Positions 1 through 64,000 of a stretch of DNA of 64,000 bases are shown in pieces. Made by a program: the position numbers and the translations under genes. The number at the start of each line of letters is the position of its first letter. Within the stretch, counting starts at the first letter, position 1. The notes beneath the pieces are model-generated. The model was given only the letters and a program-made list of their open reading frames with translations. It did no database searches and was not told the DNA's origin. This DNA is from Synechococcus sp. JA-2-3B'a(2-13) (GTDB lineage Bacteria > Cyanobacteriota > Cyanobacteriia > Thermostichales > Thermostichaceae): the NCBI RefSeq assembly GCF_000013225.1, contig NC_007776.1, positions 1,321,277-1,385,276 of the forward strand. The letters are read 5' to 3'.

Positions 1-2
1 GC

Positions 3-506
3 GTTGTCGTCGTCAACAAGTGGGATGCAGTAGAAAACAAAGATACCCACACCATCAACGAGTTCACCCGCGAGATTCGCGACAGGCTTTACTTTATTGA
101 ATGGGCGCCGCTCCTGTTTGTCAGCGCCCTCACTGGGCAACGCACCCACAAAATCTTTGAGCAGGTGAATACCGTGGTGGCCGCCCACCGCAAACGGGTT
201 CCCACCGCTGTGGTCAACGAAGTGCTCCAGGATGCTCTTGCCTGGCAATCGCCCCCCACCAACCGCCAGGGCAAGCAGGGCAGAATTTACTACGGCACCC
301 AGGTGGCGGATCGGCCCCCCACCTTTGTTCTGTTTGTCAACGATCCCGATTTGTTTAAGGATAACTACCGCCGCTTCCTGGAAAAGCACTTCCGGCAAAA
401 CCTGGACTTTACCGGTACCCCCATTCGCTTTCTCTGGCGCGGCAAATCCGAGCGCTTGGTTGGGCGGGCGGTGCGAAAATTGGAGAGATCCCTGACCTCT
501 CGTTAG
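3..506 (+). CDS. der: GTPase Der (EngA), C-terminal part, cut by window edge
   Basis: Reading from base 3 gives an open frame with the G4 motif NKWD (about residue 5 of the fragment) and the G5-like SAL-TG, followed by the C-terminal KH-like domain ([39 protein letters not shown]) that is diagnostic of Der/EngA, the double GTPase needed for 50S ribosome assembly. The first GTPase domain and most of the second lie before the window. It ends 23 bp before smpB on the same strand, so the two may be co-transcribed. Family assignment is firm; only completeness is unknown. Confidence 0.93.
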
Positions 507-529
507 GCCCTCTGGTCTACTGAAAGCCT

Positions 530-994
530 ATGGCTGTGGATCCCAACGTCAAAACCCTGGTTGACAACCGTCGCGCCCGCTTCGAGTACGACATCTTGGA
601 GACCTATGAGGCCGGGATCCAACTGACCGGCACAGAGGTGAAATCGATACGAGCGGGCAAAGCCAACCTGCAAGACGCTTTTGCCCTCTTTCGGGATGGG
701 GAAGCATGGCTGCACAATCTGCACATCTCCCCCCATGACACCGCCAGCAAAGTGTTTAACCACGACCCTACCCGCCGCCGCAAGTTGCTGCTGCACCGCC
801 GCGAGATCGACCGCCTACGGGGCTTGGTGGAACAAAAGGGCCTGACCGTGGTTCCCCTCAAGCTGGTGCTCAACCGCGGCTGGATCAAAGCCCATCTGGG
901 CGTGGCCCGCGGCAAAAAGCTCCACGACAAGCGGCAGGCAATCAAAGAGCGGCAAACCCAGCGGGAGATTCAGCGGGAACTGAAGGAACGATAA
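530..994 (+). CDS. smpB: SsrA-binding protein SmpB
   Basis: A 154-residue protein of normal SmpB length. It shows the family motifs [49 protein letters not shown] and the basic tail rich in K and R after [12 protein letters not shown]. SmpB binds the tRNA-like domain of tmRNA and delivers it to stalled ribosomes. It follows der by 23 bp. An upstream purine stretch (CTGAAAG) is a weak ribosome-binding site. No oddities seen. Confidence 0.97.
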
Positions 995-1133
995 ATTTCT
1001 CCCTGAGCCCCTGCTGGCTTCCACGTCGTTTGCCAAGCGCCTTTTTGTATTCTCAGATACAGCGATCTGCAGCGGGATCCCGATGATGGATGTAGTCTTC
1101 CGGCTTTGGATCCCTGTTCTGTTGGAGCTGCCT

Positions 1134-2339
1134 GTGAACTGGAATCTTACCCGCGCTTTTTCTCCCTCGAGAGGCTGGGCTATTGGCCTGGCAGTCGCCG
1201 CTCTACTGGGATCCACCCCCACAACAGCGCAAGAGACCTTCAAAGTGGGCATGGTGCTGGTGGGGCCGATGCAGGATGGCGGCTGGAGCCAGGCGCATGT
1301 GGAGGGCAGCGAATACGTCAAGGCCAAGTTGCCCGGTGTCGAGTTTGATTACCTGGATAAGGTGAACCCGGCGGATCGGCCCAATGTGCGCGCCTCCCAG
1401 GTGGCGGATGACATGATCGCCCGAGGTGCGAAGGTTATCATCTTTACTTCCGATGACCACAAAGACGATGCGATTGAAACGGCCCGCAAGCATCCTGAGA
1501 TCGCAGTTATCCATGCTTCTGGGGACATGGCCTGGAAGGAAGGGAAAAATTACATCGATCTGCCCAACTTGGCCAACATCATGCCCCAGATGGAAGCGAT
1601 GCGCATGGTGGCCGGATGTGCCGCGGCTCTGGGATCCGAAACCGGCAAAATTGGCCTGTTGGGGCCTCTGATCAACGACGAAACCCGCCGTTACGCTGCT
1701 GCCGCCTACTTGGGAGCCAAATACTGCTGGGAAACTTACCGAGATCGTCCTGAAGAGTTGCAGTTCCGGGTGACCTGGATTGGCTTCTGGTTCAACATTC
1801 CAGGGGTTACTTTGGATCCAAGCAAGGTTGCCGATGACTTTTACAACAGCGGCTTTGATGTGGTGATGTCGGGGTTGGATACGCCGGAGGCGGCGGTACA
1901 AGGCAAGCGGGCTGCTGAGGTCGGAAAGCGAGTGCGCTACACCCACTACGGCCTGGCCAGCGGTTGTAACTTTGCGCCCGAAATTTGCCTGGGGGTTTCC
2001 TACTACAACTGGGGGCCTGGCTACAAGCAATTGATCGAGGCGGCTCGCGCGGGCACCTTCGAGAGCCAATTCCTGCGTCCGCCCATCGACTGGTCAGACA
2101 TCAACAACCCGGACACGTCTTCGGCGGGGTTCATCATGGGAGAAGCCCTGGAGCCAGAAGATAGGGCTAAGTTGGAGGAGTTCATCGCCGGCTTGGGGAA
2201 TGGCAGCATTCAGCTCTTCAAGGGGCCGCTCAACTTCCAAGATGGCACGCCCTTCTTGGCTGAGGGGGAAGTGGCCAGCGAGGTCGAGATTTGGTATCTG
2301 GGCCAGTTGCTGCAGGGCATGGAGGGAGCCAGCAATTAG
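1134..2339 (+). CDS. BMP-family (PnrA/Med-like) solute-binding protein
   Basis: A periplasmic binding protein of the Bmp/PnrA family, which in known members captures nucleosides or similar solutes for an ABC importer. The mature part starts FKVGMVLVGPMQDGGWSQAH, the typical first strand and loop, followed by RASQVADDMIARGAKVIIFTS and IAVIHASGD. I chose the GTG at 1134 because GGAG lies six bases upstream and it gives a clean signal peptide (basic NLTRAF, hydrophobic AIGLAVAALLG, then TTAQE). An ATG at 1083 would add 17 residues but has no ribosome-binding site. No lipobox cysteine is seen, unlike many family members. No permease or ATPase gene adjoins it, so the partner transporter is elsewhere. 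It converges on the GST gene with an 11 bp gap. Confidence 0.85.
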   Translation: MNWNLTRAFSPSRGWAIGLAVAALLGSTPTTAQETFKVGMVLVGPMQDGGWSQAHVEGSEYVKAKLPGVEFDYLDKVNPADRPNVRASQVADDMIARGAKVIIFTSDDHKDDAIETARKHPEIAVIHASGDMAWKEGKNYIDLPNLANIMPQMEAMRMVAGCAAALGSETGKIGLLGPLINDETRRYAAAAYLGAKYCWETYRDRPEELQFRVTWIGFWFNIPGVTLDPSKVADDFYNSGFDVVMSGLDTPEAAVQGKRAAEVGKRVRYTHYGLASGCNFAPEICLGVSYYNWGPGYKQLIEAARAGTFESQFLRPPIDWSDINNPDTSSAGFIMGEALEPEDRAKLEEFIAGLGNGSIQLFKGPLNFQDGTPFLAEGEVASEVEIWYLGQLLQGMEGASN

Positions 2340-2350
2340 CGGAAGGCGTT

Positions 2351-2953
2351 CTAGGCTCCGGGGAGGGGGAAGAAGCGGTCGGTGGCTTTCACCCGCTGAC
2401 ACCAGGCTCGGATCTGAGGAAAGGGCTTGAGGTCAAACCCGCCCTGCTCCGCCACATGGGTGTAGGTGAAAAGGGCGAGATCGGCGATGGTGTAGCGGTT
2501 GCCCACAAAAAATGCTTTCCCCTGCAGGTGGCCTTCCATGATCTCCAAGGCCTCTGTTCCAGATTTCAAGTTCTGGGCGATCACGTCAGCATGGGCCTCT
2601 GCTTGGCCGGCCCGCACCCAGAAGCGAGTGGTGGCGATGTAGCGGGCAATGCGGGTTTGTTCAAAAAGCAACCACTTCAAAATCTCGGCCCGTTCCAACT
2701 TGTTTTGGCCGTAGAGGGGGGTGTCTTCTGCCAGGTAGACCAAGATCGCGGCGGACTCGGCCAAGACCGTTCCATCTTCCAGTTCCAAAGCCGGGATCTG
2801 GCCCAGGGGGTTCTTGGCCAGGTACTCGGGGCGGCGGTTTTCTCCGGCCCTGGAGTTGACTTCAACCGTCTCATAGGGGATCCCCAATTGCTTGAGGAGC
2901 AATTCCACTTTGTAGCAATTTCCGGAGGTTGGGATCCCGTACAGTCGCAACAT
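2351..2953 (-). CDS. Glutathione S-transferase family protein
   Basis: 200 residues with an N-terminal thioredoxin-fold GST domain (LRLYGIPTSGNCYKVELLL, residues 1-80, with NPLGQIPALE and ESAAILVYL forming the glutathione site) and a helical C-terminal domain (YTIADLALFTYTHVAEQGGF). The SGNCYK pattern near residue 10 suggests a Ser/Cys rather than Tyr catalytic residue, as in beta-like bacterial GSTs. Expected role is glutathione conjugation or peroxide handling in the cytosol; the substrate cannot be inferred. Monocistronic by position: it converges on the BMP gene and is 98 bp from the Rieske gene end. Confidence 0.9.
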   Translation of the reverse strand: MLRLYGIPTSGNCYKVELLLKQLGIPYETVEVNSRAGENRRPEYLAKNPLGQIPALELEDGTVLAESAAILVYLAEDTPLYGQNKLERAEILKWLLFEQTRIARYIATTRFWVRAGQAEAHADVIAQNLKSGTEALEIMEGHLQGKAFFVGNRYTIADLALFTYTHVAEQGGFDLKPFPQIRAWCQRVKATDRFFPLPGA

Positions 2954-3051
2954 TGTGGTTAACCTCAGCCCAAAGCACCTTACAAAGAACTTCGTCCTAA
3001 CAACGCCAACGGCAACCCAATCAACAAAAACCCTCTGTCCCTAACACTTTT

Positions 3052-4182
3052 TTAGCAGCTTTGTTCTTCCAACTCCTGCATCTGCCGGCGGTATTCCCGC
3101 CCAAAGGCTTGCAGCAACCCTTCTGCATGGGAAAGAGGCCCTGCTTCATAGGCACGGGATCCCACCCCTTGCTGGGTGAGCTCGCACAGGTGCCAATCCT
3201 GTCGATTGGTGCGATCCCACAATTCCACCACCTCGCTGGGATCAAAACCATCCAGCGCCAAGGTCTCCGGCTCAAACAGCCAATCGCAGACAACCCGCGT
3301 CCGGTCGGATCCCTGCGGCCACAGGGTGTGGGTCATGACATAGTCCGGCTGCAGGCTCAAGAATAGATTGGGCATAAGGGTGTAGTAGTAGGCCCGCCGT
3401 TGGTTTTCTCCGCGCACGGTGGAGATCAGGGGCAAGCTGCGTTGGCCACTCATGTTTAGGCTGGTCACATCTGGGTTGAGCAACATGTAGCCGCCCAAAA
3501 AGGGGCCTTCCATCAGGTCGTTGCGACCGCTGCGAGCCGGCGAAAGACGGGCCAATTCCGGGTGAATGAGGGGGCAGTGGTAGCACTCAGAGTAGTTTTC
3601 AAACAGCAATTTCCAGTTGGCCTGAACGTTGTATTCAATACGATGACCTCGCCGCAGAGCGGACAGGTTCCACTCTCGGAAACGACCTTGCAATGGGGCA
3701 AAAACCTCATCGAAGGGCTGAGGATTGCGGCTGAGGTTGACCCAGACGAAGCCTTCCCATTCTGCCAAGGCAGCGGAGTGGAGGGGATAATCTTCACGGC
3801 GAAAGTCTTCCACCTCGTGCATCTGGGGAGCCGCCAACAATTGTCCATCCAGCCCATAGCGCCAGGCGTGGTAGGGGCAAGGGATCCCATCGGCAAAATG
3901 GCCTTGGAGCTCGCTGCAGAGTCGGGTTCCTCGATGGCGACAGTGGTTGAAGAAGGCATGGGCTTGCCCCTTGGGATCCCGTACCAGGATCAGGCTTTCT
4001 CTGAGCACCTGCACCTGCAAAAAGTCTCCGGGTTGGGCCAGATCGGCACTGCGCCCCACGCAGAACCACTGCCGATAAAAAATCCGCTCAATCTCCGCCT
4101 CAAAGCGGCTGGAGGAGACGTAGTAGTGGCCCGGCAGGGTGCGGGCGCCCGGTTGAACCGTAGCGGGATAGAAAGCGGTCAT
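3052..4182 (-). CDS. Aromatic-ring-hydroxylating / GbcA-CntA-like Rieske oxygenase, alpha subunit
   Basis: 376 residues. N-terminal Rieske [2Fe-2S] domain with C-R-H (HCRHRGTRLC) and C-P-Y-H (CPYHAWRYG), then the catalytic domain with mononuclear iron ligands in ENYSECYHCPLIHPEL (conserved N, two H). Length and motif order match the glycine-betaine demethylase/choline or carnitine monooxygenase alpha subunits as well as general ring hydroxylases, so the substrate is open. The open frame continues upstream to 4365, but family homology begins at MTAFYPATVQPG, so I start at 4182. No reductase subunit adjoins. Gene stands alone between GST and era. Confidence 0.85.
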   Translation of the reverse strand: MTAFYPATVQPGARTLPGHYYVSSSRFEAEIERIFYRQWFCVGRSADLAQPGDFLQVQVLRESLILVRDPKGQAHAFFNHCRHRGTRLCSELQGHFADGIPCPYHAWRYGLDGQLLAAPQMHEVEDFRREDYPLHSAALAEWEGFVWVNLSRNPQPFDEVFAPLQGRFREWNLSALRRGHRIEYNVQANWKLLFENYSECYHCPLIHPELARLSPARSGRNDLMEGPFLGGYMLLNPDVTSLNMSGQRSLPLISTVRGENQRRAYYYTLMPNLFLSLQPDYVMTHTLWPQGSDRTRVVCDWLFEPETLALDGFDPSEVVELWDRTNRQDWHLCELTQQGVGSRAYEAGPLSHAEGLLQAFGREYRRQMQELEEQSC

Positions 4183-4419
4183 GGGGCAAAGCAGCGATAA
4201 GAAAAACTGCTGTGGGACTCCAGAGGCTTTGCTATCCAAGCTAACGCAGGGATCCCATCCGGCATCTATTCCAAGCAGATCCAAGGCATTTTTAAGGCAT
4301 TTTTGAAGCATTCCCCCCAAGCACGCCGTGCTGCTCGCGCAAATACCCCAGTCTCCTACCCACAAGGGGAGAGGGGGGCATAAGAACTCCGTCCTGCTGA
4401 CGCAAATGGCTTCTTTCCG
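4183..4419. other. Intergenic region with one small dispersed repeat
   Basis: About 240 bp between the Rieske gene and the end of era. It holds the small dispersed repeat at 4382-4409 and a CCTACCCACAAGGGGAGAGG-type imperfect hairpin near 4356. No gene recognised. Confidence 0.5.
4382..4409 (+). repeat. Small dispersed repeat (SDR) copy
   Basis: Reads AAGAACTCCGTCC then TGCTGACGCAAATGG; a diverged copy of the 24-28 bp family. Intergenic, just after the era stop codon. Confidence 0.75.
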
Positions 4420-5505
4420 CTAGGGGGGCGTAGCGCTGTAGCCCAAGTCGCGCAGAAGGTGCTCAGAGCGCCGCCAGTGGGGCCGCACCTTGACAAACAG
4501 CTCCAGGTACACCTTGCCCAGGATCAGCTTTTGAATCTGCAGGCGGGCTGCCTGGCCGATCCGCTTGAGCCTTTCCCCCCCTTTGCCGATGAGGATCCCC
4601 TTTTGCGAGTCCCGCTCTACATAGAGGGTGGCCAAGATGCGGGTGACGTTGGGGGTTTCTTCCACCTGGTCGATGGTCACGGCCACGGAATGGGGCACTT
4701 CCTCGCGGGTCTGCAGCAGCACCTGTTCTCGGATCAGCTCCGCCATGATGAACCGCTCCGGCTGATCCGTCACCAGATCCGGCGGGTAGTAGTAGGGGCC
4801 GGTGGGCAGCAGATCGATGGTGGCTTGGATCAGGGGTGTCAAACTGCTGGGATCCAAGGCAGACACCCAAACGACAGGAGCGCCGGGGCGCAGGGCTTGG
4901 TAGCTCTCTTGGTGAGCTTGGCGCACGGCAGCATCCCGAGGAAGCAGATCCGCTTTGTTGCAGACGATCAGGCAGGGGGAAGCAGCAGGGATCCGCTCGG
5001 CAATAAAAGCATCCCCGCGTCCTGCCGGCACCGATCCATCCACCACGAAGAGGATCACGTCCACAGCGGCAATGGCTGCCTGGGCGTTGTGTACCAAGAT
5101 TTCCCCCAGGCGGTGGTGGGGTTTGTGGATGCCAGGGGTATCCACCCAGATGATCTGGGCTTGGGGTAGGGAGAGGATCCCCTGCAGGCGGTTGCGGGTG
5201 GTCTGGGCCACGGGAGAAGTGATGGCGACCTTTTGTCCCACCAGGGCATTGAGCAGGGTGGATTTGCCCACATTGGGCCGCCCGATCAGCGCTGCAAATC
5301 CCGACTTGAACCCCGGCGGGGCAACCGGGATCGCAGACAGTTCCCCACTGCTGACACGACCGGGCGCCGATTCCCCTTCTGCTGCAGCAGCGGAGGACTC
5401 TGTCCCGCCGTCGCCAATGGATCCCTGTCCCTCAGGGGAGGGATCCCTCCCGTCTAAAGGAGAATGGGGATGTCCGGCGCTCTGCTCTCGTAGCTCTTGT
5501 GACAT
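4420..5505 (-). CDS. era: GTPase Era with long N-terminal extension
   Basis: Era, the essential 16S rRNA-binding GTPase. G1 GRPNVGKS (residues 75-82), G3 DTPG, G4 NKAD, G5 SAL and the C-terminal KH domain with GILIGKGGERLKRIG are all present, so the core is intact. Era usually has only a few residues before FKSGFVA; here about 67 precede it, rich in S, G, P, E. That extension includes a small dispersed repeat (5393-5420, encoding GDGGTESSA). The ATG I use (bases 5503-5505) consists of the terminal CAT of a HEARO-like element on the + strand, so the element appears to supply the start codon. The frame stays open into the element to 5643, so a start further inside is possible. Confidence 0.95.
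   Translation of the reverse strand: MSQELREQSAGHPHSPLDGRDPSPEGQGSIGDGGTESSAAAAEGESAPGRVSSGELSAIPVAPPGFKSGFAALIGRPNVGKSTLLNALVGQKVAITSPVAQTTRNRLQGILSLPQAQIIWVDTPGIHKPHHRLGEILVHNAQAAIAAVDVILFVVDGSVPAGRGDAFIAERIPAASPCLIVCNKADLLPRDAAVRQAHQESYQALRPGAPVVWVSALDPSSLTPLIQATIDLLPTGPYYYPPDLVTDQPERFIMAELIREQVLLQTREEVPHSVAVTIDQVEETPNVTRILATLYVERDSQKGILIGKGGERLKRIGQAARLQIQKLILGKVYLELFVKVRPHWRRSEHLLRDLGYSATPP
5393..5420 (+). repeat. Small dispersed repeat inside era
   Basis: Reads GAGGACTCTGTCCC then GCCGTCGCCAATGG. It lies in frame within the N-terminal extension of era, outside the GTPase core. Confidence 0.8.
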
Positions 5506-5740
5506 ACTCCCATCGCTGACCCTACGGGTACAGCGTGGGCTTCTCGCTTCATCGGGGAGCCTACGCAAGAACCCTCCACGAGCAGACACGGAATGCCCTA
5601 CCGCGTAGTTGCACCAGATTCCGGCAAAAGCCGTTTTGTGCAACTACTCCCATCATACACCATGTGGGGGTATCTGTATCCCGACACTGACTCTACGAGT
5701 ACAGTGCGGGGCTTAGCTACCCCCACACCCCGACAAGCTA
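5503..5740 (+). mobile_element. HEARO-like (IS605/IscB-type omega-RNA) element without ORF, copy 1
   Basis: About 240 bp, roughly 90% identical to 27220-27458. It starts CATACTCCC right after GTGA (5499-5502), matching the ATGA/GTGA insertion preference I recall for HEARO elements. Internal structure: a terminal hairpin CGCTG-ACCC-TAC-GGGT-A-CAGCG with one unpaired base (near 5516); a 10 bp stem GTAGTTGCAC (5605-5614) with GTGCAACTAC (5638-5647) enclosing CGGC/GCCG; and TGTGGGGGTA (5663-5672) pairing with TACCCCCACA (5718-5727) around a second bulged hairpin CACTG..CAGTG. No transposase or nuclease ORF. Family name is recalled, not searched; the repeat and its structure are seen directly. Confidence 0.6.
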
Positions 5741-5767
5741 AAGGCTCTGTCCCGCTGTCGCGAACGG
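5741..5767 (+). repeat. Small dispersed repeat copy
   Basis: AAGGCTCTGTCCCG then CTGTCGCGAACGG, directly abutting the end of the HEARO-like element and 20 bp after the stop of the SpoIID gene. Confidence 0.75.
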
Positions 5768-5787
5768 CCATAACTTTCACCCAACCT

Positions 5788-7500
5788 CTAGCGGATAGAG
5801 TAGGCTGCTGAGGCGGCAGGCAACTGCAAGGATAGGGATCCCAGCGGGGCCAAGGTGGTGCCGGGGTAGTAGAAAGCGAGGATTTGTGCCGCGTTAAACC
5901 CCTGCCGAGCCAGGGTATAGGAGCCATACTGGCTCAGGCCCACCCCATGGCCAAAGCCGCCACCGATGAAGCGATAGCCTGCCAATCGCTCCCCTTGTTT
6001 CAGAGGCTCTATCCGAAACAGGGTGCTGTACAGGCGAGGAAAAGCCAAGCGTACCTGATCCTTGCGCAAAAGAATCGAGCGGATCCCTTCTGCCGTCTGC
6101 AAGTCCAATTGCATCACCTGCACCCGGCCACTGGCGGAGCGCTCCAGGATCTGCATCCCCGCGATGCTGCTCCAGGTGGGCATCGGGATCCCTAGGTAGT
6201 CTTGGCCGGCCCGCAACTGGGTGTTCAGCTCCTCCAAAGATAGGGAGAACTCCCAGCGGAATAGGCGGGATACTCCTGCTTCGTTGAAGCCCTCTCGCTG
6301 GGCCAAAAACGCCTGGAAGCTGCTCTCCTGCCGCAAATCCAGGGGCTTACCCGGTTGATGGCGCTCCTCGCCCTGCGGAGCACGATGGGCAATATCCGCT
6401 TGCGGGCGTAGGTAGGGGCGCGGATCCCCGTCCCAAACATCTTCAAAGGCCGCCGAGATGCCGCCATTGGTAGAGGAATAGACAGCATCCACCAGCTCGC
6501 CATTGTAGGTGAGCACCAGGCCACTGGTTTGGCGAATGGCCTCGTCAGCCCGCGGGTGGGTTCCGGTCAATCCCTTGTAAACCTGGCAGTGGGTATTGGC
6601 GCAGAGCTGATAATCGTCAACCTGAAAGCGGTGGAGGTTCTTGAGGGCGTAGGTGCGCGCCAAAATCGCCTGGGCAGCCATGGCGGCAAAGGGAGCCCCT
6701 GGCCCCACCTCGTGGGGAACTACCCCCCGCAAATAGGTTTCCAGAGGCACGGCATTGACCACAGTGTAGCTGCCGTAGGCATTGGGCTGAAAGGTGATGG
6801 ATCCGGCATAGTAGTGGTCGTTTACCCGTAGATAGCCGGCATCGGAGGTCACCCTGAGGCGGGTGCGGTGGTAGCGAAAGTGTTCATGAACCCAGCTTAG
6901 CTCCGCCCGTTCGCGTCGCTCCTGCACCTCGAGCCGCACATGGGGGATCCCTTCCTTCTGGGCATACTGCTGAATCTGGATCAGTTGTTGCGGGGTGTAG
7001 GCGCGGTTGGCCCACACCTGCCATTCTTGCGGCTGGGCGATCTCGGTGCTGATGCCCAGAGACTGCCAATGGTTGGCGTTGGCCTCGGCACTCTCAAAAC
7101 TTTTGTGGCTGCTGAGGATTAGACGGTATACGGTTTCCGGGGTGGTCAGGGCGCGATTGACAATGCCGATGCTGACCCGAGGCGTTCGCTGGGTCTGGGT
7201 GCTGCCGTCTGCTTGAGGGAATTCCAGGGTGAGAAGGGATCCCGTCGGCGCCGCCAGCTCCACTTGATCCGTCTCAGAACGGCCAAAGCGTTGCACAATG
7301 CCTATGTGCAGGATTGGGTTTTCGGGGGTGGCCGCCGTGGCCAAGGTCTCTTCACGAACTCCGGTTGCGTCGGCGGCATGGAGCGCCAAGGCCGTCAGCA
7401 ACAGGCCCAAGCCGGAAATGAGGGTGCTCTGTTTGCGCCAGCGGGACGGAGCCCCTAAAAACCGACGGGGTTTGGCAGTGAGAGCCTGACAACTGGCCAT
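5788..7500 (-). CDS. SpoIID/LytB domain protein (putative amidase enhancer), exported
   Basis: 570 residues. The N-terminus (K/R-rich, then LISGLGLLLTALALHAADA) is a signal peptide. Middle region resembles an SPOR-like peptidoglycan-binding segment (TVYRLILSSHKSFESAEANA). The SpoIID domain follows: PLETYLRGVVPHEV, AMAAQAILARTYAL, AVYSSTNGGISA, and GGGFGHGVGLSQYG near the end. In Bacillus SpoIID is a lytic transglycosylase and LytB enhances an amidase; in cyanobacteria the family is taken to act on septal or periplasmic peptidoglycan. The start at 7500 fits the signal peptide. Divergent from the DUF1818 gene. Confidence 0.88.
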   Translation of the reverse strand: MASCQALTAKPRRFLGAPSRWRKQSTLISGLGLLLTALALHAADATGVREETLATAATPENPILHIGIVQRFGRSETDQVELAAPTGSLLTLEFPQADGSTQTQRTPRVSIGIVNRALTTPETVYRLILSSHKSFESAEANANHWQSLGISTEIAQPQEWQVWANRAYTPQQLIQIQQYAQKEGIPHVRLEVQERRERAELSWVHEHFRYHRTRLRVTSDAGYLRVNDHYYAGSITFQPNAYGSYTVVNAVPLETYLRGVVPHEVGPGAPFAAMAAQAILARTYALKNLHRFQVDDYQLCANTHCQVYKGLTGTHPRADEAIRQTSGLVLTYNGELVDAVYSSTNGGISAAFEDVWDGDPRPYLRPQADIAHRAPQGEERHQPGKPLDLRQESSFQAFLAQREGFNEAGVSRLFRWEFSLSLEELNTQLRAGQDYLGIPMPTWSSIAGMQILERSASGRVQVMQLDLQTAEGIRSILLRKDQVRLAFPRLYSTLFRIEPLKQGERLAGYRFIGGGFGHGVGLSQYGSYTLARQGFNAAQILAFYYPGTTLAPLGSLSLQLPAASAAYSIR

Positions 7501-7566
7501 GGCCGCTTTATCCTAAAACACACCCTGTCGATTTTACCCCCATCTTTTTTGGCCTACCTGCAGTGG

Positions 7567-7589
7567 TCGCGTTAGCGGTGCGGAGCACC
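7567..7589 (-). repeat. Small dispersed repeat abutting a start codon
   Basis: On the minus strand it reads GGTGCTCCGCACCG then CTAACGCGA. Its last base touches the ATG at 7590, so it occupies the place where a ribosome-binding site would be. Confidence 0.75.
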
Positions 7590-8021
7590 ATGGATGCTTT
7601 TCCTCGCCTGTCTGTTCCCGACGACGGGTTCCCAATCGCCACGGCGGGACGCCGCCCCTCTTTGCACAAGGGATCCGGCTGGAGGCTGGGCTGGGATCCC
7701 ACCCGTTCCCCTTTTGTTGCCCTGGTGGGGGGAGAAACCTGGGCGCTGGAGCTCACTCAGGAGGAGTGGCAAGCGTTTGTGCAGGGGGTGCAGCGCCTGC
7801 AGCAGGATATGGAGGCCATCGCCTCCCAACTGATGGCGGAGGAGAGCATTACGCTGGAGCAGACTTTCCCTGCTTTGACGTTGATTGCCAGCGGCAGCGC
7901 CACCGCCTGGGGCCTCTACGTGCAATTGCATCAAGGCCGGCGCGGAGAAGGTTTTTGGCCTGCTGATGTTGTCCCTGAGCTGTGCCAGGCCCTCGCCCAA
8001 TGCTTTCAGGAAGCTCTCTAG
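7590..8021 (+). CDS. DUF1818 family protein
   Basis: 143 residues. GSGWRLGWDPTRSPFVALVGG, ETWALELTQEEWQAFVQ and GLYVQLHQGRRGEGFWP match the cyanobacterial and plastid DUF1818 family of unknown function. The domain starts about 25 residues in; the first part (RLSVPDDGFPIATAGRRPS) is not conserved as far as I recall. I use the ATG at 7590, but a GTG at 7563 is in frame through the dispersed repeat. Soluble, no signal peptide. Confidence 0.8.
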   Translation: MDAFPRLSVPDDGFPIATAGRRPSLHKGSGWRLGWDPTRSPFVALVGGETWALELTQEEWQAFVQGVQRLQQDMEAIASQLMAEESITLEQTFPALTLIASGSATAWGLYVQLHQGRRGEGFWPADVVPELCQALAQCFQEAL

Positions 8022-8110
8022 CCCCCTGAAGCCTGCAGTCTGGATCCCTGCCCAGGGTTTTTGGGGCGAAGCTACAACCCCTTGATTCCCTTCAGCGCCT
8101 GAGAGAACCG

Positions 8111-8917
8111 ATGGATCTGCACCATCTGCACACTTACATTCGTCCCCAACAGCTTGAGGACTTGACCGCCTGGGATCCCGGCTGGAACTGGCTGGCCGGG
8201 GGGACTTGGCTCTTCTCCCAGCCGCAACCCCACCTGCGGGGACTGGTCGATTTGCATCCTCTGGACTGGAACGAGCTGGAAATCAGTGCAGAAGGGTTAA
8301 AACTGGGGGCAACCTGTACCTTCCAGCAACTGTTGCAATACGATTGGCCACCCCATTGGCCAGGGATCCGCGCCCTGTGCGAGGGAATGGCGTCTTTGGC
8401 CTCTTTTAAGGTGGCCCACTTGGCAACGATAGGGGGAAATCTCTGCCTGGCCCTGAGTGTCGGTGTCGTAGCACCCGTGTTGATCGCCCTTGAGGCCACC
8501 TACACGCTGATCGATCTGCAGGGATCCCTGCGCCACATCCCCGCTCAGGACTTTCAAACCGGCCCCCAACAAACTCTGCTGCAGCCGGGGGAAGCCTTGC
8601 GATCCATCTGGATCCCGGCCCAACGGCTGCGCGGCCCCAGCACCTTTCAGCGGCTCGGCATCACCCAAACGGATCCCGCCTTGGTGATCGTCGCTGGATC
8701 CCGCGATCCCGACTCAGGCGATTATCGCTTCGGGCTCAATGCCGCCCTTTCACCCCCACAACTGGTGCGGCTGGGATCCCGGCCCAATCCAGAACACCTT
8801 CCCCAACTTTTGGCAGAGCAAGCCCACGGCTGGATCGCGGATTTTCGGGCCAGCGCCCTTTACCGCCAACGCATGAGTGAGGTATTGATTCGCCGCTGTA
8901 TAGACATCTTGGGCTAA
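8111..8917 (+). CDS. FAD-binding subunit of molybdopterin-dehydrogenase type (CoxM/XdhB-like)
   Basis: 268 residues. FAD pyrophosphate loops AGGTWLF (residues 29-35) and ATIGGNLCLA (about 104-113) are the two signatures of the CO/xanthine dehydrogenase medium subunit (FAD_binding_5), followed by the C-terminal CO_deh_flav_C-like part. Normally this subunit works with an iron-sulfur and a molybdenum subunit; neither lies nearby, so partners would be unlinked. Follows the DUF1818 gene by 89 bp on the same strand. The second loop reads GGNLCLA as in active enzymes. Confidence 0.82.
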   Translation: MDLHHLHTYIRPQQLEDLTAWDPGWNWLAGGTWLFSQPQPHLRGLVDLHPLDWNELEISAEGLKLGATCTFQQLLQYDWPPHWPGIRALCEGMASLASFKVAHLATIGGNLCLALSVGVVAPVLIALEATYTLIDLQGSLRHIPAQDFQTGPQQTLLQPGEALRSIWIPAQRLRGPSTFQRLGITQTDPALVIVAGSRDPDSGDYRFGLNAALSPPQLVRLGSRPNPEHLPQLLAEQAHGWIADFRASALYRQRMSEVLIRRCIDILG

Positions 8918-9415
8918 TCGGGGTATTGCCCCATCCCAACAGGGGGCTGAGAACGACGTACTCATCCTGCCAAAGCTCCCGCCGCTCTGAAAGTAAAGGT
9001 TTTAGGCGTGGGTCAGTGCCCCAGTTTGAATCGAAATGACCATAAGTCTGACATTCCCGTCCATAGGATTGAGATAGCCACAGGCAAAAATTCATCTGTT
9101 GCTGTTCCAAAAATGGGTAACACATAAAAGTTTGGGGCAGTAGCAACTGGCAGTGTCACCCCATAGACAGCCGCGAAAACAGTTCACAGTGAACTCAGAT
9201 TTATCTGGCCTTAAAACTTGAAGCCAGTTTACAAAAAATTTACCTACAGTTGATATCCAGTGGGGTTTTGGATTCAGGAGTTCGCGTGATTTGACAGGGA
9301 AAGTTTTGGATCCGCAAAGGGTAACCTGAAACCAAGGAAAGGCTGGAATACTGGGGCAAGCTCCTTTGGGTTTAGCTAAGTGCCTGATTTCTCCCGAAGC
9401 GGGACTGGAACTGCT
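8918..9415. other. Intergenic region, 498 bp, nothing recognised
   Basis: Lower in G+C than its neighbours and with only one GGATCC site, at 9309. I see no conserved gene, RNA gene or clear terminator. It probably contains the promoter of the pilin-like gene. Confidence 0.5.
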
Positions 9416-9925
9416 ATGAGTCGGTTTTCCCCTCATGAAGTGTATCTCCGGAGAATCCTCTTTCGTCTGGCCACTGCGGCTCCTCGTGGCATGACATTGA
9501 TCGAGTTGCTGGTGGTCATCGTGATTGTCGGTACTCTCTGCGCGGTGGCCATTCCCAACCTGCTCAACCACATTCGCCGCTCCAGAGTTGCTGAAGCCCA
9601 AACAGCTTTGGCGACCATTGGCCGTGCTTCGGAAATCTTCCGCATGGACTTTACGGTTTATCCCTCCGGCTACGCCGATATTGAATTCGGAGGGATCCAC
9701 GGGGATCGTTATCTGCAAGATCCCTGGCAAGCCTACAACTACCGTCTTCCCGAAGTTGTTCCTCCCACACCTGGCCCAAGCGGCATTCGTTGGATGACGG
9801 AGTCTCACACCTACACAGCTGCTGGTGGGAATCCCCTGCGCTGTGACATCGGCCTCGGGGATCGCCAGCAAGAGGTTCTGGTCTCTGGCTACGACCTGCA
9901 CAACTCCTGCAACCTTTATCATTGA
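9416..9925 (+). CDS. Type IV pilin-like / pseudopilin protein
   Basis: 169 residues. The prepilin signature is clear: basic leader ending PRG, then M-T-L-I-E-L-L-V-V-I-V-I-V-G (residues 26-39), with Glu at +5 of the mature protein and the hydrophobic N-terminal helix. The leader is long (about 25 residues). The rest has the PDPW-type motif DPWQAYNYRL seen in pilin/GspG-like proteins and ends with two cysteines (LRCDIGL and NSCNLYH) that may form the C-terminal disulfide loop. Expected to be processed by PilD and assembled into pili used for motility or DNA uptake. ATG at 9416 preferred over 9380. Confidence 0.87.
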   Translation: MSRFSPHEVYLRRILFRLATAAPRGMTLIELLVVIVIVGTLCAVAIPNLLNHIRRSRVAEAQTALATIGRASEIFRMDFTVYPSGYADIEFGGIHGDRYLQDPWQAYNYRLPEVVPPTPGPSGIRWMTESHTYTAAGGNPLRCDIGLGDRQQEVLVSGYDLHNSCNLYH

Positions 9926-9959
9926 CTTGCCTGGGCGAGATTTGGCGGCTTGAGGAGAC

Positions 9960-10032
9960 GGGACTGGGCGGACTTGAACCGCCGACCTAGCGCTTAGGAG
10001 GCGCTTGCTCTATCCATCTGAGCTACAGCCCC
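9960..10032 (-). tRNA. tRNA-Arg (anticodon CCU)
   Basis: On the minus strand a full 73 nt cloverleaf: acceptor GGGGCTG pairing with CAGTCCC, D arm GCTC/GAGC, anticodon stem AGCGC/GCGCT with loop CTCCTAA (anticodon CCT), T arm GGCGG-TTCAAGT-CCGCC. Reads AGG codons. CCA is not encoded. Confidence 0.95.
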
Positions 10033-10233
10033 TTGTCGAACATCCTACTGCTCTTAGCCCCCATCTCAGATTACAGCCCTTTTGCAGATGAGGTGATACC
10101 CGACCAGTTCTCATCATGACCCAACTGGGTCTGGCGTTATCGGTTGTGTTGTTGACATTGACCTGCTAGACATCTTCTGTGATGCTAAGAGGTGTTAAGC
10201 TAAGGACTTGGATCCCAAACCGAGGTCAGCCCT

Positions 10234-10668
10234 ATGGAATCCCTTTCTGATCCCTTCGTCAATCCCCCCATTTACTCTGCCATCGCCTTATTCAGCTTTT
10301 TTGCTGTTATCTTTGGCATCATTTTCAAGGACAATTTGGAATACCAGGTGGCCCTTTGGCAGCTCAACCGGGATAGCCAAGCGCAAATTCGCTACCGCAC
10401 TCCTGGGGTGATCCTCACCTACAGTCTCTGCTGCCTGTTTACCTCTGGGTTTGTGGCCGCGTGTCTGAACGTGTTTGGCCTGTCTATGGCCTTGGCCGCC
10501 TGCGTCGGTGGGATCCTAGTGTTGAGCACGGCAGGCTTGGTGTGGTGGCAGTTGGGATCCCTGATGGCTCTGTTGGCTGCCGGTGGATCCCAGGCCATCG
10601 ATATTGACTCTTACGGAGCAGGGGCCATTTTGGATTCTGAGGCGGCAGCACCCCCCGAGGGAGAATAG
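10234..10668 (+). CDS. Conserved-looking membrane protein, function unknown
   Basis: 144 residues with an N-terminal helix (IYSAIALFSFFAVIFGIIF), and two or three more helices between residues 60 and 125 (GVILTYSLCCLFTSGFVAA, LAACVGGILVLSTAGLVWW, LGSLMALLAAGG). Acidic hydrophilic tail. GAGGT sits eight bases before the ATG. I do not recognise the family. I considered PsaK but the sequence does not fit. Downstream is the remnant of an IS element. Confidence 0.75.
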   Translation: MESLSDPFVNPPIYSAIALFSFFAVIFGIIFKDNLEYQVALWQLNRDSQAQIRYRTPGVILTYSLCCLFTSGFVAACLNVFGLSMALAACVGGILVLSTAGLVWWQLGSLMALLAAGGSQAIDIDSYGAGAILDSEAAAPPEGE

Positions 10669-10715
10669 GATCTTGGAGTAGTCTTACCCCATGCCCTGGT
10701 CTAGCTGGATCAGCT

Positions 10716-10830
10716 GGATCCAGAAGAGCGTGCCTACAGAGTAGAGAAAGCTTAAGAAGTTTCTGGCCAACTTGTTAAAACGAGAGAACAAGTGCCAGCT
10801 CAGCTTTTGAAAAACGCCTCTTTCTGTAAA
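10716..10830 (-). pseudogene. Remnant of an IS5-family transposase 3' end
   Basis: Minus-strand translation gives FQKLSWHLFSRFNKLARN then FLSFLYSVGTLFW, clearly homologous to the end of the neighbouring complete transposase (RHLFSRFDKLARNFLSFLY). Only the C-terminal about 35 codons survive, diverged at the nucleotide level, so it is an older, different copy rather than a recent duplicate. Confidence 0.8.
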
Positions 10831-10874
10831 AAATTACAAATCATAGTCATTCCAAACTAGGTTGTGTTGATCTT

Positions 10875-11282
10875 TCATTTGAGCCAAAAGAGAGCACTGA
10901 CGAGATAGAGAAAACTCAAGAAGTTCCTGGCCAATTTGTCAAAACGAGAAAATAGATGCCGGTACTGCTTTAACTTATGAAAAAAGCATTCGATTAAATG
11001 CCTCTCTTTATACAGATGCTTGTCATAATGCCGCTGCGTCTTTCTATTCCTTTTAGGCGGAATAACCGCTTGAGCTTCCCCTATCTTCTCAATCAACTTA
11101 TCCGCATCATATCCTTTATCCCCAATTACTTTGGTATCCTTTCTCTGCCAGCCCTCTATCAATTCTTCCCCTTGAGTAATATCGCTCTTTTCTCCGCCAG
11201 TTATTCTCAATTCCAGCGGATTTCCCAACCCATCTACACTCACATGAATCTTGGTGCTGTATCCGCCTCGGCTTCTCCCCAA
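10875..11282 (-). CDS. IS5-family transposase, C-terminal frame (orfB), expressed by -1 frameshift
   Basis: Encodes the rest of the DDE domain: GRSRGGYSTKIHVSVDGLG, the second Asp in VIGDKGYDAD and the Glu in RHLIECFFHKLKQYR. Joined to orfA by a -1 shift at A-AAA-AAG (minus strand, in GCCGGAAAAAAGGGG near 11292-11306): orfA reads GGA AAA AAG GGG, and slipping back gives ..AAA GGG GAG CAA GCT, which enters this frame. The complete fused protein keeps all three catalytic acids, so the element may be active. Confidence 0.88.
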   Translation of the reverse strand: MGRSRGGYSTKIHVSVDGLGNPLELRITGGEKSDITQGEELIEGWQRKDTKVIGDKGYDADKLIEKIGEAQAVIPPKRNRKTQRHYDKHLYKERHLIECFFHKLKQYRHLFSRFDKLARNFLSFLYLVSALFWLK

Positions 11283-11617
11283 AGCTTGCTCCCCTTTTTT
11301 CCGGCAGCACAGGAGTGCGCTCGAACCATGGTTGAATCAATAATGAGATGCTCTAAATCAGGGTCGTCAATAAAATACTTGAACATCCGTTCCCACACTC
11401 CAAAACGACTCCACCGGTGGAATCTTTGATAGATGGTGTACCATTTGCCATATCCTTCTGGGAGGTAGCGCCAAGGAGCACCGGAACGGGCTATCCAAAG
11501 AACTGCTTCAATAAACTGCTTGCAGTTTGCTTCTTTCCCAATGTTAACTCTCTCTTCTGTCTGTAAAAAAGCCAATATCTTCTGCCATTTGTTTTCATCT
11601 AAAAAAACCAACTTCAT
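11240..11617 (-). CDS. IS5-family transposase, N-terminal frame (orfA)
   Basis: 125 residues: the helix-turn-helix-like N-terminal part with FIEAVLWIARSGAPWRYLP and YQRFHRWSRFGVWERMF, typical of the DUF4096/IS5 N-domain, and the first catalytic Asp in LIIDSTMVRAH. It ends shortly after the slippery run. Overlaps orfB by 43 bp. Confidence 0.9.
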   Translation of the reverse strand: MKLVFLDENKWQKILAFLQTEERVNIGKEANCKQFIEAVLWIARSGAPWRYLPEGYGKWYTIYQRFHRWSRFGVWERMFKYFIDDPDLEHLIIDSTMVRAHSCAAGKKGSKLWGEAEADTAPRFM

Positions 11618-11672
11618 CCTCTTTCCTCTATAAATTATTCCCTCTATCCTAACATAAGATCAACACGACCTA

Positions 11673-12049
11673 CGGGGGTGAGGCTGGATTCCATTACGTG
11701 ATCGAGCTGCTCTGGGATGCCTGTAGCGGCTTGCTGGAATCCCTGGTTCCCGGGATCCAATGCCCGCCGTTGCCCCCCCGTGCTTGAGAGATTATTCGTC
11801 AGATCTGTATTCTTGATGAAACTTGACAGAATTCTTGATGAAACTTGACAGATAAGTCTGGACAACGGGATCCCTTTTGGCTAACTTTGTGGGCGGGATC
11901 AGAGTAGCTCCTGAACAGCTTTGGAAAGTTGGTTTTCTTGCGGTTTGGCCTTATAGCTGTATAGATTCGAGGGTTGTCTCTGACACCAAAGAGACGCTGG
12001 AGACAAGTGAGTTGACATTCGCAAATATCAAATATGTGGGAGGGTCACG
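11673..12049. other. Intergenic region with a 22 bp tandem duplication
   Basis: 377 bp between the IS element and the DUF5684-like gene. A perfect 22 bp tandem repeat (starting ATTCTTGATG, ending TTGACAGA) lies at 11809-11852. No gene recognised. Confidence 0.6.
11809..11852. repeat. Perfect tandem duplication, 2 x 22 bp
   Basis: Copies at 11809-11830 and 11831-11852 are identical, each starting ATTCTTGATGAAAC and ending TTGACAGA. Too few copies to be a CRISPR array. Confidence 0.9.
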
Positions 12050-12376
12050 ATGGATGAGCTTTTACCAGGGCTGATTGCCGTTGCCCTTTACGCCTTCTTT
12101 AGCTACACCTTAATGGTGATTGGAGAGAAGCTAAACGTGCCGAATGCTTGGTTAGCTTGGATCCCGATTGCTAACATCTGGGTGATGTGTCGAGCTGCTG
12201 GTAAACCCGGCTGGTGGGTGATCCTCTTCTTCATTCCCCTAGTCAACTTGATCTTCGGTATCTGGGTGATCTTTGCCATTCCACCCCGCCTGAATAAATC
12301 CCGCTGGCTGGGTCTGCTGGTTTTCCTGCCTGTTTTGGGAGCTTTGCTCTACTCAGGCATTCTGGCCTTCACTTGA
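12050..12376 (+). CDS. Small membrane protein, DUF5684-like
   Basis: 108 residues, three predicted helices. The motif NAWLAWIPIANIWVMCRAAGKPGWWVI with the following FFIPLVNLIFGIWV strongly resembles DUF5684, a family of small inner-membrane proteins of unknown role that share the W-x-x-x-P-x-x-N pattern. GGGAGG seven bases before the ATG supports the start. Converges on ndhE with a 44 bp gap. Confidence 0.78.
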   Translation: MDELLPGLIAVALYAFFSYTLMVIGEKLNVPNAWLAWIPIANIWVMCRAAGKPGWWVILFFIPLVNLIFGIWVIFAIPPRLNKSRWLGLLVFLPVLGALLYSGILAFT

Positions 12377-12420
12377 ATTAGCCAGTCTTGCCTTGATACA
12401 AACTAAACAATCGAAAAAGT

Positions 12421-12729
12421 CTACCACTTGAGCAAGTTAAAGCTCTCCATATCGATAGTGGCGCGGTTGCGGTAGATCCCCAGCACGATGGCCAAGCCCA
12501 CTGCGGCCTCGGCAGCCGCCACAGTGATGACAAACACCGAGAACACCTGGCCGCGAATCATCGCTGAATCGACAAAGTTGGAGAAAGCCATGAAGTTCAG
12601 GTTCACCGCATTGAGCATCAGCTCAATCGACATCAGGACGCGAATCGCATTGCGGCTGACGATCAGGCCGTAGATGCCAATACAAAAAAGAACCGCTGCC
12701 ACCACCAAGAAAAACTGCAGTTGCAACAT
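12421..12729 (-). CDS. ndhE: NAD(P)H-quinone oxidoreductase subunit 4L (NdhE)
   Basis: 102 residues, three transmembrane helices. [35 protein letters not shown] and [20 protein letters not shown] are the NuoK/NdhE signatures, including the membrane Glu residues used in proton translocation by complex I. ATG at 12729 has TGGAGC upstream and matches family N-termini; the frame extends 27 codons further without homology. Downstream of ndhG, 77 bp apart, in one transcription unit of the thylakoid NDH-1 complex. Confidence 0.95.
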
Positions 12730-12806
12730 CGCGATAGGCTCCAGTAGATACGCAATGAGAAGGGCACTGGGAAAACTCTGGATTTTGTGATCGAGAGCAG
12801 GTAGCT

Positions 12807-13415
12807 TCAACGGGTGCTCACCAGCTCTGCCGGTCGTTCTGACTCTGATTCAAGCTGGGGTCGGGCCCGCTCCAGCAAGCTCAGATCCCCTTCTCCGGCT
12901 TGGGGAAGAACAAACTCCCGCCGCGCCAAGACAATGGCCCCAATCAACGCCATCAGCAGCAAAACAGAAGCCAGCTCAAAAGGCAGAAGATAATCGCTGA
13001 AGAAGTGGCCGCCGATCACCAACACACTGCTCAAAGGTTGGATCGGCTGCAGCGGCCAAGGGGTGTTCAAAGCCATCGCGGCTAGAAGGGCAAACAGACC
13101 CAAACAGACCACCGCCGTCACTCCGTTGCGCAGCCAGCCCAGCTTCAGAGGAGCAAAGTTGTAGCGCCGATTCACCAACATGATGGCAAACAGGATCAAC
13201 ACATTAACCGCGCCGACGTAGATCAGAACTTGGGCTGCGGCCACAAAATCGGCATTCAAGAGGAGATACAACCCGGCCATGCTCAGGAAAACGCCCCCGA
13301 GCAGAAAACCGGAATAGACAATGCTGGGGGCCCAAACCACGCCTAGCGCGAAGCCAATGGCCATCGCCGATAGCACCACAAACGTAACCAGTTGTACGCC
13401 TTCTCCGAGGGTCAT
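12807..13415 (-). CDS. ndhG: NAD(P)H-quinone oxidoreductase subunit 6 (NdhG)
   Basis: 202 residues with five helices, matching NuoJ/Ndh[50 protein letters not shown] (shown here in parts: [19 protein letters not shown] and [10 protein letters not shown]). Membrane subunit of NDH-1, for respiratory and cyclic photosynthetic electron flow. In most cyanobacteria ndhA-ndhI-ndhG-ndhE form one cluster; here ndhA and ndhI are not next to ndhG, because the TPM gene lies upstream. Confidence 0.95.
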
Positions 13416-13534
13416 GAGAGATCCGTCCTTAGCCAGTTTCTATTGCTGCTCCCTTACCACTGTACTGTCCTGGCGGATTTAAGAGAAGCCCGACTCCTTT
13501 TTCAGATCGATAGAGAAATCTCTAGAGTTGGGTC

Positions 13535-14872
13535 TCACCAACTGCCGCCCGCTCCGCCACCTCCGCTGCTGCCGCCACCGAAGTCTGAATCTCCACCGAA
13601 GTCTGAATCTGTGTCTGTGTCGCTGAGCTCGGGGATGACCACCTCTCGCTCGCTGCGGTACCCGCAGATAGGACAGCTCAGGATTTCCAGCTTCAAGCCG
13701 CTAGAGGAATAGGTGGCTTCCCTGAGAACCTGTGTGGTGAGGTCGAGGGTGAGGGCTTGGCACCGAGGGCAGTAAAGGTGTCGGGAGAGCGTGCCTTCGC
13801 GCACAACCACAGCTATTCCTTGACAGGTAGGACAAAACCAGCCGTAGTAGCGAGCTCTGCCGCGGCTCCTGGCCAGGCGATGCTCTTGGGGAAGGTACTT
13901 ATCCAGAAGCTGGGGCTGGATTGGGCGCATGGGTCGACCACAGGCTTGACAGACCACTGGCTGAAAAGGGATCCCACGCTTCCGGCCCAAGGTGCCGTCA
14001 GTGGCCATAGCAGCCACAACCGGCAGAGCGAACCCCAGCCAGTTGCCGCTGGACAATCCTAGGAACACGCCAAGGCAGAGGGATCCCGAATAGAGGAAGA
14101 GACGAATGGGGTCGCTCTGAACCGAAGAGAGCACAGCACCTGTTCTTGGATCTCTGCGTGTCAGGGAGAGGACTTGTCTTCCCCCTCGCTCAGCCCTTAG
14201 AGAGACGGGCATGCGAGAGCGCTGCCACCCCAGTCCCAAAATGATGATCCCCAGCAGCAGCAGGATCCCTTCCACCAGGGAAGAATCAATGCCCTGGGCC
14301 ACTGCCCCAGAAGAAGTTGCAATCGTTGAGGTGGTAACTCCAGAAGCTGCCGCAGGAACATTGGCAACGGGCTGGCCCTGCAACACCGAGGTCAACTGCC
14401 GCACCCCCGCCAGAGTGCCGCCATCGAAATCCCCATTGCGAAACCGAGGCAGGATCTGCTGGTCGATAATCTGCTGGACTCGGCTGTCGGGGAGGATAGC
14501 GACCAGGCCCCTGCCCGTTTCGATTTCCACCCGCCGATCCCCTACCGAGATGAGAAACAAAACCCCGTTGTTTTGGCCTGCCTTGCCGATCCCCCAGTAG
14601 TTAAATAGCTGCGTGGTGAAGTCTTTTGGTGTTGCATATCCCTGAGTATTCGGCACGGTAACCACTGCCATCTCGGCACTGGTGCGCTGCTCAAGCTGAG
14701 TGATAAGACGGTTGAGCTCGTTTTCGGTGCTGCTGCTGAGGATGTTGGCGGTATCGGAAACCCACCCTCCATACTGACGGCGGGGGTTGGGCACTTGTTC
14801 AAGGGTAATGGCCCAAGCGGGCTGCGGCAGCAGGAATACAACTAGCAAAACTGCCGCCCAAACTTTCGGCAT
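13535..14872 (-). CDS. TPM-domain protein with Cys-rich zinc-ribbon-like region and Gly-rich tail
   Basis: 445 residues. Signal peptide (VWAAVLLVVFLLPQPAWA), then a TPM domain at about 30-165 (GWVSDTANILSS, LEQRTSAEMAVVTV, FNYWGIGKAGQNNGVLFLIS, RRVEIETGRGL), the fold of Psb32/YgcG implicated in photosystem II repair or membrane maintenance. One or two membrane helices follow (about 205-300). Next come four CxxC pairs (CQACGRPM, CPTCQGI, CPRCQAL, CPICGYR), which suggest a pair of zinc ribbons. The tail alternates D/S/F/G and ends GGSSGGGGAGGSW, as in YgcG proteins. Function not defined further. Confidence 0.85.
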   Translation of the reverse strand: MPKVWAAVLLVVFLLPQPAWAITLEQVPNPRRQYGGWVSDTANILSSSTENELNRLITQLEQRTSAEMAVVTVPNTQGYATPKDFTTQLFNYWGIGKAGQNNGVLFLISVGDRRVEIETGRGLVAILPDSRVQQIIDQQILPRFRNGDFDGGTLAGVRQLTSVLQGQPVANVPAAASGVTTSTIATSSGAVAQGIDSSLVEGILLLLGIIILGLGWQRSRMPVSLRAERGGRQVLSLTRRDPRTGAVLSSVQSDPIRLFLYSGSLCLGVFLGLSSGNWLGFALPVVAAMATDGTLGRKRGIPFQPVVCQACGRPMRPIQPQLLDKYLPQEHRLARSRGRARYYGWFCPTCQGIAVVVREGTLSRHLYCPRCQALTLDLTTQVLREATYSSSGLKLEILSCPICGYRSEREVVIPELSDTDTDSDFGGDSDFGGGSSGGGGAGGSW

Positions 14873-15017
14873 GGCTTACCTGGCTGAGCGCTGCCTAGGT
14901 TCTAGCACAGCTGTCTCGGCTAGACTGGCAGTCCTTTTCCCAGGGAGAGAGGGAAGTTGGGGAACGGTTGAGACAAGCCGCTTCTTGTTGCTAGTAATTG
15001 TTAACAGCAACCGGCCC

Positions 15018-15749
15018 TCAGTCCGGCCAAGGGAGCCAGGCTTCTTCTTGCCATTCCACTTCAAAGCACTCCCGGGCGGCCTGGAGAAAATGTTCGATCA
15101 AAGCAGGGATCCCTGGCGCCGTGGGGCAAATGTCGTAGATACCAATCACCTGCGAGCCGGGCAGATACCGTTCCCACAGCTCTAGATTGGGTTGCAATAG
15201 GAGGGATCCCTGTTGCAGGATCCCCCAAGGTTGCCACAGTTGGGCGTTGCCCATCAGCTTTTTGCCCTGCCAGCTCAAGTCAGCACGGGTACGGGAGGCA
15301 AAGCAACTGGTCTTGTTGCGGTAGCCGGGATCCCGGTGGCTTCGGCCGTGAGCAAAAGCGGGCTCATCTATGGCAATGCCCAGCTCCGCCAACCCCTGCA
15401 CCCAAAAGCGGCAACAGAAGTCGTACACCCAGGCCCGCTGCAAACTGGGCAACCTGGCTTGCAAGTAAGAAAGGGGCAACACCAAGCTGTAGGTCAGCTC
15501 TGCTGCATCCTCAGCCGCCTGATGGAGCACCGCCCTTCCCCCCGTGGGTCGGCGCACAATCGGGATCCCTGGCAGGGGATCTGGCCAAACCTGGTGCCGT
15601 CCCAGCGAGAGGGTAAGCTGATCCCAGCCATAAAAGCGCAGGCAGGGGTGAGGGTCATGGCGCAGCCGCTGCAGAAGCCAGGCATCCTGCTCCATTTGCC
15701 GGGCCCCAGAGGCCACGCGGTAGGGGAGCCAGTATCCCTGGGATCCCAT
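15018..15749 (-). CDS. Lipoate-protein ligase A / lipoyl(octanoyl)transferase family protein
   Basis: 243 residues of the biotin/lipoate A/B ligase fold. Key motifs are LRFYGWDQLTLSLGRHQ, the substrate loop RRPTGGRAVLH (about residue 76) and the lysine motif WQGKKLMGNAQ (about 165), which in LplA/LipM-type enzymes holds the lipoyl or octanoyl adduct. Likely attaches or transfers lipoyl groups on pyruvate dehydrogenase or glycine cleavage H protein. Whether it is a ligase or an octanoyltransferase cannot be told. Begins 17 bp after the end of the YbjN-like gene on the same strand, so an operon is likely. Confidence 0.85.
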   Translation of the reverse strand: MGSQGYWLPYRVASGARQMEQDAWLLQRLRHDPHPCLRFYGWDQLTLSLGRHQVWPDPLPGIPIVRRPTGGRAVLHQAAEDAAELTYSLVLPLSYLQARLPSLQRAWVYDFCCRFWVQGLAELGIAIDEPAFAHGRSHRDPGYRNKTSCFASRTRADLSWQGKKLMGNAQLWQPWGILQQGSLLLQPNLELWERYLPGSQVIGIYDICPTAPGIPALIEHFLQAARECFEVEWQEEAWLPWPD

Positions 15750-15766
15750 CCTGGCAAAGCCAGACC

Positions 15767-16210
15767 TTAAACTTTGGGGAACTCCGCCTGGAGGGGCTCA
15801 TCATATTCATCGGCCAAGCTGGCCACAATGGTGATGGCCCGGGAAATTTCGCCCGCTGTGATCCCTTCCAAGGTGCGGTAGTGGTTCAGCACCACCTGGT
15901 TGTTCCAGATGCAAAAGCGCGCCTCTAGGGTGTCGCTCCAATTCTTCTCCAGGAGCTTCTGCATCAGCTTGGCCGGTTCTGCCACCGGCAGAGAGAGAAC
16001 GGGAGACCATACCAAAAGAGTGTCTTCTGGGGATTCGCCGCTCAGATGGACGAACACTTCTGCCGTGCCGTAGGTGAATTTCCAGGTGTGACCTTGCTCG
16101 TGGTTCTCGTAGGCGGCATCCTCCTTGAGGCTGGAAACCACCGCCGAGACAACCTCAACGTAGCGAACGGACTCTGGAAAAACCTCTGGCGAAGGGTTAA
16201 AGGTGCTCAT
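15767..16210 (-). CDS. YbjN-domain protein
   Basis: 147 residues; WKFTYGTAEVFVHLSGES, LLVWSPVLSLPV, MQKLLEKNWSDTLEARFCI and AGEISRAITIVASLADEYDE follow the YbjN fold, related to type III secretion chaperones, of unclear role in cyanobacteria. I start at MSTFNPSPEV; an ATG seven codons upstream (16231) is possible. Lies just upstream of the lipoate-ligase-like gene. Confidence 0.83.
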   Translation of the reverse strand: MSTFNPSPEVFPESVRYVEVVSAVVSSLKEDAAYENHEQGHTWKFTYGTAEVFVHLSGESPEDTLLVWSPVLSLPVAEPAKLMQKLLEKNWSDTLEARFCIWNNQVVLNHYRTLEGITAGEISRAITIVASLADEYDEPLQAEFPKV

Positions 16211-16452
16211 GAGCGGCTCACTGTAGACCATGGTCTTCCCCCTATTCCCTATCCAACCACCTCAACTATACCGCTATACCGCCTAAGACTCCGACCTATC
16301 CGGTCATCGCTTTGGGATCCTCAACTCAGGCGAGAATGAAACCGTTGGCAATGGTTCACTAAGTGGCCGGACAGGTGAGGGCAAGCGATCCCCCCCGCCA
16401 ACTGGAGAGAGAGCCTGTTCAAAAGTCTTTCGAAGAACCTGAGGGAAGCTCT

Positions 16453-17208
16453 ATGGAATCTCCATCTCATCCCCCCCAGAAAGCCATCGGCATTCTTGGA
16501 GCCCTGCCCGAGGAAGTGGCCATGCTCACCGCAGCAATGGAAACCTGCTCCATCCATACCCATCTGGGGCGACAGTTCCACCAGGGATCCCTGGCGGGGC
16601 AACCGGTGGTGGTGGTACAAGGTGGGGTGGGCAAGGTGCGGGCGGCAACCACAGCGGCTTTGTTGGTGGCCCATTTCCCTTTGCAGGGGATCATTTTTAC
16701 CGGTGTGGCCGGGGCCTTGGCCGATCACCTGCACATGGGAGATGTGGTGCTGGCCCATGCGGCGATCGAGCACGACTTCGGCACCGGGCGTCCAGAGGGC
16801 TTTGTTTTGGGGATCGACTTTATCCCAGAGCTGCGCCACCCACTGGCCGAGGCCGATAGCGCTCTCTACGACCTGATCGTGGCCCACCCCGAGCGGATCC
16901 CTCTCCACCCCCTACAAGGCCGGGATCCCGTCATTCATCAAGGCTTGGTGGCCACCGGCGATGTGTTTGTGGCCGACGCAGACCTACGCCGACAAATCCG
17001 AGAACGCACCGGCGCTTTGGTGGTGGAGATGGAGGGGGCAGCCGTGGTGCGAGTAGCGCAAGAAGCCGGGATCCCTTGTTTGCTGGTGCGCTCGGTCAGC
17101 GATGCAGGGGACGATACGGATTTCTTGAGCTTTTTTCAAACAGCAGCGCTCAACTCAGCAGCAGTTGTCCGCACCATCCTGCAAAACCTGCCCCCCTCCT
17201 TGCCTTAG
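16453..17208 (+). CDS. mtnN: 5'-methylthioadenosine/S-adenosylhomocysteine nucleosidase
   Basis: 251 residues of the PNP/UDP phosphorylase family. IGILGALPEEVAMLTAAM opens the domain, VVVVQGGVGKVRAATTAALL and IIFTGVAGAL follow, and the catalytic region ALVVEMEGAAVVRVAQEAG plus LLVRSVSDAGDD (catalytic Asp) closes it. It hydrolyses MTA and SAH to adenine and a thioribose. GAGGGAAG nine bases before the ATG at 16453 fixes the start; an upstream ATG at 16363 has no such site. Divergent from the YbjN gene, 240 bp apart. Confidence 0.93.
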   Translation: MESPSHPPQKAIGILGALPEEVAMLTAAMETCSIHTHLGRQFHQGSLAGQPVVVVQGGVGKVRAATTAALLVAHFPLQGIIFTGVAGALADHLHMGDVVLAHAAIEHDFGTGRPEGFVLGIDFIPELRHPLAEADSALYDLIVAHPERIPLHPLQGRDPVIHQGLVATGDVFVADADLRRQIRERTGALVVEMEGAAVVRVAQEAGIPCLLVRSVSDAGDDTDFLSFFQTAALNSAAVVRTILQNLPPSLP

Positions 17209-17226
17209 CCCAAGTGCGCAGATCCC

Positions 17227-17257
17227 CTCCTCTAGCGCAAAAGACGCAAAAGAGGAG
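17227..17257. terminator. Hairpin between convergent genes
   Basis: CTCCTCT (17227-17233) pairs with AGAGGAG (17251-17257), with GCG/CGC able to pair in the loop. It sits between convergent mtnN and the SNase-fusion gene. No T-tract, so a terminator role is only plausible. Confidence 0.35.
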
Positions 17258-17278
17258 TTGGGCATGGTTGCGTTCGCG

Positions 17279-18256
17279 TCAGTTGTTCATCTCCCGCTCC
17301 AGCTTGGCCATCGAGATCTGGCTTTCCAGGCGGGAAATGCCTTCGCGAAGGGTTGCCACCTGTGCTTCAACTTCATCCAAAGATTTGCGAACCGCTTCTG
17401 CTGCGCTCATGTGCTGGTTGCGCCGAACCAAAGCCTCGCGGGCAAGGTCATCCTGGTTCTGTTGGCTGGCTTTCTCAGCCCTGACAAACCAATCTTCGGC
17501 CTTTTGCAAAATTTCGTCGTACCGCCGTTCCAGTTGCTTGCGACTGGCCAGGGTTGTGGTCAGGCTGCGCTGCAATTGTTTCAGATCCCGCTCCATCTGC
17601 CGGATGCTCACCCTCTGTCGGCTGGGCTTTCTCCACAGCACCTTGCTCAGACCCACCATCACCACCGCAGTAGCAATCCCCACACCCGCAGCTGCCGCCG
17701 GATTTTCACGAATCAAAGAACCATCCAAAACATTGACCCCCGCAAAGGCCGAGGTTTGCGTGGCCGTCTCCCGAAACTCCCAAGGCATCACCGGATTGCG
17801 TTGCTGCCAGAAGCCTAACCGCGCCGCTTGGGCCGCCTCTTGAGCTTCTAGGTAGCGTTGCCGATTGGCCCCGTGCAAAAAGCGCTCGTAAACCACCGCC
17901 TGACCCTGGCGCAACATCTCCAAATTCACCAAACCATCGGCGTTGTACACCTGGGCAATGTGAAGCCCTTCCGGTGTGACATAGAGGGTATCCACCTGCA
18001 CCAGGGATCCCGTCGGGAGCAAGTTTTGCAGAGCCTCTTGGGATAGCCGCCCCCAGCGCCCTTGGGTCAGCTCCGGCGCATCCACATAGGCCAGACGGAA
18101 ACGGGTTGGCCTGCCGTTCAAGTCCGCCCAGAAGGTATCCCCATCCACCACCGACCGCACCCGGGCCGTCCCGGAAGATTGTGCTGCCGCCGGAAGAACA
18201 AGCCAACTGCCCGAAAGGACAGCCACAGTCATCAGAAGGGAAGTTCTTGAGGTCAT
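17279..18256 (-). CDS. Secreted SNase-like domain fused to membrane helix and PspA/IM30-like coiled coil
   Basis: 325 residues in three parts. (1) Signal peptide to about 26, then an SNase domain (32-150): VVDGDTF, FRLAYVDAPE with Arg54, Asp59 and Glu62 equivalent to SNase Arg35, Asp40, Glu43. The position of SNase Arg87 (Y-G-R-G-L) is Leu98 (E-G-L-H-I), so catalysis is probably lost or altered. (2) A helix, AAAAGVGIATAVVMVGL, about 187-203. (3) A coiled coil (215-325) whose DLAREALVRRNQHMSAAEA and QVATLREGISRLESQISMAK match the signature part of PspA/Vipp1 (LAREALVRK, LESKI). AGGAGT upstream of the ATG at 18256 fixes the start. Role unknown; a membrane-stress or envelope function is a guess. 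Confidence 0.85.
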   Translation of the reverse strand: MTSRTSLLMTVAVLSGSWLVLPAAAQSSGTARVRSVVDGDTFWADLNGRPTRFRLAYVDAPELTQGRWGRLSQEALQNLLPTGSLVQVDTLYVTPEGLHIAQVYNADGLVNLEMLRQGQAVVYERFLHGANRQRYLEAQEAAQAARLGFWQQRNPVMPWEFRETATQTSAFAGVNVLDGSLIRENPAAAAGVGIATAVVMVGLSKVLWRKPSRQRVSIRQMERDLKQLQRSLTTTLASRKQLERRYDEILQKAEDWFVRAEKASQQNQDDLAREALVRRNQHMSAAEAVRKSLDEVEAQVATLREGISRLESQISMAKLEREMNN

Positions 18257-18560
18257 GGGGGTCACTCCTATTGTGCAGAACAAGAACAAAAGTTAAGAAA
18301 TAATAAGATAGGGAAGTTTCGGGAACCAACCGGAATCCCAGAGCGTCCTTGGGGATTGCCGTGAGGCTGGCTGCTGCTCTTCCCTGGCAAAGGCAACAGA
18401 GCCAGCTGCTCCCTACGTCGGAAAAGCGAACCTCTCCCACGAAAAGCTGCGGCTCTCGAAGAGTCGGCTCGTGGGGTCGGCTTAATTTGGGTTAGAGTTT
18501 AGCTCACCTTTTGGGGCAACGTCACAGCCATAAGGCGCAATCTTTGTCCCCCGGATCAAA
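18257..18560. other. Intergenic region with a strong hairpin
   Basis: 304 bp. Contains the nested hairpin at 18436-18475 and otherwise no recognised feature; presumably the promoter of the SNase-fusion gene. Confidence 0.5.
18436..18475 (-). terminator. Nested hairpin, possible terminator or leader RNA structure
   Basis: CCCACGA (18436-18442) pairs with TCGTGGG (18469-18475); inside, AGC/GCT and CTCT-CGA-AGAG also pair. It lies between the TPR-like gene and the SNase-fusion gene, both on the minus strand. No T-tract follows on either strand. Confidence 0.4.
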
Positions 18561-19379
18561 TCACAGGCGCAAGCGATAGGGTTCCTCGTCGGGGAAGTCG
18601 GGCAGAGGAGGGGGCAGGATCTCGATCTCCCCCGTAGGCAGCGTTTGCAGCACGGTACCCAACTGGACCAGTTGTTCCAGGACGTACAGGCGGGTATCCC
18701 GGTCGGTGGTGGAGTTAAACACGCTCAGCCAAACATCGAATTGGGAACGGCGGCTGAGAGGACTGCGGGCGATGTTATCCCCCAACTGGCGAAATTCATC
18801 TCCAGGCAGGCCCACCTGCTCTCGCCAGGCAGCAGCTTGGTAGTAATCGGTGCGGCCCGCTTCCGCGTCCCCCAGAAACATAAAGTTAAGTAGAGCACGA
18901 TCCACGTAGAGTCGCCAGGCGTCAGGGTTGTTTTGGGGGTTGAACTGCTGCAAGCCGCGATCCAAAATCTCGACGGCTTTTTCCGGCTGGCCGGCCCGAT
19001 AGGCCAACACCAAACTAGAGAGCCGGTAGCCCAAGAGGAAATGGGGATCCAGCCGCAGCATGTGATCGAAGTAGTCGTAGGCCAGGCCATAGCCAGTCAG
19101 GGTGCGAGCCGGTGCATCCCCGTAGTACTGGATCAGCTCCAGCCACAGCCAGGAAGCCCCCAAGTTGCGGTAGCCCAGCCACCCCAGCGTATTGGCCAGG
19201 GCAATGTTGCGGTTTTTGCGGGCCTCGGCATTTTCCAATTCTCCCAGATTGATCCGCTCCAGCATCGGCAATTGCAGCCGCACCACCAGGATCCCAAACA
19301 GAAACGCTCCCCCAACGGCGGCCAGAGTGCCTGCCAGGGAGAAGCGAGAGCGGCGACGGGGCAGGGAAGCAGCAGTCAT
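18561..19379 (-). CDS. Membrane-anchored TPR-like protein, function unknown
   Basis: 272 residues from MTAASLPRRRS. A basic N-terminus is followed by one membrane helix (AAVGGAFLFGILVVRLQL, about 18-35) and a helical-repeat region with TPR-like spacing (NTLGWLGYRNLGASWLWLE, GYGLAYDYFDHMLRLDPHF, LVLAYRAGQPEKAVEILDRG). The proline-rich C-terminus (ILPPPLPDFPDEEP) is low complexity. I do not recognise a named family. The frame is open upstream to 19430. Divergent from the methyltransferase gene. Confidence 0.75.
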   Translation of the reverse strand: MTAASLPRRRSRFSLAGTLAAVGGAFLFGILVVRLQLPMLERINLGELENAEARKNRNIALANTLGWLGYRNLGASWLWLELIQYYGDAPARTLTGYGLAYDYFDHMLRLDPHFLLGYRLSSLVLAYRAGQPEKAVEILDRGLQQFNPQNNPDAWRLYVDRALLNFMFLGDAEAGRTDYYQAAAWREQVGLPGDEFRQLGDNIARSPLSRRSQFDVWLSVFNSTTDRDTRLYVLEQLVQLGTVLQTLPTGEIEILPPPLPDFPDEEPYRLRL

Positions 19380-19464
19380 GGCAAGTTCTTCGCGGATCCC
19401 TGAGGCTGTCGCGACCAGGGCTACACTCAATCATAAATTGAACCGTTGAGCCTTTCCCCTGCCT

Positions 19465-20727
19465 ATGGCCAGCTCTGCCCTCTCCGCTTCGGAACGAGCC
19501 TTGAGCCTTTACGAGGCTCTGCCCTACCCTAATGTGCCCCTCTCGCAGACGGCCCGCAACGCCCTGCCGGAGATGTTCAAGATGAGCTATACCACGGCTC
19601 AGTACCTGCGCACCCATACCATCGTCCCGCCAGAGGGCAAGGTGTTGTTGAATGCCGGCTGTGGCTCCGGCTGGGAAACGTTGATGATGGCCGAGGCCAA
19701 TCCAGGGGCCCAGATTGTTGCCTGTGATCTGTCTCCGGCTTCGGTCAAGCTTACCGAGGAACGCCTGCGCCACCACGGCTTCGCAGATGCCGAGTTTTAT
19801 GTCCTCAATCTGCTGGAGCTGGAGCGTCTGGGGATCCAGTTTGATTTCATTAGCCTCAATGATGTTTTGTATTTGCTGGAGGATCCCACCGAGGGCCTGC
19901 GGGCCATGAAAAATGTCCTCAAGCCCGATGGCATCATCCGGGCCAATCTCCACAGCCGCTACCAACGGCAGGTGTTTTTCCGCCTGCAAGAGGGGTTGCA
20001 AAAGGTGGGGCAATTTGACGTTCCGCCAGCAGTAGGGGCCAAGAATGTGCGGGAGTTCATGGGATCCCTGCGAGAAGAAGTGGCCCAGGCGGTGCTCTGG
20101 AACCCGGCCAACTATGCCGAAGATGCGGCCATTATGAATAATTACCTACTCTCCAACGACAAAGGGTTCACGATCCCCGACCTGTTTCGCATGTTGCAGC
20201 AGGCGGGGTTGAGCTTTTTGAGCTTGGTGGATAGGCCCGACTGGTCGGTGGAGTCTTTGTTTAAAGAGGTGCCTGAGTTTGTGCGGCAGCGGTTGGCAAC
20301 CCTCAGCATCATGGAGCGGCTGCATCTGTATGAACTCCTTCGCCCTGTCCATCGCCTCATCGACTTTTGGGCGGAGCATGCCGGCTCTTCGCCGGTGCTG
20401 CCTTGGAGTGACGAAGATTGGCTGTCGGGATCCGTACAATTCAATCCCCTGTTGATGGACAACCCCCGCTTTCGCCAGGAGTACAGCAAAGCCCTGCAAG
20501 AGAAGCGGCCCTACGAAATGCAGTGGACAGGGGCCACCCACGGGCGGATCAGCATCCCTGCCGAGAACGTGAGCTGGTTGGCGCCACTGCTTCAAGGACC
20601 AACGCCGGTTCGAGAGCTGATTCAACAGGCCGTCCAGTTGGGATCCCCAGATGAAGAACGAACAACCGCTGAGGTGCTGACCTTCCTAACCAACCTAGAA
20701 GACTTTCTTTTTTTGATGCTGCAATAG
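19465..20727 (+). CDS. Class I SAM-dependent methyltransferase
   Basis: 420 residues. SAM-binding motif I LLNAGCGSGWETLMMAE (about 60-75), motif II IVACDLSPASVKLTEERL, and FDFISLNDVLYLLEDPTEGL with LKPDGIIRANLHSRYQ form a Rossmann methyltransferase over residues 50-200. The remaining half, including EFVRQRLATLSIMERLHLYE and a C-terminal segment near HGRISIPAENVSWL, has no family I can name. Substrate unknown. It ends six bases before a 281 bp inverted repeat. Confidence 0.85.
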   Translation: MASSALSASERALSLYEALPYPNVPLSQTARNALPEMFKMSYTTAQYLRTHTIVPPEGKVLLNAGCGSGWETLMMAEANPGAQIVACDLSPASVKLTEERLRHHGFADAEFYVLNLLELERLGIQFDFISLNDVLYLLEDPTEGLRAMKNVLKPDGIIRANLHSRYQRQVFFRLQEGLQKVGQFDVPPAVGAKNVREFMGSLREEVAQAVLWNPANYAEDAAIMNNYLLSNDKGFTIPDLFRMLQQAGLSFLSLVDRPDWSVESLFKEVPEFVRQRLATLSIMERLHLYELLRPVHRLIDFWAEHAGSSPVLPWSDEDWLSGSVQFNPLLMDNPRFRQEYSKALQEKRPYEMQWTGATHGRISIPAENVSWLAPLLQGPTPVRELIQQAVQLGSPDEERTTAEVLTFLTNLEDFLFLMLQ

Positions 20728-20732
20728 GCAGC

Positions 20733-21013
20733 TGATACATTTACGCTGAACACTGCTGAACATCACTGTTCAACTATGCAGCGATAGCATTCTGTTTGTT
20801 TCCAAACAGAATGGCGGTATCCCGCAAAGCTTTGAGTAGAATACCCAAAGCGCAGTTTCCGTGTCGTCTTACTACCAATTTTCTGCTTTGCTTTGGCTAC
20901 CATGTTGGCAGACTCGAAAGTAAACAGAAAGATCAACTGGTAGTAATCCGTACTGAACACATTATACATTATTTTCAGTATAGTTGAGCTTATTATTGAC
21001 TAGAGTCATGCTC
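20733..21013 (-). repeat. 281 bp inverted repeat, copy 1 (MITE-like)
   Basis: The same 281 bp recurs at 23173-23453 in the opposite orientation, with only a couple of differences. It contains a perfect hairpin CATTCTGTTTG-TTTC-CAAACAGAATG and TCAACTAT motifs facing each other near both ends. The shared sequence extends beyond these possible element ends, so a segmental duplication rather than two independent insertions is likely. A 68-codon frame runs through both copies but shows no recognisable protein. Confidence 0.92.
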
Positions 21014-21055
21014 CCCAAGTTCTGGCTGCCCATACCTGTCTGTTGTTTGTAACCT

Positions 21056-22588
21056 ATGAGTCAGATGTCTGCCCGGTCGGGATCTTACTGGCGCGCAACC
21101 CTGACGCGGTGGTTCCCACAGCCTCTGGATCGCTGGGTTGCCCGGATTACCCTCTGCAACCTGGCCATCGGGGTGATCCTGGTGGTGTTGGGCAACCACA
21201 CAGCTCCTTACGTGCGGGACTTTAACTGGCAACAGCAACGGGTGGGGGCGCAAGAAGTGCAGATGGTGCTCACCTTCAACCGCCCGATGGATCCCGTCAG
21301 TGTTGAAGAGCATTTGGAGATCCAGCCCCCTCTGCCAGGCCGAATGCGCAAGCTGGGTCGCCGCTTTTTTTGGACGCTGACAGAACCAGCCCCTTACGGC
21401 CAGACCTACCGGGTGCGCCTGCAGGCAGCCGTGGATGAACGGGGCCAGCCCATGGCCCAGCCCTTTGAGGGGGAATTCCGCACGCCGGATCGGCAGTTGC
21501 TGGGGATCAGCACCGAACCTGCCCAGCGAGGGCGACTGTTTCTGTTCAACCTGGAGACGGGAGCCGCTACTCTGCTGACTCCAGCTGGGGTCAAGGTAAC
21601 CCAAATGCAGCCCAGTGCTGATGGCCGCTTCGTGTACTATTTCGCCACGGCCACCAACCTACAGCACCAGGATCTGTACCGGCTGGATCTGGAGGATCTG
21701 TCTTCGCGGTTGCTGCTGGATCATCAGGGTTACCAAAACCTGCGCTTCCAAGTCTCGCCGACGGGGGAACTGGTGGTGGCAGAGCGGATCCCGCTGCAAC
21801 GGGATCCCATGGCTGCCGTCCAGACGGAGCTGTGGATCCAGAAAACGAGCCGGGATCCCTTTGAACGTCTAGAGCTGGATACGGCGGTGGGGGGAGATTT
21901 TTTCATCAGCCCCGATGAGAGCAGCCTGCTCATCTCGCAGGGACAGGGGGTGGGGATCGTACCCTTGCATCCACGGGCGGCAGCGGAGAGCTTTCTAGCC
22001 CAGTTCGGCCAAACCTTAGCCATCCGCCCCGATGGGGCTTTCGGGGCTTTGCTGCGCTTCAATCCCGACTACACCCGCAGCCTCTCCATCGTCAGCAATA
22101 CCGGCAACAGCGAGGAGATTTTGAGAACCCAGGGATCCATCCTGAAAGGGGCTTTTTCCCCTCGGGCGCCCATCTTCTACGCCTTGGTCAGTGAGGTCTC
22201 TCACGTTAGCGGTGCGGAGCATTATTCTGTTGGCGAGGTCGCGATGGACTCCCCCAGCTACACCGAGTCGCCCCGCCTGCTGGCGATAACGCTCGGCACT
22301 GAAGCAGGCAACGCCATAGAGGTGGTTCGAGCCACCTATCCCGTCGATCTGGACTTCAGCATTTCCCCGGATGGACGCATGCTGGCCTACACGCTCTTGG
22401 AACCGTTCCCAGGGATCCCGGATCCCTCGGCTCCCCTTAGCCGTAGCGGGCAAGCCATCATGGCCTCGCAAGTGTGGTTGGTGGATTTGCAGGACGGGCT
22501 GCCCATTCCTGATGGACAAAGTGGTTCGCACCGCTGGCGGGAACGCCGCCTACCGCTGGGCAGCAGCGCCCTAGCCTGGATCCCCTAG
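21056..22588 (+). CDS. Membrane-anchored protein with SbsA Ig-like domain and beta-propeller
   Basis: 510 residues. A single N-terminal helix (ITLCNLAIGVILVVLGNH, about 31-48) leaves the rest outside the cytosol. Residues about 60-150 look like an Ig-like (Big_5/SbsA) domain: VQMVLTFNRPMDPVSVEEHL, FFWTLTEPAPYGQTYRVRL, GEFRTPD. From about 160 on, repeated blade-like strands (QPSADGRFVYYFATA, ISPDESSLLISQGQG, ISPDGRMLAYTLL) suggest a TolB-like propeller. A dispersed repeat at 22202-22221 encodes HVSGAEHYS in an inter-blade loop. Function unknown; probably envelope. Lies with the DUF4330 gene inside the inverted-repeat segment. Confidence 0.8.
   Translation: MSQMSARSGSYWRATLTRWFPQPLDRWVARITLCNLAIGVILVVLGNHTAPYVRDFNWQQQRVGAQEVQMVLTFNRPMDPVSVEEHLEIQPPLPGRMRKLGRRFFWTLTEPAPYGQTYRVRLQAAVDERGQPMAQPFEGEFRTPDRQLLGISTEPAQRGRLFLFNLETGAATLLTPAGVKVTQMQPSADGRFVYYFATATNLQHQDLYRLDLEDLSSRLLLDHQGYQNLRFQVSPTGELVVAERIPLQRDPMAAVQTELWIQKTSRDPFERLELDTAVGGDFFISPDESSLLISQGQGVGIVPLHPRAAAESFLAQFGQTLAIRPDGAFGALLRFNPDYTRSLSIVSNTGNSEEILRTQGSILKGAFSPRAPIFYALVSEVSHVSGAEHYSVGEVAMDSPSYTESPRLLAITLGTEAGNAIEVVRATYPVDLDFSISPDGRMLAYTLLEPFPGIPDPSAPLSRSGQAIMASQVWLVDLQDGLPIPDGQSGSHRWRERRLPLGSSALAWIP
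22202..22221 (-). repeat. Small dispersed repeat inside the propeller gene
   Basis: On the minus strand ATGCTCCGCACCGCTAACGTG; in frame within the host gene and placed in a predicted loop. Confidence 0.7.
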
Positions 22589-22654
22589 AGCGGGAAAGCC
22601 ACTTGGAGAACAAACCTGCCTAGAATCAAGACAGGGTGTGCGAGGAGAGGTGAT

Positions 22655-23173
22655 ATGCGGCTCATTGACGAGCAGGGGCGGCTTTTGGGAAAGGTCAGCC
22701 TCTTGGATCTGGGAGCTCTGGCAATTGTGGTGGTGGCCATTGTCGCCGTCTTGTTCTTTCCGGGTCGGCAGGCGGGCAGTGTCGTCCAGGTGGGAGGTGG
22801 CCCCACGCTGCCGGTGGAAGTGGACATGATTGTGCGCGGGGTCAGCAGCCGCTCTACGGAACCTTTTCAGGCGGGGCAGAAGGCTGACCTGATCATCCGC
22901 AACCAGCCCTACGGCCAGGTGGAGGTGGTGCGAGTGGAAAATGTCAGCCGCACGGTGCCGGTGGTTTTCCCCGATGGGCGGGTGCAGAACTTGCCCGATC
23001 CCGAAGCCTATCGCCTCGATCTGGTGTTTACCTTGCGAGGGCGCGGCCAGCGGACGGAGAATGGCATCGTCCTGGGCAACAATCGCGTCAAAATCGGTGT
23101 TCCCCTAGAGCTAGAGACCTTTGGCTACAACTTGCGCGGCACCGTGATGGACGTGCGGCTGCCGCAATCGTAG
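22655..23173 (+). CDS. DUF4330 family protein
   Basis: 172 residues: RLIDEQGRLLGKVSLLDLGA then the helix LAIVVVAIVAVLFFPG (about 24-40), followed by a beta-rich extracytoplasmic part (VEVDMIVRGVSSRSTEPFQ, QVEVVRVENVSRTVPVVF, NGIVLGNNRVKIGVPLELET). This matches cyanobacterial DUF4330, whose role is unknown. A good GAGGAGAGG site lies before the ATG. It follows the propeller gene by 66 bp, so the two are likely co-transcribed. Its stop codon coincides with the first base of inverted-repeat copy 2. Confidence 0.85.
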   Translation: MRLIDEQGRLLGKVSLLDLGALAIVVVAIVAVLFFPGRQAGSVVQVGGGPTLPVEVDMIVRGVSSRSTEPFQAGQKADLIIRNQPYGQVEVVRVENVSRTVPVVFPDGRVQNLPDPEAYRLDLVFTLRGRGQRTENGIVLGNNRVKIGVPLELETFGYNLRGTVMDVRLPQS

Positions 23174-23453
23174 AGCATGACTCTAGTCAATAATAAGCTC
23201 AACTATACTGAAAATAATGTATAACATGTTCAGTACGGATTACTACCAGTTGATCTTTCTGTTTACTTTCGAGTCTGCCAACATGGTAGCCAAAGCAAAG
23301 CAGAAAATTGGTAGTAAGACGACACGGAAACTGCGCTTTGGGTATTCTACTCAAAGCTTTGCGGGATACCGCCATTCTGTTTGGAAACAAACAGAATGCT
23401 ATCGCTGCATAGTTGAACAGTGATGTTCAGCAGTGTTCAGCGTAAATGTATCA
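23173..23453 (+). repeat. 281 bp inverted repeat, copy 2
   Basis: Inverted counterpart of 20733-21013. It runs from the stop codon of the DUF4330 gene to three bases before the lpxD ATG, so it forms the entire lpxD leader, including two direct TGTTCAGC motifs. Confidence 0.92.
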
Positions 23454-23455
23454 GG

Positions 23456-24559
23456 ATGTCAACCCCAATGCAGCTACAGGAAATTGCCCAAAAATTGGGG
23501 TGTGCCTACGAGGGGGATCCCACCCTGGAAATTCACAGCGTGGCCAGCCTGGCGGAGGCTCGCCCAGGGGAGCTGAGCTTTCTCAGCGAGGCCCGCTACC
23601 TACCTCTCTTGGAGCAAACCCAGGCCAGCGCCGTCATCGTGGAGGAAGGGCTGGCTTTGCCCTGTTCCATTGCCTGCTTGCGGGGCAGGGATCCCCGTCT
23701 GCTCTTTGCCCAGGCCATTGAGCTGTTCTACCAACCCTACCGCCTGCCCGTTGGCATCCACCCCACCGCTGTGATCGATCCCAGCGTCGAGCTGGGGGAG
23801 GGGGTGGCCATCGGGCCGCACGCAGTGGTGATGGAGGGAGTGAAAATTGGCGACCACACCCAAATTCACCCCAATGTCACCATCTATCCCCACGTGCGGA
23901 TTGGATCCCGGTGTCAGCTTTTCGCCAACTGCGTTATTCACGAGCGCACGGAGATTGGGGATGATTGCCTCATCCACAGCGGCGCTGTCATTGGCGACGA
24001 CGGCTTTGGCCACATTCCTCTGGCAGATGGCTCCTGGCGGCGCATGCTGCAGGCGGGCCGAGTGGTGCTGGAAGACAACGTGGAGGTAGGCAGCAACACC
24101 ACCATTGACCGGGCCGCCGTTGGCGAGACCCGTATTGGCCGCGGCACCAAGATCGACAATCTGGTGCAAATTGGCCACGGCGTGCGCACCGGATCCCACT
24201 GCCTGATCGTGGCTCAGGTGGGCATTGCCGGCAGCACCCAGTTGGGCCACCACGTCATCTTGGCCGGGCAATGCGGCCTGGCTGGGCACCTGCATATTGG
24301 CGATGGCGTACGCGTGGCTGCCCAGACAGGAGTAACCAGCGACGTCCCCGCCGGTCAAACGGTGGCCGGCTACCCCCACCAACCCATTGCCGAATGGCGC
24401 AAGAGCATGGCCGTCCAGCGGCACTTGCCTGAGCTGCAACGTACCTTGCGCAAGCTGGAAGCTCGTGTGGCCAAGCTGGAACAGAACAGCACGGATAGAG
24501 CCCCCAACGCAAAAATGCTCGAAGTGGGCGTCGATCCTGAAACTACATGCTCTAGCTAG
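23456..24559 (+). CDS. lpxD: UDP-3-O-acylglucosamine N-acyltransferase LpxD
   Basis: 367 residues. The N-terminal uridine-binding domain ([32 protein letters not shown]) precedes a left-handed beta-helix of hexapeptide repeats ([31 protein letters not shown]) with the catalytic His segment [21 protein letters not shown]-terminal coiled coil ([19 protein letters not shown]). It adds the N-linked acyl chain in lipid A precursor synthesis. The ATG at 23456 gives the family N-terminus [11 protein letters not shown] after four residues. Its upstream region is entirely repeat sequence. The last about 20 residues are non-conserved. Confidence 0.95.
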
Positions 24560-24588
24560 AACCTCCTTTGTCAACTTCCCCAGTGGCC

Positions 24589-26751
24589 TTAGCTACTGAC
24601 TGGGAGAACTTTTGACCGAAGAGGTTCTATTGAAACGTCATGAAGGATATACCTTCTACTCAAGTAGCAAAGAGTACCTCTATGTGTGTGAACTATGTTT
24701 CCCTTGTACAAAACATGGGTAGGGCATAGGATCTGGTCTATTAATCGTCTATCTTCTTCAGAGTGAAACTCTAGGTATATTATCTTAATGTCGACTAGAA
24801 TTTCGAACAAATCCTTTAATACTTGGGTCTCACTACCTTCAGCATCTATCTTGAGAATATCGATGTTGTAAGCGCCAGCACTCTTTAGAAATGAGCCTAG
24901 GAATGAGCTTGCCTTTACAAGCTGTACAACTCTTGGAAAGTCACCATGTTGGTTCTTGTGTATCGAACTACAAAGGGACGATACAAGACTACTGTAGAAA
25001 GTCTTGGTGATATCATCACTGTACAGCCCAAAAGGGTATACAGTGCAGCCGCCTATCTCTAGGCTGTTTAGCTTCAGCAAGTGAAGAGCTACAGGGTCAG
25101 GCTCGAAGCAAAGAATAGTAGCATTTGGATAAAGCATTCGAAAGTAGGCGCTTGCGATGCCTATGTTTGCTCCTACATCAACAATTATTGATACGCCATC
25201 GACGAAGTTTAAAAAAGGATATGACTGCTTACTAAAGATTTCGTCAGTCGTGAATAGCGCTGCGTCTTCTTCCTCCCTATAAAAATTGAGATGTAGTGTC
25301 CAAGAAGATCCATCCGCTCTATTCACGCCCAAGGGAACTCTTTCAACGTTCGCTAACTTTGTTGCGTTCGAGAACACCAATTGATTTTGTTCATCAAGGA
25401 CAAAAACAAATTTTAAGTAGGGCAGGAGTCGAGAAGTAAGATGGCTGTTGGATCTGGCAATCAGAACATCCCAAGTCGCAGTACCTAAGTGGCTGGACTC
25501 TTCCTCCCAGACATGTACTCTGGAAACGACCCTCTCGTCCTTGGGAAGCTCAGACACTGGGAACCCGGCCTCAACATAGACTTCTAGTCTCGGCAGATCC
25601 AGGAGATCTGCCACAACTGCTACTGGGCAGTCTTTGCTAACCAGTACCTTAAGTTGCTCCTCTACACGGTGTAACTCCTGAACAGGTTCGTAGATAGCAA
25701 GGCGTGTATTGACAAGATCTCTGTAGGCAGTGCTAATGAAAAATCTGGGATCGGACTTAGCTGCGTAAAAGTTGGGTAGCTCTCCCTTGAAAACCCAATT
25801 CATCAGATCGGCTATCCGATGCTTGGGATGCCAGTCCACAAGAAACTTTTCATAAGCTCTTTTAGCTATCTCTAGAGCCAGCCCTGGATTTTCTAGGTAA
25901 AACTTGATTTTCTCAACTAGCTCCAGCTCAGAACTATAGACGTCGCAGTATAAGCCGGGGCTCAGATACTCATCAAAGCCGGATGCAAAGGAGAGCTTGT
26001 CTGTCAGCAAAAAGCCACCCGCAGAAATCACTTCCAGGTTCCTAAGGTTCAGATCCCCATTCAGGCTGCAGTTAAACGAAATCAGCGATTCGGCAAATAG
26101 GCGGGCTGCCTCTTGACGGTTGGCAGTTTTGGCAAGAATGGGCAAGTGTGCCCTCTTTATGGCTTCGACCAGACGGGAACGTCTGGGATGCCCGGATCCC
26201 TGATGGCCAATAAAGACAACTTGGCTTTCTCTTGCTTCTACCCACTTGTGGACAACCGTATGCATGAAGATGAGAGGTAGCCAGGCCAGGTTTTCCGCGC
26301 CCGCCGCGGCAAACCAGTGCAGGTGCTGGCGGTTGTGAGCAGTAACAACATAATCAAAGGCTTCAACGCCCCAGTAGGCCAAAAGATGTTGGATGGGGAA
26401 GTGGCGATGATGCGTATCTCCGGCTAGTAAGACGGTTGGACAGCCAAATTTTTTCGTGTTGAAGGGGTTGCTGTAGTCGCAGCTGGAAGCTAGTACAATC
26501 ACCAAGTCAAACTCTTTATCCACAATCTGCTCAGACTGCTGGACAAAGTCATAGAGGTCATAATCTCCTTCCGGACACTCCACCAAGCCTTCACGACGGT
26601 TGACATAGCCTAGTCCACAGCCCCCCACTCTTTTTTTGGGACAGACAGTTACTTGCCGATCTGAAAGCTGCGGCGGTGGGATGTAGTCTGGCGCAACTGG
26701 CCAGCTCAGGAGAACTCGCGGTTGCAGAGTTTCTTTGTTGGAATTTTCCAT
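24589..26751 (-). CDS. CgeB-like glycosyltransferase fused to FkbM-family methyltransferase
   Basis: 720 residues. The N-terminal half (about 1-330) resembles CgeB/GT1-like transferases: DKEFDLVIVLASS, NTKKFGCPTVLLAGDTHHRH, VVFIGHQGSGHPRRSRL, and ISFNCSLNGDLNLRNLEVIS AGGFLLTD. The C-terminal third is an FkbM O-methyltransferase: VDVGANIGIASAYFR (about residue 520), ILCFEPDPVALHLLKLN, DILKIDAEGSETQVL and IIYLEFHSEEDRRLI. A linker of about 150 residues lies between. AAGGACG before the ATG supports the start. More AT-rich and with fewer GGGATCCC sites than housekeeping neighbours, suggesting acquisition. Likely acts on a surface polysaccharide or glycoprotein; substrate unknown. Confidence 0.85.
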   Translation of the reverse strand: MENSNKETLQPRVLLSWPVAPDYIPPPQLSDRQVTVCPKKRVGGCGLGYVNRREGLVECPEGDYDLYDFVQQSEQIVDKEFDLVIVLASSCDYSNPFNTKKFGCPTVLLAGDTHHRHFPIQHLLAYWGVEAFDYVVTAHNRQHLHWFAAAGAENLAWLPLIFMHTVVHKWVEARESQVVFIGHQGSGHPRRSRLVEAIKRAHLPILAKTANRQEAARLFAESLISFNCSLNGDLNLRNLEVISAGGFLLTDKLSFASGFDEYLSPGLYCDVYSSELELVEKIKFYLENPGLALEIAKRAYEKFLVDWHPKHRIADLMNWVFKGELPNFYAAKSDPRFFISTAYRDLVNTRLAIYEPVQELHRVEEQLKVLVSKDCPVAVVADLLDLPRLEVYVEAGFPVSELPKDERVVSRVHVWEEESSHLGTATWDVLIARSNSHLTSRLLPYLKFVFVLDEQNQLVFSNATKLANVERVPLGVNRADGSSWTLHLNFYREEEDAALFTTDEIFSKQSYPFLNFVDGVSIIVDVGANIGIASAYFRMLYPNATILCFEPDPVALHLLKLNSLEIGGCTVYPFGLYSDDITKTFYSSLVSSLCSSIHKNQHGDFPRVVQLVKASSFLGSFLKSAGAYNIDILKIDAEGSETQVLKDLFEILVDIKIIYLEFHSEEDRRLIDQILCPTHVLYKGNIVHTHRGTLCYLSRRYILHDVSIEPLRSKVLPVSS

Positions 26752-26920
26752 AGCTCGTCCTTCTAATCAGTGCTGCTGACAAAGTGTAACTTCTGCCCAG
26801 GCTACAAAGAGGGCTAGTTTTGCACTATCCTGCCCTACGTGCATCCATAATGGCAAAGTCAGGAGCCAAGTGCTGATTATACCTACACACCTACCAAGTT
26901 AGACGGTGCATTCGCGGAAA

Positions 26921-27188
26921 GCTGGCAGCGCAAGTGCCAAATGGACTCACTCATCTGCGTTACCCAAGCCTGGTCGCAGCAGCGCCCCAGCTGCTTTGCT
27001 GGCAACAATGAGATGGGGGAAGGTTTCCAGACATTGAGGCCGCGTGGGTTTGCTGGGCCACTGCTTCTGGGGAATTGGTGCCCACCGAGGCCGAACTGGA
27101 GCGGCAAAGGGCTGAGCAAGAGCGACAGCGAGCAGAGCGCCTGGCCCAGAAGCTGCGGGAGCTGGGGGTGGATCCCGATACCTTGTAA
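26921..27188 (+). pseudogene. Uma2-family (DUF820) gene remnant with internal deletion
   Basis: Translation gives ESWQRKCQMDSLICVTQAW (matching ESWRHRCQMDLLISTTQTW of the intact gene at 27479) and then jumps directly to DIEAAWVCWATASGELVPTE and ELERQRAEQERQRAER through LRELGVDPDTL-stop. The whole nuclease core between these parts is missing and the frame changes across the joint. It lies beside its intact paralogue with a HEARO-like element between them. Confidence 0.85.
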
Positions 27189-27219
27189 GGGTAAAGAGAG
27201 GAGAACTGGCAATGAGTGA

Positions 27220-27458
27220 CATACTCCCGACCCCGACTGCTGGCAGTACGGAGCGGGCTTCTCGCTTCATCGGGGAGCCTACGCAAGAACCCTCCACGAG
27301 CAGACACGGAATGTCCTACCGCGTAGTTGCACCAGATTCCGGCAAAAGCCGTTTTGTGCAACTACTCCTATCATACACCATGTGGGGGTATCTGTATCCC
27401 GGCACTGACCCTACGGGTACAGTGCGGGGCTTAGCTACCCCCACACCCCCATAAGCTA
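27220..27458 (+). mobile_element. HEARO-like (IS605/IscB-type omega-RNA) element without ORF, copy 2
   Basis: Same architecture as 5503-5740: starts CATACTCCC after GTGA (27216-27219; ATGA also overlaps), terminal hairpin CCG-ACTGC-TG-GCAGT-A-CGG, the 10 bp stem GTAGTTGCAC (27323-27332) with GTGCAACTAC (27356-27365), the GTGGGGGTA/TACCCCCAC pair and the bulged hairpin CACTG-ACCC-TAC-GGGT-A-CAGTG. Several differences from copy 1 keep the stems intact (for example CACTGACTC../CACTGACCC.. with matching change on the other arm), which argues for selection on RNA structure. Confidence 0.6.
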
Positions 27459-27478
27459 ACCCGAACCCAATTACTGAG

Positions 27479-28177
27479 GTGCTGGATCCGGTTTATCTAC
27501 CCGAGTTGCCCCCCACCCAAGACGAGCTCCCCTACGACGACGGCGAACCTATGGAAAGCTGGCGGCACAGGTGCCAGATGGACTTGCTCATCTCCACTAC
27601 CCAAACCTGGTTGCAGCAGCGCCCTGATGGCTTTGTCGGTGGCAATATGTTTCTCTACTACAGCTTGGAGCAGACCAGCGGCCGCAATTTCAAAGGGCCG
27701 GATTATTTTGTGGTGTTGGGCGTGCCTAAAGGCGAGCGCAAAAGCTGGGTGATTTGGGAGCAGGGCAAAGGGCCGGACGTGGTGATTGAGCTTGTTTTTC
27801 CCAGCACTGCCCAGGAGGACAAGACAAGCAAAAAGCAACTTTATGAGCAGATTATCCGGGTGCCGGAGTACTTTTGGTTTGACCCGTTTGATCCAGAAGA
27901 CTGGGCGGGGTTTCGGCTGAGGGGCGACCGCTATGAGCCGATTAAAGAGGATGCCGAGGGTTGCTTGCCGAGCGAGGTTTTGGGATTGTACCTAGTGAAG
28001 TGGGAGGGCAGGTTTCGGGACATCGAGGCCACCTGGATTCGCTGGGCCACTGCTGCTGGGGAACTGGTACCCACCGAGGCCGAACTGGAGCGGCAAAGGG
28101 CTGAGCAGGCCGAACAACGGGCAGGGCGCCTGGCCCGGAAGCTACGAGAGCTAGGGGTAGATCCAGACGCCCTGTAG
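27479..28177 (+). CDS. Uma2-family (DUF820) putative PD-(D/E)XK nuclease
   Basis: 232 residues. The conserved core reads GPDYFVVLGVPKGERKSW, GPDVVIELVFPSTAQEDKTSKK, YEQIIRVPEYFWFDP, the usual Uma2 pattern with E-L-x-S and K for a PD-(D/E)XK fold. The C-terminal coiled coil (ELERQRAEQAEQRAGRLARK) and LRELGVDPDAL are the usual cyanobacterial ending. Such genes are numerous in cyanobacteria and of unknown role. The start is TTG or GTG-like (the first codon at 27479 is not ATG); a later in-frame ATG lies at MESWRHRC. Follows a truncated paralogue. Confidence 0.85.
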   Translation: MLDPVYLPELPPTQDELPYDDGEPMESWRHRCQMDLLISTTQTWLQQRPDGFVGGNMFLYYSLEQTSGRNFKGPDYFVVLGVPKGERKSWVIWEQGKGPDVVIELVFPSTAQEDKTSKKQLYEQIIRVPEYFWFDPFDPEDWAGFRLRGDRYEPIKEDAEGCLPSEVLGLYLVKWEGRFRDIEATWIRWATAAGELVPTEAELERQRAEQAEQRAGRLARKLRELGVDPDAL

Positions 28178-28210
28178 ACAGCCAAGTAACTCAAGACAAC
28201 AGATGGATCC

Positions 28211-30946
28211 CTAGGAGGCCAACAGCAACACAGGTAGCTTTTGAATAGCAGGCCGTAATCCCTTGGGAAAGCGCTCCCGCTTCAAGAGATAGCGATAGTT
28301 GAGTTGGGGAATAAGTCTCTCCCATTGATAGGGGTTCAAGCCAGCTACCACTGAACAGAACGGCTCTCTACTGAGCTCTAACCCCTCTTCCATGAGCCTG
28401 AGAGCTATGTTGCCTGCAGCTATCTCCAGAGTTTGATTGGCCAGTTGCGGATCCGGATCCCCTAGGAAGATCAGAGCATAGTCTTCTGGCTGAGGACTGC
28501 GCAGAATTGGCTCCAGCAAGCCCTCCAGTTCTTGGATAAGCTGCTCTGTCTCCATTTCCCAGTAGGGGAAAAGGCCCACGTTGATCTTGCTCAGGCGGAT
28601 CCCTTGTGGTTTGGAGGTTTCTGTTAGGCTATCTCTCATCACTACCAGGTTTTCTGAAGGACTCAGCCAAACTCCTGAGTAATCGACACTATGGAGCTGA
28701 AAAAAGGCTCTGATTTCCTGCTCGAAGTCATGAACAGCTTTGCAACATCCTTGCCAGTCGTGGTAGTCATCAACTTGGATAAACCCCCTGGGGTTAACTT
28801 GATGGTAGAGATGACGGAAAATATCCATCGTCGACTGATACCAGTCTGCATCTGCATGCAGCAAGGCAATCTCGCTCACCTGCTCTCGATAAACAGGCAA
28901 GGTGTCAGCAAAAAGCCCTGGCACAGGAACAATGAGATCCCAGACCCCTAGTTCCCTGGCAATCACCTCTAAGTTCTCCGAAATGGGTGCCGCTAAAGCA
29001 CCGGATCCACAACCCGTATCGTTGGCAGCAACTCCTCGATAATCTCGATCCACCTCTGTTGGATCAGGCATACCTGAGAAGGTATCGAAAGCATATAGCT
29101 TGCGAGGTCGACGGCTGTAGTTCTTAATCACCCAGGCCAGCAAAGCTGAGCTTCCACCCCTGCAAACACCACATTCTACAAAGTTCCCAGGAATGTCTTC
29201 TTCACAAACCTGCTTAGCCAGTGAATAAAGGCTCCAAAGACGCTCAAAGCCCAGCAAGGTAAAAAATTTAACTTTCTCTAGCACCCTAGACAACTCAAGG
29301 TTACAGACCGGATAGTCCTTGAGGTGCTCTGGCAATGTCCAATTCACAGCAGGGTCTGGAATATGCTCAACGGGCTTGACATTGCCTCGCCAGGCCACTC
29401 CCATAATTTGCATGGTCTGGTAAATCATCGTGTTCCAGCCCCTGTCTCTCAAGTAATTCAAACCTTCAGCCACATCCGGCGAGGCTAGATTATGAAACAG
29501 AATCAAGGCATCCTCAGCAGCATAGCGCTCTGCCACTTGAGCATCCTGCAAGGGGGCTGGTGAGTCATGATTCCCATCGATGAAAATCAGAGACCAGCGA
29601 CAATCCTCTTGCTGGGCAATCTCCTCCACCTTCCCTGGGCTGTAGCCAGGGTAGAGATTGACATTAGAGCGAACTCCAGCCGAGCGAAGAGATTGATCCA
29701 CACTTCCATAAATCTGGGGATCGGCCAGAGCAGGATCTACCACATCGAGAATAACTCCTCCTGCCGCCAGGTGCGCAGTTGACCAACCTAACCAACACCC
29801 AATCTCCAAAGCGTTTTTTCCTTGTAGCTTAAGGGCAGTGTTATAAAGAATGTGGGCTTCATCTCGACTGACAAAGCCAATACCAGGCTTGCGTTGATCT
29901 GCGTACCAAAGATGTGGAACTTCTTTCCGTAGATAAGGCCAGGGGTGAGAGCTTGGCTCGGCCGCAATCATTAAAGGAAAGCTATGGTCAAGATGTATTC
30001 TTCTGAGGCTAGCCGCTACGTAGTCGTACCTCCTAGCTGGGTTAGCTACTGGGCCTGGATACCGAAGGCTGACTTCAACCTTAAAGCCCTCAGTTGTAAG
30101 TGCAATGTGAGTTGGTGCTAGCTTAGCATCACCTGCAAGATGCATGATCCCTATTGGATTGTGGGGTGGAAAACAATCTACCCAGAGCTTCCTTTGTGGA
30201 TCCCATAGAGGCAGTTTTTGGTGGCAAGCCCAATGACAGTGTGAAGGCAGTAGTTCAACAATATCTATTCCACAATCCCTATAGATCGTCGCATTTAGAG
30301 CGTGCTGCTCTCCGTAGTAAGGCTTATCAAGGCCTCTAAAAACGCGAGATAGATTTGAAATACATTGACCTAGTCTATACTTCCATCTTGACCAAACGAA
30401 AGAGTCACTGCGTCCAGAGATTGCACCGGTGTTTAGGACTGGCATCAGGTGCAGGTTGCTATGCTCTGGAGTGCAGTCCGTGAGATGGAAGTAGTCCCAG
30501 TATTTTGCAAAAAGAAAACTTACGTGAAGAGAAACCGAAGGAGTAAAGAGAGTATTTAACGGCTCAATAGCGATTGCAAAGCCTTTGTGCCTAGCTCCTA
30601 GGATAAAAAGCTCGATTGCAGACCAATCTTGTACCCAGGTATCTGCATCAAGCCAGATGTAAACTTCATAGCCTGGAAAGTAATCAGCAATGAAAGGTCT
30701 ACACAACTGCGCCTTAAGATAGCCGGGCTGCCTATCAATATCAGGAATGTCATAAGTCCACCCTGGCTCAACGATATAATCAACATGCTGACTTATCCAC
30801 TTTAGCTGCTCGGGTGTACAACCCACATCGAGAAACGCAATATCTACAGAGCTTCCCTGCGGCTTCTCTCGTATAGAGAGAATAGTCCCCTGAACTAACT
30901 CAAAAAACTTGCTGTCAGCACCTGTAACGATGATAGTTGAGTTCAT
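28211..30946 (-). CDS. Giant fusion: glycosyltransferase + class I methyltransferase + TylF-like methyltransferase
   Basis: 911 residues from MNSTIIVTGADSKFFE (AGGAG upstream). Part 1 (about 1-300) is a GT-A-like transferase with a DAD metal motif in YIWLDADTWVQDW (100-102) and a late H-x-A-GD segment. Part 2 (about 365-540) is a Methyltransf_24-like domain: ALEIGCWLGWSTAHLAAGG, SLIFIDGNHDSPAPL. Part 3 (about 585-760) is TylF/MycF-like: FVECGVCRGGSSALLAWV, AFDTFSGMPDPTEVDRDY, LLHADADWYQSTMDIFRHL, GFIQVDDYHDW (metal-binding acidic residues present). Part 4 (about 785-911) is unassigned. Last gene of a four-gene minus-strand run; 65% or so of it is nearly identical to the next gene upstream. 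Probably modifies a surface glycan. Confidence 0.85.
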   Translation of the reverse strand: MNSTIIVTGADSKFFELVQGTILSIREKPQGSSVDIAFLDVGCTPEQLKWISQHVDYIVEPGWTYDIPDIDRQPGYLKAQLCRPFIADYFPGYEVYIWLDADTWVQDWSAIELFILGARHKGFAIAIEPLNTLFTPSVSLHVSFLFAKYWDYFHLTDCTPEHSNLHLMPVLNTGAISGRSDSFVWSRWKYRLGQCISNLSRVFRGLDKPYYGEQHALNATIYRDCGIDIVELLPSHCHWACHQKLPLWDPQRKLWVDCFPPHNPIGIMHLAGDAKLAPTHIALTTEGFKVEVSLRYPGPVANPARRYDYVAASLRRIHLDHSFPLMIAAEPSSHPWPYLRKEVPHLWYADQRKPGIGFVSRDEAHILYNTALKLQGKNALEIGCWLGWSTAHLAAGGVILDVVDPALADPQIYGSVDQSLRSAGVRSNVNLYPGYSPGKVEEIAQQEDCRWSLIFIDGNHDSPAPLQDAQVAERYAAEDALILFHNLASPDVAEGLNYLRDRGWNTMIYQTMQIMGVAWRGNVKPVEHIPDPAVNWTLPEHLKDYPVCNLELSRVLEKVKFFTLLGFERLWSLYSLAKQVCEEDIPGNFVECGVCRGGSSALLAWVIKNYSRRPRKLYAFDTFSGMPDPTEVDRDYRGVAANDTGCGSGALAAPISENLEVIARELGVWDLIVPVPGLFADTLPVYREQVSEIALLHADADWYQSTMDIFRHLYHQVNPRGFIQVDDYHDWQGCCKAVHDFEQEIRAFFQLHSVDYSGVWLSPSENLVVMRDSLTETSKPQGIRLSKINVGLFPYWEMETEQLIQELEGLLEPILRSPQPEDYALIFLGDPDPQLANQTLEIAAGNIALRLMEEGLELSREPFCSVVAGLNPYQWERLIPQLNYRYLLKRERFPKGLRPAIQKLPVLLLAS
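28751..29790 (-). repeat. Gene-conversion tract, 1040 bp, paralogue A
   Basis: Aligns without gaps to 31601-32640 (constant offset 2850). I find about six or seven mismatches in 1040 bp, while both flanks diverge abruptly. It covers the first methyltransferase and most of the TylF domain. Confidence 0.88.
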
Positions 30947-31027
30947 AGCTCCTAATTTTCCTCCAACAACAATCTTAGCCATCAGGAAGAAAAAACAAGG
31001 GCATGCCCCCAGGCAGAAAGTAGGTGC

Positions 31028-33781
31028 CTATAACACAGGCAACCTCTGGACAGCCAGCCGCAGGCCTTGAGGAAAGCGCTCGTGCTTCAGAGGATAGCGA
31101 TAGTTCAGTTGGGGAATCAGCCTCTCCCATTGATGGGGGTTCAACCCAGCCACTACAGAAGAGAATGGCTCTCTGCCTAGCTCCAGCCCTACTTCCATGA
31201 GCTTGAGGACTACGTTGCCCGCAGCTATCTCCAGGGTTCGATTAGCCACTTGCGGATCCGGGTCTCCCAGGAAGATCAGGGCATAGTCTTCTGGGTTGGG
31301 GCTACGTAGAATTGACTCCAACAGAACCTCCAACTCTTGCACAAGCTGCTCTGTCTCCATCTCCCAGTAGGGGAAAAGACCCACGTTAATCTTGCTTAGA
31401 CGGATCCCTTCTGGTTTGAAGGTTTGTATCGAACCATCTGTAATTACCAGCCAGTTCTCAGAGGGACTTAGCCATACAGCACTAGGCCAACCCTGCACCT
31501 CTGCGCTATCTGGCTTCCAGCCATATGGCTCAGCTACACTGTGTAGCCGGAAGAAGACTCCAAGTTCCTGCTCGAAGTCATGAACAGCCTTTGCACATTC
31601 TTGCCAGTCGTGGTAGTCATCAACTTGGATAAACCCCCTGGGGTTAACTTGATGGTAGAGATGACGGAAAATATCCATCGTCGACTGATACCAGTCTGCA
31701 TCTGCATGCAGCAAGGCAATCTCGCTCACCTGCTCTCGATAAACAGGCAAGGTGTCAGCAAAAAGCCCTGGCACAGGAACAATGAGATCCCAGACCCCTA
31801 GTTCCCTGGCAATCACCTCTAAGTTCTCCGAAATGGGTGCCGCTAAAGCACCGGATCCACAACCCGTATCGTTGGCAGCAACTCCTCGATAATCTCGATC
31901 CACCTCTGTTGGATCAGGCATACCTGAGAAGGTATCGAAAGCATATAGCTTGCGAGGTCGACGGCTGTAGTTCTTGATCACCCAGGCCAGCAAAGCCGAG
32001 CTTCCACCCCTGCAAACACCACATTCTACAAAGTTCCCAGGAATGTCTTCTTCACAAACCTGCTTAGCCAGTGAATAAAGGCTCCAAAGACGCTCAAAGC
32101 CCAGCAAGGTAAAAGATTTAACTTTCTCTAGCACCCTAGACAACTCAAGGTTACAGACCGGATAGTCCTTGAGGTGCTCTGGCAATGTCCAATTCACAGC
32201 AGGGTCTGGAATATGCTCAACGGGCTTGACATTGCCTCGCCAGGCCACTCCCATAATTTGCATGGTCTGGTAAATCATCGTGTTCCAGCCCCTGTCTCTC
32301 AAGTAATTCAAACCTTCAGCCACATCCGGCGAGGCTAGATCATGAAACAGAATCAAGGCATCCTCAGCAGCATAGCGCTCTGCCACTTGAGCATCCTGCA
32401 AGGGGGCTGGTGAGTCATGATTCCCATCGATGAAAATCAGAGACCAGCGACGATCCTCTTGCTGGGCAATCTCCTCCACCTTCCCTGGGCTGTAGCCAGG
32501 GTAGAGATTGACATTAGAGCGAACTCCAGCCGAGCGAAGAGATTGATCCGCACTTCCATAAATCTGGGGATCGGCCAGAGCAGGATCTACCACATCGAGA
32601 ATAACTCCTCCTGCCGCCAGGTGCGCAGTTGACCAACCTAGCCAACAGCCGATCTCTAGGGCGTTTTTTCCTTGTAGCTTAAGGGCAGTATTGTACAGAA
32701 TATGAGCCTCGTCTCGACTAACAAAGCCGATAGTAGGTTGACGCAAATCCGCAGTCCAAAGGTGAGGAACTTCTTTCCGTAGATAAGGCCAGGGCTGAGG
32801 CCCTGGATCGATAGCAGTCATTAGAGGGAAGCTGTAGTCGAGATATATTTTCTTTTGATTAGCTGATACATAGTCATACCTTCTGATTGGAGAAGAATGG
32901 CTTCTAGGATACCAAAGACTGGCTTCAACTTTGAAGCCATCGGTAGTATGAGCTACATGAGTTTTTCTATCCTTAGCTTTATAGGTAATGTGTAGAATCC
33001 CTAAAGGGATGTAAGGCTTCCAAGGCTCAACCCAGAGCTTTCTTTTTGGATCCCATAGAGGTAGTTTACTATGAACTGTCCAGTTACAAAACAATGGTAA
33101 AATTTGAACGTTATCTATCCCTAAGTCATTATGAATAGCCACGTTTAGAGAATACTGATCTGGAGGTGAGAGTAGATCGAGGCTCATAGAGATAGCTTGG
33201 CTCAGTCTGTTTTTCCATGCTACCCAGTGAATACCGGAATTACTTCCAGAGAATACACCAGCATTTAGAATTGGTCTTATGTATAGGTGGTTATATACAT
33301 GTCCAAAGTCATATACATGTCCAAAGCACCTGATGTATCCCGAGAGGTGAAAAGCTTGATGCGAAAATGGATAGGGATCGAAGAGAGTATTTAGCAACTC
33401 AGGAACAACTGCAAGGTTTTTGTATCTTGCTCCCAGGGTAAGAAGCTCAATTGCAGACCAGTCTTGCACCCAAGCATCTGCATCAATCCAAATATAAACT
33501 TCATAGCCTGGAAAGTATTCAGGAAGGAAAGGCCTACAAACTAGTGCCTTGAGATACTTGGGTTGTCTATCAATGTCGGGAATATCATAGTCCCAATCTG
33601 GCTCAACAATGTGGTCAACGTACTGACCTATCCATTGCAACTGCTCCGGTGTACAGCCTACATCCAAGAATCCAATATCTACAGAGTGCCCCTGAGGTTT
33701 TTCTCGGATGGAGAGAATGGTCCCCTGAACCAATTCAAAAAACTTGCTGTCAGCAGCCGTAACGATAATGGTTGAGTTCAT
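31028..33781 (-). CDS. Giant fusion paralogue: glycosyltransferase + two methyltransferase domains
   Basis: 917 residues, same architecture as the gene at 28211: DxD motif in YIWIDADAWVQDW, ALEIGCWLGW in the first methyltransferase, FVECGVCRGG and HADADWYQST in the TylF-like domain, and a C-terminal domain beginning near LSKINVGLFPYWEMETEQL. The central 1.04 kb is more than 99% identical to its paralogue at the DNA level while the glycosyltransferase part and the TylF tail are clearly diverged (for example the insertion AEPYGWKPDSAEVQGWP here). Starts four bases after the stop of the preceding gene with GGAGGAG upstream, so translation is probably coupled. Confidence 0.85.
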   Translation of the reverse strand: MNSTIIVTAADSKFFELVQGTILSIREKPQGHSVDIGFLDVGCTPEQLQWIGQYVDHIVEPDWDYDIPDIDRQPKYLKALVCRPFLPEYFPGYEVYIWIDADAWVQDWSAIELLTLGARYKNLAVVPELLNTLFDPYPFSHQAFHLSGYIRCFGHVYDFGHVYNHLYIRPILNAGVFSGSNSGIHWVAWKNRLSQAISMSLDLLSPPDQYSLNVAIHNDLGIDNVQILPLFCNWTVHSKLPLWDPKRKLWVEPWKPYIPLGILHITYKAKDRKTHVAHTTDGFKVEASLWYPRSHSSPIRRYDYVSANQKKIYLDYSFPLMTAIDPGPQPWPYLRKEVPHLWTADLRQPTIGFVSRDEAHILYNTALKLQGKNALEIGCWLGWSTAHLAAGGVILDVVDPALADPQIYGSADQSLRSAGVRSNVNLYPGYSPGKVEEIAQQEDRRWSLIFIDGNHDSPAPLQDAQVAERYAAEDALILFHDLASPDVAEGLNYLRDRGWNTMIYQTMQIMGVAWRGNVKPVEHIPDPAVNWTLPEHLKDYPVCNLELSRVLEKVKSFTLLGFERLWSLYSLAKQVCEEDIPGNFVECGVCRGGSSALLAWVIKNYSRRPRKLYAFDTFSGMPDPTEVDRDYRGVAANDTGCGSGALAAPISENLEVIARELGVWDLIVPVPGLFADTLPVYREQVSEIALLHADADWYQSTMDIFRHLYHQVNPRGFIQVDDYHDWQECAKAVHDFEQELGVFFRLHSVAEPYGWKPDSAEVQGWPSAVWLSPSENWLVITDGSIQTFKPEGIRLSKINVGLFPYWEMETEQLVQELEVLLESILRSPNPEDYALIFLGDPDPQVANRTLEIAAGNVVLKLMEVGLELGREPFSSVVAGLNPHQWERLIPQLNYRYPLKHERFPQGLRLAVQRLPVL
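31601..32640 (-). repeat. Gene-conversion tract, 1040 bp, paralogue B
   Basis: Partner of 28751-29790. Divergence resumes at both edges, at CATTC|TTGCCAG on one side and CAACCTA|GCCAACAG on the other. Confidence 0.88.
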
Positions 33782-33785
33782 AACC

Positions 33786-35837
33786 TTAAGTCTCTCCTCC
33801 AAGGCTTGAATTGTTGTCGACAAAGCAAGCCCTGCTTAGATAGCAAAGGACTCCTCTTTGGCCTGCTACAATTTCTCCCTGCCAGAGGAGATGGGTAGGG
33901 TCCAACATCTGGTCAATCTGCTTGCGGTCTTGCTCAGAAGTAAACTCCACGTAAATCACCTTGATGTCTTTGAGCTGCTCTTGCAGGCTGGTCAACACCT
34001 CCACCTCCTCTCCACCTGTAGCCACCCTGAGCACATCGATGGGCTCCAAACCCAACTCCTTGAGGGCTGCCCTGGCTTCCCGGAAAGGGAGCACCTGCTC
34101 CACTCCCCACTCGGCCTGAGGATCCTCCGGCCAGAGCCGACAAGTTCTGCAACTATCCTGCCCCGCCAGCCCCACTGGATGCACAAAGCAGTTGCCCAGG
34201 CCAAGAGCATTCTGCTGCAGCAGGTGCAAGGCCAAGGGATCCACCTCAAAACAATGAATGGCCGCCTCAGGGCAGAAACCCCGAAAACAAACGCTACCAA
34301 GGCCTACCCCAGCTCCGATGTCGATAACCGTCTGCACCTGGCTAGACAGAAACACAGGAAAGTTAAGATACGTCCTCTCGTAAAAAACGGTGTCTGGGTA
34401 GAGCTTTACCGAAAACCTGAGTTTGCCAAAGTCAAAGCCAGTCAACACTGCTTCCATTAACTTACTGGCATTGGCCAAAAGAAGTTGGTGGTCCTCTGCC
34501 AAGACAAAAGCAAAGTTAGCCCTCACAGACCGCCCCAGCCGCTGCAAGTCCTCAGCTGTGCACACCACAGCATCAAAGCTGGGCCAACTGGCTGGCTCTC
34601 CTCTCACCTCGTGAATTCGCTCGGGCACTCCCTTCTGCTGCAGCAGGGCACAGGGATCCCCAAACCCCTCTTCCACGTACAGCTCCAGCCGCGGCAAGTC
34701 CAGCAAGTCCGCGGCTATCACCCCAGGACAGCCTCGGCCAACAAATACCCTCAGTCGCTCCTGCACGCGATGCAGCTCTTGAATGGGCTCGTAGATTCCT
34801 AGTCGTGTGTCTATCCAGGCAGAGCTGGCCGTGCTGACAAAGTAGCGCACATCAGAGCGGGGCGAGTAACGAAAGGGCTCCGGCAGCTCTCCCCCAAACA
34901 CCCAGTCCAGCAGGTTCTGAATGCGGTGGCGGGGATGCCACTTTTCATCAAAGGTGTGGTAAGCGCGGCGGGCAATTTGAATGGCTTCTTGGGGATGGTC
35001 TAGGTAGTAGCGAACTTTTTCCAGGAGTTCGGCTTCGGAGTTGTAGGTGTCGCAGTAGGTGCCGGGCGCCAAAAGTTCGTCCAATCCTGAGGCGAAGGAG
35101 AGCTGGTCAGTGAGCAGAAAGCCCCCTGCAGAAATCACTTCCAAGTTCCTTAAGTTCAGATCCCCATTTTGGCTGCAGTTGAAAGAGATTAACGAGCCAC
35201 CAAATATTAGTTGAGGATTGTGGACTCGAGTCTTTATAAGTAGAGGTAGACCCAGTTTTTTCAAGGACATGATCAACTTAAGACGTCTGTAATGATAAGA
35301 GTTAAAATTAAGGTTACCCACAAACGCAACTCTAATTTCTTTCTTTTCTATCCAACTGGAGCTGGTGAGACAAGCGGAAATGAAAGGCAGCCAAGCTAGC
35401 CTTTGAACTCCTGCTGCTGCGAACCAGTGGAGGTGCTGTCGGTCATAGGCGGTGGCAATATAATCAAAGGCTTCAGTGGCCCAGTAAGTTAGAAGGTGGG
35501 TGATAGGGAGCACATGATGATGCGTATCTCCGGCTAGCAAGACAGTTGGGCAGCCAAATTTTTTCGTGTTGAAAGGACTAGTCAGATCAACACTCGATGT
35601 CCAGACAATCACCAAGTCAAATTCTTTGTCTTCGACTTGATCTGAATACTGGACAAATTCATAGAGGTCAAAGTCTTTGTCAGGACACTCAACTAAGCTT
35701 TTTGGAACACTAAAAAAATCGAATATCTGTCTTCTAACCTTTCCTTTCGGACATAGAGTTACTTGACGCTCTGAAAGAGTGAGAGGTGGGACATAATCAG
35801 GTGGAGTCATCCAAACTAGTAGAACTCGAGGATTCAT
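33786..35837 (-). CDS. CgeB-like glycosyltransferase fused to FkbM-like methyltransferase, second copy
   Basis: 683 residues, same two-domain plan as the gene at 24589. N-terminal part: LVIVWTSSVDLTSPFNTKKF, GCPTVLLAGDTHHHVLPI, VISAGGFLLTDQLSFASGLD. C-terminal part: VIDIGAGVGLGSVCFRGFCP (about residue 505), IHCFEVDPLALHLLQQNAL, IDVLRVATGGEEVEVLTSL and VIYVEFTSEQDRKQID. The methyltransferase reads RVATGGEE where FkbM members usually have KIDVEG, so the catalytic or substrate loop is altered. AGGAAG upstream of the ATG. First intact gene of the run leading into the two giant fusions. Confidence 0.83.
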   Translation of the reverse strand: MNPRVLLVWMTPPDYVPPLTLSERQVTLCPKGKVRRQIFDFFSVPKSLVECPDKDFDLYEFVQYSDQVEDKEFDLVIVWTSSVDLTSPFNTKKFGCPTVLLAGDTHHHVLPITHLLTYWATEAFDYIATAYDRQHLHWFAAAGVQRLAWLPFISACLTSSSWIEKKEIRVAFVGNLNFNSYHYRRLKLIMSLKKLGLPLLIKTRVHNPQLIFGGSLISFNCSQNGDLNLRNLEVISAGGFLLTDQLSFASGLDELLAPGTYCDTYNSEAELLEKVRYYLDHPQEAIQIARRAYHTFDEKWHPRHRIQNLLDWVFGGELPEPFRYSPRSDVRYFVSTASSAWIDTRLGIYEPIQELHRVQERLRVFVGRGCPGVIAADLLDLPRLELYVEEGFGDPCALLQQKGVPERIHEVRGEPASWPSFDAVVCTAEDLQRLGRSVRANFAFVLAEDHQLLLANASKLMEAVLTGFDFGKLRFSVKLYPDTVFYERTYLNFPVFLSSQVQTVIDIGAGVGLGSVCFRGFCPEAAIHCFEVDPLALHLLQQNALGLGNCFVHPVGLAGQDSCRTCRLWPEDPQAEWGVEQVLPFREARAALKELGLEPIDVLRVATGGEEVEVLTSLQEQLKDIKVIYVEFTSEQDRKQIDQMLDPTHLLWQGEIVAGQRGVLCYLSRACFVDNNSSLGGET

Positions 35838-35852
35838 CAGTCTCAGAGCTTC

Positions 35853-36795
35853 CTAAAGATTACCACTGCTTTCGTAGAATATGCATCTATTCAGATAACA
35901 TAAGCACCCGTAGTTACCCTGAGAAACTTCCTCCTGCCAGAGGAGATGGGTAGGATCCAACATCTGGTCAATCTGCTTGCGGTCTTGCTCAGAAGTAAAC
36001 TCCACGTAAATCACCTTGATGTCTTCGAGCTGCTCTTGCAGGCTGGTCAACACCTCCACCTCATTCCCGCCTGTAGCCACCCTGAGCACATCGATGGGCT
36101 CCAAACCCAACTCCTTGAGGGCTGCCCTGGCTTCCCGGAAAGGGAGCACCTGCTCCACTCCCCACTCGGCCTGAGGATCCTCCGGCCAGAGCCGACAAGT
36201 TCTGCAGCTATTCTGCCCCGCCAGCCCCACTGGATGCACAAAGCAGTTGCCCAGGCCAAGAGCATTCTGCTGCAGCAGGTGTAGAGCTAGGGGATCCACC
36301 TCAAAACAATGAATGGCCGCCTCAGGGCAGAAACCCCGAAAACAAACGCTACCAAGGCCTACCCCAGCTCCGATGTCGATAACCGTCTGCACCTGGCTAG
36401 ACAGAAACACAGGAAAGTTAAGATACGTCCTCTCGTAAAAAACGGTGTCTGGGTAGAGCTTTACCGAAAACCTGAGTTTGCCAAAGTCAAAGCCAGTCAA
36501 CACTGCTTCCATTAACTTACTGGCATTGGCCAAAAGAAGTTGGTGGTCCTCTGCCAAGACAAAAGCAAAGTTAGCCCTCACAGGCCGCCCCAGCCGCTGC
36601 AAGTCCTCAGCTGTGCACACCACAGCATCAAAACTAGGCCAACTGGCTGGCTCCCCTCTCACCTCGTGAATTCGCTCGGGCACTCCCTTCTGCTGCAGCA
36701 GGGCACAGGGATCCCCAAACTCCTCTTCCACATACAGCTCCAGCCGCGGCAGGTCCAGCAAGTCTGCTGCTATCACTTCCGGACAGCCGCAACTA
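35853..36795 (-). pseudogene. Truncated copy of the FkbM-like half of the GT-FkbM fusion
   Basis: From about 36795 down, the sequence matches 33881-34740 almost base for base (offset 2055), covering the linker and the methyltransferase but not the glycosyltransferase half. It remains open for 307 codons (MIAADLLDLPRLELY to KRCIFYESSGN-like end) and might still be translated. Upstream it is cut off about 37 bp before the right end of a tnpB element. The extreme C-terminus differs from the intact copy. Confidence 0.8.
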
Positions 36796-36831
36796 TAGCC
36801 AATAAGGATTTGAGGGGTGGCTGGAGAGATA

Positions 36832-36960
36832 GTAAACTACCCGGCTCCGACCGCTAAGCGGTACGGAGCGGGCTTTCAGTAGCCCTGAGCCTGCTCTGCT
36901 CTACCAGAGAACAAAACAGGCCCGAACCTCTAGGCTGGTTTACGGCAGCCCCCAAGAGCG
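36832..36960 (-). ncRNA. Right end and putative omega-RNA (reRNA) of tnpB copy 1
   Basis: On the minus strand the element ends AAGCCCG, hairpin CTCCG-T-ACCGC-TTA-GCGGT-CGGAG, then CCGGGTAGTTTAC (ending at 36832). The other tnpB copies share the AAGCCC-hairpin-GGGTAGTTTAC plan. The hairpin has one unpaired T, as in IS200/IS605 end hairpins. The tnpB stop codon lies in the hairpin loop, as expected for a guide RNA that overlaps the 3' end of tnpB. Confidence 0.5.
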
Positions 36961-38092
36961 CAATTACGTTTGCACCATTCAAGTCCGCATCTCCTTCCCA
37001 TCCACAGTGCCCACACTTGAACGACTTACCACTGCGGTAGGATTGCGCAGGATCGGGATGGATGTGTAAACACTTGTGACAGGTCTGCGACGTGTAGGCA
37101 GGCGGCACAAGAACCAGAGAAACCCCTGCAACTCTCGCCTTGTATTCCAGAAACTGGCGTAGCTGGTAGAACGCCCAACTGTTGGTTCTGCGCCGTTCGG
37201 CCTTGTTGCGCGGCTGTTGATTGACCCTTTCCCGGATCCCTGTCAGGTCTTCCAGGGCAATAGCGCTGTTTGTGGTCTTTGCCCTAGAGACAATAGCTTT
37301 GGAGATTCGATGATTGACCCACGCCTGAAAGCGCCTCTCCTTGCCAGACAGCCGTTGCAGCAGTTGACGGCATCTGCGCCGCGAACTGCGTGTGCCCTTA
37401 CTGGCTTTGCGTTGGAGTACCGCCCTCAACCGGGAGTAGTGGTCTCGTACCTTGTTTAACTGCTGTCCATTCCAGTTCTTCCCCTCTGAGGTATGAGCGA
37501 TATCTATCCTTCCCAAATCCACCCCGATCACCTTGTCGGTATCTTGTTGCTTGGGTGGTTTTTTCTCTACGCAAATCTGGATGTAGTAGGAGCCATCTTT
37601 GCGCTTGACCAGGGTGGCAGATTTGGGGTTGGAACCAGCCAGCATCCCACGCTGGTAGTTGCCAATGGCCAGTTCAAAGCGTTCTCTCCCTTCCACCGTG
37701 GTCAGCGACACCGTCCAGTCTTTTTGACGGAACGAAAAGATGCGAGCGTCGTAGGTAACAAAGCCGCTCTCAAACTCCTTGACGGGACGCTTTTTCTGCT
37801 TAGCCACTTTGCGGGAACCCGCTACCCGTCTGCACACCTGTTGGTCGCGTAAGCGGGACGTAGTCCTTGCCAAGTTACTGGACAAGCCAAACCGGGCTCG
37901 AATCTCGTAGTAGCAAAGGGATTGCAGCTTGACCGCGTTGACGATCTTCTCCGGCGTGTTCTGGTTGACCCAATTCAAGGCTTGGCCAAAAGCCTCCAAA
38001 GTCGCGTCCAATTTGGCGGCTTGCGACGGGGACACCTTGAGCTTGCAGGATATGGTCAGGACTTGGCTCATAAGTTCATTGTACTTCATCAA
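36854..38092 (-). CDS. tnpB: TnpB-family RNA-guided nuclease (solitary IS200/IS605), copy 1
   Basis: 412 residues, full length. RuvC-like acids are Asp192 (IGVDLGRIDIAH), Glu281 (AIALEDLTGIRERV) and Asp370 (EGDADLNGANVIALL). The zinc finger is C338-x-x-C341 (TCHKC) and C360-x-x-C363 (KCGHC). All are present, so it may be active. Residues 76-83 (RTTSRLRD) are an eight-residue insertion absent from the copy at 62990 and encoded exactly by a 24 bp dispersed repeat. The tail after NQPRG is translated end-RNA. No tnpA is adjacent. An ATG 21 bases downstream of the first is also possible. Confidence 0.92.
   Translation of the reverse strand: MMKYNELMSQVLTISCKLKVSPSQAAKLDATLEAFGQALNWVNQNTPEKIVNAVKLQSLCYYEIRARFGLSSNLARTTSRLRDQQVCRRVAGSRKVAKQKKRPVKEFESGFVTYDARIFSFRQKDWTVSLTTVEGRERFELAIGNYQRGMLAGSNPKSATLVKRKDGSYYIQICVEKKPPKQQDTDKVIGVDLGRIDIAHTSEGKNWNGQQLNKVRDHYSRLRAVLQRKASKGTRSSRRRCRQLLQRLSGKERRFQAWVNHRISKAIVSRAKTTNSAIALEDLTGIRERVNQQPRNKAERRRTNSWAFYQLRQFLEYKARVAGVSLVLVPPAYTSQTCHKCLHIHPDPAQSYRSGKSFKCGHCGWEGDADLNGANVIALLGAAVNQPRGSGLFCSLVEQSRLRATESPLRTA
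37845..37868 (-). repeat. 24 bp dispersed repeat inserted in tnpB copy 1 (occupied site)
   Basis: On the minus strand it starts AAGGACTACGTCC and ends CGCTTACGCGA. Copy 3 of tnpB continues straight across the same point (63980/63981), giving an exact 24 bp, in-frame occupied/empty pair. Confidence 0.9.
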
Positions 38093-38103
38093 AGCGCATT
38101 CCT

Positions 38104-38140
38104 CCCGGCAGTGACCCTACGGGTACAGTGCGGGGCTCCT
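38104..38140 (-). repeat. Left-end hairpin of tnpB element 1
   Basis: Just upstream of tnpB, GGAGCCCCG, hairpin CACTG-T-ACCC-GTA-GGGT-CACTG and CCGGGAG repeat the shape of the right end and of the HEARO-like ends. One base pair of the outer stem is mismatched. It is a good candidate for the left-end structure bound by a Y1 transposase. Confidence 0.55.
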
Positions 38141-38327
38141 GCGATTTCTAGCTGAATACCGAGTTTGAAGAGGACATCTGTGTTGATTCTGGACAATGTC
38201 CTGATTCAAAGGCCTACAGCCTGCTTTCGGGAACGGACGCTATCTTACTGGCTAGCGTCTCATTGTTGTTTGAATTGACCATCAACTGCCTCCCAAACCC
38301 TCTGCGCCGCTCAACCCTCATCCCCTG

Positions 38328-38350
38328 CCCCTCTCCCAGAGGGAGAAGGG
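38328..38350. terminator. Hairpin downstream of crtISO
   Basis: CCCCTCTCCC (38328-38337), loop AGA, GGGAGAAGGG (38341-38350). It is 22 bp past the crtISO stop. No T-tract, so it may equally be a dispersed palindrome. Confidence 0.4.
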
Positions 38351-38371
38351 AGTAGCAAGGATAAGGGCAAC

Positions 38372-39928
38372 CTAAACCAAATCCGCTGCCACTCGGTGGG
38401 CGCAGGCAAAGCCGGAGAAGGCAACGGCATTGAGCCCTTGGCCGGGGAAGGTGCTATCCCCCACACAATACAGGTTGGGGATGGCGGTGCGATTGAAGGG
38501 CATGCCCAGCAAGCCCCAGGGATCCCGGCTGGGGATAGGCCCATAGGTGCCGTTGCTGCGGCTCAAAAAGCGGCGGTGGGTGCGGGGGGTGCCTATCTCC
38601 TTCAGTTCAATGTGGGATCCCAGTTGGGGCCAAAGGGCCTCCAGGCGGCGGATGAGGCGGTCGGCGGCTTGCTGTTTCTGGGTCTGGTACTGGCTTGGGC
38701 TTAACCCTTGCCAGGTGGATATCCAACTGGGGGTAAAGGCATGAACAATGTGGCGGCCCGGGGGAGCCAGGTCGGGATCCAACAGGGTGGGGATGGAGAC
38801 AAAAAGGGTGCCCTGCTCAGCCTCCATCTGATCCCAGTCTTCCAGGAGAATGTGGTGACAATAGCGTTCGCCGGCCAGGGCCTCGGCCCGCACCCCCAGG
38901 TGCAAGCTTAAAAAGCTAGGGGATTGCTGGTAGCGTTTTTGCCACTGCCGCTCCGCCCTGGGCAGGGATCCCGGCCATAGGCGCTCAAAGGTGTCCCAGC
39001 GGGTGGCATTGGAGATGATCGTGCGGGCAAAGAGCTTTTCCCCGCTGGCCAGCTCTACGCCCACCGCCCGACCTCTTTCTTCCAGGATCCGCCGCACGGG
39101 TGCTTTGTAGCGGATCTGCCCGCCATGGGCCTCTAGTCCCTGGGCCAGCTTTTGGGCGATCTGCCCCACCCCCCCTTTGGGATAGTTGACACCGCCGTAG
39201 TGTCGGTCACAAAACACCATCCCGGCATTGATGATGGGCGTGCGATCCGCCGGCACCACCGACCAGCAGTAGCACTCCATATCCACAAAGCGCAGCAAAT
39301 CCGGATCCCGCAGACAGCGCCGCGCCACCTGGCCCACATTCACCGGCAAATAGCGCGCCAAGGTCAGGCAGCCGAGGGGATTGCCCACAAAAGAACGAAA
39401 TAGATAGCCCCACTCCTCCAACGAGAGCAGCTCCATGGCGTTGAGGCTGTTGAAGATGGGCCACAGGCTGTCGTAGAACCGGCGAATGCCGGCGGCTTCC
39501 TGGGGAAAGTAGCCGGATAGCTCCTGCAAAAACTGCTCGTAATCCCGGTGTACTCGGGGATTCAGCCCCTTGGGCAGGTGGTAGGCAATCTGCACCGGAT
39601 CGGGGATAGAGTCTATGGACTGGCCCACCGCTGCCAAAGCCCGTGTCAGCAAGTTAGTGGTGCCTTGGGTGCCCAATCCAAAGATCATGGAAGCGCCCAC
39701 GTCAAAGCGGTAGATCCCGTTGCCTAAGGGATCCGGACGCTCAAAGTAGCCGGCACTGCCCCCTGGAATGAGGTATTTTTCCAGCACCAGCACACGGTAT
39801 CCTTTGGCAGCCAACTGGCTGGCCGCGACCAATCCCCCGATCCCAGCACCGATGACGATGGCATCCCAAGCAGGGGAAGGGGTGTACAGAGCCTGCAAGA
39901 GGGTCTGAGAAGGCAAAGTTGAGGTCAA
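38372..39928 (-). CDS. crtISO: Carotenoid (prolycopene) isomerase CrtISO
   Basis: 518 residues from the TTG at 39928. Dinucleotide-binding motif VIGAGIGGLVAASQLAAKG near residue 24, then VLEKYLIPGGSAGYFERP, FDVGASMIFGLGTQGTTNLL, ECYCWSVVPADRTPIINAGM and NYPKGGVGQIAQKLAQGL, which are typical of CrtH/CrtISO rather than of CrtI or CrtP. The enzyme isomerises poly-cis lycopene to all-trans lycopene at the thylakoid membrane. The open frame extends to an ATG at 40048 with 40 extra non-conserved residues; the chosen TTG puts the FAD motif at the usual distance. It is divergent from a Rieske oxygenase gene with about 200 bp between. Confidence 0.93.
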   Translation of the reverse strand: MTSTLPSQTLLQALYTPSPAWDAIVIGAGIGGLVAASQLAAKGYRVLVLEKYLIPGGSAGYFERPDPLGNGIYRFDVGASMIFGLGTQGTTNLLTRALAAVGQSIDSIPDPVQIAYHLPKGLNPRVHRDYEQFLQELSGYFPQEAAGIRRFYDSLWPIFNSLNAMELLSLEEWGYLFRSFVGNPLGCLTLARYLPVNVGQVARRCLRDPDLLRFVDMECYCWSVVPADRTPIINAGMVFCDRHYGGVNYPKGGVGQIAQKLAQGLEAHGGQIRYKAPVRRILEERGRAVGVELASGEKLFARTIISNATRWDTFERLWPGSLPRAERQWQKRYQQSPSFLSLHLGVRAEALAGERYCHHILLEDWDQMEAEQGTLFVSIPTLLDPDLAPPGRHIVHAFTPSWISTWQGLSPSQYQTQKQQAADRLIRRLEALWPQLGSHIELKEIGTPRTHRRFLSRSNGTYGPIPSRDPWGLLGMPFNRTAIPNLYCVGDSTFPGQGLNAVAFSGFACAHRVAADLV

Positions 39929-40131
39929 GGGATCCCTCTGGAAACTCAAACGCAAGATCAGTATCTTTACCGTACCAGAGGTTCTAGGGTTTCCCCATGA
40001 GTTGAGCTCCCCTGGGAATGAGTTTGCCCAGATCTGCAAGATCCCCAAATAGAGATTGTGGCGCGGGCTACGGAACCGAATTCACGAATTTGCTATACAG
40101 AATCCGGCCATACGATAAAGATGGTTTTGCC

Positions 40132-41151
40132 ATGTTGGTGACCCAGCATCCTGTCTTTCGGCGCTTTTGGTACCCGGTGATGCCCCTCAGCCGATTGGAG
40201 CAGGGATCCCCGCAACCTTTTGAGCTGCTGGGAGAGAGGATCGTCCTTTGGCTGGACAAAGCCGGACAGCCCCAGGCAGTTGCAGATCGCTGCTGTCATC
40301 GGTCGGCCCAATTGTCCAAGGGAATCGTCTGTGATGGCCATATCCGCTGCCCCTACCATGGGTGGGAGTTCGATGGCACGGGAGCCTGTGTCAAAGTGCC
40401 GCAACTGCCGGATCAGGCCCGCATCCCAGAGAGCTACCGCATTCCCGCCTATCTCTGCCAGGCCCGCTATGGCTATGCTTGGGTGTGCTTGCATCCCCAG
40501 CCTCTACGGGGGATCCCGGTCATCCCAGAAGCTGAGGATCCCAGTTACCGGCTCATCCACGAGTTCTACGAACGCTGGGAATGTGCCAGTTTGCGCATCT
40601 GCGAGAACGAGTTCGACGCCGCCCACATCAGCTTTGTACACCAGAACACCTTTGGCAGTATGGAAGACTTGGTACCCAGCCACTTCGAGGTCGAGGAGCT
40701 GGACTACGGGATCCGCACCCGCACAGTGCTCGGTGTAGCCAACCCAGAGCTGCAACAAAAAAACCTGGGCATTGCTGCCGCCAAAACCGAGCGCACCACC
40801 ACTTCAACCTGGCATTTGCCCTTCACCAACCACCTTCACATCCGCTACCCCAATGGCCGCAGCCATGTCATCGTCAACATCCCCACCCCCATCAACGACC
40901 GAGCCTCCCAAGTGGTGCAGTTTTGTTTGCGCAACGACACCGAAGCCGATACCCCAGCCGCCGAGGTTATCCGCTTTGACCGGGCCGTGACCCTGGAAGA
41001 CAAAGCCATTTTGGAGACCACGGATCCCGACGTGCCCCTCACCCTCAGCGCCGAGCAGCACATGCTCACCGATAAGCCCGGGATCCTGATGCGCAAGCAA
41101 CTGGCGGCTTTGCTCAAGGCCCACAGCAGCTCCTCAAACCAGATGTTCTAG
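40132..41151 (+). CDS. Pheophorbide a oxygenase-like Rieske protein
   Basis: 339 residues. Rieske cluster ligands C-C-H (DRCCHRSAQL) and C-P-Y-H (IRCPYHGWEFDG); mononuclear iron ligands in NEFDAAHISFVHQNTFG (D, H, H). This is the cyanobacterial branch of the PaO/Tic55/CAO-like family, which acts on chlorophyll-derived or other large substrates; the substrate in cyanobacteria is not settled. ATG at 40132 gives MLVTQHPVFRRFWYPV, the family start; the frame is open to 40018. Its 3' end overlaps the end of potB (opposite strand) by 18 bp. Confidence 0.85.
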   Translation: MLVTQHPVFRRFWYPVMPLSRLEQGSPQPFELLGERIVLWLDKAGQPQAVADRCCHRSAQLSKGIVCDGHIRCPYHGWEFDGTGACVKVPQLPDQARIPESYRIPAYLCQARYGYAWVCLHPQPLRGIPVIPEAEDPSYRLIHEFYERWECASLRICENEFDAAHISFVHQNTFGSMEDLVPSHFEVEELDYGIRTRTVLGVANPELQQKNLGIAAAKTERTTTSTWHLPFTNHLHIRYPNGRSHVIVNIPTPINDRASQVVQFCLRNDTEADTPAAEVIRFDRAVTLEDKAILETTDPDVPLTLSAEQHMLTDKPGILMRKQLAALLKAHSSSSNQMF

Positions 41152-42084
41152 GCTGCGGGTGCCAACATACCGGCTGTAGGCGTAGATCAACCCCAGGGTG
41201 AGGCCGGTAACCAAAAAGCTGAGGGCCGCCCCGAAAGGATAGTCCAGGCTGGAGCCAAACTGCAACTGAATCACATTCCCGATCAACAGCGTTTTGCTGC
41301 CCCCCAACAAATCCGGCACTACGAACATGCCGAAAGCCGGGATCCCCACCAGAATGAGGCCCGCCGCCAGTCCAGGCAAGGTCTGGGGCAGAAGCACCCA
41401 CCAAAAGACCTGCCAACCCTTGGCATAGAGATCCCGTGCCGCTTCCGCCAGCCGCCAATCGATGCGCTCCACCGCCGTGTACAGGGGCAAGACCATGTAG
41501 GGCAAAAACGTGTAGACCATGCCCAGATAAACCGCCAGCCAACTGGGATACAGAGCCGTTTGCGGTGGGATCCAGCCCAGCCAGGCCGCCAAGCGAGCCG
41601 GCCACCCTTCCGGGGCCAGCACCACCATCCAGGCGTAGGTGCGGATCACCAGGTTCGTCCAAAAGGGCACCACCACCAAGGTGAGCAACAGATCCCGTTG
41701 TCGGGGTGGGTGGGCGGCAATGAAGAAAGCCAATGGGTAGGCCAGCAGCACGCAAAAAAAGGTGGTCACCCCCGCCACCAGCAGGCTGCGGCCCAAGATC
41801 TGCCAGTAGATGGGCGTCCATCCCAAGGGGCCAAAGCCGAGAATGCGCAGATAGTTCTCCAGGGTCAGGGGCAGTTGAATCTGGCCAAACTCCCCGCGGC
41901 TGAGAAAGCTGCACACCAACAGCAACAGCCCCGGCAGCACCAGAAAAAACATCACCCACAGCACCCCTGGCCCAGCAAAAATCAGGCTGCGTCCCAGCTC
42001 CTGCCAAGGGGTGAGCAGCTCCCCAAATCGCACCTGGGCTTGGCCAGGGATCCACTTGCCCACAGGAGATGGCAGCTTCAACAT
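41134..42084 (-). CDS. potB: Spermidine/putrescine-type ABC transporter permease PotB
   Basis: 316 residues with six helices (FAGPGVLWVMFFLVLPGLLLL first) and the BPD_transp_1 EAA loop EAARDLYAKGWQVFWWVLLP, which docks on the ATPase. Closest by pattern to PotB/PotH polyamine permeases. AGGAGGAG before the ATG. Overlaps potA upstream by 7 bp (translational coupling). potC and potD are not adjacent, so the transporter is split over the genome. Confidence 0.9.
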   Translation of the reverse strand: MLKLPSPVGKWIPGQAQVRFGELLTPWQELGRSLIFAGPGVLWVMFFLVLPGLLLLVCSFLSRGEFGQIQLPLTLENYLRILGFGPLGWTPIYWQILGRSLLVAGVTTFFCVLLAYPLAFFIAAHPPRQRDLLLTLVVVPFWTNLVIRTYAWMVVLAPEGWPARLAAWLGWIPPQTALYPSWLAVYLGMVYTFLPYMVLPLYTAVERIDWRLAEAARDLYAKGWQVFWWVLLPQTLPGLAAGLILVGIPAFGMFVVPDLLGGSKTLLIGNVIQLQFGSSLDYPFGAALSFLVTGLTLGLIYAYSRYVGTRSLEHLV

Positions 42085-43232
42085 CCAGTCTCCTCCTGAC
42101 GGGGATCCGGTCGCAAACGGATTAGGCTTTTCGGGGGTAGGTGGGCCACCAGCGCTGCGCCGATCTCAAACCCTGCATCCTCAATATCGGTGTTGAGGGC
42201 CGTGGCCTTGAGCTGCTGACCTTGGTTTGTCCGCAACAGGTATTGGTTCTCAGCCCCAGTGTAGATGAGGTTTTCCACCCGCACCGGCACCTGGTTGGGC
42301 AGCAGATCCCAGCCGCTGCGAGAGAGCTGGATCTTTTCCGGGCGAATGGCCAATTGCACCGGTTCCGAGCTGGCCGGGATCCCCAAGACCTTCAGCTTTC
42401 CCAAGGGCGTATCCACACAGTCCGTCCCACAGGCGATCCCCTCGATCAGGTTGCTGGCCCCTAAAAAGTCGGCTACGAAGGCCGTCGCCGGGCGCTCGTA
42501 CACCTCATCGATAAGGCCCACTTGCTCAATGCGCCCCGCCCGCATCACCGCCACCCGGTCGCTGGTCACCAAAGCCTCTTCTTGGTCGTGGGTAACGAAA
42601 ATAAAGGTCATGCCCAGGCGGCGCTGCAACTCGCACAACTGCACCTGAAGCTGCTTGCGCAACTTGGCATCCAACGCCGACAGCGGCTCATCCAACAAGA
42701 GCACTTCCGGCTCGTTCACCAAAGCCCGAGCCAAGGCCACCCGCTGCTGCTGTCCCCCCGACAGCTCATGGGGCTTCCGCTTGGCCAGAGCTGCAATCTC
42801 CACCAATTCCATAGCAGCCGCTACCCGCTTGCGCAGAGCTTCTCCCCGCACACCCCGCATGCGCAGGCCGAAGGCGATGTTGTCCTCCACCGTCATAAAA
42901 GGGAAAAGGGCATAGCTCTGAAACACCGTGTTGACGTTGCGCTTGTGGGCGGGCAGGTGGCCCACCGGGCGACCTCGAATCACCACTTCCCCAGCATCGG
43001 CCATCTCCAGGCCGGCCAGGATGCGCAGCAGGGTGGTCTTGCCGCAGCCGGAAGGGCCCAGCAGGCCGAAAAATTCCCCCCGCCGGATGTTCAGCTCAAT
43101 GCCATTGAGGGCCACAAAATCGCCAAAACGCTTGTAGAGGCCCGCCACTTCTACATCCCAGTCGGGATCCCGGACGGTGGAAGTACTGGAGATGACACTC
43201 GCGATCACAGTTGACAGCGCTGATAAAACCAT
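42078..43232 (-). CDS. potA: Spermidine/putrescine-type ABC transporter ATPase PotA
   Basis: 384 residues. Walker A GPSGCGKTTLLRI, Q-loop VFQSYALFPFMTV, signature LSGGQQQRVALARAL, Walker B VLLLDEPLSALDAK, H-loop FVTHDQEEA and a C-terminal TOBE-like domain (VRVENLIYTGAENQYLL). It powers import of polyamines or a similar cation with PotB. Assignment as PotA rather than FbpC/ModC rests on the pairing with a PotB-like permease and on general length. N-terminal 25 residues are not conserved. Confidence 0.9.
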   Translation of the reverse strand: MVLSALSTVIASVISSTSTVRDPDWDVEVAGLYKRFGDFVALNGIELNIRRGEFFGLLGPSGCGKTTLLRILAGLEMADAGEVVIRGRPVGHLPAHKRNVNTVFQSYALFPFMTVEDNIAFGLRMRGVRGEALRKRVAAAMELVEIAALAKRKPHELSGGQQQRVALARALVNEPEVLLLDEPLSALDAKLRKQLQVQLCELQRRLGMTFIFVTHDQEEALVTSDRVAVMRAGRIEQVGLIDEVYERPATAFVADFLGASNLIEGIACGTDCVDTPLGKLKVLGIPASSEPVQLAIRPEKIQLSRSGWDLLPNQVPVRVENLIYTGAENQYLLRTNQGQQLKATALNTDIEDAGFEIGAALVAHLPPKSLIRLRPDPRQEETGC

Positions 43233-43360
43233 CTAACCCAGTATGCAAGTCTCCGAGAAAATTGCAGTTATCCTCCACACCAGGGGCACCAGTTCCACGC
43301 TCAGCCCTGCAAACGGGGATCCCTGGCCGTAGCCTTTCCAGATGGGAAACGTTGGGAACA

Positions 43361-43388
43361 AAGGACTCCGTCTCGCTATCGCGAATGG
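43361..43388 (+). repeat. Small dispersed repeat copy
   Basis: AAGGACTCCGTCTCG then CTATCGCGAATGG, intergenic upstream of potA. A 15 bp tandem duplication (TGCCAAAACAGCTCC twice, 43416-43445) lies just beyond. Confidence 0.8.
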
Positions 43389-43415
43389 CCCCATAATAGG
43401 GTATGCATGGGTTGC

Positions 43416-43445
43416 TGCCAAAACAGCTCCTGCCAAAACAGCTCC
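43416..43445. repeat. 15 bp tandem duplication
   Basis: TGCCAAAACAGCTCC occurs twice in a row, followed by a further TGCC. Intergenic. Confidence 0.85.
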
Positions 43446-43456
43446 TGCCCCGGCCC

Positions 43457-44311
43457 TCAATAAGTATCGGCGATGGGATCCGCAGGTGTCGCGGGCTCCT
43501 GCATTGGCCAGACCCAATCCGTGAGGTCTTGAGAGGGGATCCCTTCCGGTAGCAGCCCATGGCAGCGGGAGCGAAACAGACAACTGTTGCAGCGCTCAGT
43601 GTGGGGGGTCATGGGAAAGTCTTGCGCCTCCAGTTGCCGCAGGTGGTTCAGAGTGGCTCTTAGGTGGGCCAGGTCTTGCTCATAGGCGGCGGCGCTGTAA
43701 TACCGGTGGAAGGGCTGCTGCGGATGTTGCACATACCAAAAGGTCAGTTGCACCTGCTCCGGCTCAAAAGGGCCTTCCAGGGGCAGCTGCTGGGCCACCT
43801 CGCAGAGCAGCAGAGGGTAAAGGCGCACCTGCCAGTCTTGGGCCAACTGTGCATCGCGAGGACGTTGACGCTCAGTTTTCCAGTCCAGGATGTGCAGGGA
43901 TCCGGGGATAATCACCAGCCGATCCAAACGGGCTATCAACTTAAAGCCCTCAATCCGTTGCCACAGGGGCAACTCCGCCAACACCCGTCCCTGGGGATGG
44001 GCATGGGAGCTGGCCAAGAACACCTGCCACCACTGCTGCACCACTTCATCCAGGGCAGACAAACGCGGCTCCACCTGCCGCCCGCGGCTGTGCCACTCCA
44101 CCAAACGGTGAAACTGCCGTCCGCGCCTCTGCTCCAGCTCGTGCTCAAAAACACTGGCAGCGGGCCAGATCAACCGCTCCAGGTATACATAGCGAAACAG
44201 GCGGGGGCAATGGTCCAGCAGGGCCAGCGAAGAGGCGGAGAGGTTGACCTGCTCAAGACTCAACCTCTCCAGAGAAGGGGCAGCAGGGATCCCAGACAAA
44301 GTGCTCCGCAC
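43457..44311 (-). CDS. RecB-like PD-(D/E)XK nuclease with Cys cluster
   Basis: 284 residues. SASSLALLDHCPRLFRYVYL near the N-terminus, RGRQFHRLVEWH, LIARLDRLVIIPGSLHILDW followed by KTE (the D...ExK-type nuclease core) and a C-terminal CNSCLFRSRC; together with the N-terminal Cys this could ligate an iron-sulfur cluster, as in AddB/Cas4-like RecB nucleases. No CRISPR array or cas genes lie nearby, so a housekeeping DNA-repair role is likelier than Cas4. The annotated GTG start (44311) lies inside a dispersed repeat; a TTG at LSLEQVNLSA may be the native start. Confidence 0.83.
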   Translation of the reverse strand: MRSTLSGIPAAPSLERLSLEQVNLSASSLALLDHCPRLFRYVYLERLIWPAASVFEHELEQRRGRQFHRLVEWHSRGRQVEPRLSALDEVVQQWWQVFLASSHAHPQGRVLAELPLWQRIEGFKLIARLDRLVIIPGSLHILDWKTERQRPRDAQLAQDWQVRLYPLLLCEVAQQLPLEGPFEPEQVQLTFWYVQHPQQPFHRYYSAAAYEQDLAHLRATLNHLRQLEAQDFPMTPHTERCNSCLFRSRCHGLLPEGIPSQDLTDWVWPMQEPATPADPIADTY

Positions 44312-44324
44312 CGCTGTCGCGAAG
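44301..44324 (+). repeat. Small dispersed repeat overlapping a gene start
   Basis: GTGCTCCGCACCGC then TGTCGCGAAG. Read on the minus strand it supplies the GTG of the nuclease gene and the codons for RSTL. Confidence 0.75.
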
Positions 44325-44537
44325 GGGAAGAGCTGGCAAGAGGGGGCTAAGTTCCACTGCTCTCAGGATACCCCCACCGCCCCAGCGGAGGAGCTCATTT
44401 CCAACCTGCTCCAAATTTCCATCCTGCTGCTCCGCAACGCTTGCGCAGAAGGGCGTGGGCGGGATCTGGACTGCAACCGCCCGCTGGAGCTGGGATCCCT
44501 GTCGGGATGGCTAGACCCGGAACCGTCTGTGGTTGCG

Positions 44538-45077
44538 CTAGGTTCCCACCGAACTTGCCCAGACCCAGATGGCGACCATCCCATCCCAGAGCAACAGAAG
44601 CAGAGCAAAACATCCAAGAAGGCCGTACATCCAAGGCTGAACGTAGGGGCGCAGCCCGCCAATCTCCAGTTGAGCGTGCCGTCGAATCTCAGCCAACAGG
44701 CGCTTGAACCCAGCTACCCGCATCGGCAAAAGTACGCGATCCCCCCCTCGGCTGACCAAGTAATACACCATACCACCCTGGCTGGTGGAGCGGGGCTCAA
44801 TGCGCTCGATATCGGCCCACCGGATCTGCCACTCCTGCCGCACAAAAGGCGGCACCCAACTGGGGTAGGTGGCCTGCATGCCCTCTTCGTCCAACTGAAT
44901 CTGCTGGCTCAGGGATCCCAGGACTACCCCCCATCCCAGCAGCAGAGCAATCCAAAGGGATCCCAGCTCAAGAGGTGTTGCCTGTTGCCGAGCCAGCAGG
45001 ATGGGTAGGGGCAGAACCAGTCCCCAGTACAGAGCCTGCACAGCGCAGCGAATTAAGGGAGAGATGGGGAAGGTCAT
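44538..45077 (-). CDS. Membrane protein with PH-like middle domain, unknown
   Basis: 179 residues from MTFPISPLIR. Two N-terminal helices (VQALYWGLVLPLPILLA, LGSLWIALLLGWGVVLGSL), a beta-rich central part (GMQATYPSWVPPFVRQEWQI, RWADIERIEP, GGDRVLLPMRVAG) resembling a bacterial PH domain, and a last helix near YGLLGCFALLLLLW. Common layout among small cyanobacterial membrane proteins; no function known. 53 bp downstream of dnaX on the same strand. Confidence 0.75.
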   Translation of the reverse strand: MTFPISPLIRCAVQALYWGLVLPLPILLARQQATPLELGSLWIALLLGWGVVLGSLSQQIQLDEEGMQATYPSWVPPFVRQEWQIRWADIERIEPRSTSQGGMVYYLVSRGGDRVLLPMRVAGFKRLLAEIRRHAQLEIGGLRPYVQPWMYGLLGCFALLLLLWDGMVAIWVWASSVGT

Positions 45078-45130
45078 CGTCGGCAAGATGAGGCTGGCTT
45101 TATCAAACTTAAGATAGCGCTAGATAGCGC

Positions 45131-47470
45131 TTAAAAAGGCACCTCCTCCTCCAAGGACTCCGTCCCGCTGAGGCGAACGGCAAGCTGAGAAGACTGCTCA
45201 CGCCGGTAGGACGGATTCCTTACTGCATTGGGAAAGTCTACGGGATGAGGACTCCGCCCCGCTGACGCGGACGGCTCTGCTCCTGTTGGCGAGCCGTAGG
45301 TCTCACCGGAGAGCAGGTCAGGGGATCCCTCGGCTTCTATAGCCTCTATTGAGGAGAGCTCTTCCGTGGATCCCGTCACGTCAGACTCCAACACCCCTTC
45401 CAAATCCACCAAGCTGCCGTTGAAGTGGTCGGCAAAACAGCGGGCAATCTCCGCCAGCTCCTGGGTTAGCTCGAAGGACTGCCCACCGTGCAGGGTGTCG
45501 CGGCGCTCTGCACGACTTGGAGAATCGGTCGCGACAGCGGTGCGGAGCACTTTGTTCGCACCGGCGGGAGAAAGTCCTTGGGTTGCCAAGCCGGCCACCT
45601 TGGGGCCACCCATAGGATTGTCCCGCTCAGGCTCTGGCGAAGGTGGGTTGGAGTCAGAAGGGGAATGTTGCTGTCGCCGGGCAAGGCCGTGGCTCTGCGG
45701 TTCTGCTCTGGGCTCCCTTGAGGAAGCACGACTGTTGGTGCTATCGCTCTGCAACCCCGGCGTGGTGACAGGATCCGGGGCCACGGGGGCGGGGGGCAGG
45801 TCTGTTTCTCGGCTGAGCAGTGCCGAGGACTCCGCACCGCTGACGCGAATGGAAACATGCGGCCCGCTGGAGCGCTGCACAATCAAGTTGAGCTGCACAG
45901 GGCGCTGCAGCAGGTTGTGGAGCACCGACCGCAGTTCGGCTTCTTTGCTGCGCACTTTTTCCACCAGACCCTTGCTGGGAAAGGCGAGGGTAATTGCTTC
46001 AGGAGTCTCTTGGTGCAGGTGGCCGGATCCCATCAGAGCCTTGGTGAGGGGAGAGAGGCGCTTGAGGAACTCGTCCCAGTGGGGGCGCAGCAGCTTGACT
46101 GTGGCGGCGTCCCTTGCCGGTTCTCTGGGCTGCTCCGAGGACTCCGTCCGAGTAGCGCGATCTGCCTTCTGGCTCGACGCAACAGCAGGGGAGGCTGAAG
46201 GCCCAACAGTTAATTCATCTATCTCACCAACAGTTGATGGGCTTGATGGGCTGATGGTCGCAGCAGGGGCCGGAGGGGCTGTCCCGTCCGGGGGAGTTCT
46301 CTGGGGTGCAGGAGATAGGTCAAGGGCTGGGAAAGGACTCCGTTCCGCTGAATCCTCAGCCACCATGCTTGGGCGCAGCTGGCCCAGCAGATCCACTAGG
46401 GCAATTTCCAACCACAGTTGGGGCTGTCCGCTTTGACGAATTTGCGGCTCACACTGGCGCAGATGGCTCTGGGCTGCCAGCAGTATCTCCACCGAGTAGC
46501 GAGGGGCCCGTTGCTGCAGGGCTGCCCAGGTGGAGTCCGTTACAGCCACCAACTCCCGTTGCTGGGGGGCTGTCTTGACCAGCAGCAGATCCCGGTAAAG
46601 GGCCACCAAGTTCTGCAACAGGGCTAAGGGCTCTTTGCCCCGCTCCAACAATTGCCGAGTTTGGCTGAGCACCGCCTGCACATCCTGAGCCAGCAGCGCA
46701 TCCATCAGAGCCAAAAGCTGCTGTTCCGGGATCCCTCCCACCAAGTCCCAAACGGCTTCAGGGGTGATGGATCCTTCCAAGAGGCTGAGCTGGTCCAGCA
46801 GGCGTTCGGCGTCCCTCAGGCCCCCTTGGGAAAGTTGGGCCACCAGTTGCAGCGCCTCTGGCGTGATAGGGATCCCTTCTTGGGCGGCGATCTTGCCCAG
46901 GTGGGCCACCATGTCGTCGAGGGGGATGCGGCGGAAGTCAAACCGCTGACAGCGGGAAACAATGGTGGGCAAAACCCGCTGCGGGTCAGTGGTGGCCAGG
47001 ACAAATACCACGCGGGGGGGCGGCTCTTCAAGAGTTTTCAGCAAGGCGTTGAAGGCCGCATTGCTGAGCATGTGGCACTCGTCGATGACATAGACTTTGT
47101 AGCGGCTGTTCACCGGGGCAAACTGGGCCCGCTCGATCAGCTCGCGGATGTTGTCTACGCCGGTGTTGCTGGCCGCGTCAATCTCGAGAACATCCAGGGA
47201 GGCTCCCGCAGTGATGGCGCGGCATTGGCTGCACGCCTGGCAGGGATCCGGCGTCGGCCCCTGTTCACAATTCAAAGACTTGGCCAAGATGCGGGCGCTG
47301 GAGGTTTTTCCCGTGCCCCGCGGCCCGCAGAACAAATAGGCAGGCGCCACCCGCCCCAGCCGGATGGCATTGGCCAGCGTTTGCACCACCGCTCCTTGGC
47401 CGACCACATCGGCAAAGCGCTGCGGGCGGTATTTTAAATGCAGGGGTTCATAGTTGCCAGCGGTGGCCAT
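45131..47470 (-). CDS. dnaX: DNA polymerase III subunit gamma/tau (DnaX)
   Basis: 779 residues from MATAGNYEPLHLKYRP. The clamp-loader AAA+ domain is complete: Walker A GPRGTGKTSSA, four-Cys zinc module (CEQGPTPDPCQACSQC), Walker B VYVIDECHML, sensor 1 LATTDPQ and the SRC motif IVSRCQRF. Domain III runs to about residue 370. The remainder is low-complexity, rich in S, P, A, E, R, and contains six small dispersed repeats that encode, for example, KVLRTAVATDS, AESSALLSRETDL and RATRTESSEQ. No intein, unlike DnaX in some cyanobacteria, and no A-AAA-AAG frameshift site noticed. Frame is open to 47596 but homology starts at 47470. Confidence 0.95.
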   Translation of the reverse strand: MATAGNYEPLHLKYRPQRFADVVGQGAVVQTLANAIRLGRVAPAYLFCGPRGTGKTSSARILAKSLNCEQGPTPDPCQACSQCRAITAGASLDVLEIDAASNTGVDNIRELIERAQFAPVNSRYKVYVIDECHMLSNAAFNALLKTLEEPPPRVVFVLATTDPQRVLPTIVSRCQRFDFRRIPLDDMVAHLGKIAAQEGIPITPEALQLVAQLSQGGLRDAERLLDQLSLLEGSITPEAVWDLVGGIPEQQLLALMDALLAQDVQAVLSQTRQLLERGKEPLALLQNLVALYRDLLLVKTAPQQRELVAVTDSTWAALQQRAPRYSVEILLAAQSHLRQCEPQIRQSGQPQLWLEIALVDLLGQLRPSMVAEDSAERSPFPALDLSPAPQRTPPDGTAPPAPAATISPSSPSTVGEIDELTVGPSASPAVASSQKADRATRTESSEQPREPARDAATVKLLRPHWDEFLKRLSPLTKALMGSGHLHQETPEAITLAFPSKGLVEKVRSKEAELRSVLHNLLQRPVQLNLIVQRSSGPHVSIRVSGAESSALLSRETDLPPAPVAPDPVTTPGLQSDSTNSRASSREPRAEPQSHGLARRQQHSPSDSNPPSPEPERDNPMGGPKVAGLATQGLSPAGANKVLRTAVATDSPSRAERRDTLHGGQSFELTQELAEIARCFADHFNGSLVDLEGVLESDVTGSTEELSSIEAIEAEGSPDLLSGETYGSPTGAEPSASAGRSPHPVDFPNAVRNPSYRREQSSQLAVRLSGTESLEEEVPF
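45153..45180 (+). repeat. Small dispersed repeat at the 3' end of dnaX
   Basis: AAGGACTCCGTCCCG then CTGAGGCGAACGG, one of the closest matches to the family consensus. Encodes AVRLSGTESL near the DnaX C-terminus. Confidence 0.88.
45247..45274 (+). repeat. Small dispersed repeat in dnaX
   Basis: GAGGACTCCGCCCCG then CTGACGCGGACGG; in frame, encoding PSASAGRSPH on the minus strand. Confidence 0.88.
45529..45550 (-). repeat. Small dispersed repeat in dnaX, opposite orientation
   Basis: On the minus strand GTGCTCCGCACCGCTGTCGCGA. Encodes VLRTAVA in DnaX. Confidence 0.85.
45825..45852 (+). repeat. Small dispersed repeat in dnaX
   Basis: GAGGACTCCGCACCG then CTGACGCGAATGG; encodes RVSGAESSALL in DnaX. 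Confidence 0.88.
46137..46162 (+). repeat. Small dispersed repeat in dnaX
   Basis: GAGGACTCCGTCC then GAGTAGCGCGATC, a variant with rearranged right half; encodes RATRTESSE. Confidence 0.75.
46333..46351 (+). repeat. Partial small dispersed repeat in dnaX
   Basis: AAGGACTCCGTTCCGCTGA, left part only; encodes SAERSPF. Confidence 0.7.
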
Positions 47471-47516
47471 TTCCGGGATCTCCAAGCAAGCAGCGCCCCA
47501 ACCGGAACCGCGCAAG

Positions 47517-47538
47517 AGCTCTGCTCTGCTGACGCGAT
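47517..47538 (+). repeat. Small dispersed repeat in the dnaX leader
   Basis: GAGCTCTGCTCTGCTGACGCGA, diverged copy upstream of the dnaX ATG. Confidence 0.6.
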
Positions 47539-47592
47539 CCCACCGGGGCTCCCCTATTCTGGCTTCTCGATGGCGGGATCCCTCCCTGCCCA

Positions 47593-48072
47593 TCAAGAGC
47601 AGGGCTGGACACCAGGGGGGGAGACCGGCAGAGCTTTTGTGCTCCGCTCCGCTGAGGACTTGGGATCCCGGCGACGCAGAGAGGGAAGCTGGATCCAGCC
47701 GGGCGAGTCGAGCTGATCTATGTGCTGCACGCGGTAGCTGAGCTGATACACCTCCTTCCTGAGCTGGCGATTCTCTGCCTGGATGGCGGCGATGCGCTGG
47801 CGGATGGGCTGCAGGCGGGCTTGCAGCTTGCGCCGGTAGAGCTCTGGCAACTCTTGAATCATCTGCTCCAGCAACTGCTTCTCTTGGTAAAGCTGCTCAA
47901 TCTCCGCCTCATAGCTGCGAATTTGTCGGTGTTGCTTTTCTTGGCGCAGCTCCAGAAGGTCTACCTGGCCCTGCAAGATGCGATTGCGCTCTCGCAAAAG
48001 CTGGATTTCCTGCTCCCGCGCAGCCAGAGCTTGGGCAAACTCCGTCTTGCCGATGCAACCTGCTTCCTGCAT
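47593..48072 (-). CDS. Coiled-coil protein, function unknown
   Basis: 159 residues from MQEAGCIGKTEF. Residues about 15-125 form a continuous coiled coil with heptad spacing (QEIQLLRERNRILQGQVDLL, EAEIEQLYQEKQLLEQMIQ, IAAIQAENRQLRKEVYQL). The C-terminal 30 residues (RRRDPKSSAERSTKALPV) include translated dispersed repeat (47639-47658) and are probably a repeat-derived tail. Between coaE and dnaX on the same strand, so likely co-transcribed. No family recognised; a cytoplasmic structural or scaffolding role is a guess. Confidence 0.72.
   Translation of the reverse strand: MQEAGCIGKTEFAQALAAREQEIQLLRERNRILQGQVDLLELRQEKQHRQIRSYEAEIEQLYQEKQLLEQMIQELPELYRRKLQARLQPIRQRIAAIQAENRQLRKEVYQLSYRVQHIDQLDSPGWIQLPSLRRRDPKSSAERSTKALPVSPPGVQPCS
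47639..47658 (+). repeat. Small dispersed repeat in the tail of the coiled-coil gene
   Basis: GTGCTCCGCTCCGCTGAGGA; diverged copy encoding SSAERSTK on the minus strand. Confidence 0.65.
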
Positions 48073-48128
48073 CGTTTCTCCCTCAACCCATCCGTACATG
48101 GATACCAAGGGATCCGTCCCACCAGACC

Positions 48129-48845
48129 CTACCCGTCACTGTATCCGGCCCGCGGGGGTGAGGCAAATGGCCTCTGGCCCGCCGACGCCAAAGCTTGCTT
48201 CACCTGGGCTTCCAGCTCGGCCAGGGATCCGGAGTTGTCCAGCACCACGTCTGCACGGCGCACTTTTTCCGCCAAAGGCCACTGGCTGGCAATGCGAGCT
48301 TCGATTTCTTCCGGCGTCAGGGGATCCCGGCGGGCAAGGCGTTGCCGCTGCTGCTCTGGGGTGCAAGTCACCACCCAAATCTCGCTGGCCCAATTTTCCA
48401 TGTGGGCTTCAAACAGCAACGGGATCATCAGACAAACGGTTTGGGATCCCTGCCCAGAAGAAAATCCTACCCCGCTACGCTTTTGGGAGGCAGGCTCTTC
48501 CTCAAGCGGCACCCCATGGACTTTAGAGCTCTGCTCCGCCAACGCGGACAGAAAATCTTGCAGTTGAGCTCTAACGAAAGGGTGGATTTGGGCCTCTAGC
48601 CAAGCCCGCTCAGCGGCATCTGCAAACACGATCTGGCCCAACCGCCGGCGATCCAGATCCCCGGAGGGTGTTTGGATGACCTTCCCATAGCGTTCCAGTA
48701 CCCGCTCGCGAATGGGGGATCCCACCGCCAAGGCCTGGCGGGCCATTTGATCTGCATCGGCTACTGGGATCCCGTGCTGCTCCAGGATGCGGGCCACCGT
48801 GGATTTGCCCGTGCCCACTCCGCCCGTCAGGCCGATGATCCTCAT
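48129..48845 (-). CDS. coaE: Dephospho-CoA kinase CoaE with internal insert
   Basis: 238 residues. P-loop GLTGGVGTGKSTVARIL, VADADQMARQAL, the DRRRLGQIVFADAAERAWLE and IHPFVRAQL motifs and MIPLLFEAHMENW are standard for CoaE, which phosphorylates dephospho-CoA in the last step of CoA synthesis. Between DFLSALAEQ and TVCLMIPLLFE there are about 26 extra residues (HGVPLEEEPASQKRSGVGFS among them) that other CoaE proteins lack; a dispersed repeat (48525-48551) lies at its edge. A second repeat encodes part of the C-terminal tail. ATG at 48845, 17 bp after the cimA stop. Confidence 0.94.
   Translation of the reverse strand: MRIIGLTGGVGTGKSTVARILEQHGIPVADADQMARQALAVGSPIRERVLERYGKVIQTPSGDLDRRRLGQIVFADAAERAWLEAQIHPFVRAQLQDFLSALAEQSSKVHGVPLEEEPASQKRSGVGFSSGQGSQTVCLMIPLLFEAHMENWASEIWVVTCTPEQQRQRLARRDPLTPEEIEARIASQWPLAEKVRRADVVLDNSGSLAELEAQVKQALASAGQRPFASPPRAGYSDG
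48166..48193 (+). repeat. Small dispersed repeat at the 3' end of coaE
   Basis: AATGGCCTCTGGCCC then GCCGACGCCAAAG, encoding ASAGQRPFAS of the CoaE tail. Belongs to the sub-family with GGCC in place of GTCC. Confidence 0.7.
48525..48551 (+). repeat. Small dispersed repeat in coaE
   Basis: AGAGCTCTGCTCC then GCCAACGCGGACAG; lies at the edge of the CoaE-specific insert. Confidence 0.7.
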
Positions 48846-48862
48846 CGAGCTGTAGGCCATAG

Positions 48863-50581
48863 TCAAGAAGAGGCCGCTGGTGCGGCCATTGCCGTTTGCG
48901 CTACTCGGACGGAGTCGTTAGAACGGTGCTCTGCAGAAGCGGGCAAGGGGGAGCTGGGCGGCAGCAGGCTGTACTCCAAGCCCTCCACCAAGGCCCGACA
49001 GGAGGCTTCGATGATGTTGGTGGAAACCCCCACCGTTGTCCAACGGCGGTGACCGTCGCTAAACTCCACCAGCACGCGCGTTTTGGCCGAGGTGCCGGCT
49101 CGCCCATCCAAAATGCGCACCTTGTAATCAGACAGGTGAATCGCCTCCAGTTGGGGATAGAACTCCAGCAGCGCCTTGCGCAACGCCCCATCCAGAGCGG
49201 CCACCGGCCCATTGCCTTCCGCCGCCGTCACCCGAGTCTGCCCCTGCACCGCGATTTTCACCGCCGCCAACGATTGCACATCCGTTGCCTCGCCACTGGG
49301 ATCCCAGTCTTTGCTGTTCCAATCGGAGCGGGTGGTGGTCGTCACGTTGAAGCTGAGCACTTCAAACGGATGCGAGCGCTGACCCAACAACCCCCTCACC
49401 AACAGCTCAAAGCTGGCCTCAGCCGCCTCAAACTGATAGCCCTGCAGCTCCAAAGTTTTCAGCCGCTCCAAAATCAAGCGCGCCTGTGGATCCGACTTGT
49501 CCAGCCGGATCCCGAATCCGGCCATTTTGTGGAGAATGTTGCTCAGCCCCGCCTGTTCTGAGACCACGATGCGGCGACAGTTGCCCACTTGCTCGGGGGC
49601 GATGTGCTCGTAGGTGAGAGGGTTTTTCTGAACGGCGCTGACGTGGATCCCACCCTTGTGGGCAAAGGCCGATAGGCCCACAAACGGCGCATGGTCATCC
49701 GGGGCCAAATTGACCACCTCGCTGATGGAGCGGGAGATCTCCGTCAGGTGTTGCAGCTTCTCTTGCGGCAGACAGCGATAGCCCAGCTTCAGTTGCAAGT
49801 TGGGAATGACGCTGCACAGGTCGGCATTGCCGCAGCGTTCCCCATAGCCGTTGATGGTGCCCTGCACCATGCGCGCCCCTGCCTGCACCGCCGCCAGGGC
49901 ATTGGCCACAGCAGTGCCGGAGTCGTTGTGGGTGTGGATCCCTAGGGGCAAGTGCTGCAGGTGATGGGATTCTGCCAAGACAGCTGCCGTGATCGCCGCA
50001 ATCTCGTGGGGCAGGGATCCGCCGTTGGTATCGCAGAGAACCAGCCACTCCGCCCCCGCCGCCGCCGCTGCCGCTAGGGTTTGCAGGGCATAGTCGGGGT
50101 TGTGGCGGTAGGCGTCGAACCAGTGCTCGGCATCGTAGATGACCCGCCGCCCCTGGGATCGCAGATAGGCAATGGTGTCGCGGATCATGGCCAGGTTTTC
50201 CTGCAGCGTGGTGCCCAGGCCCTCGGTGACGTGGAGATCCCAAGACTTGCCGAAGACGGTTATATAGCGGGTGCCCGCCGCCAAAATGGCCTGCAGCATG
50301 GGATCGTCTGCCGCCCGCCGCCCCGGCTTGCGGGTAGAACAAAAAGCCACCAGCTCGGCTTGCTCTAGGGGCTCTTCCCGCATCTGCCAGAAAAACTGCA
50401 CATCCTTGGGATTGGCTCCTGGCCAGCCCCCTTCAATAAACGGGATCCCCAGCCGATCCAACAGCTTGGCAATCTGTAACTTGTCTTGCACCGACAACGA
50501 TAGCCCCTCTCGCTGGGCCCCATCCCGCAGTGTGGTGTCGTAGAGAGTGATGGTGGCTGAGCAACCCAGATCAATCTTCAT
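48863..50581 (-). CDS. cimA: (R)-citramalate synthase CimA
   Basis: 572 residues. HMGL-like catalytic domain: TLYDTTLRDGAQREGLSLS, VFGKSWDLHVTEGL, IYDAEHWFDAYRHNPDYAL, IHTHNDSGTAVANAL; then the LeuA dimer/regulatory domain with NGPVAALDGALRKAL. DAEHWFDAYRHNPDY and GKSWDLHV favour CimA over 2-isopropylmalate synthase. It condenses pyruvate and acetyl-CoA for the threonine-independent isoleucine route. The last about 25 residues are not conserved and include a dispersed repeat (RSNDSVRVAQTAM). Start overlaps the end of the upstream gene by 11 bp. Confidence 0.94.
   Translation of the reverse strand: MKIDLGCSATITLYDTTLRDGAQREGLSLSVQDKLQIAKLLDRLGIPFIEGGWPGANPKDVQFFWQMREEPLEQAELVAFCSTRKPGRRAADDPMLQAILAAGTRYITVFGKSWDLHVTEGLGTTLQENLAMIRDTIAYLRSQGRRVIYDAEHWFDAYRHNPDYALQTLAAAAAAGAEWLVLCDTNGGSLPHEIAAITAAVLAESHHLQHLPLGIHTHNDSGTAVANALAAVQAGARMVQGTINGYGERCGNADLCSVIPNLQLKLGYRCLPQEKLQHLTEISRSISEVVNLAPDDHAPFVGLSAFAHKGGIHVSAVQKNPLTYEHIAPEQVGNCRRIVVSEQAGLSNILHKMAGFGIRLDKSDPQARLILERLKTLELQGYQFEAAEASFELLVRGLLGQRSHPFEVLSFNVTTTTRSDWNSKDWDPSGEATDVQSLAAVKIAVQGQTRVTAAEGNGPVAALDGALRKALLEFYPQLEAIHLSDYKVRILDGRAGTSAKTRVLVEFSDGHRRWTTVGVSTNIIEASCRALVEGLEYSLLPPSSPLPASAEHRSNDSVRVAQTAMAAPAASS
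48892..48919 (-). repeat. Small dispersed repeat forming the CimA tail
   Basis: On the minus strand AACGACTCCGTCCG then AGTAGCGCAAACGG; same right-half variant as the copy at 46137. Confidence 0.78.
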
Positions 50582-50942
50582 ATCGCATCAGTTTCTTGTA
50601 AAAGGCGGTGGAGAAATCCGGCTGTTGTCCGCGCTGCACCAAAGAGACGACATCAATCAGATAATCCACAAACTCGTAGTTGGCAATGGAGAGCTGATAG
50701 GTGAGATCTGCATCCTGAGCAAAGATCACCTGAACCACCGTCAGATCCGAGGGCAACGGGGACATGTGCCAACTGGCCAAGAAGCGGACAGGCCCCTCTC
50801 CCTCGATGGCCCTCTGCCCTTCCAGGCTGGCTTTTTTGTAGAGGCCCACCGCGAGGGCTAGGTACTGTCGGCGGGCAACGGCGTAATAGGGCTGATAAAC
50901 GGCCACTTCTGGCGGGCTGGCGGGTTCAAGTTGCAAAGCCAT
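50571..50942 (-). CDS. Small conserved-looking protein upstream of cimA, function unknown
   Basis: 123 residues, soluble, with alternating strands and helices (PYYAVARRQYLALAVGLYKK, VQVIFAQDADLTYQLSIANY, EFVDYLIDVVSLVQRGQ). No motif I recognise. Its stop overlaps the cimA start by 11 bp, which supports it as a real, translationally coupled gene and as the first gene of the cimA-coaE-coiled coil-dnaX unit. Confidence 0.75.
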   Translation of the reverse strand: MALQLEPASPPEVAVYQPYYAVARRQYLALAVGLYKKASLEGQRAIEGEGPVRFLASWHMSPLPSDLTVVQVIFAQDADLTYQLSIANYEFVDYLIDVVSLVQRGQQPDFSTAFYKKLMRYED

Positions 50943-51410
50943 GGTGCGCTAGGAGAGGGGTACCGCTTTTTCTAAGTTTCATGAAGTTCTGCAAGATAGG
51001 TGGGATCCCTATAACCAAGTAGATATCTCTGCATTGGCTGTAGCAAGTGTCGCCGGAAAAAGCTGTGAGGTCAATTGCGGCAGAGAACCCAGAAAAAATT
51101 ATAAGGGGCCACTGCAACCCATCTTATTCAGCGTATCGCGAAGCGGTGCGGTTCCCGGTAGGGTGCCGGAGGCATAGCACCATCGCGACAGCAGGTCAGC
51201 GGACTACGGATAGATTGCCCAATTGTCTACTTTTCCTTGAGGGATCCCGCATCCCATGCTGGGGAGAAGCGTTGGAAAGTCGGGGATCTCTGGGAAAGAA
51301 TAGAAAGAGGGGGGATCCCTGCCCCTGATAGCAACCGGCTTTTCTCCTGCCGGCGGTGGCGAGACGGTGCCCTTGCTTGGTTCTCCAAACGTTTGGCATC
51401 TCCTGGCTTC
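50943..51410. other. Intergenic region, 468 bp
   Basis: Between divergent units. Contains a diverged dispersed-repeat-like stretch (CGCGAAGCGGTGCGG, about 51135-51149). No gene recognised; likely holds promoters in both directions. Confidence 0.45.
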
Positions 51411-52331
51411 ATGAACACAACCCAAGACCCAACCGCCTCTCGTCTCGACCTTCTCCCCCCGGGAGAGGGAGGAACAACGGCCAACCTCCTGCTGGAGTGG
51501 GATCCCGTCCTGCAGCGCAAGTTCCAGCAGCTTGTCCAGATCTTCGCCGAGATGGAGCAGGTCTTGGTGGCCTACTCTGGGGGGGTTGATAGCAGCCTGG
51601 TGGCCAAGTTGGCCTGCGATCAGCTGGGGGAGCGGGCCCTGGCTGTCACCGCTGCTTCTCCTTCGCTGCTGCCCGAAGATTTGGAAGAAGCAATTCAGCA
51701 GGCTCGGCAAATCGGGATCCGCCATCAGATCGTCGAAACCCACGAGCTGGAGGATCCGAGCTACGCTGCCAACCCTGTTAACCGGTGTTACTTCTGCAAA
51801 AGTCACTTGCACGATACCTTGCGCCTGTTGGCCCAAGCCCAGGGATATAACCATGTGGTGGATGGTCTCAATGCCGACGATCTGGCCGATTACCGACCGG
51901 GGACACAGGCAGCTCGGGAGCGCGGCGTGCGTTCCCCTTTGGCGGAGGTGGGGATGAGCAAGCTGGAGGTGCGGCAATTGTCTCGCCACCTGGGGCTGTC
52001 TTGGTGGGATAAACCGGCCCAACCCTGCCTCAGCTCTCGCTTTCCCTACGGGGAGGCAATCACCCCTGAGAAGCTGCGTCGGGTGGGAGCGGCGGAGCGC
52101 TACTTGCGCAGCTTGGGTTGGCGGCAGGTCAGGGTGCGCTCGGAGAAGGACACCGCCCGCATCGAACTTCCTCCGGATCAGATCGTGGAGTTTGTGCAGA
52201 AAACCAATCTGGAAGCGCTGGTCAAGGCCCTGCAATCCTTCGGCTATCTCTATGTCAGTCTCGATTTGGAGGGCTACCGCAGCGGCAAGCTCAACCGAGT
52301 CCTCAACCTTTCCCAGTTGGCCACAAGCTAG
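51411..52331 (+). CDS. larE: LarE-type ATP-dependent sacrificial sulfur transferase
   Basis: 306 residues. PP-loop AYSGGVDSSLVAKLA (about residue 55), RCYFCKSHL and KPAQPCLSSRFPYGE. The last Cys aligns with the sacrificial Cys of Lactobacillus LarE; the additional C-x-x-C suggests the three-cysteine, [4Fe-4S]-carrying variant. LarE supplies sulfur for the nickel-pincer cofactor. No larB or larC is adjacent. The N-terminal 25 residues (TASRLDLLPPGEGGT) are low complexity and contain a TCTCCCCCCGGGAGAGGGA palindrome, so the true start may lie later. Followed by the DUF3769 gene on the same strand. Confidence 0.88.
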   Translation: MNTTQDPTASRLDLLPPGEGGTTANLLLEWDPVLQRKFQQLVQIFAEMEQVLVAYSGGVDSSLVAKLACDQLGERALAVTAASPSLLPEDLEEAIQQARQIGIRHQIVETHELEDPSYAANPVNRCYFCKSHLHDTLRLLAQAQGYNHVVDGLNADDLADYRPGTQAARERGVRSPLAEVGMSKLEVRQLSRHLGLSWWDKPAQPCLSSRFPYGEAITPEKLRRVGAAERYLRSLGWRQVRVRSEKDTARIELPPDQIVEFVQKTNLEALVKALQSFGYLYVSLDLEGYRSGKLNRVLNLSQLATS

Positions 52332-52383
52332 CGGGCTGGGGAAGCCGTAGGGGATCTGTGTTGAAGTTTTGCGCCGGGTGATT

Positions 52384-54216
52384 ATGAGAGGGTTGCGGTT
52401 GCTCTGGCTCTGCTTGGGGGTGCTGGGGTTGGCAGTTGCCGGCCCTACTGCGGCTCAGGTGGAGTCCCAGAAGAAGGGGGGCGCTCAGCCCATGGATACG
52501 ACTGACCTCAGCGCCGTTGCCGACCGAACGTTACGGCTGCGTTCTGACCGGCAAACCTTCGATCAACGGGCGGAAGTCTTCCAAGCAGAAGGCAATGTGG
52601 AGATGCGGCTGGGCCGCTCTGTGTTGCGGGCGGATCGCCTGCGCATTGAACTGCGACAGCGGCGGGCTGTGGCCGAGGGCAATGTTTCTATTCAACTGGA
52701 TCGGCAGCGCATTCAGGGATCCCGGCTGGAGTACGACTTTGAGCAAGAGCGGGGATTTTTGGAAGAGGCCTTCGGGCAGGTGGATATTGGCCAGTTGCAG
52801 GCCAGTGGATCCCCGGCAGCCGCCCTCTCTCCGCAGCGGCTGGTGCGCTTTCGTGCCGTTCGCATCCGCTTCGATGCCACCACCTGGGAAGGAGAACAGG
52901 TGCGGCTGACCAACGACCCGCTGGATCCGCCGGAGTTGGAGATTCGTAGCCCACGGGTGACCTCCACTCTTCAGGCAGATGGTTCCAGCCTGCTGATTGC
53001 CGAGGCCGGCCAACTGGCCTTCGACCAGGTCTTGTTTCTGCCTCTGCCCATTCGGTTGCGCTTCGACTCATTAAACCGTCAGCCTCCGGTCAGCATCTTC
53101 TACGACGATTTCGACCGAGAAGAATTGCGACGGGGCCTGATCCTGCAACCCAACTTCGAGCTGCTGCGGGATCCCAACGTGAGCTTGGTGCTCTCCCCGC
53201 AACTGTATCCACAACGTCTTTGGGGCAGTGAGCAGGGCCTTTTGGATGGGATCGGGCTGCGGGCCGATTTTCGTTGGCGGCAACCGGAAGCCAACGCTCA
53301 AACCTCGCTGTTTGCCGAGCTGCGGGGGATCGTCTTCCAGGAGTTTGCTCAGCGCTTGCGAGCCCAGGTCGAACACCGCATCACCACCGGCGATGGCGGA
53401 GAAGTCGCCTACACCTACGCCTATCGGGAACGCTTCTTCAGCGGTCGCCTGGGGTTTCAAATTGTGGAAAACCGCCTCGGTGCCAGCTACCGCTCACCCA
53501 CCCTCCGCCTGGGCAATACCGGCTTGGATCTCAGCTACCGCATAGCCGCCGACTACATTGATGCCTTGGGGCAGCCGGATGAAATCGACACGGATCCGGA
53601 GTTGGCCTTAGCCAACACCACCGACCGCATTCAGCTCTCCCGCCTGCAACTGGGGGCAACCTTGAATCGCTCCTTTCCCCTCTGGAGCCCTCCCAAGACG
53701 GCGGCGGATCCCCCACCCCGCTTTTCCGCTCTGCCCATCGAGCAAGGGATCTGGCTCAGCACCGGTGTGAGCAGCAGCCAGTCTTTTTACTCTAATGGCC
53801 GAGCCCAGAGCTATACTGCCGGCAGTATTGGCATTGATGCGGTGATTGGGGCTTTTGTGGCCGATACCTTCGACTACACCAACCTGAGGGTGACCTACTC
53901 CAACGGTTTTCTGGCCGGAGCCTCGCCATTTTTGTTTGACCGCATCACCACGCGGGAACAGCTCGTCCTGGGCTTTTTGCAACAACTGTACGGCCCGCTG
54001 CGGGTAGGGGCAGAGACAACGGTAGATTTGCAGTCGGGCCAGCAGGTGGATGTCGTCTATCGCCTGGGCTACGACCGCCGCACCTATGGCTTTAGCCTGC
54101 AGTACAATCCGGTGCGCCAGTCGGGGGCTCTGGAGCTGCGGGTGGAGGGCCTGAACTGGGATCCCGGCCAATCCTCGCCGCAGCCGACGACCGGATCGAG
54201 GATCCAAGAGCCCTGA
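52384..54216 (+). CDS. DUF3769 outer-membrane protein (LptD-like)
   Basis: 610 residues. Signal peptide (LLWLCLGVLGLAVAGPTAAQ), an OstA/LptA-like segment (FQAEGNVEMRLGRSVLRADR, LRIELRQRRAVAEGNVSIQL) at about 60-130, then a long beta-barrel-like region (RLQLGATLNRSFPL, AYTYAYRERFFSGRLGFQ, VVYRLGYDRRTYGFSLQYN) to the C-terminus. This is the cyanobacterial counterpart of LptD, proposed to insert LPS in the outer membrane. Together with lpxD in this window it shows LPS-type biogenesis. An ATG at 52369 is five codons upstream. Confidence 0.86.
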   Translation: MRGLRLLWLCLGVLGLAVAGPTAAQVESQKKGGAQPMDTTDLSAVADRTLRLRSDRQTFDQRAEVFQAEGNVEMRLGRSVLRADRLRIELRQRRAVAEGNVSIQLDRQRIQGSRLEYDFEQERGFLEEAFGQVDIGQLQASGSPAAALSPQRLVRFRAVRIRFDATTWEGEQVRLTNDPLDPPELEIRSPRVTSTLQADGSSLLIAEAGQLAFDQVLFLPLPIRLRFDSLNRQPPVSIFYDDFDREELRRGLILQPNFELLRDPNVSLVLSPQLYPQRLWGSEQGLLDGIGLRADFRWRQPEANAQTSLFAELRGIVFQEFAQRLRAQVEHRITTGDGGEVAYTYAYRERFFSGRLGFQIVENRLGASYRSPTLRLGNTGLDLSYRIAADYIDALGQPDEIDTDPELALANTTDRIQLSRLQLGATLNRSFPLWSPPKTAADPPPRFSALPIEQGIWLSTGVSSSQSFYSNGRAQSYTAGSIGIDAVIGAFVADTFDYTNLRVTYSNGFLAGASPFLFDRITTREQLVLGFLQQLYGPLRVGAETTVDLQSGQQVDVVYRLGYDRRTYGFSLQYNPVRQSGALELRVEGLNWDPGQSSPQPTTGSRIQEP

Positions 54217-54497
54217 TCCCCAAACTCCAAGGGAACGGAAAAATGTAATCCTGACTACTACTCTGTGGAGATTTTCTATGAGAAATTGTCCCATATTGGG
54301 GAAAAATCCTAATTCAAATCTTCCTCGAATTGCAGAACCCTCTTGGAAATCGAAACAGTAAGGTAAAATACAGAAGTTATTTTTTCCAGGATTGATTTCT
54401 GCCAGTTGGGATCGCCGTATCGCAGACTACCGCAGTGATCCCCAGGCGGTGTTAGGGTAGATGATAGGCTGAGCAAAGTGGGCTGGTGATCTGAACA
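54217..54497. other. Intergenic region, 281 bp
   Basis: AT-rich compared with flanks; no GGGATCCC. No feature recognised beyond its being the likely promoter region of the DUF1830 gene. Confidence 0.45.
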
Positions 54498-54779
54498 ATG
54501 CAAACACTCGATGCAATCCCCGATAAAAAACGAGCAGAGCGAATAACCTGTAGCTACATCAATGCGACCAGCTCCATTCAGGTGGTTCGCATCACGAATA
54601 TCGAAAACTGGTACTTTGAGCGGGTGGTCTTTCCAGGCCAGCGGCTGCTGTTTGAGGCGGTGCCTGGAGCCAAACTGGAGATTCACACGGGTATGATGGC
54701 CAGCTCTATTCTGGCGGATACCATCCCCTGTGAAAAGCTGCGCGTTCGAGAAACGGAGCCGGTGACCGTAGGCGCCTAA
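54498..54779 (+). CDS. DUF1830 family protein
   Basis: 93 residues: ITCSYINATSSIQVVRITNI, NWYFERVVFPGQRLLFEAVP and GAKLEIHTGMMASSILADTI match the cyanobacterial DUF1830 family, small soluble proteins of unknown function. No nearby gene suggests a role. Converges on the lipoprotein gene. Confidence 0.85.
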   Translation: MQTLDAIPDKKRAERITCSYINATSSIQVVRITNIENWYFERVVFPGQRLLFEAVPGAKLEIHTGMMASSILADTIPCEKLRVRETEPVTVGA

Positions 54780-54803
54780 ATCCCCAGAGGCCAGCGGTGC
54801 GGA

Positions 54804-55193
54804 CTAGGTTTCGCGGCCTTGTTGCCTTCTCTCCTCACTCTCTGGGCTGGGGGAAGGCTGAGGCGAGGGGCTGGCGGAGCGGCGCGGCTTCGGGGGTAGT
54901 GGGATCTCCAGGAAACGGGCGCTCAATCTCACCAGGCTGGTCTCTTGGGGCGGCCAAGGGATCCCCAACCAACGGGCCGTGAGCTCCAGCAAGCTGGGGG
55001 GTGGTGTCGGCGTAGGAGTTGGCGTGGGTGGTGGGGTGGGGTACAGATCTAGGCGCGGTGGCCGTGGGGTGCTAACCCGAAAAGCATCGGGGGGCGGTTG
55101 GGTCAGAGGTACATTCGGATCCCCGCATCCCAGCAAGCCCAGTCCGCCGGCAAGCAACAGGCCGTACAATTTTCGAGTGCCTCTACTGCCCAT
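54804..55193 (-). CDS. Proline-rich putative lipoprotein
   Basis: 129 residues from MGSRGTRKLYG. Signal with lipobox LGLLGC (Cys about residue 23), so a lipid-anchored protein is likely. The rest is proline- and threonine-rich (TPPPTPTPTPTPPP) with two similar short blocks (LLELTARWLGIPWPP and LVRLSARFLEIPLPP). No enzymatic domain. The repeated block suggests an internal duplication of about 19 residues. Next gene upstream is 31 bp away on the same strand. Confidence 0.65.
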   Translation of the reverse strand: MGSRGTRKLYGLLLAGGLGLLGCGDPNVPLTQPPPDAFRVSTPRPPRLDLYPTPPPTPTPTPTPPPSLLELTARWLGIPWPPQETSLVRLSARFLEIPLPPKPRRSASPSPQPSPSPESEERRQQGRET

Positions 55194-55224
55194 GAATACG
55201 CTGCTGGACACCTCCAACAGGGTA

Positions 55225-55950
55225 TCATCGGGATCCCAAGGCTCTGAGCTGGGCTTGCAAATCTTCCTCCAGCACAGATAGCTGGCGAGCCAAGGTCACG
55301 TAGCGGTTGGCGGTCAGGTTTTTGGCGGTAAATTGCTCCAACAGTTGCTGATCCCGGGCAACCATTTGGTTGAGATACTGAGCCACAGAGGCTTGTGGAT
55401 CCTCGATCAAAGCTCGGCACACCTGTAGGGCCATCACCAGTTGGGCCCGCACTTGTAAAAACAGCGATTGGATGTACTTCTGCTCGGCCTCGCTGAGTTG
55501 CCGAAAATCCCGCCAATGCTGCCCCCCCTGCAGGGATTGTTGGAGCTCGTTGACCCAGTGGTTGTAGTCTTTTACTTTGCGGGCCAGATCGGTGGCAAAC
55601 TTCATCATCTCAGGGGTGCTGTTGAGCAGGTGGGCTTCCTGCCAACGCTGGCGGATGCGATGCAGGCTTTTTCCCAAGCGCAAGTTGGCTCTCAGGATCC
55701 CCAACAGGAGCAGCAGTAGGATCCCGGCAGCCGCGGCATAGGGCACCCAAGAGCCGGGATCCCGCATCCCCAAGAAGATGACCAAGGCTATTGCTATCAA
55801 ACCAAAGGCCAGCATGCCCCAGGAGCGTAGCCGCTGTTGCTGCAGACGCAGGTACTCCGCCCGCAAATCAAAGGCCTCGCAGCAAGCGTCCAGATCGGCG
55901 GCCATGAGCTGGCGAAACTCGTCCACAGAGATCGGTTCCACACTAATCAT
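55225..55950 (-). CDS. Membrane protein with helical C-terminal domain, unknown
   Basis: 241 residues from MISVEPISVDEF. Two adjacent helices (LRSWGMLAFGLIAIALVIFL and VPYAAAAGILLLLLLGIL, about 40-80) then a long all-helical region (LGKSLHRIRQRWQEAHLLN, FLQVRAQLVMALQVCRALIE, RYVTLARQLSVLEEDLQAQL). No family recognised. Starts 41 bp after the DUF3110 gene; the frame is open to 56010. Confidence 0.72.
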   Translation of the reverse strand: MISVEPISVDEFRQLMAADLDACCEAFDLRAEYLRLQQQRLRSWGMLAFGLIAIALVIFLGMRDPGSWVPYAAAAGILLLLLLGILRANLRLGKSLHRIRQRWQEAHLLNSTPEMMKFATDLARKVKDYNHWVNELQQSLQGGQHWRDFRQLSEAEQKYIQSLFLQVRAQLVMALQVCRALIEDPQASVAQYLNQMVARDQQLLEQFTAKNLTANRYVTLARQLSVLEEDLQAQLRALGSR

Positions 55951-55991
55951 CGAGGGCACCCTTAACGCAAGTGGATCGAGGCCAAACGACA

Positions 55992-56537
55992 TCAAGACCT
56001 GCCCTGCCAATCACGGGCAGCTTCCGTACTTTCTTGTAGAGGCTCCAGCGTTTCGCTGGCCGGAACCACCATCAACCCATACCCTCCGCTGCGGCAAAAA
56101 TCGACGATCTCCTGCGTGTCAAAGCGTTCTGCCAAGGGCTTGGGCAGTCCCTGTTGAGCCAACCGCTGCGCATATTTTCTTGCCGCAAACGAGCTCTCGA
56201 AAGCAATGACGATATCTTGACCCCCAACCTGGCGCGTACAGATCCCCTCCTGCCCATTGGCTTGGTAAAGCAGCACAATCACCTGGGGGGGCAAGTCCTC
56301 TGGGCTGACCCAAGACAAACCCTTCTCAGCCTGGGATCCCCCGCTAAGCAATACATCCCGCGCCTCATTCAGCCGCGCCAGTTGCGCCTCTAGCAAGGGT
56401 CTTTGTCGCTCGTCCTCCAGTTCTGCGAGGGCAGTACTGAGGGTTTGGTATTCCTGAAACAGTCGCCCCCGGATCTGCCGCTCGGTTGCGTCCGGCGGAA
56501 GGTTGAGAATCTCAAGGGCTTCGGCGGTGTTCATCAT
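55992..56537 (-). CDS. DUF3110 protein with J-domain-like N-terminus
   Basis: 181 residues. N-terminal helical part (ALEILNLPPDATERQIRGRL, LEAQLARLNEARDVLLS) looks like a degenerate DnaJ domain, without the HPD tripeptide needed to stimulate Hsp70. C-terminal half (QVIVLLYQANGQEGICTRQV, QDIVIAFESSFAARKYAQRL, DTQEIVDFCRSGGYGLMVVP) is DUF3110. Fusions of this kind occur in cyanobacteria; function unknown. Likely co-transcribed with the membrane protein downstream. Confidence 0.82.
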   Translation of the reverse strand: MMNTAEALEILNLPPDATERQIRGRLFQEYQTLSTALAELEDERQRPLLEAQLARLNEARDVLLSGGSQAEKGLSWVSPEDLPPQVIVLLYQANGQEGICTRQVGGQDIVIAFESSFAARKYAQRLAQQGLPKPLAERFDTQEIVDFCRSGGYGLMVVPASETLEPLQESTEAARDWQGRS

Positions 56538-56650
56538 GGGCTCTGATTTATTCAAAATCATTGCCTAGACTAGCTGCTTTGAGAGTCTCTGGAGAGAAAT
56601 TCTCCTATGATCGTGGCTGCCCGCTTTCTCGGCCAGAAGAGAGGGTGGAC

Positions 56651-56902
56651 TCACCGTTCGCGCCAGCGGGCCGGAGGCCTTGTGCGGCGATGATGACTTC
56701 CATCTTGGGGCTGCTCAGCAGGGGAATTGACCTGGGGTTGGTCAGATAAAGAGGGAAGGGGAAAGCCCAACTCAAAAGCCTCTCGTGCCAGCAAAGCCAG
56801 CAGAGATGGATTCAACTGGGCGCGTTTCACCCGCTCCTTGAGGCGATTCCACAGGTGTGCTCGGTGGATGCGTTCCAACTCTTGTCGCTGTTCACGTATC
56901 AT
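56651..56902 (-). CDS. Small hypothetical protein with repeat-derived tail
   Basis: 83 residues; basic helical first half (REQRQELERIHRAHLWNRLK, ALLAREAFELGFPLPSL). GAGAGGTGGG before the ATG favours a real gene. The last residues, RRTRPPARWRER, are encoded by a dispersed repeat (56654-56681), so the present stop was probably created by that insertion. No family recognised. Confidence 0.5.
   Translation of the reverse strand: MIREQRQELERIHRAHLWNRLKERVKRAQLNPSLLALLAREAFELGFPLPSLSDQPQVNSPAEQPQDGSHHRRTRPPARWRER
56654..56681 (-). repeat. Small dispersed repeat at a gene's 3' end
   Basis: On the minus strand AAGGCCTCCGGCCCG then CTGGCGCGAACGG. Identical to the copy at 57836-57863. Confidence 0.88.
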
Positions 56903-57149
56903 GTTGTTCCCACCTCTCTTGTATCAATCCTAACTAAGCAACAGGGGAGCTGGTGTCAGGGAACTTTGATGGATTTTAGGAGATGGGATCCTCATTTTCT
57001 CCGAGTTGACCCGCCGGGATCCCTGGGGTTGCCAGCAGGGAACACCATTCACATCTGTAATTTCTTGTGTTGCAGCAAGCCCGTCTTCGGAATGTACAAG
57101 GGCGGGATCCGACAGTTTTTCTAGGGACATTTTGGGATCCCTGCTCGCC

Positions 57150-57497
57150 TTAGAGGTCTTCCACACAGGGAACTGCGGCCTTGACGGGGCCAGCTCGCCC
57201 CAATCTATCCAAAAAATGCTGCAGGAGCTGAAAACCGGGTGGGTTGAGGCTGTAGTAAATCCAGCGCCCCTGCTGGCGAGCATTGACCAATTTCGCATCC
57301 CGCAGGGTTTTTAGGTGAAACGAGAGCTTGGATTGGCTCACCTTCAGCTCCTCGCAGAGATCACAAACACACAACTCACGCCCCTGCAGCAGTTGCAGCA
57401 CGCGCAGGCGAATCGGGTCAGAGAGGGCGTGGAATCCCTCCCGCACCTGCTCATCTGTCAAATTCCCCTCTACCTCAACCAGGAACGAAACCATCAT
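57150..57497 (-). CDS. ArsR/SmtB-family transcriptional regulator
   Basis: 115 residues. Winged helix: HALSDPIRLRVLQLL, ELCVCDLCEELKVSQSKLSF and HLKTLRDAKLVNARQQGRW with IYYSLN. The ELCVCDLC motif in the third helix is the ArsR-type thiol site, and a further Cys lies near the C-terminus (PCVEDL). Probably a repressor released by a soft metal or metalloid such as arsenite, cadmium or zinc. No transporter or ars gene adjoins, so targets are likely unlinked. Confidence 0.9.
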   Translation of the reverse strand: MMVSFLVEVEGNLTDEQVREGFHALSDPIRLRVLQLLQGRELCVCDLCEELKVSQSKLSFHLKTLRDAKLVNARQQGRWIYYSLNPPGFQLLQHFLDRLGRAGPVKAAVPCVEDL

Positions 57498-57587
57498 TCA
57501 ACCAGGGTAGCAGGAGTTTTGCGCTGCGGCTGCTGATGGATTCGATGGCAGGGGAAAGGCGCGACAATCAACCAGTTTGGCAGCATC

Positions 57588-57791
57588 TCACTCGAAGGCA
57601 AGCAAATACAGACCTTCCGATTCAGAAGGGATCAGTTGATACGGATCTTTCTGATTGGCCTGTTCACAGAGATTGGCAAAAGACTGCAAACCTTCCAAGC
57701 GTTCCGTGAGTTCGCTGAGGGTATCGAGGTACTCCGCCAAGCCCGCTTGAGTCAGGTACCAAGATTTGTCCAGCTCTCGGAAATAGGTCAT
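57588..57791 (-). CDS. Small hypothetical protein starting at a tnpB element edge
   Basis: 67 residues, MTYFRELDKSWYLTQAGLAE, acidic, ending SESEGLYLLAFE. Its ATG (57789-57791) directly abuts the right end of the tnpB fragment (57792), so any native promoter and leader have been replaced by element sequence. Not recognised; possibly a 5'-truncated remnant. Confidence 0.45.
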   Translation of the reverse strand: MTYFRELDKSWYLTQAGLAEYLDTLSELTERLEGLQSFANLCEQANQKDPYQLIPSESEGLYLLAFE

Positions 57792-57835
57792 GTAAACTAC
57801 CCGACCCTGACTGCTTCGCAGTACAGGGCAGGCTT

Positions 57836-57863
57836 AAGGCCTCCGGCCCGCTGGCGCGAACGG
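57836..57863 (+). repeat. Small dispersed repeat inserted in tnpB element 2 (occupied site 1)
   Basis: AAGGCCTCCGGCCCG then CTGGCGCGAACGG. In element 3 the flanks are joined as GGGCTT-T-CGGTAGCCCTG (about 63024-63040), giving an empty site. Confidence 0.9.
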
Positions 57864-57891
57864 TAGCCCTGTAGTTGGCAAGCCAACCACG

Positions 57892-57914
57892 TTCGCGAAG
57901 CGAGCCGTAGGCTT
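57892..57914 (-). repeat. Small dispersed repeat inserted in tnpB element 2 (occupied site 2)
   Basis: On the minus strand AAGCCTACGGCTC then GCTTCGCGAA (23 bp). Element 3 reads CCAACCACG directly into GACCTCTAGG (63060/63061), the empty site. Confidence 0.88.
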
Positions 57915-58119
57915 GACCTCTAGGCTGGTTTACAGCAGCCCCCAAAAGCGCAATCACATTTGCACCGTTAAAATCAGCATCCCCTTCCCAACCACAATGC
58001 CCGCACTTAAATCCCTTCCCATCCCGGTACGACTTACCAGAGTCGGGATGAATGGGCAAGCATTTGTGGCAAGTCTGTGAGGTATAGGCCGGTGGTACAG
58101 TTACCACTTTCTTCACAAG
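57915..58119 (-). pseudogene. tnpB fragment (copy 2), C-terminal part only
   Basis: Encodes VPPAYTSQTCHKC, KCGHCGWEGDADFNGANVIA and LLGAAVNQPRG, the zinc finger and last RuvC acid, then repeat-disrupted end sequence. Everything before about 58105 is unrelated. The frame stays open to 57664 but that tail (GQAYGSLRERGWLANYRATV) is translated end-RNA. No nuclease activity expected. Confidence 0.9.
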
Positions 58120-58314
58120 CTCTCCACAGTTTCGCTGAAATCAATCACTGGGATCCGTTATGCGAGAGACACAGTTGCACCGGCTATGGCTGGTGTTGCT
58201 GGAAAAAGCTGCTTTGAATCATCTGTTGAAAAGCCTGGGCTGCTCGCGAAGTGTGCAGAACCCTCGCGAGAGCATCTACAAACGGCTCATCAATCTTTTG
58301 CCAAGACGGAGACG

Positions 58315-59508
58315 TTAATCCCGACACAGGGATCCAATACGAGCTTGGCAGGTGGCGATTTCTTGGGGGGTGAGGTTGTCCCAATTGACGTCGCGGCGCA
58401 GCACCAAGCCATTGTGCCCAGTGATGAAACGGGGCAGCTCTGCTTGGTCGATCACGCTCAGATCCCGCATGTGATAGGTAGTGTAATAGGTAACATCTGG
58501 GCTCTCGAAATCCACGTCGATAAGGGTGAGGGTCTTGCGGGGGGGCAGAGGGCTGCCCAAGAGAGGACGAGGGCCAGAGCCGAGAATGCCGCAGTGAAGC
58601 AGTTGCAGTTGCCCTTTGTGGCCAGGGTAGTAGCCGTGGTCGTGGCCGCTGATGTAGGTGTGGACGCGGTACTTCTCCAGCAGAGCCCGTTTGGCATCCG
58701 CCTCCAGCAGCACTTCTCCCGGATCGTCGCGCCCGACAGTGATGGCGTAGAGGGGCAGATGGCCGATGACAATGCGCAACTTGGCCTTCTGAGCCCGTTC
58801 GCTGGCCAGAGCCGCTTCCGCCCAGGCCATTTGTTCGGGCGGGATGTAATTGCAGGTGGCATCCCAGACTAGGTAAAACACATCGTCTTTTTCAAAGGTG
58901 TAGTAGAAGGGAAAGTCCCCCCGATCCACAAAGTTCAAACCTGGGTCGTGGGCCGGATCGTTCCAAAACTCGCGGGCCAGATCCCGTTCTTTTTGAAAGA
59001 GAAAGCCGCCCCGGGTGGTGCGGGCACAGGAAGCATCGTGGTTGCCCAGCGTGAAGCCATAGGGGAGTTTGGCCGCACGGATTGGGCCGGCCACATGCCG
59101 GTCGAAGGCTGCCCACATGGCCCGGATGCGCTCCTCCGAGAGGCGGGGATCCTGACCGGCCACCATATCTCCTCCTCCCAAAACAATATCCGGCTGAAGA
59201 TAGGGGATGAGGCCGATGCCCCGATCCACCTCTGGGTCGTATTCCACCGAGCCGTAGATGCCGTTCATGTCACTGATGACCAAGAGGCGCAGATCTCGGC
59301 GGGGGGGGATGTAGAGGCCATGGGGGGCATCTGGATGGGGGACGACGGTGGGGGTGGGCTGGGGGGTAGGAGAGGGGAGAGCGGCTCTAGGGGATCCCAT
59401 CCCTGGGGCTAGATGAGAGGGCTGCTGCCGACTGGCCCAATAGGCTCCTGCCAATCCACTGCTGCTGGCCAACCCCAACAAACCCAGAATTACCTTGCGC
59501 CGCTGCAT
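58315..59508 (-). CDS. Exported calcineurin-like metallophosphoesterase
   Basis: 397 residues from MQRRKVILGLLG, a Tat-like RR signal. Metal motifs: ISDMNG (Asp; Asn in place of the usual His), GGGDMV, GNHDAS, IGHLPL and SGHDHGYY. A proline-rich spacer (SPTPQPTPTVVPHPD) lies between signal and domain. The first-motif D-x-N is unusual (family D-x-H), seen in some periplasmic phosphodiesterase-like proteins. Likely periplasmic phosphoesterase, perhaps for phosphate acquisition. Frame is open 22 codons upstream. Confidence 0.85.
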   Translation of the reverse strand: MQRRKVILGLLGLASSSGLAGAYWASRQQPSHLAPGMGSPRAALPSPTPQPTPTVVPHPDAPHGLYIPPRRDLRLLVISDMNGIYGSVEYDPEVDRGIGLIPYLQPDIVLGGGDMVAGQDPRLSEERIRAMWAAFDRHVAGPIRAAKLPYGFTLGNHDASCARTTRGGFLFQKERDLAREFWNDPAHDPGLNFVDRGDFPFYYTFEKDDVFYLVWDATCNYIPPEQMAWAEAALASERAQKAKLRIVIGHLPLYAITVGRDDPGEVLLEADAKRALLEKYRVHTYISGHDHGYYPGHKGQLQLLHCGILGSGPRPLLGSPLPPRKTLTLIDVDFESPDVTYYTTYHMRDLSVIDQAELPRFITGHNGLVLRRDVNWDNLTPQEIATCQARIGSLCRD

Positions 59509-59682
59509 GATCTTTGCCCCCAACACTCCAGCGGTATTGTAGAAAATCAAAAGGCTGATGTTGGGCTCTTCCATCTGCGCACGGCCTGGACTCGGCTCGA
59601 AGATGGCTATGCGCGGCAGCTCTTGTAGAGTTCGGGGTGTTTTTTGAACAACTGTTGACGCACAAATGCTACCTTGGTAGAG

Positions 59683-60162
59683 ATGAGCAACTACCTATCT
59701 CAGACTCGGTATGACTTGAGGTTTTCCATGCCTCGCCCCTTGGATTCTTTGGAAGCTGCTTTGGAACGGTGCCGGGAGTGCAATCTGCGTTTGAGCCGAC
59801 AGCGCCGTTATATCCTGGAGCTGCTGTGGCAGTGTGGCGAGCACCTCTCCGCCCGCGAGATTTACGATCGCCTAAATCAGCAGGGCAAACCGATTGGCCA
59901 CACGTCCGTTTATCAAAACCTGGAAGCTTTGGCCAGCCACAACATTGTCGAGTGCTTGGATCGTGCCGATGGGCGCCGCTACGGCAACCGCACCCATCCC
60001 CACAGCCACGTGAACTGTCTGGATAGCAACCGCATCTTGGATGTGGACGTGGAGCTGCCGCCTGAACTGCTGGCCCAAGTGGAGCAACAAACGGGCACCC
60101 GCATCCAAAGTTACCGCATTGAGTTTTTTGGGGTGGAAAAGCCTGCGGAGCCCCAGCGGTAA
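59683..60162 (+). CDS. Fur-family transcriptional regulator (PerR-like)
   Basis: 159 residues. Fur winged helix: RECNLRLSRQRRYILELLWQ, HLSAREIYDRLNQQGKPIG, HTSVYQNLEALASHNIVECL; dimerisation part with HPHSHVNCLDSNRILDVDVE. The CxxC pairs that bind structural zinc in Fur, Zur and many PerR proteins are absent (only HVNC remains), so this is an atypical member. In cyanobacteria the family controls iron, zinc or peroxide responses; which of these cannot be told. ATG at 59683 chosen; TTG at 59674 or ATG at 59728 are alternatives. Confidence 0.85.
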   Translation: MSNYLSQTRYDLRFSMPRPLDSLEAALERCRECNLRLSRQRRYILELLWQCGEHLSAREIYDRLNQQGKPIGHTSVYQNLEALASHNIVECLDRADGRRYGNRTHPHSHVNCLDSNRILDVDVELPPELLAQVEQQTGTRIQSYRIEFFGVEKPAEPQR

Positions 60163-60209
60163 CCTTGGCAAAGGGATCCCTGCTGCCCTGAGCAAAAGTT
60201 GGGCAAAGG

Positions 60210-62315
60210 TCAGTAAGCTCGATTTTGGCCTTTGCCGATTTGCGACTGGATTTGCTCGAGAGAACTGGCAGGGGCCAGGCATTTGTTGCCCCAGCACACC
60301 AGCCCTAGAGCTCCTTCCGGCAGAGGTTCGGCTTCGGTGGGGAGAGCAAAGACGGTGGTGGGCCAAGATCGTTGCTGAAAGGCGGGAATGGAATCGGCCT
60401 CCAGGGTGACTTTCACCCAATTGCTGTACCAATCCAGTCCGGCAAAAAGGCTGGGGCAGGTGCGCGGCTGGGTGCTCATGATGTGGGCAAAGGTTTTCAA
60501 GGCCTGCTCTGCCCGCTCCAGGTAGTCCAGATCTCCAGTGAGGGCGGCAAGGCGCACCAGGTTGGCAATGGCCACCCCATTGGCTGCAGGGGTAGCGTTG
60601 TCCTGGAACTCCTTCTCTCGCACCAACAGCTCAGGGGCACTCTGGGCATCGCTGACAAAGTATCCCCCCCTGGCCGGATCCCACAGTTGCGCATCCATCT
60701 CCTGCTGGAGCTGGAGGGCAGCCTGCAACCAGTCTTGAGGGGTGGGATCCCCCACCAGAGGCAGGCAGGCTTGCTGCAAGTCCAACAGGGCCTTGATCAG
60801 CAGGGCGTAATCTTCCGATTTGGCGGGCACCTGAGCTGTGCCATCGTAGTTCAGGCGCAACAGGGATCCGGTCTCAGGGTGGCGCTGCTGGCTGAGGATG
60901 AATTGGGCAGCCCGCAGAGCGAATTGCAGATAGTCTGCGTTGCCGAACACTTGATAGGCCCGCGCCAGGCCGGAGATCATCAAGGCGTTCCAAGAGACGA
61001 TCATCTTGGTGTCGGTGACAGGTGGGATTCGCCCTGGCCAGGATTGCAGACGGGCCGATTGGGCATCCACTGCCGGAGGGAAGGGAACTCGTCGATCCGC
61101 AGAGCCATAGCGTGCCTGAAACAGATGGGTGGTCAAGGCGGCTTCAACTTCTGGCGGCAACGCTCCTCCCTGTTGGCGCTGCAAGACGATGCAGCCGGGC
61201 CGATCGGGGAAGTTGCCCCCCGGCGATAGGTCAAACGCCTGCTGCAAGGCGCGGAAGGTTTCTTCCCCCAAGAGCTCCTGCAGCTCCTGCCAGCGCCAGA
61301 CGTAGAACTCTCCCTCCTCTGGCTCTCGATCTTCTGCCCGGGCAAAGCTGTCGGCATCTTGAGCGGCGTAGAAATACCCGGCAGGGGCGGTCATCTCTCG
61401 CGCCACCCACTCCACCGTCAGCCGCACCGCCCGCTCGATGGCCGGATCTTGGATACCGTGCGCCCACAGATCGGAGAGAAACTCTAGGATCTGCCCGTTG
61501 TCGTAGAGCATCTTTTCAAAGTGGGGCACCGTCCAGGTGGGATCCACGGTGTAGCGGTGAAATCCTCCGGCCACATGGTCGAAGATCCCTCCCAGCACCA
61601 AGGCCATGCCTCGCTCTTTGGCCCGTTCCAGAGCGCTCATGGAGCCGGGGATCCCTTCCGGTGGGTCGAAGCGGGCCGAACGCAATACCAACTGAGCGTA
61701 GGGCATCATGGGAAATTGCTGCACCGCCCCGGCATTGGAGAGCAAAGGCTGGATCTTGGGGATCCCAGAGCGCAGCAGGTCGGCGGGAATGTGGTCTTCC
61801 GGCACTAAGTCGCTGAGGGTGGTCAGAGCCGTCAAAATCTGGCCTTTCATCTCCTCTATTTTTTCCTTTTCCTGCCGGTAAAACTGCAGGATGCGCTGCA
61901 GCAAGGCCAGAAACCCCGGGCGGCCAAAGCGGGGCTCTACGGGAAAATAGGTGCCGGCGTAAAAGGGCACCAGGTCATCGGGCGTGAGGAAAACATTGAG
62001 GGGCCACCCCCCCTGCCCGCTCATGAGCTGCAACGCCTGCATGTAGATGCTGTCGAGATCCGGCCGCTCCTCGCGATCCACCTTGATGGGCAAAAAATGG
62101 GCATTGAGGAAAGCGGCGATCTCCGGGTTGGAAAAAGCCTCGCCCTCCATGACCGTACACCAGTGGCAACTGGAATAGCCGATGGACAGAAAAATCGGCC
62201 TATCCTCGGCCCGGGCTTTCTCCAGAGCTTCTGGGATCCAAGGCCACCAGTCCACCGGGTTCTCGGCGTGCTTGCGCAAATAAAGGCTGGAACTTGTGGC
62301 GAGGCGATTGGCCAT
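60210..62315 (-). CDS. YyaL/DUF255 thioredoxin-domain protein (spermatogenesis-associated 20-like)
   Basis: 701 residues. N-terminal thioredoxin-like domain with FLSIGYSSCHWCTVMEGEAF (C-H-W-C active site), VDREERPDLDSIYMQA and GQGGWPLNVFLTPD; then a six-hairpin (alpha/alpha) glycosidase-like region (GGIFDHVAGGFHRYTVDPTW, VPHFEKMLYDNGQILEFLSD, SWNALMISGLARAYQVFGN). Length matches the family. Function not established. Converges on the Fur gene with a 47 bp gap. Confidence 0.92.
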   Translation of the reverse strand: MANRLATSSSLYLRKHAENPVDWWPWIPEALEKARAEDRPIFLSIGYSSCHWCTVMEGEAFSNPEIAAFLNAHFLPIKVDREERPDLDSIYMQALQLMSGQGGWPLNVFLTPDDLVPFYAGTYFPVEPRFGRPGFLALLQRILQFYRQEKEKIEEMKGQILTALTTLSDLVPEDHIPADLLRSGIPKIQPLLSNAGAVQQFPMMPYAQLVLRSARFDPPEGIPGSMSALERAKERGMALVLGGIFDHVAGGFHRYTVDPTWTVPHFEKMLYDNGQILEFLSDLWAHGIQDPAIERAVRLTVEWVAREMTAPAGYFYAAQDADSFARAEDREPEEGEFYVWRWQELQELLGEETFRALQQAFDLSPGGNFPDRPGCIVLQRQQGGALPPEVEAALTTHLFQARYGSADRRVPFPPAVDAQSARLQSWPGRIPPVTDTKMIVSWNALMISGLARAYQVFGNADYLQFALRAAQFILSQQRHPETGSLLRLNYDGTAQVPAKSEDYALLIKALLDLQQACLPLVGDPTPQDWLQAALQLQQEMDAQLWDPARGGYFVSDAQSAPELLVREKEFQDNATPAANGVAIANLVRLAALTGDLDYLERAEQALKTFAHIMSTQPRTCPSLFAGLDWYSNWVKVTLEADSIPAFQQRSWPTTVFALPTEAEPLPEGALGLVCWGNKCLAPASSLEQIQSQIGKGQNRAY

Positions 62316-62421
62316 GAGTACACCCTCTCACCCTTTTTGCTTTTCAGGCTAGCGCGTCCTCCTCCCAAGGCAGAGCCAACCCACTGTTGTTCAAGATACA
62401 CTCACCCAGGATCCCTGTCGG

Positions 62422-62925
62422 TCAAGCCTGCTCCTGCTCGGCAGCCGGGATCAAAAACTCCAGAGGGCGCCCGTGCAAGACCAAGGTGGTGCTGGGGTTT
62501 TCCACAAAGCCGATCCGCTCGTAAAAGCCGCGCTGATGGGTTGTGAACAGGTAGATGCGCTCCACCGACTGCAGGTGGGGATGGCTGATCAGGGTTTCCA
62601 CCAACTTGCGCCCAATGCCCTGACGTCGGTAGTCGTGATCGACCACGATATCCCAGAGGACGGCCCGGTAAACCCCATCGGAAGTGGCGCGGCCAAAGCC
62701 AATCAGGCGTTCCCCATCCCAGGCGCTGACCACCGGATGGCTGTGGGCAACGGCCCGCTCCATCTCCTCCCGCCGGCGATTCTGCGCCCAAAAGGCGTTG
62801 CGGTTCAACAGCAGGAGAAGCTGATCCAGATCCAGCTCGCCCCGCTCCAGAGAGAAGCGAATGTTGCGGTTGTCCACCGGCTGACGAGAGAGGGCAATGA
62901 CAGGCTCAGGAGAGGGATCGGGCAT
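62422..62925 (-). CDS. GNAT-family N-acetyltransferase
   Basis: 167 residues from MPDPSPEPVIALS. Acetyl-CoA site VVDHDYRRQGIGRKLVETLI (R-x-x-G-I-G-x-K), preceded by AWDGERLIGFGRATSDGVYR and followed by IYLFTTHQRGFYERIGFVE. Part of the plastid-type GNAT family common in cyanobacteria; acceptor unknown. The frame is open to 62973, where it would start beside the right end of tnpB element 3 (62985). Confidence 0.88.
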   Translation of the reverse strand: MPDPSPEPVIALSRQPVDNRNIRFSLERGELDLDQLLLLLNRNAFWAQNRRREEMERAVAHSHPVVSAWDGERLIGFGRATSDGVYRAVLWDIVVDHDYRRQGIGRKLVETLISHPHLQSVERIYLFTTHQRGFYERIGFVENPSTTLVLHGRPLEFLIPAAEQEQA

Positions 62926-62984
62926 GAAGCGGCCTTTGCAGTGGCGAGGGTTGACAATGGGGAAGGTCAGCAAAACACTTGGGC

Positions 62985-63095
62985 GTAAACTACCCGACCC
63001 TGACTGCTTCGCAGTACAGGGCGGGCTTTCGGTAGCCCTGCAGTTGGCAAGCCAACCACGGACCTCTAGGCTGGTTTACAGCAGCCCCCAAAAGC
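62985..63095 (-). ncRNA. Right end / putative omega-RNA of tnpB copy 3
   Basis: Minus strand: GAAAGCCCG, hairpin CCCTG-T-ACTGC-GAA-GCAGT-CAGGG with one unpaired T, then TCGGGTAGTTTAC ending at 62985. It is the simplest of the three ends and serves as the empty-site reference for the two repeat insertions in element 2. Confidence 0.5.
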
Positions 63096-64000
63096 GCAAT
63101 CACATTCGCACCATTCAAATCCGCATCCCCTTCCCATCCACAGTGTCCACACTTAAACTTCTTTCCACTGCGATAGGATTGCGTAGGATCGGGATGGATG
63201 TGCAAACACCGGTGGCAGGTCTGCGACGTGTAGGCAGGCGGAACCAGCACCACAGGTACTCCGGCAATGGCAGCCTTGTAGACCACGAACATCCTAAGCT
63301 GGTAGAATGCCCAGTTATTGGTTCTGCGGCGCTCAGCTTTGCTGCGTGGCTGTTGATTGACCCTTTCCCGGATCCCTGTCAAGTCTTCCAGAGCAATAGC
63401 GCTGTTTGTCGCCTTTGCCCTAGAGACAATAGCTTTGGAGATGCGATGATTGACCCACGCCTGAAAGCGCCTCTCCTTGCCAGACAGCCGTTGCAACAGT
63501 TGACGGCATCTGCGCCGCGAACTGCGGGTGCCCTTACTGGCTTTGCGTTGGAGTGCCGCCCTCAACCGGGAGTAGTGGTCTCGGACTTTGTTCAACTGCT
63601 GTCCATTCCAGTTATCCCCCTCTGACGTATGGGCAATATCTGTCCTTCCCAAGTCCACCCCCAGCACTCTGCCCGTGCGTTGCGGTGGGGATGGCTCCGC
63701 TTCCACACAGATCTGAATAGAGTAGGAACCGTCTTTACGCTTGACCAGAGTGGCGGATTTGGGGTTGGAGCCTGCCAACTGTTCTCTCTGGTAGCGGCCA
63801 ATCGCCAGCTCAAAGCGCTCCCGACCCTCCACCGTGGTCAGCGACACCGTCCAGTCTTTCTCGCGAAACGAAAAGATACGGGCATCGTAGGTCGCAAAGC
63901 CTCTCTTGAACGCTTTGACCGGACGGTTTTTCTGTCGGGCAACTTTACGGGCACCGGCCAGCCGTCTGCAGACCTGCTGGGCCAGATTACTGGACAAGCC
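62990..64000 (-). CDS. tnpB: TnpB-family RNA-guided nuclease, copy 3, cut by window edge
   Basis: At least 335 residues visible; the N-terminus lies beyond the window. RuvC acids present in LGVDLGRTDIAHTS, IALEDLTGIRERV and EGDADLNGANVIALL, and the zinc finger in TCHRC and KCGHC. Closely similar to copy 1 but without its eight-residue repeat-derived insertion (reads SSNLAQQVCRR). The arm FYQLRMFVVYKAAIAG differs from copy 1 (QLRQFLEYKARVAG). No tnpA in view. Probably intact. Confidence 0.9.
   Translation of the reverse strand, partial: GLSSNLAQQVCRRLAGARKVARQKNRPVKAFKRGFATYDARIFSFREKDWTVSLTTVEGRERFELAIGRYQREQLAGSNPKSATLVKRKDGSYSIQICVEAEPSPPQRTGRVLGVDLGRTDIAHTSEGDNWNGQQLNKVRDHYSRLRAALQRKASKGTRSSRRRCRQLLQRLSGKERRFQAWVNHRISKAIVSRAKATNSAIALEDLTGIRERVNQQPRSKAERRRTNNWAFYQLRMFVVYKAAIAGVPVVLVPPAYTSQTCHRCLHIHPDPTQSYRSGKKFKCGHCGWEGDADLNGANVIALLGAAVNQPRGPWLACQLQGYRKPALYCEAVRVG

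Follow-up and report, generated by a model that had tools for sequence, protein, structure and literature searches.

An exported SNase fold joined by a membrane helix to a Vipp1/PspA-type hairpin in one cyanobacterial family

Results

The locus and the layout of the encoded protein

The window, i.e. the whole 64,000-nucleotide stretch of DNA analysed, comes from the 3,046,682-bp genome of a hot-spring cyanobacterium and carries on its minus strand a gene of 325 codons plus stop (325 aa), with an ATG start at 18256 preceded by a ribosome-binding-like AGGAG. An earlier note on this DNA had described a fused SNase-like, helix and coiled-coil protein here; its coordinates (17279-18256) are correct and the strand is minus. 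From N- to C-terminus the product, called type A fusion below, consists of a signal peptide, an SNase fold, one membrane helix and a PspA/IM30 hairpin (Table 1), an architecture that is near certain. Hydropathy analysis identified a signal segment (residues 7-25) and a single membrane segment (189-207), the latter matching the helix previously placed between SNase domain and coiled coil, with a net charge of +5 over the 12 residues directly after it. The membrane helix was found in every fusion and Ala25-Gln26 is invariant in all complete ones (10/10). By the positive-inside rule, the hairpin is predicted to be cytoplasmic and the SNase fold periplasmic or lumenal.

Table 1 Features of the type A fusion gene and its upstream neighbours (positions in the window).
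Feature	Position	Strand	Evidence
Whole gene, type A fusion	17279..18256	-	Translation; both Pfam domains above cut-off; AGGAG at 18265-18269
Signal peptide, residues 1-26 (..LPAAAQ)	18179..18256	-	Hydrophobic segment 7-25; cleavage inferred
SNase-like domain, residues 27-162	17771..18178	-	Pfam, alignment to solved structures, AF2, Foldseek
Loop TPEGL (94-98) in place of DRYGR; Leu98 at Arg87 position	17963..17977	-	Alignment
Linker, residues 163-186	17699..17770	-	pLDDT <50; conservation below that of flanks
Membrane helix, residues 187-208, opposite Vipp1 alpha0 (2-23) in gapless register	17633..17698	-	Hydropathy, register
Vipp1/PspA alpha1-alpha3 hairpin, residues 217-323	17288..17608	-	Pfam, Vipp1 alignment, AF2, shuffles
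Hairpin tip, residues 246-288 (W256, R259, A260, A263, LAREAL)	17393..17521	-	Best-kept part, types A and B together
TPR-like gene upstream of type A gene	18561..19430	-	Adjoins type A gene throughout genus
Methyltransferase gene beyond TPR-like gene, divergent	19465-20727	+	Stays with TPR-like gene across genus

A conserved operon was rejected, since within the genus the type A gene keeps only the TPR-like gene and the methyltransferase gene beyond it. Type B genes (paralogues, see below) have no common neighbourhood, and no conserved operon joining the fusion gene to vipp1 was found. Downstream, the window encodes a TPM-domain protein (13535-14872, minus strand) and a YbjN/CesT-like protein (15767-16231, minus strand); TPM and CesT types are among the reported neighbours of PspA (PMC11237479). 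These two genes were rejected as Psp partners because no genome other than G000 and the closely related G004 showed them near the fusion gene. PADLOC matches were essentially confined to the SNase part, arguing against a role in a defence system, and viral contigs gave no relative that would point to phage origin. Elsewhere in the window (28211-33835, minus strand) are two similar tandem proteins of ~935 aa with TylF and Methyltransf_24 methyltransferase domains.

The SNase fold is kept and its pocket is altered

Residues 52-152 match Pfam SNase (PF00565; E 5.4e-12; 46.6 bits, curated cut-off 21), AF2 folds residues 31-150 as a block with pLDDT 82-97, and SNase structures come first in Foldseek (3bdc, E 1.4e-10, TM-score 0.83 by target length). 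Together with the signal segment, this bears out the exported SNase fold recognised in the earlier note. Pocket residues (Asp21, Arg35, Asp40, Glu43 and Arg87 counterparts) are named in SNase numbering. On alignment to solved SNase structures, the counterparts of Asp19/Asp21/Arg35/Asp40/Glu43 are Asp38/Asp40/Arg54/Asp59/Glu62; those of Asp21, Arg35, Asp40 and Glu43 show no variation within type A, and the presence of the last three agrees with what had been claimed. In the phmmer alignment to these structures G86-R87 lies opposite G97-L98 and Lys84/Tyr85 opposite Pro95/Glu96, so that Leu98 does occupy the Arg87 position, as previously read; this column holds Arg in 22/22 SNase-only relatives and Leu in 5/5 complete type A fusions. 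Beyond Arg87 alone, the entire DRYGR loop usual in the 22 SNase-only relatives is replaced in type A by TPEGL (TPDGL in one). Arg67 and His99, both peculiar to type A, are basic residues near the Arg87 position and candidates for a substitute. A Cys pair that most SNase-only relatives have (20/22 and 21/22) is absent from all fusions, which have Tyr57, Asp89 and a GLVN motif in common.

Type B shows the opposite pattern, with the Arg35, Asp40 and Glu43 counterparts lost and that of Arg87 kept, while the SNase fold is retained in both types. The nuclease pocket has therefore decayed twice, by different routes and, because type B has lost it, ligand binding in the pocket is not the common function of the fusion family. 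Within type A, the pN/pS values of SNase domain, membrane helix and hairpin are 0.064, 0.08 and 0.155, respectively; the SNase domain is thus the most constrained part of the protein and under strong purifying selection, i.e. the outer domain is not decaying. Judged from its pocket residues, it probably does not cleave nucleic acid and would be a pseudo-nuclease; the ligand of the type A domain may be Ca2+ or an anionic molecule of the envelope.

Only one further SNase-family protein was found in the genome (L098:564-1163, minus strand; near G000:C1:124069). It, too, lacks pocket residues, namely the counterparts of Asp40 and Glu43, and Gly-Leu stands where Arg87 would be. The genome of the type A protein may be without any canonical SNase.

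The C-terminal part is a Vipp1/PspA alpha1-alpha3 hairpin

Pfam PspA_IM30 (PF04012) matches residues 218-322 (E 1.8e-16; profile positions 32-136 of 220) and is matched by all fusion members (10/10). In the comparison with generic coiled coils, on which the earlier note had staked its PspA/IM30 assignment beforehand, PspA_IM30 reached 60.9 bits (curated cut-off 33.9), against 17.8 bits for the best other coiled-coil family, ATG17_like. A model made from other Vipp1-type hairpins only gave 86 bits for this hairpin and 52-86 bits across fusion members, against a maximum of about 25.7 bits for 1000 shuffles preserving the hydrophobic pattern. The hairpin aligns without gaps to Vipp1 31-138 and its closest relative is Vipp1 from the same family (42%). 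A generic coiled coil at the C-terminus, merely resembling PspA/IM30, would accord with the weak cross-family matches common among coiled coils and with scores below the NCBIfam PspA equivalog cut-offs, which the protein did not reach; given the two Pfam scores, the shuffle maximum, the matches in every member and the gapless alignment, this explanation is very improbable and, as far as homology is concerned, refuted.

The match stops at Vipp1 138, so alpha4, alpha5 and alpha6 are absent, the protein ending ~2 residues later. The N-terminal amphipathic alpha0 is also missing and the membrane helix occupies its place, the ungapped register extended upstream (Table 1) being a positional, not a sequence, match. 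Of the proposal of a PspA-like module on a membrane anchor, the PspA/IM30 homology is real, and the module is reduced to the alpha1-alpha3 hairpin. AF2 predicts two long helices (218-265 and 269-324, pLDDT about 90), and the model of a type B paralogue shows the same two parts. Vipp1-conserved columns are kept at 9/14 positions of the tip in type A and 10/14 in type B, against 14/35 and 4/35, respectively, in the hairpin bases; with tip boundaries chosen afterwards, Fisher p is 8e-5 for type B and 0.20 for type A.

Distribution and history of the fusion

All eight genomes examined from the family (8/8; Thermostichaceae, as inferred) carry a fusion, the G004 copy being split exactly at two contig ends. 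It was not found in the single genome examined from another family of the order, and no full-length fusion was seen outside the family in two cyanobacterial genome samples (386 and 390 genomes, overlapping), in which up to five candidates per genome were scored and a full-length fusion was expected to be among these. When 84,980 species genomes were scanned with type A peptides, a search that reaches close relatives only, the matches were confined to relatives within the genus and SNase-only proteins. Type A is genus-wide, with an additional contig-end fragment without the SNase part in G007; type B paralogues are present in G003, G005, G006 (twice) and G007. The presence of a fusion in all eight family genomes and the hairpin score relative to the shuffle maximum (86 vs ~25 bits) exclude chance. 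As four more genomes of the genus encode full-length orthologues, and given the paralogues and the purifying selection, a chance open frame or assembly artefact was rejected.

In separate, unrooted trees with long branches, which place G006:C257 differently, a supported split separates the fusions from SNase-only proteins (about 100/97) and from Vipp1 (about 100/98). Taken with the features common to all fusions, one fusion followed by duplication would be the simplest reading. Full-length Vipp1 is encoded in every genome of the family and a further divergent PspA in most. This further PspA_IM30 protein, which the genome of the type A protein also encodes (L099:129-989, plus strand; G000:C1:141256-141825), may correspond to the 'Thermostichales group II' PspA of PMC11304991.

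Discussion

Possible role as a transmembrane tether

The reading that we prefer, to which we give somewhat less than an even chance, is a type I single-pass tether or adaptor that anchors Vipp1/PspA assemblies, with a pseudo-nuclease outside. The membrane helix would replace alpha0 and fix the Vipp1 hairpin at the cytoplasmic face, the tip being kept as a docking site for alpha5 of a full-length Vipp1/PspA subunit. In Vipp1 itself, the hairpin tip of subunit j+3 is the docking site for alpha5 from subunit j, and protein without alpha5/6 forms neither rings nor filaments (PMC8281802). As it has no alpha5, the fusion should not form an ESCRT-III-like filament by itself; its hairpin could engage Vipp1/PspA or lipid, with no polymerisation alone, and the protein would most likely anchor, nucleate or cap Vipp1/PspA assemblies at the membrane. 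Partners exist, given full-length Vipp1 in every genome of the family and a further PspA in most, and a tether is favoured because such partners are present and the tip is kept in both types. The Vipp1 contact is proposed from sequence; tip conservation may merely mirror hairpin geometry and is not significant for type A alone (p 0.20). The type A SNase domain retains the Ca2+-site residues without the nucleotide clamp Lys84-Tyr85-Arg87, and in type B, with the Ca2+ site gone, the fold alone remains, presumably for protein contacts. More tentatively, the fusion could be a family-specific transmembrane ESCRT-III-type subunit coupling an outer pseudo-nuclease receptor domain to an inner Vipp1/PspA assembly, in a deep-branching lineage of cyanobacteria with thylakoids.

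Two other explanations were weighed against this tether. The hairpin might act on lipids rather than on Vipp1, the protein being a membrane-fixed surface stabiliser whose hairpin rests on anionic lipids at the cytoplasmic side, with the SNase fold put to a separate use. On its own, the alpha1-3 hairpin of IM30 is enough to bind anionic (PG) membranes in vitro and to reach the membrane in vivo (PMC12636044), which supports such a role, as does the slightly positive net charge of type A hairpins (+1 to +2), similar to that of same-family Vipp1 (+2 to +3). However, type B hairpins, with net charges from neutral to negative (0, +1 and -5), nonetheless keep the tip, and weak lipid affinity adds little to a protein that already has a membrane helix. 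We consider a lipid-directed hairpin less likely than the tether. Less probable again is a still-active, anchored exported nuclease, e.g. for DNA scavenging, in which another residue stands in for Arg87 and the hairpin oligomerises or anchors. Such activity would fit the invariant Asp21, Arg35, Asp40 and Glu43 counterparts of type A in its most constrained domain, and some ribonuclease activity does persist in the degenerate SN domains of TSN (PMC5900569). The phosphate is polarised by Arg35 and Arg87, though, the latter also being the proposed proton donor (PMC8436206), and another residue could in principle take over these roles of Arg87. Also weighing against an active enzyme are the Arg at this position in every SNase-only relative, the loss from type A of the DRYGR loop, and with it of the counterparts of Lys84 and Tyr85, and type B paralogues entirely without the Ca2+ site. 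The tether to Vipp1/PspA assemblies remains our preferred, if tentative, account.

Significance

Vipp1 and PspA are peripheral proteins, and use of PspB, PspC or PspF is not known from cyanobacteria. With its Vipp1 hairpin, this natural single-pass protein is a direct candidate for anchoring Vipp1/PspA or for passing an envelope signal to them, and the combination of domains suggests that the cell envelope is connected to membrane-repair machinery. It also provides a clear case of a nuclease fold whose active site was lost by two routes after it was joined to a membrane protein. The earlier note knew of no described protein of this kind and, consistent with this, full-text searches on both domain names found no published SNase/PspA_IM30 fusion (subscription papers, preprints and supplementary tables being outside their scope); no single Pfam or NCBIfam model spans both domains. 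A previous analysis of Thermostichales Vipp1/PspA kept proteins of >200 aa with a bit score >250, a filter that the partial PspA domain of the fusion would probably fail, and this order has been put forward as the earliest lineage known to bear thylakoids (PMC11304991). Confined, among the genomes covered here, to one Thermostichales family, this extra Vipp1-derived protein bears on the diversification of thylakoid maintenance.

Comparison with known systems

With Vipp1/IM30 and PspA (PF04012, ESCRT-III superfamily) the fusion shares the alpha1-alpha3 hairpin, including the conserved Trp71 and the LAREAL tip, but it has a true membrane helix in place of alpha0, no alpha4-alpha6, and an added outer SNase domain with signal peptide. 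Exported cyanobacterial SNase proteins (PF00565), to which the type A SNase domain is up to 46% identical, have the same fold and a signal peptide and, in the case of type A, the same Ca2+-site residues and Arg35; the fusion differs in the absence of the Cys pair and, in type A, of the DRYGR loop and Arg87, and in the addition of membrane helix and hairpin. The degenerate SN domains of Tudor-SN/SND1 are likewise SNase folds that have lost catalytic residues and been reused otherwise (PMC5900569), although that protein is eukaryotic, soluble and RNA-binding, with tandem SN domains and neither membrane helix nor hairpin. Surveyed PspA fusions (NlpC/P60, PspAA, PspC, tandem PspA) also join PspA_IM30 to another domain, which in PMC11237479 and PMC9239133 is never SNase. 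Finally, cyanobacterial PspA proteins of 385 aa (L037:1392-2546 and L038:1338-2495, both plus strand; also G328:C115 and G200:C63) have an alpha0-like start, four glycine/alanine-rich hydrophobic segments and a near-complete PspA domain (profile positions 14-217). In these the PspA domain likewise follows membrane-type hydrophobic segments but, unlike in the fusion, it is nearly whole, the glycine-rich segments are several and there is no SNase domain; they are a second, different route for placing PspA on the membrane.

Follow-up and report, generated by a model that had tools for sequence, protein, structure and literature searches.

Tandem glycosyltransferase–methyltransferase proteins of Synechococcus sp. 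JA-2-3B'a(2-13) as candidate polyenzymes of type IV pilin glycosylation

Two neighbouring genes of Synechococcus sp. JA-2-3B'a(2-13) encode proteins in which a glycosyltransferase (GT), two different methyltransferases and an unnamed C-terminal domain (CTD) are joined in a single chain. Their sequences, structural models and gene position together suggest that each protein is probably a cytoplasmic polyenzyme of the system that glycosylates the type IV pilin PilA. Type IV pili serve motility, phototaxis, DNA uptake and the control of biofilms in cyanobacteria. Glycosylation of PilA is known, but most of the enzymes that take part in it besides Ogt await assignment, and the polyenzymes described here are candidates for that work.

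The genes lie in a stretch of 64,000 nucleotides (hereafter the window; contig NC_007776.1, positions 1,321,277 to 1,385,276) of a genome that forms one contig of 3,046,682 bp. The two open reading frames follow each other on the minus strand, 81 nt apart, and both read GT–Methyltransf_24–TylF–CTD (Table 1). A preliminary description of this DNA, made without database searches, had proposed two tandem proteins, each with one GT and two different methyltransferases; the reading frames, Pfam matches and models all confirm this, and its suggestion that sugar transfer and two methylations could be housed in one chain is likewise backed by sequence and models. The unassigned C-terminal domain, which it put at about 125 residues, corresponds to the C-terminal ~110 residues, where no Pfam family matches. 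No segment of the polyenzymes is hydrophobic enough for a transmembrane helix (the highest Kyte-Doolittle mean over 19 residues is 1.34), so both should be cytoplasmic. The polyenzyme copies and the GT-FkbM gene next to them form a co-directional array.

Table 1. Features of the window discussed in the text, with coordinates counted from its first nucleotide
Feature	Coordinates	Strand	Remarks
Copy 1, polyenzyme GT-Methyltransf_24-TylF-CTD	28211..30946	-	911 aa from conserved Met (ATG at 30946); ORF to 30982 = 923 aa
Copy 1, GT-A-like domain	30056..30937	-	motif WLDAD
Copy 1, Methyltransf_24 domain	29297..30025	-	FHN replaces FHD at near-invariant family motif
Copy 1, TylF/MycF-type sugar O-methyltransferase domain	28685..29290	-	HADADWY, VDDY
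Copy 1, CTD	28265..28600	-	without Pfam family
Copy 2, polyenzyme	31028..33781	-	917 aa from conserved Met; ORF to 33823 = 931 aa
Copy 2, GT-A-like domain	32906..33772	-	motif WIDAD; fold matches UGGT (GT24) first, GT6 next
Copy 2, Methyltransf_24 domain	32147..32875	-	COMT-like SAM fold
Copy 2, TylF domain	31535..32140	-	Pfam match, conserved motifs, model fold
Copy 2, CTD	31070..31405	-	module common to other pilin-linked GT/methyltransferase proteins
GT-FkbM protein	33786..35837	-	4 nt upstream of copy 2 start codon; 96% identical to pilA-island GT-FkbM
Second GT-FkbM gene, 5'-truncated (FkbM half only)	35853..36776	-	94% identical to other pilA-island GT-FkbM protein
Duplicated segment	33870..36788	-	2.94 kb, 95.7% identical to pilA island, G000:476588-479523 (L148 6588-9523)
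TnpB-type (IS605 OrfB/Cas12f1-like) gene	36854..38092	-	borders duplicated segment
Third, more distant GT-FkbM protein	24589..26751	-	48% identical to 33786-35837
Class I methyltransferase, possible accessory	19465..20727	+	40% identical to methyltransferase adjoining pilA in many cyanobacteria
Type IV pilin-like gene, possible accessory	9380..9925	+	48% identical to pilA of the window genome

Both methyltransferase domains are recognised well above the Pfam gathering cut-offs: Methyltransf_24 (PF13578; here MT24) scores 80.5 and 81.9 bits against a cut-off of 26.3 (E 2e-22 and 7e-23), and TylF (PF05711) 133.4 and 128.9 bits against 23 (E 1e-38 and 3e-37). In the models both have the fold of SAM-dependent methyltransferases, and the lack of SAM-binding geometry that the preliminary description had named as telling against it was not found. 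Model residues 304-518 match cation-dependent O-methyltransferases (SafC, COMT-like) with Z 18.5 over 182 residues, while residues 523-776 match MycF (Z 24.2, 189 residues, rmsd 2.5), SpnH (Z 23.8, 185 residues, rmsd 2.2) and NovP, all with Z 22-24. A profile search of solved structures with the TylF part returned SpnH, NovP, MycF and CalS11. As for its N-terminal segment (profile positions 1-66), the Pfam match begins at position 67-68, and the model aligns from residue 1 of MycF. The acidic metal and catalytic motifs of the TylF family, DxDWY and DDY, are present in both copies, with no change in the acidic residues among 18 relatives. This domain's nearest kin of solved structure, SpnH, MycF and NovP, are all sugar O-methyltransferases, so that a role in glycan methylation is the natural reading.

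The preliminary description also had all key motifs looking intact. The catalytic motifs are indeed kept in both copies, with the qualification that the first methyltransferase of copy 1 departs from the FHD found in nearly all of 33 Methyltransf_24 relatives, sharing its FHN with the homologue in a sister genome. That this domain is inactive in copy 1, through loss of a metal ligand, was considered and dropped: in the family profile alignment the third position of the motif coincides with the Asn of the D-N pair in solved enzymes, and the change is therefore probably tolerated.

The GT part is harder to place. It falls below every Pfam cut-off in both copies, and its family profile found no PDB sequence at E <= 1. 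Glyco_transf_8 (PF01501) scores 17.3 and 16.4 bits, under the cut-off of 24.3, and membership of GT8 was rejected on that ground. Since the GT part was poor in the full-length model (pLDDT 30-60), it was modelled by itself from an alignment of 19 sequences, in which a W-[IL]-D-A-D motif is near-invariant. The resulting model (mean pLDDT 65, pTM 0.67) has its best fold match in the catalytic domain of UGGT (Foldseek E 3e-5; VIA Z 9.6, rmsd 3.9, 185 residues), followed by GT6 enzymes. The motif and the model bear out the earlier description of a GT-A-like domain with DxD; as the mean pLDDT is only 65, assignment to a retaining-type GT-A fold is held at moderate confidence. UGGT and GT6 are retaining GT-A families, and an alpha-linkage of the transferred sugar is on that account reasonably, if weakly, suggested. 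Membership of GT24/UGGT or of GT6 was set aside: the GT-A fold and DxD are there, while a sequence relation to a solved member was not found. The GT-A domain has a stand-alone relative (32% identity), annotated only as a glycosyltransferase, on a plasmid of Azospirillum thermophilum (L149 14989-15915), and further relatives occur on other Azospirillum plasmids; among the plasmid matches listed, relatives were confined to the GT and methyltransferase parts.

The four-part architecture recurs across cyanobacteria and is not a single oddity; no description of it was found in the literature searched. The enzyme is present in four of the six genomes of the genus, and the genomes of several filamentous cyanobacteria encode GT-MT24-TylF-CTD proteins that include a TPR-like linker. 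The MT24-TylF pair is found by itself in Nostocales and also fused to GT4 proteins, and MT24 is combined with GT2 as well. The CTD is wider still in its associations: it was detected in 24 of 95 sampled cyanobacterial genera, in dozens of GT and methyltransferase proteins, with GT4, GT41, GT11-like, FkbM, CmcI-type and other modules as partners. Against Pfam it gave scattered single-member chance matches and no family, and its profile returned nothing usable from the PDB sequences. The CTD offers a simple sequence mark for many uncharacterised GT and methyltransferase proteins tied to pilA. Ogt-dependent glycosylation of PilA was known; the polyenzymes, their methylation module and the shared CTD were not found described in the papers searched.

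The tie to pilA came to light because prepilin genes (GFTLIELLVV...) were seen beside many of these enzymes, and the linkage was tested for that reason. Among 27 genomes chosen only for presence of the CTD, with pilin genes located by PF07963, 19 have a CTD gene no more than 10 kb away from a pilin gene (expected 0.29; P 2e-32). A further set, of 25 genomes, was partly picked for having the enzyme, and 16 of its 22 CTD-positive members show the same (expected 0.32; P 8e-26). The genomes share ancestry, so that fewer events are independent than these P values imply, and the values are to be read as "far beyond chance" rather than literally. The neighbourhoods have a common core that comprises the pilin and a TPR/GT41 (Ogt-like) gene, in many cases also a class I methyltransferase of ~440 aa, with the CTD proteins following; a GT41/Ogt-like gene adjoins the pilA-type pilin in almost all of the pilin neighbourhoods checked. 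Among 24 GT/MT24 proteins, 10 of the 15 with the CTD are encoded no further than 15 kb from a pilin gene, as against 0 of 9 without it (P 0.0015), a correlation that is suggestive only, since six of the nine CTD-less proteins come from one genus. None of the relatives in three genomes (G284, G011 and G118) lies near a pilin gene. The preliminary description had seen in the island a compact surface-glycan methylation system. Glycan methylation is supported, and the strong linkage of CTD genes to pilin genes refines the proposal, favouring a pilin glycan over O-antigen or exopolysaccharide; the linkage does not prove the substrate.

Other features of these neighbourhoods may be recorded here. 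In one genome (G056, L141 6398-19001) six tandem ORFs resembling TPR/GT41-type (Ogt-like) proteins lie downstream of two pilin genes. In Nostocales (L024, L025, L030, L037, L043) the stand-alone MT24-TylF gene sits between GT4-like and solute-binding-protein genes, away from pilA. A MalG-like ABC permease gene, mostly accompanied by a ROK-type kinase gene, is found near the pilA/CTD islands of several genera (L130, L132, L133, L143; also L023, L034). A link to sugar ABC transporters (solute-binding-protein gene, permease, ROK kinase) was considered and set aside, as it fails in the window genus.

Two genomes of the genus besides that of the window have the enzyme at a distance of 7-8 kb from pilA and a GT41 (Ogt-like) gene. 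In G516 (2.93 Mb) a single row of 15 kb contains an Ogt-like GT41-FkbM gene (the assignment comes from the window genome, whose homologue is 80% identical), pilA, GT2, a 2OG-Fe(II) oxygenase, GT-FkbM, GT-MT24-TylF-CTD, Uma2 and lpxD; in G519 the enzyme, the Ogt-like gene and pilA are all found within 8 kb. The two enzyme-less genomes keep pilA and the Ogt-like gene, have no GT-FkbM gene in those neighbourhoods, and contain no CTD anywhere in the genome. In the window genome pilA (at 485 kb) is accompanied by Ogt-like, GT2 and two GT-FkbM genes at 476-489 kb, and the polyenzyme pair stands at 1350 kb by lpxD; the pair is not adjacent to pilA there, the nearest pilin gene being a paralogue ~18 kb off. 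The island seen whole in G516 is split in the window genome. The duplicated segment of Table 1 abuts copy 2, and the two GT-FkbM genes have the same order at both sites, the window copy of the second being truncated at the border with TnpB. Such adjacency is not needed for function, so our claim is a role within the pilin system, which is what we infer.

Three further observations concern the same loci. The TnpB-type gene copies at 36854-38092 and 62990-63997 of the window have ~88% DNA identity to the copy in the pilA island. The 2OG-Fe(II) oxygenase gene is intact in G516 (L109 5995-7314) and split by TnpB at the pilA island of the window genome (L148 11117-13727, ~481.1-483.7 kb). Beside the pilin-like gene at 9380-9925 no glycosyltransferase gene was noticed.

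Part of this evidence would also fit a system in which the enzymes build and methylate some other surface glycan (LPS O-antigen, capsule or exopolysaccharide), the pilin genes being neighbours only as co-variable surface loci. The gene adjacent to the enzymes in the window and sister genomes is lpxD, of lipid A; the stand-alone MT24-TylF proteins of Nostocales are encoded away from pilin loci, as are the GT-MT24 proteins of one genus (g13) that lack a CTD; and the lower G+C content of the island (46-52%, against 58-61% around it) and its variable presence in the genus suit a surface-glycan island of any kind. We nevertheless consider this explanation rather unlikely, in view of the very strong linkage of the CTD to pilin and GT41 genes, repeated in many genera, and of the fact that, among the pilin-like genes, the linkage mostly concerns the pilA-type copy with the top score rather than the minor-pilin clusters; nor were O-antigen assembly genes noticed beside the enzymes, in what was an unsystematic look.

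The two copies are 78% identical in protein overall, and the identity is very unevenly spread: 61% in the GT, 92% in MT24, 99% in TylF and 85% in the CTD. Nucleotide identity is only ~70% in the GT part, and exceeds 98% over codons ~398-744, a tract with abrupt edges. In the GT tree copy 1 clusters with the sister genome (support 0.90), and in the methyltransferase tree the two window copies cluster together (0.98). This conflict between trees and the sharply bounded tract are the signature of gene conversion, which appears to have homogenised the methyltransferase cassette. On this evidence the gene would have been duplicated in the window genome, with gene conversion keeping the methyltransferase part uniform while the GT part diverged, and the outcome may be two sugars, or two linkages, carrying the same methylation. 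The pair illustrates one way in which the sugars could be varied while methylation is held constant.

Passive homogenisation by recombination might also be seen in decaying duplicates, and one or both copies could have little function. The truncation of the neighbouring GT-FkbM gene, with a TnpB element beside it, and the FHN of copy 1 lend some colour to this, but we think it quite improbable: both reading frames, each of more than 900 codons, are intact and keep their catalytic motifs despite the divergence of their GT parts, and three further genomes of the genus carry intact homologues. Least probable of all is that the enzymes produce or tailor a small glycoside, soluble or lipid-linked, resembling a secondary metabolite, as named TylF members do, the closest solved kin of the TylF domain being enzymes that act on macrolide, aminocoumarin and enediyne sugars; PKS or NRPS genes were not noticed around the loci examined, and the CTD is common to pilin-linked glycosyltransferases.

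If the polyenzymes do belong to the pilin system, then Ogt would place the first sugar on prepilin PilA, and the GT domains of the polyenzymes, of the GT-FkbM proteins and of others would extend the glycan with sugars that are probably alpha-linked (retaining). The MT24 and TylF domains would O-methylate two hydroxyls of the added sugar or of its neighbour. What the two-methyltransferase module predicts is that PilA bears an O-methylated sugar, possibly one with two O-methyl groups. The CTD would tether the enzymes to one another or to the pilin substrate, an idea prompted by the nearness to pilin genes of GT/MT24 proteins that bear it, compared with those that do not. More speculatively, and with considerable doubt, it may be proposed that cyanobacterial pilin glycans in general are built by combinatorial modular polyenzymes, drawing on GT-A, GT4, GT2, GT41, FkbM, MT24, TylF and TPR modules in varied order with the shared CTD for docking, and are changed by swapping of modules, with gene conversion as one means, moving a fixed methylation cassette between GT domains that have diverged.

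Parts of this scheme can be set beside systems already described. The TylF domain resembles TylF, MycF, NovP and SpnH (PF05711) in profile score, in its acidic metal-site motifs and in fold; it differs in being one link of a four-module chain, where the solved enzymes stand alone and act on antibiotic sugars. The GT domain shares DxD with the retaining GT-A enzymes of UGGT (GT24) and GT6/GT8, among which its model finds its best fold matches, and is unlike them in having no sequence-level match, its score for the GT8 Pfam family being sub-threshold. At the level of whole islands there is an analogy, and an analogy only, with the flagellin glycosylation islands of Enterobacteriaceae and Geobacillus, where, as far as the consulted portions of these reports go, GT41-methyltransferase fusions and FkbM enzymes lie by the target gene (PMC4875605, PMC5109656). 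There too the target gene, GTs and methyltransferases (FkbM and others) share one variable island; the target in those other phyla is flagellin rather than pilin, and the MT24-TylF didomain and the CTD were not seen in the same portions. Closest is the cyanobacterial pilA locus itself. In Synechocystis the unprocessed prepilin is already glycosylated, and a further gene, with homologues near pilin genes, has been suggested to be needed (PMC8546353). According to the sections consulted of a review (PMC12288463), ogt adjoins pilA and PilA glycosylation is Ogt-dependent; those accounts cover Ogt and other single factors, with no mention there of polyenzymes or of glycan O-methylation. The pilin family, the GT41/Ogt neighbour and, in most CTD genomes checked, the loci themselves are the same as here, and as members of a pilin system, as we infer them to be, polyenzymes of the window type extend this known pilA-ogt glycosylation locus.
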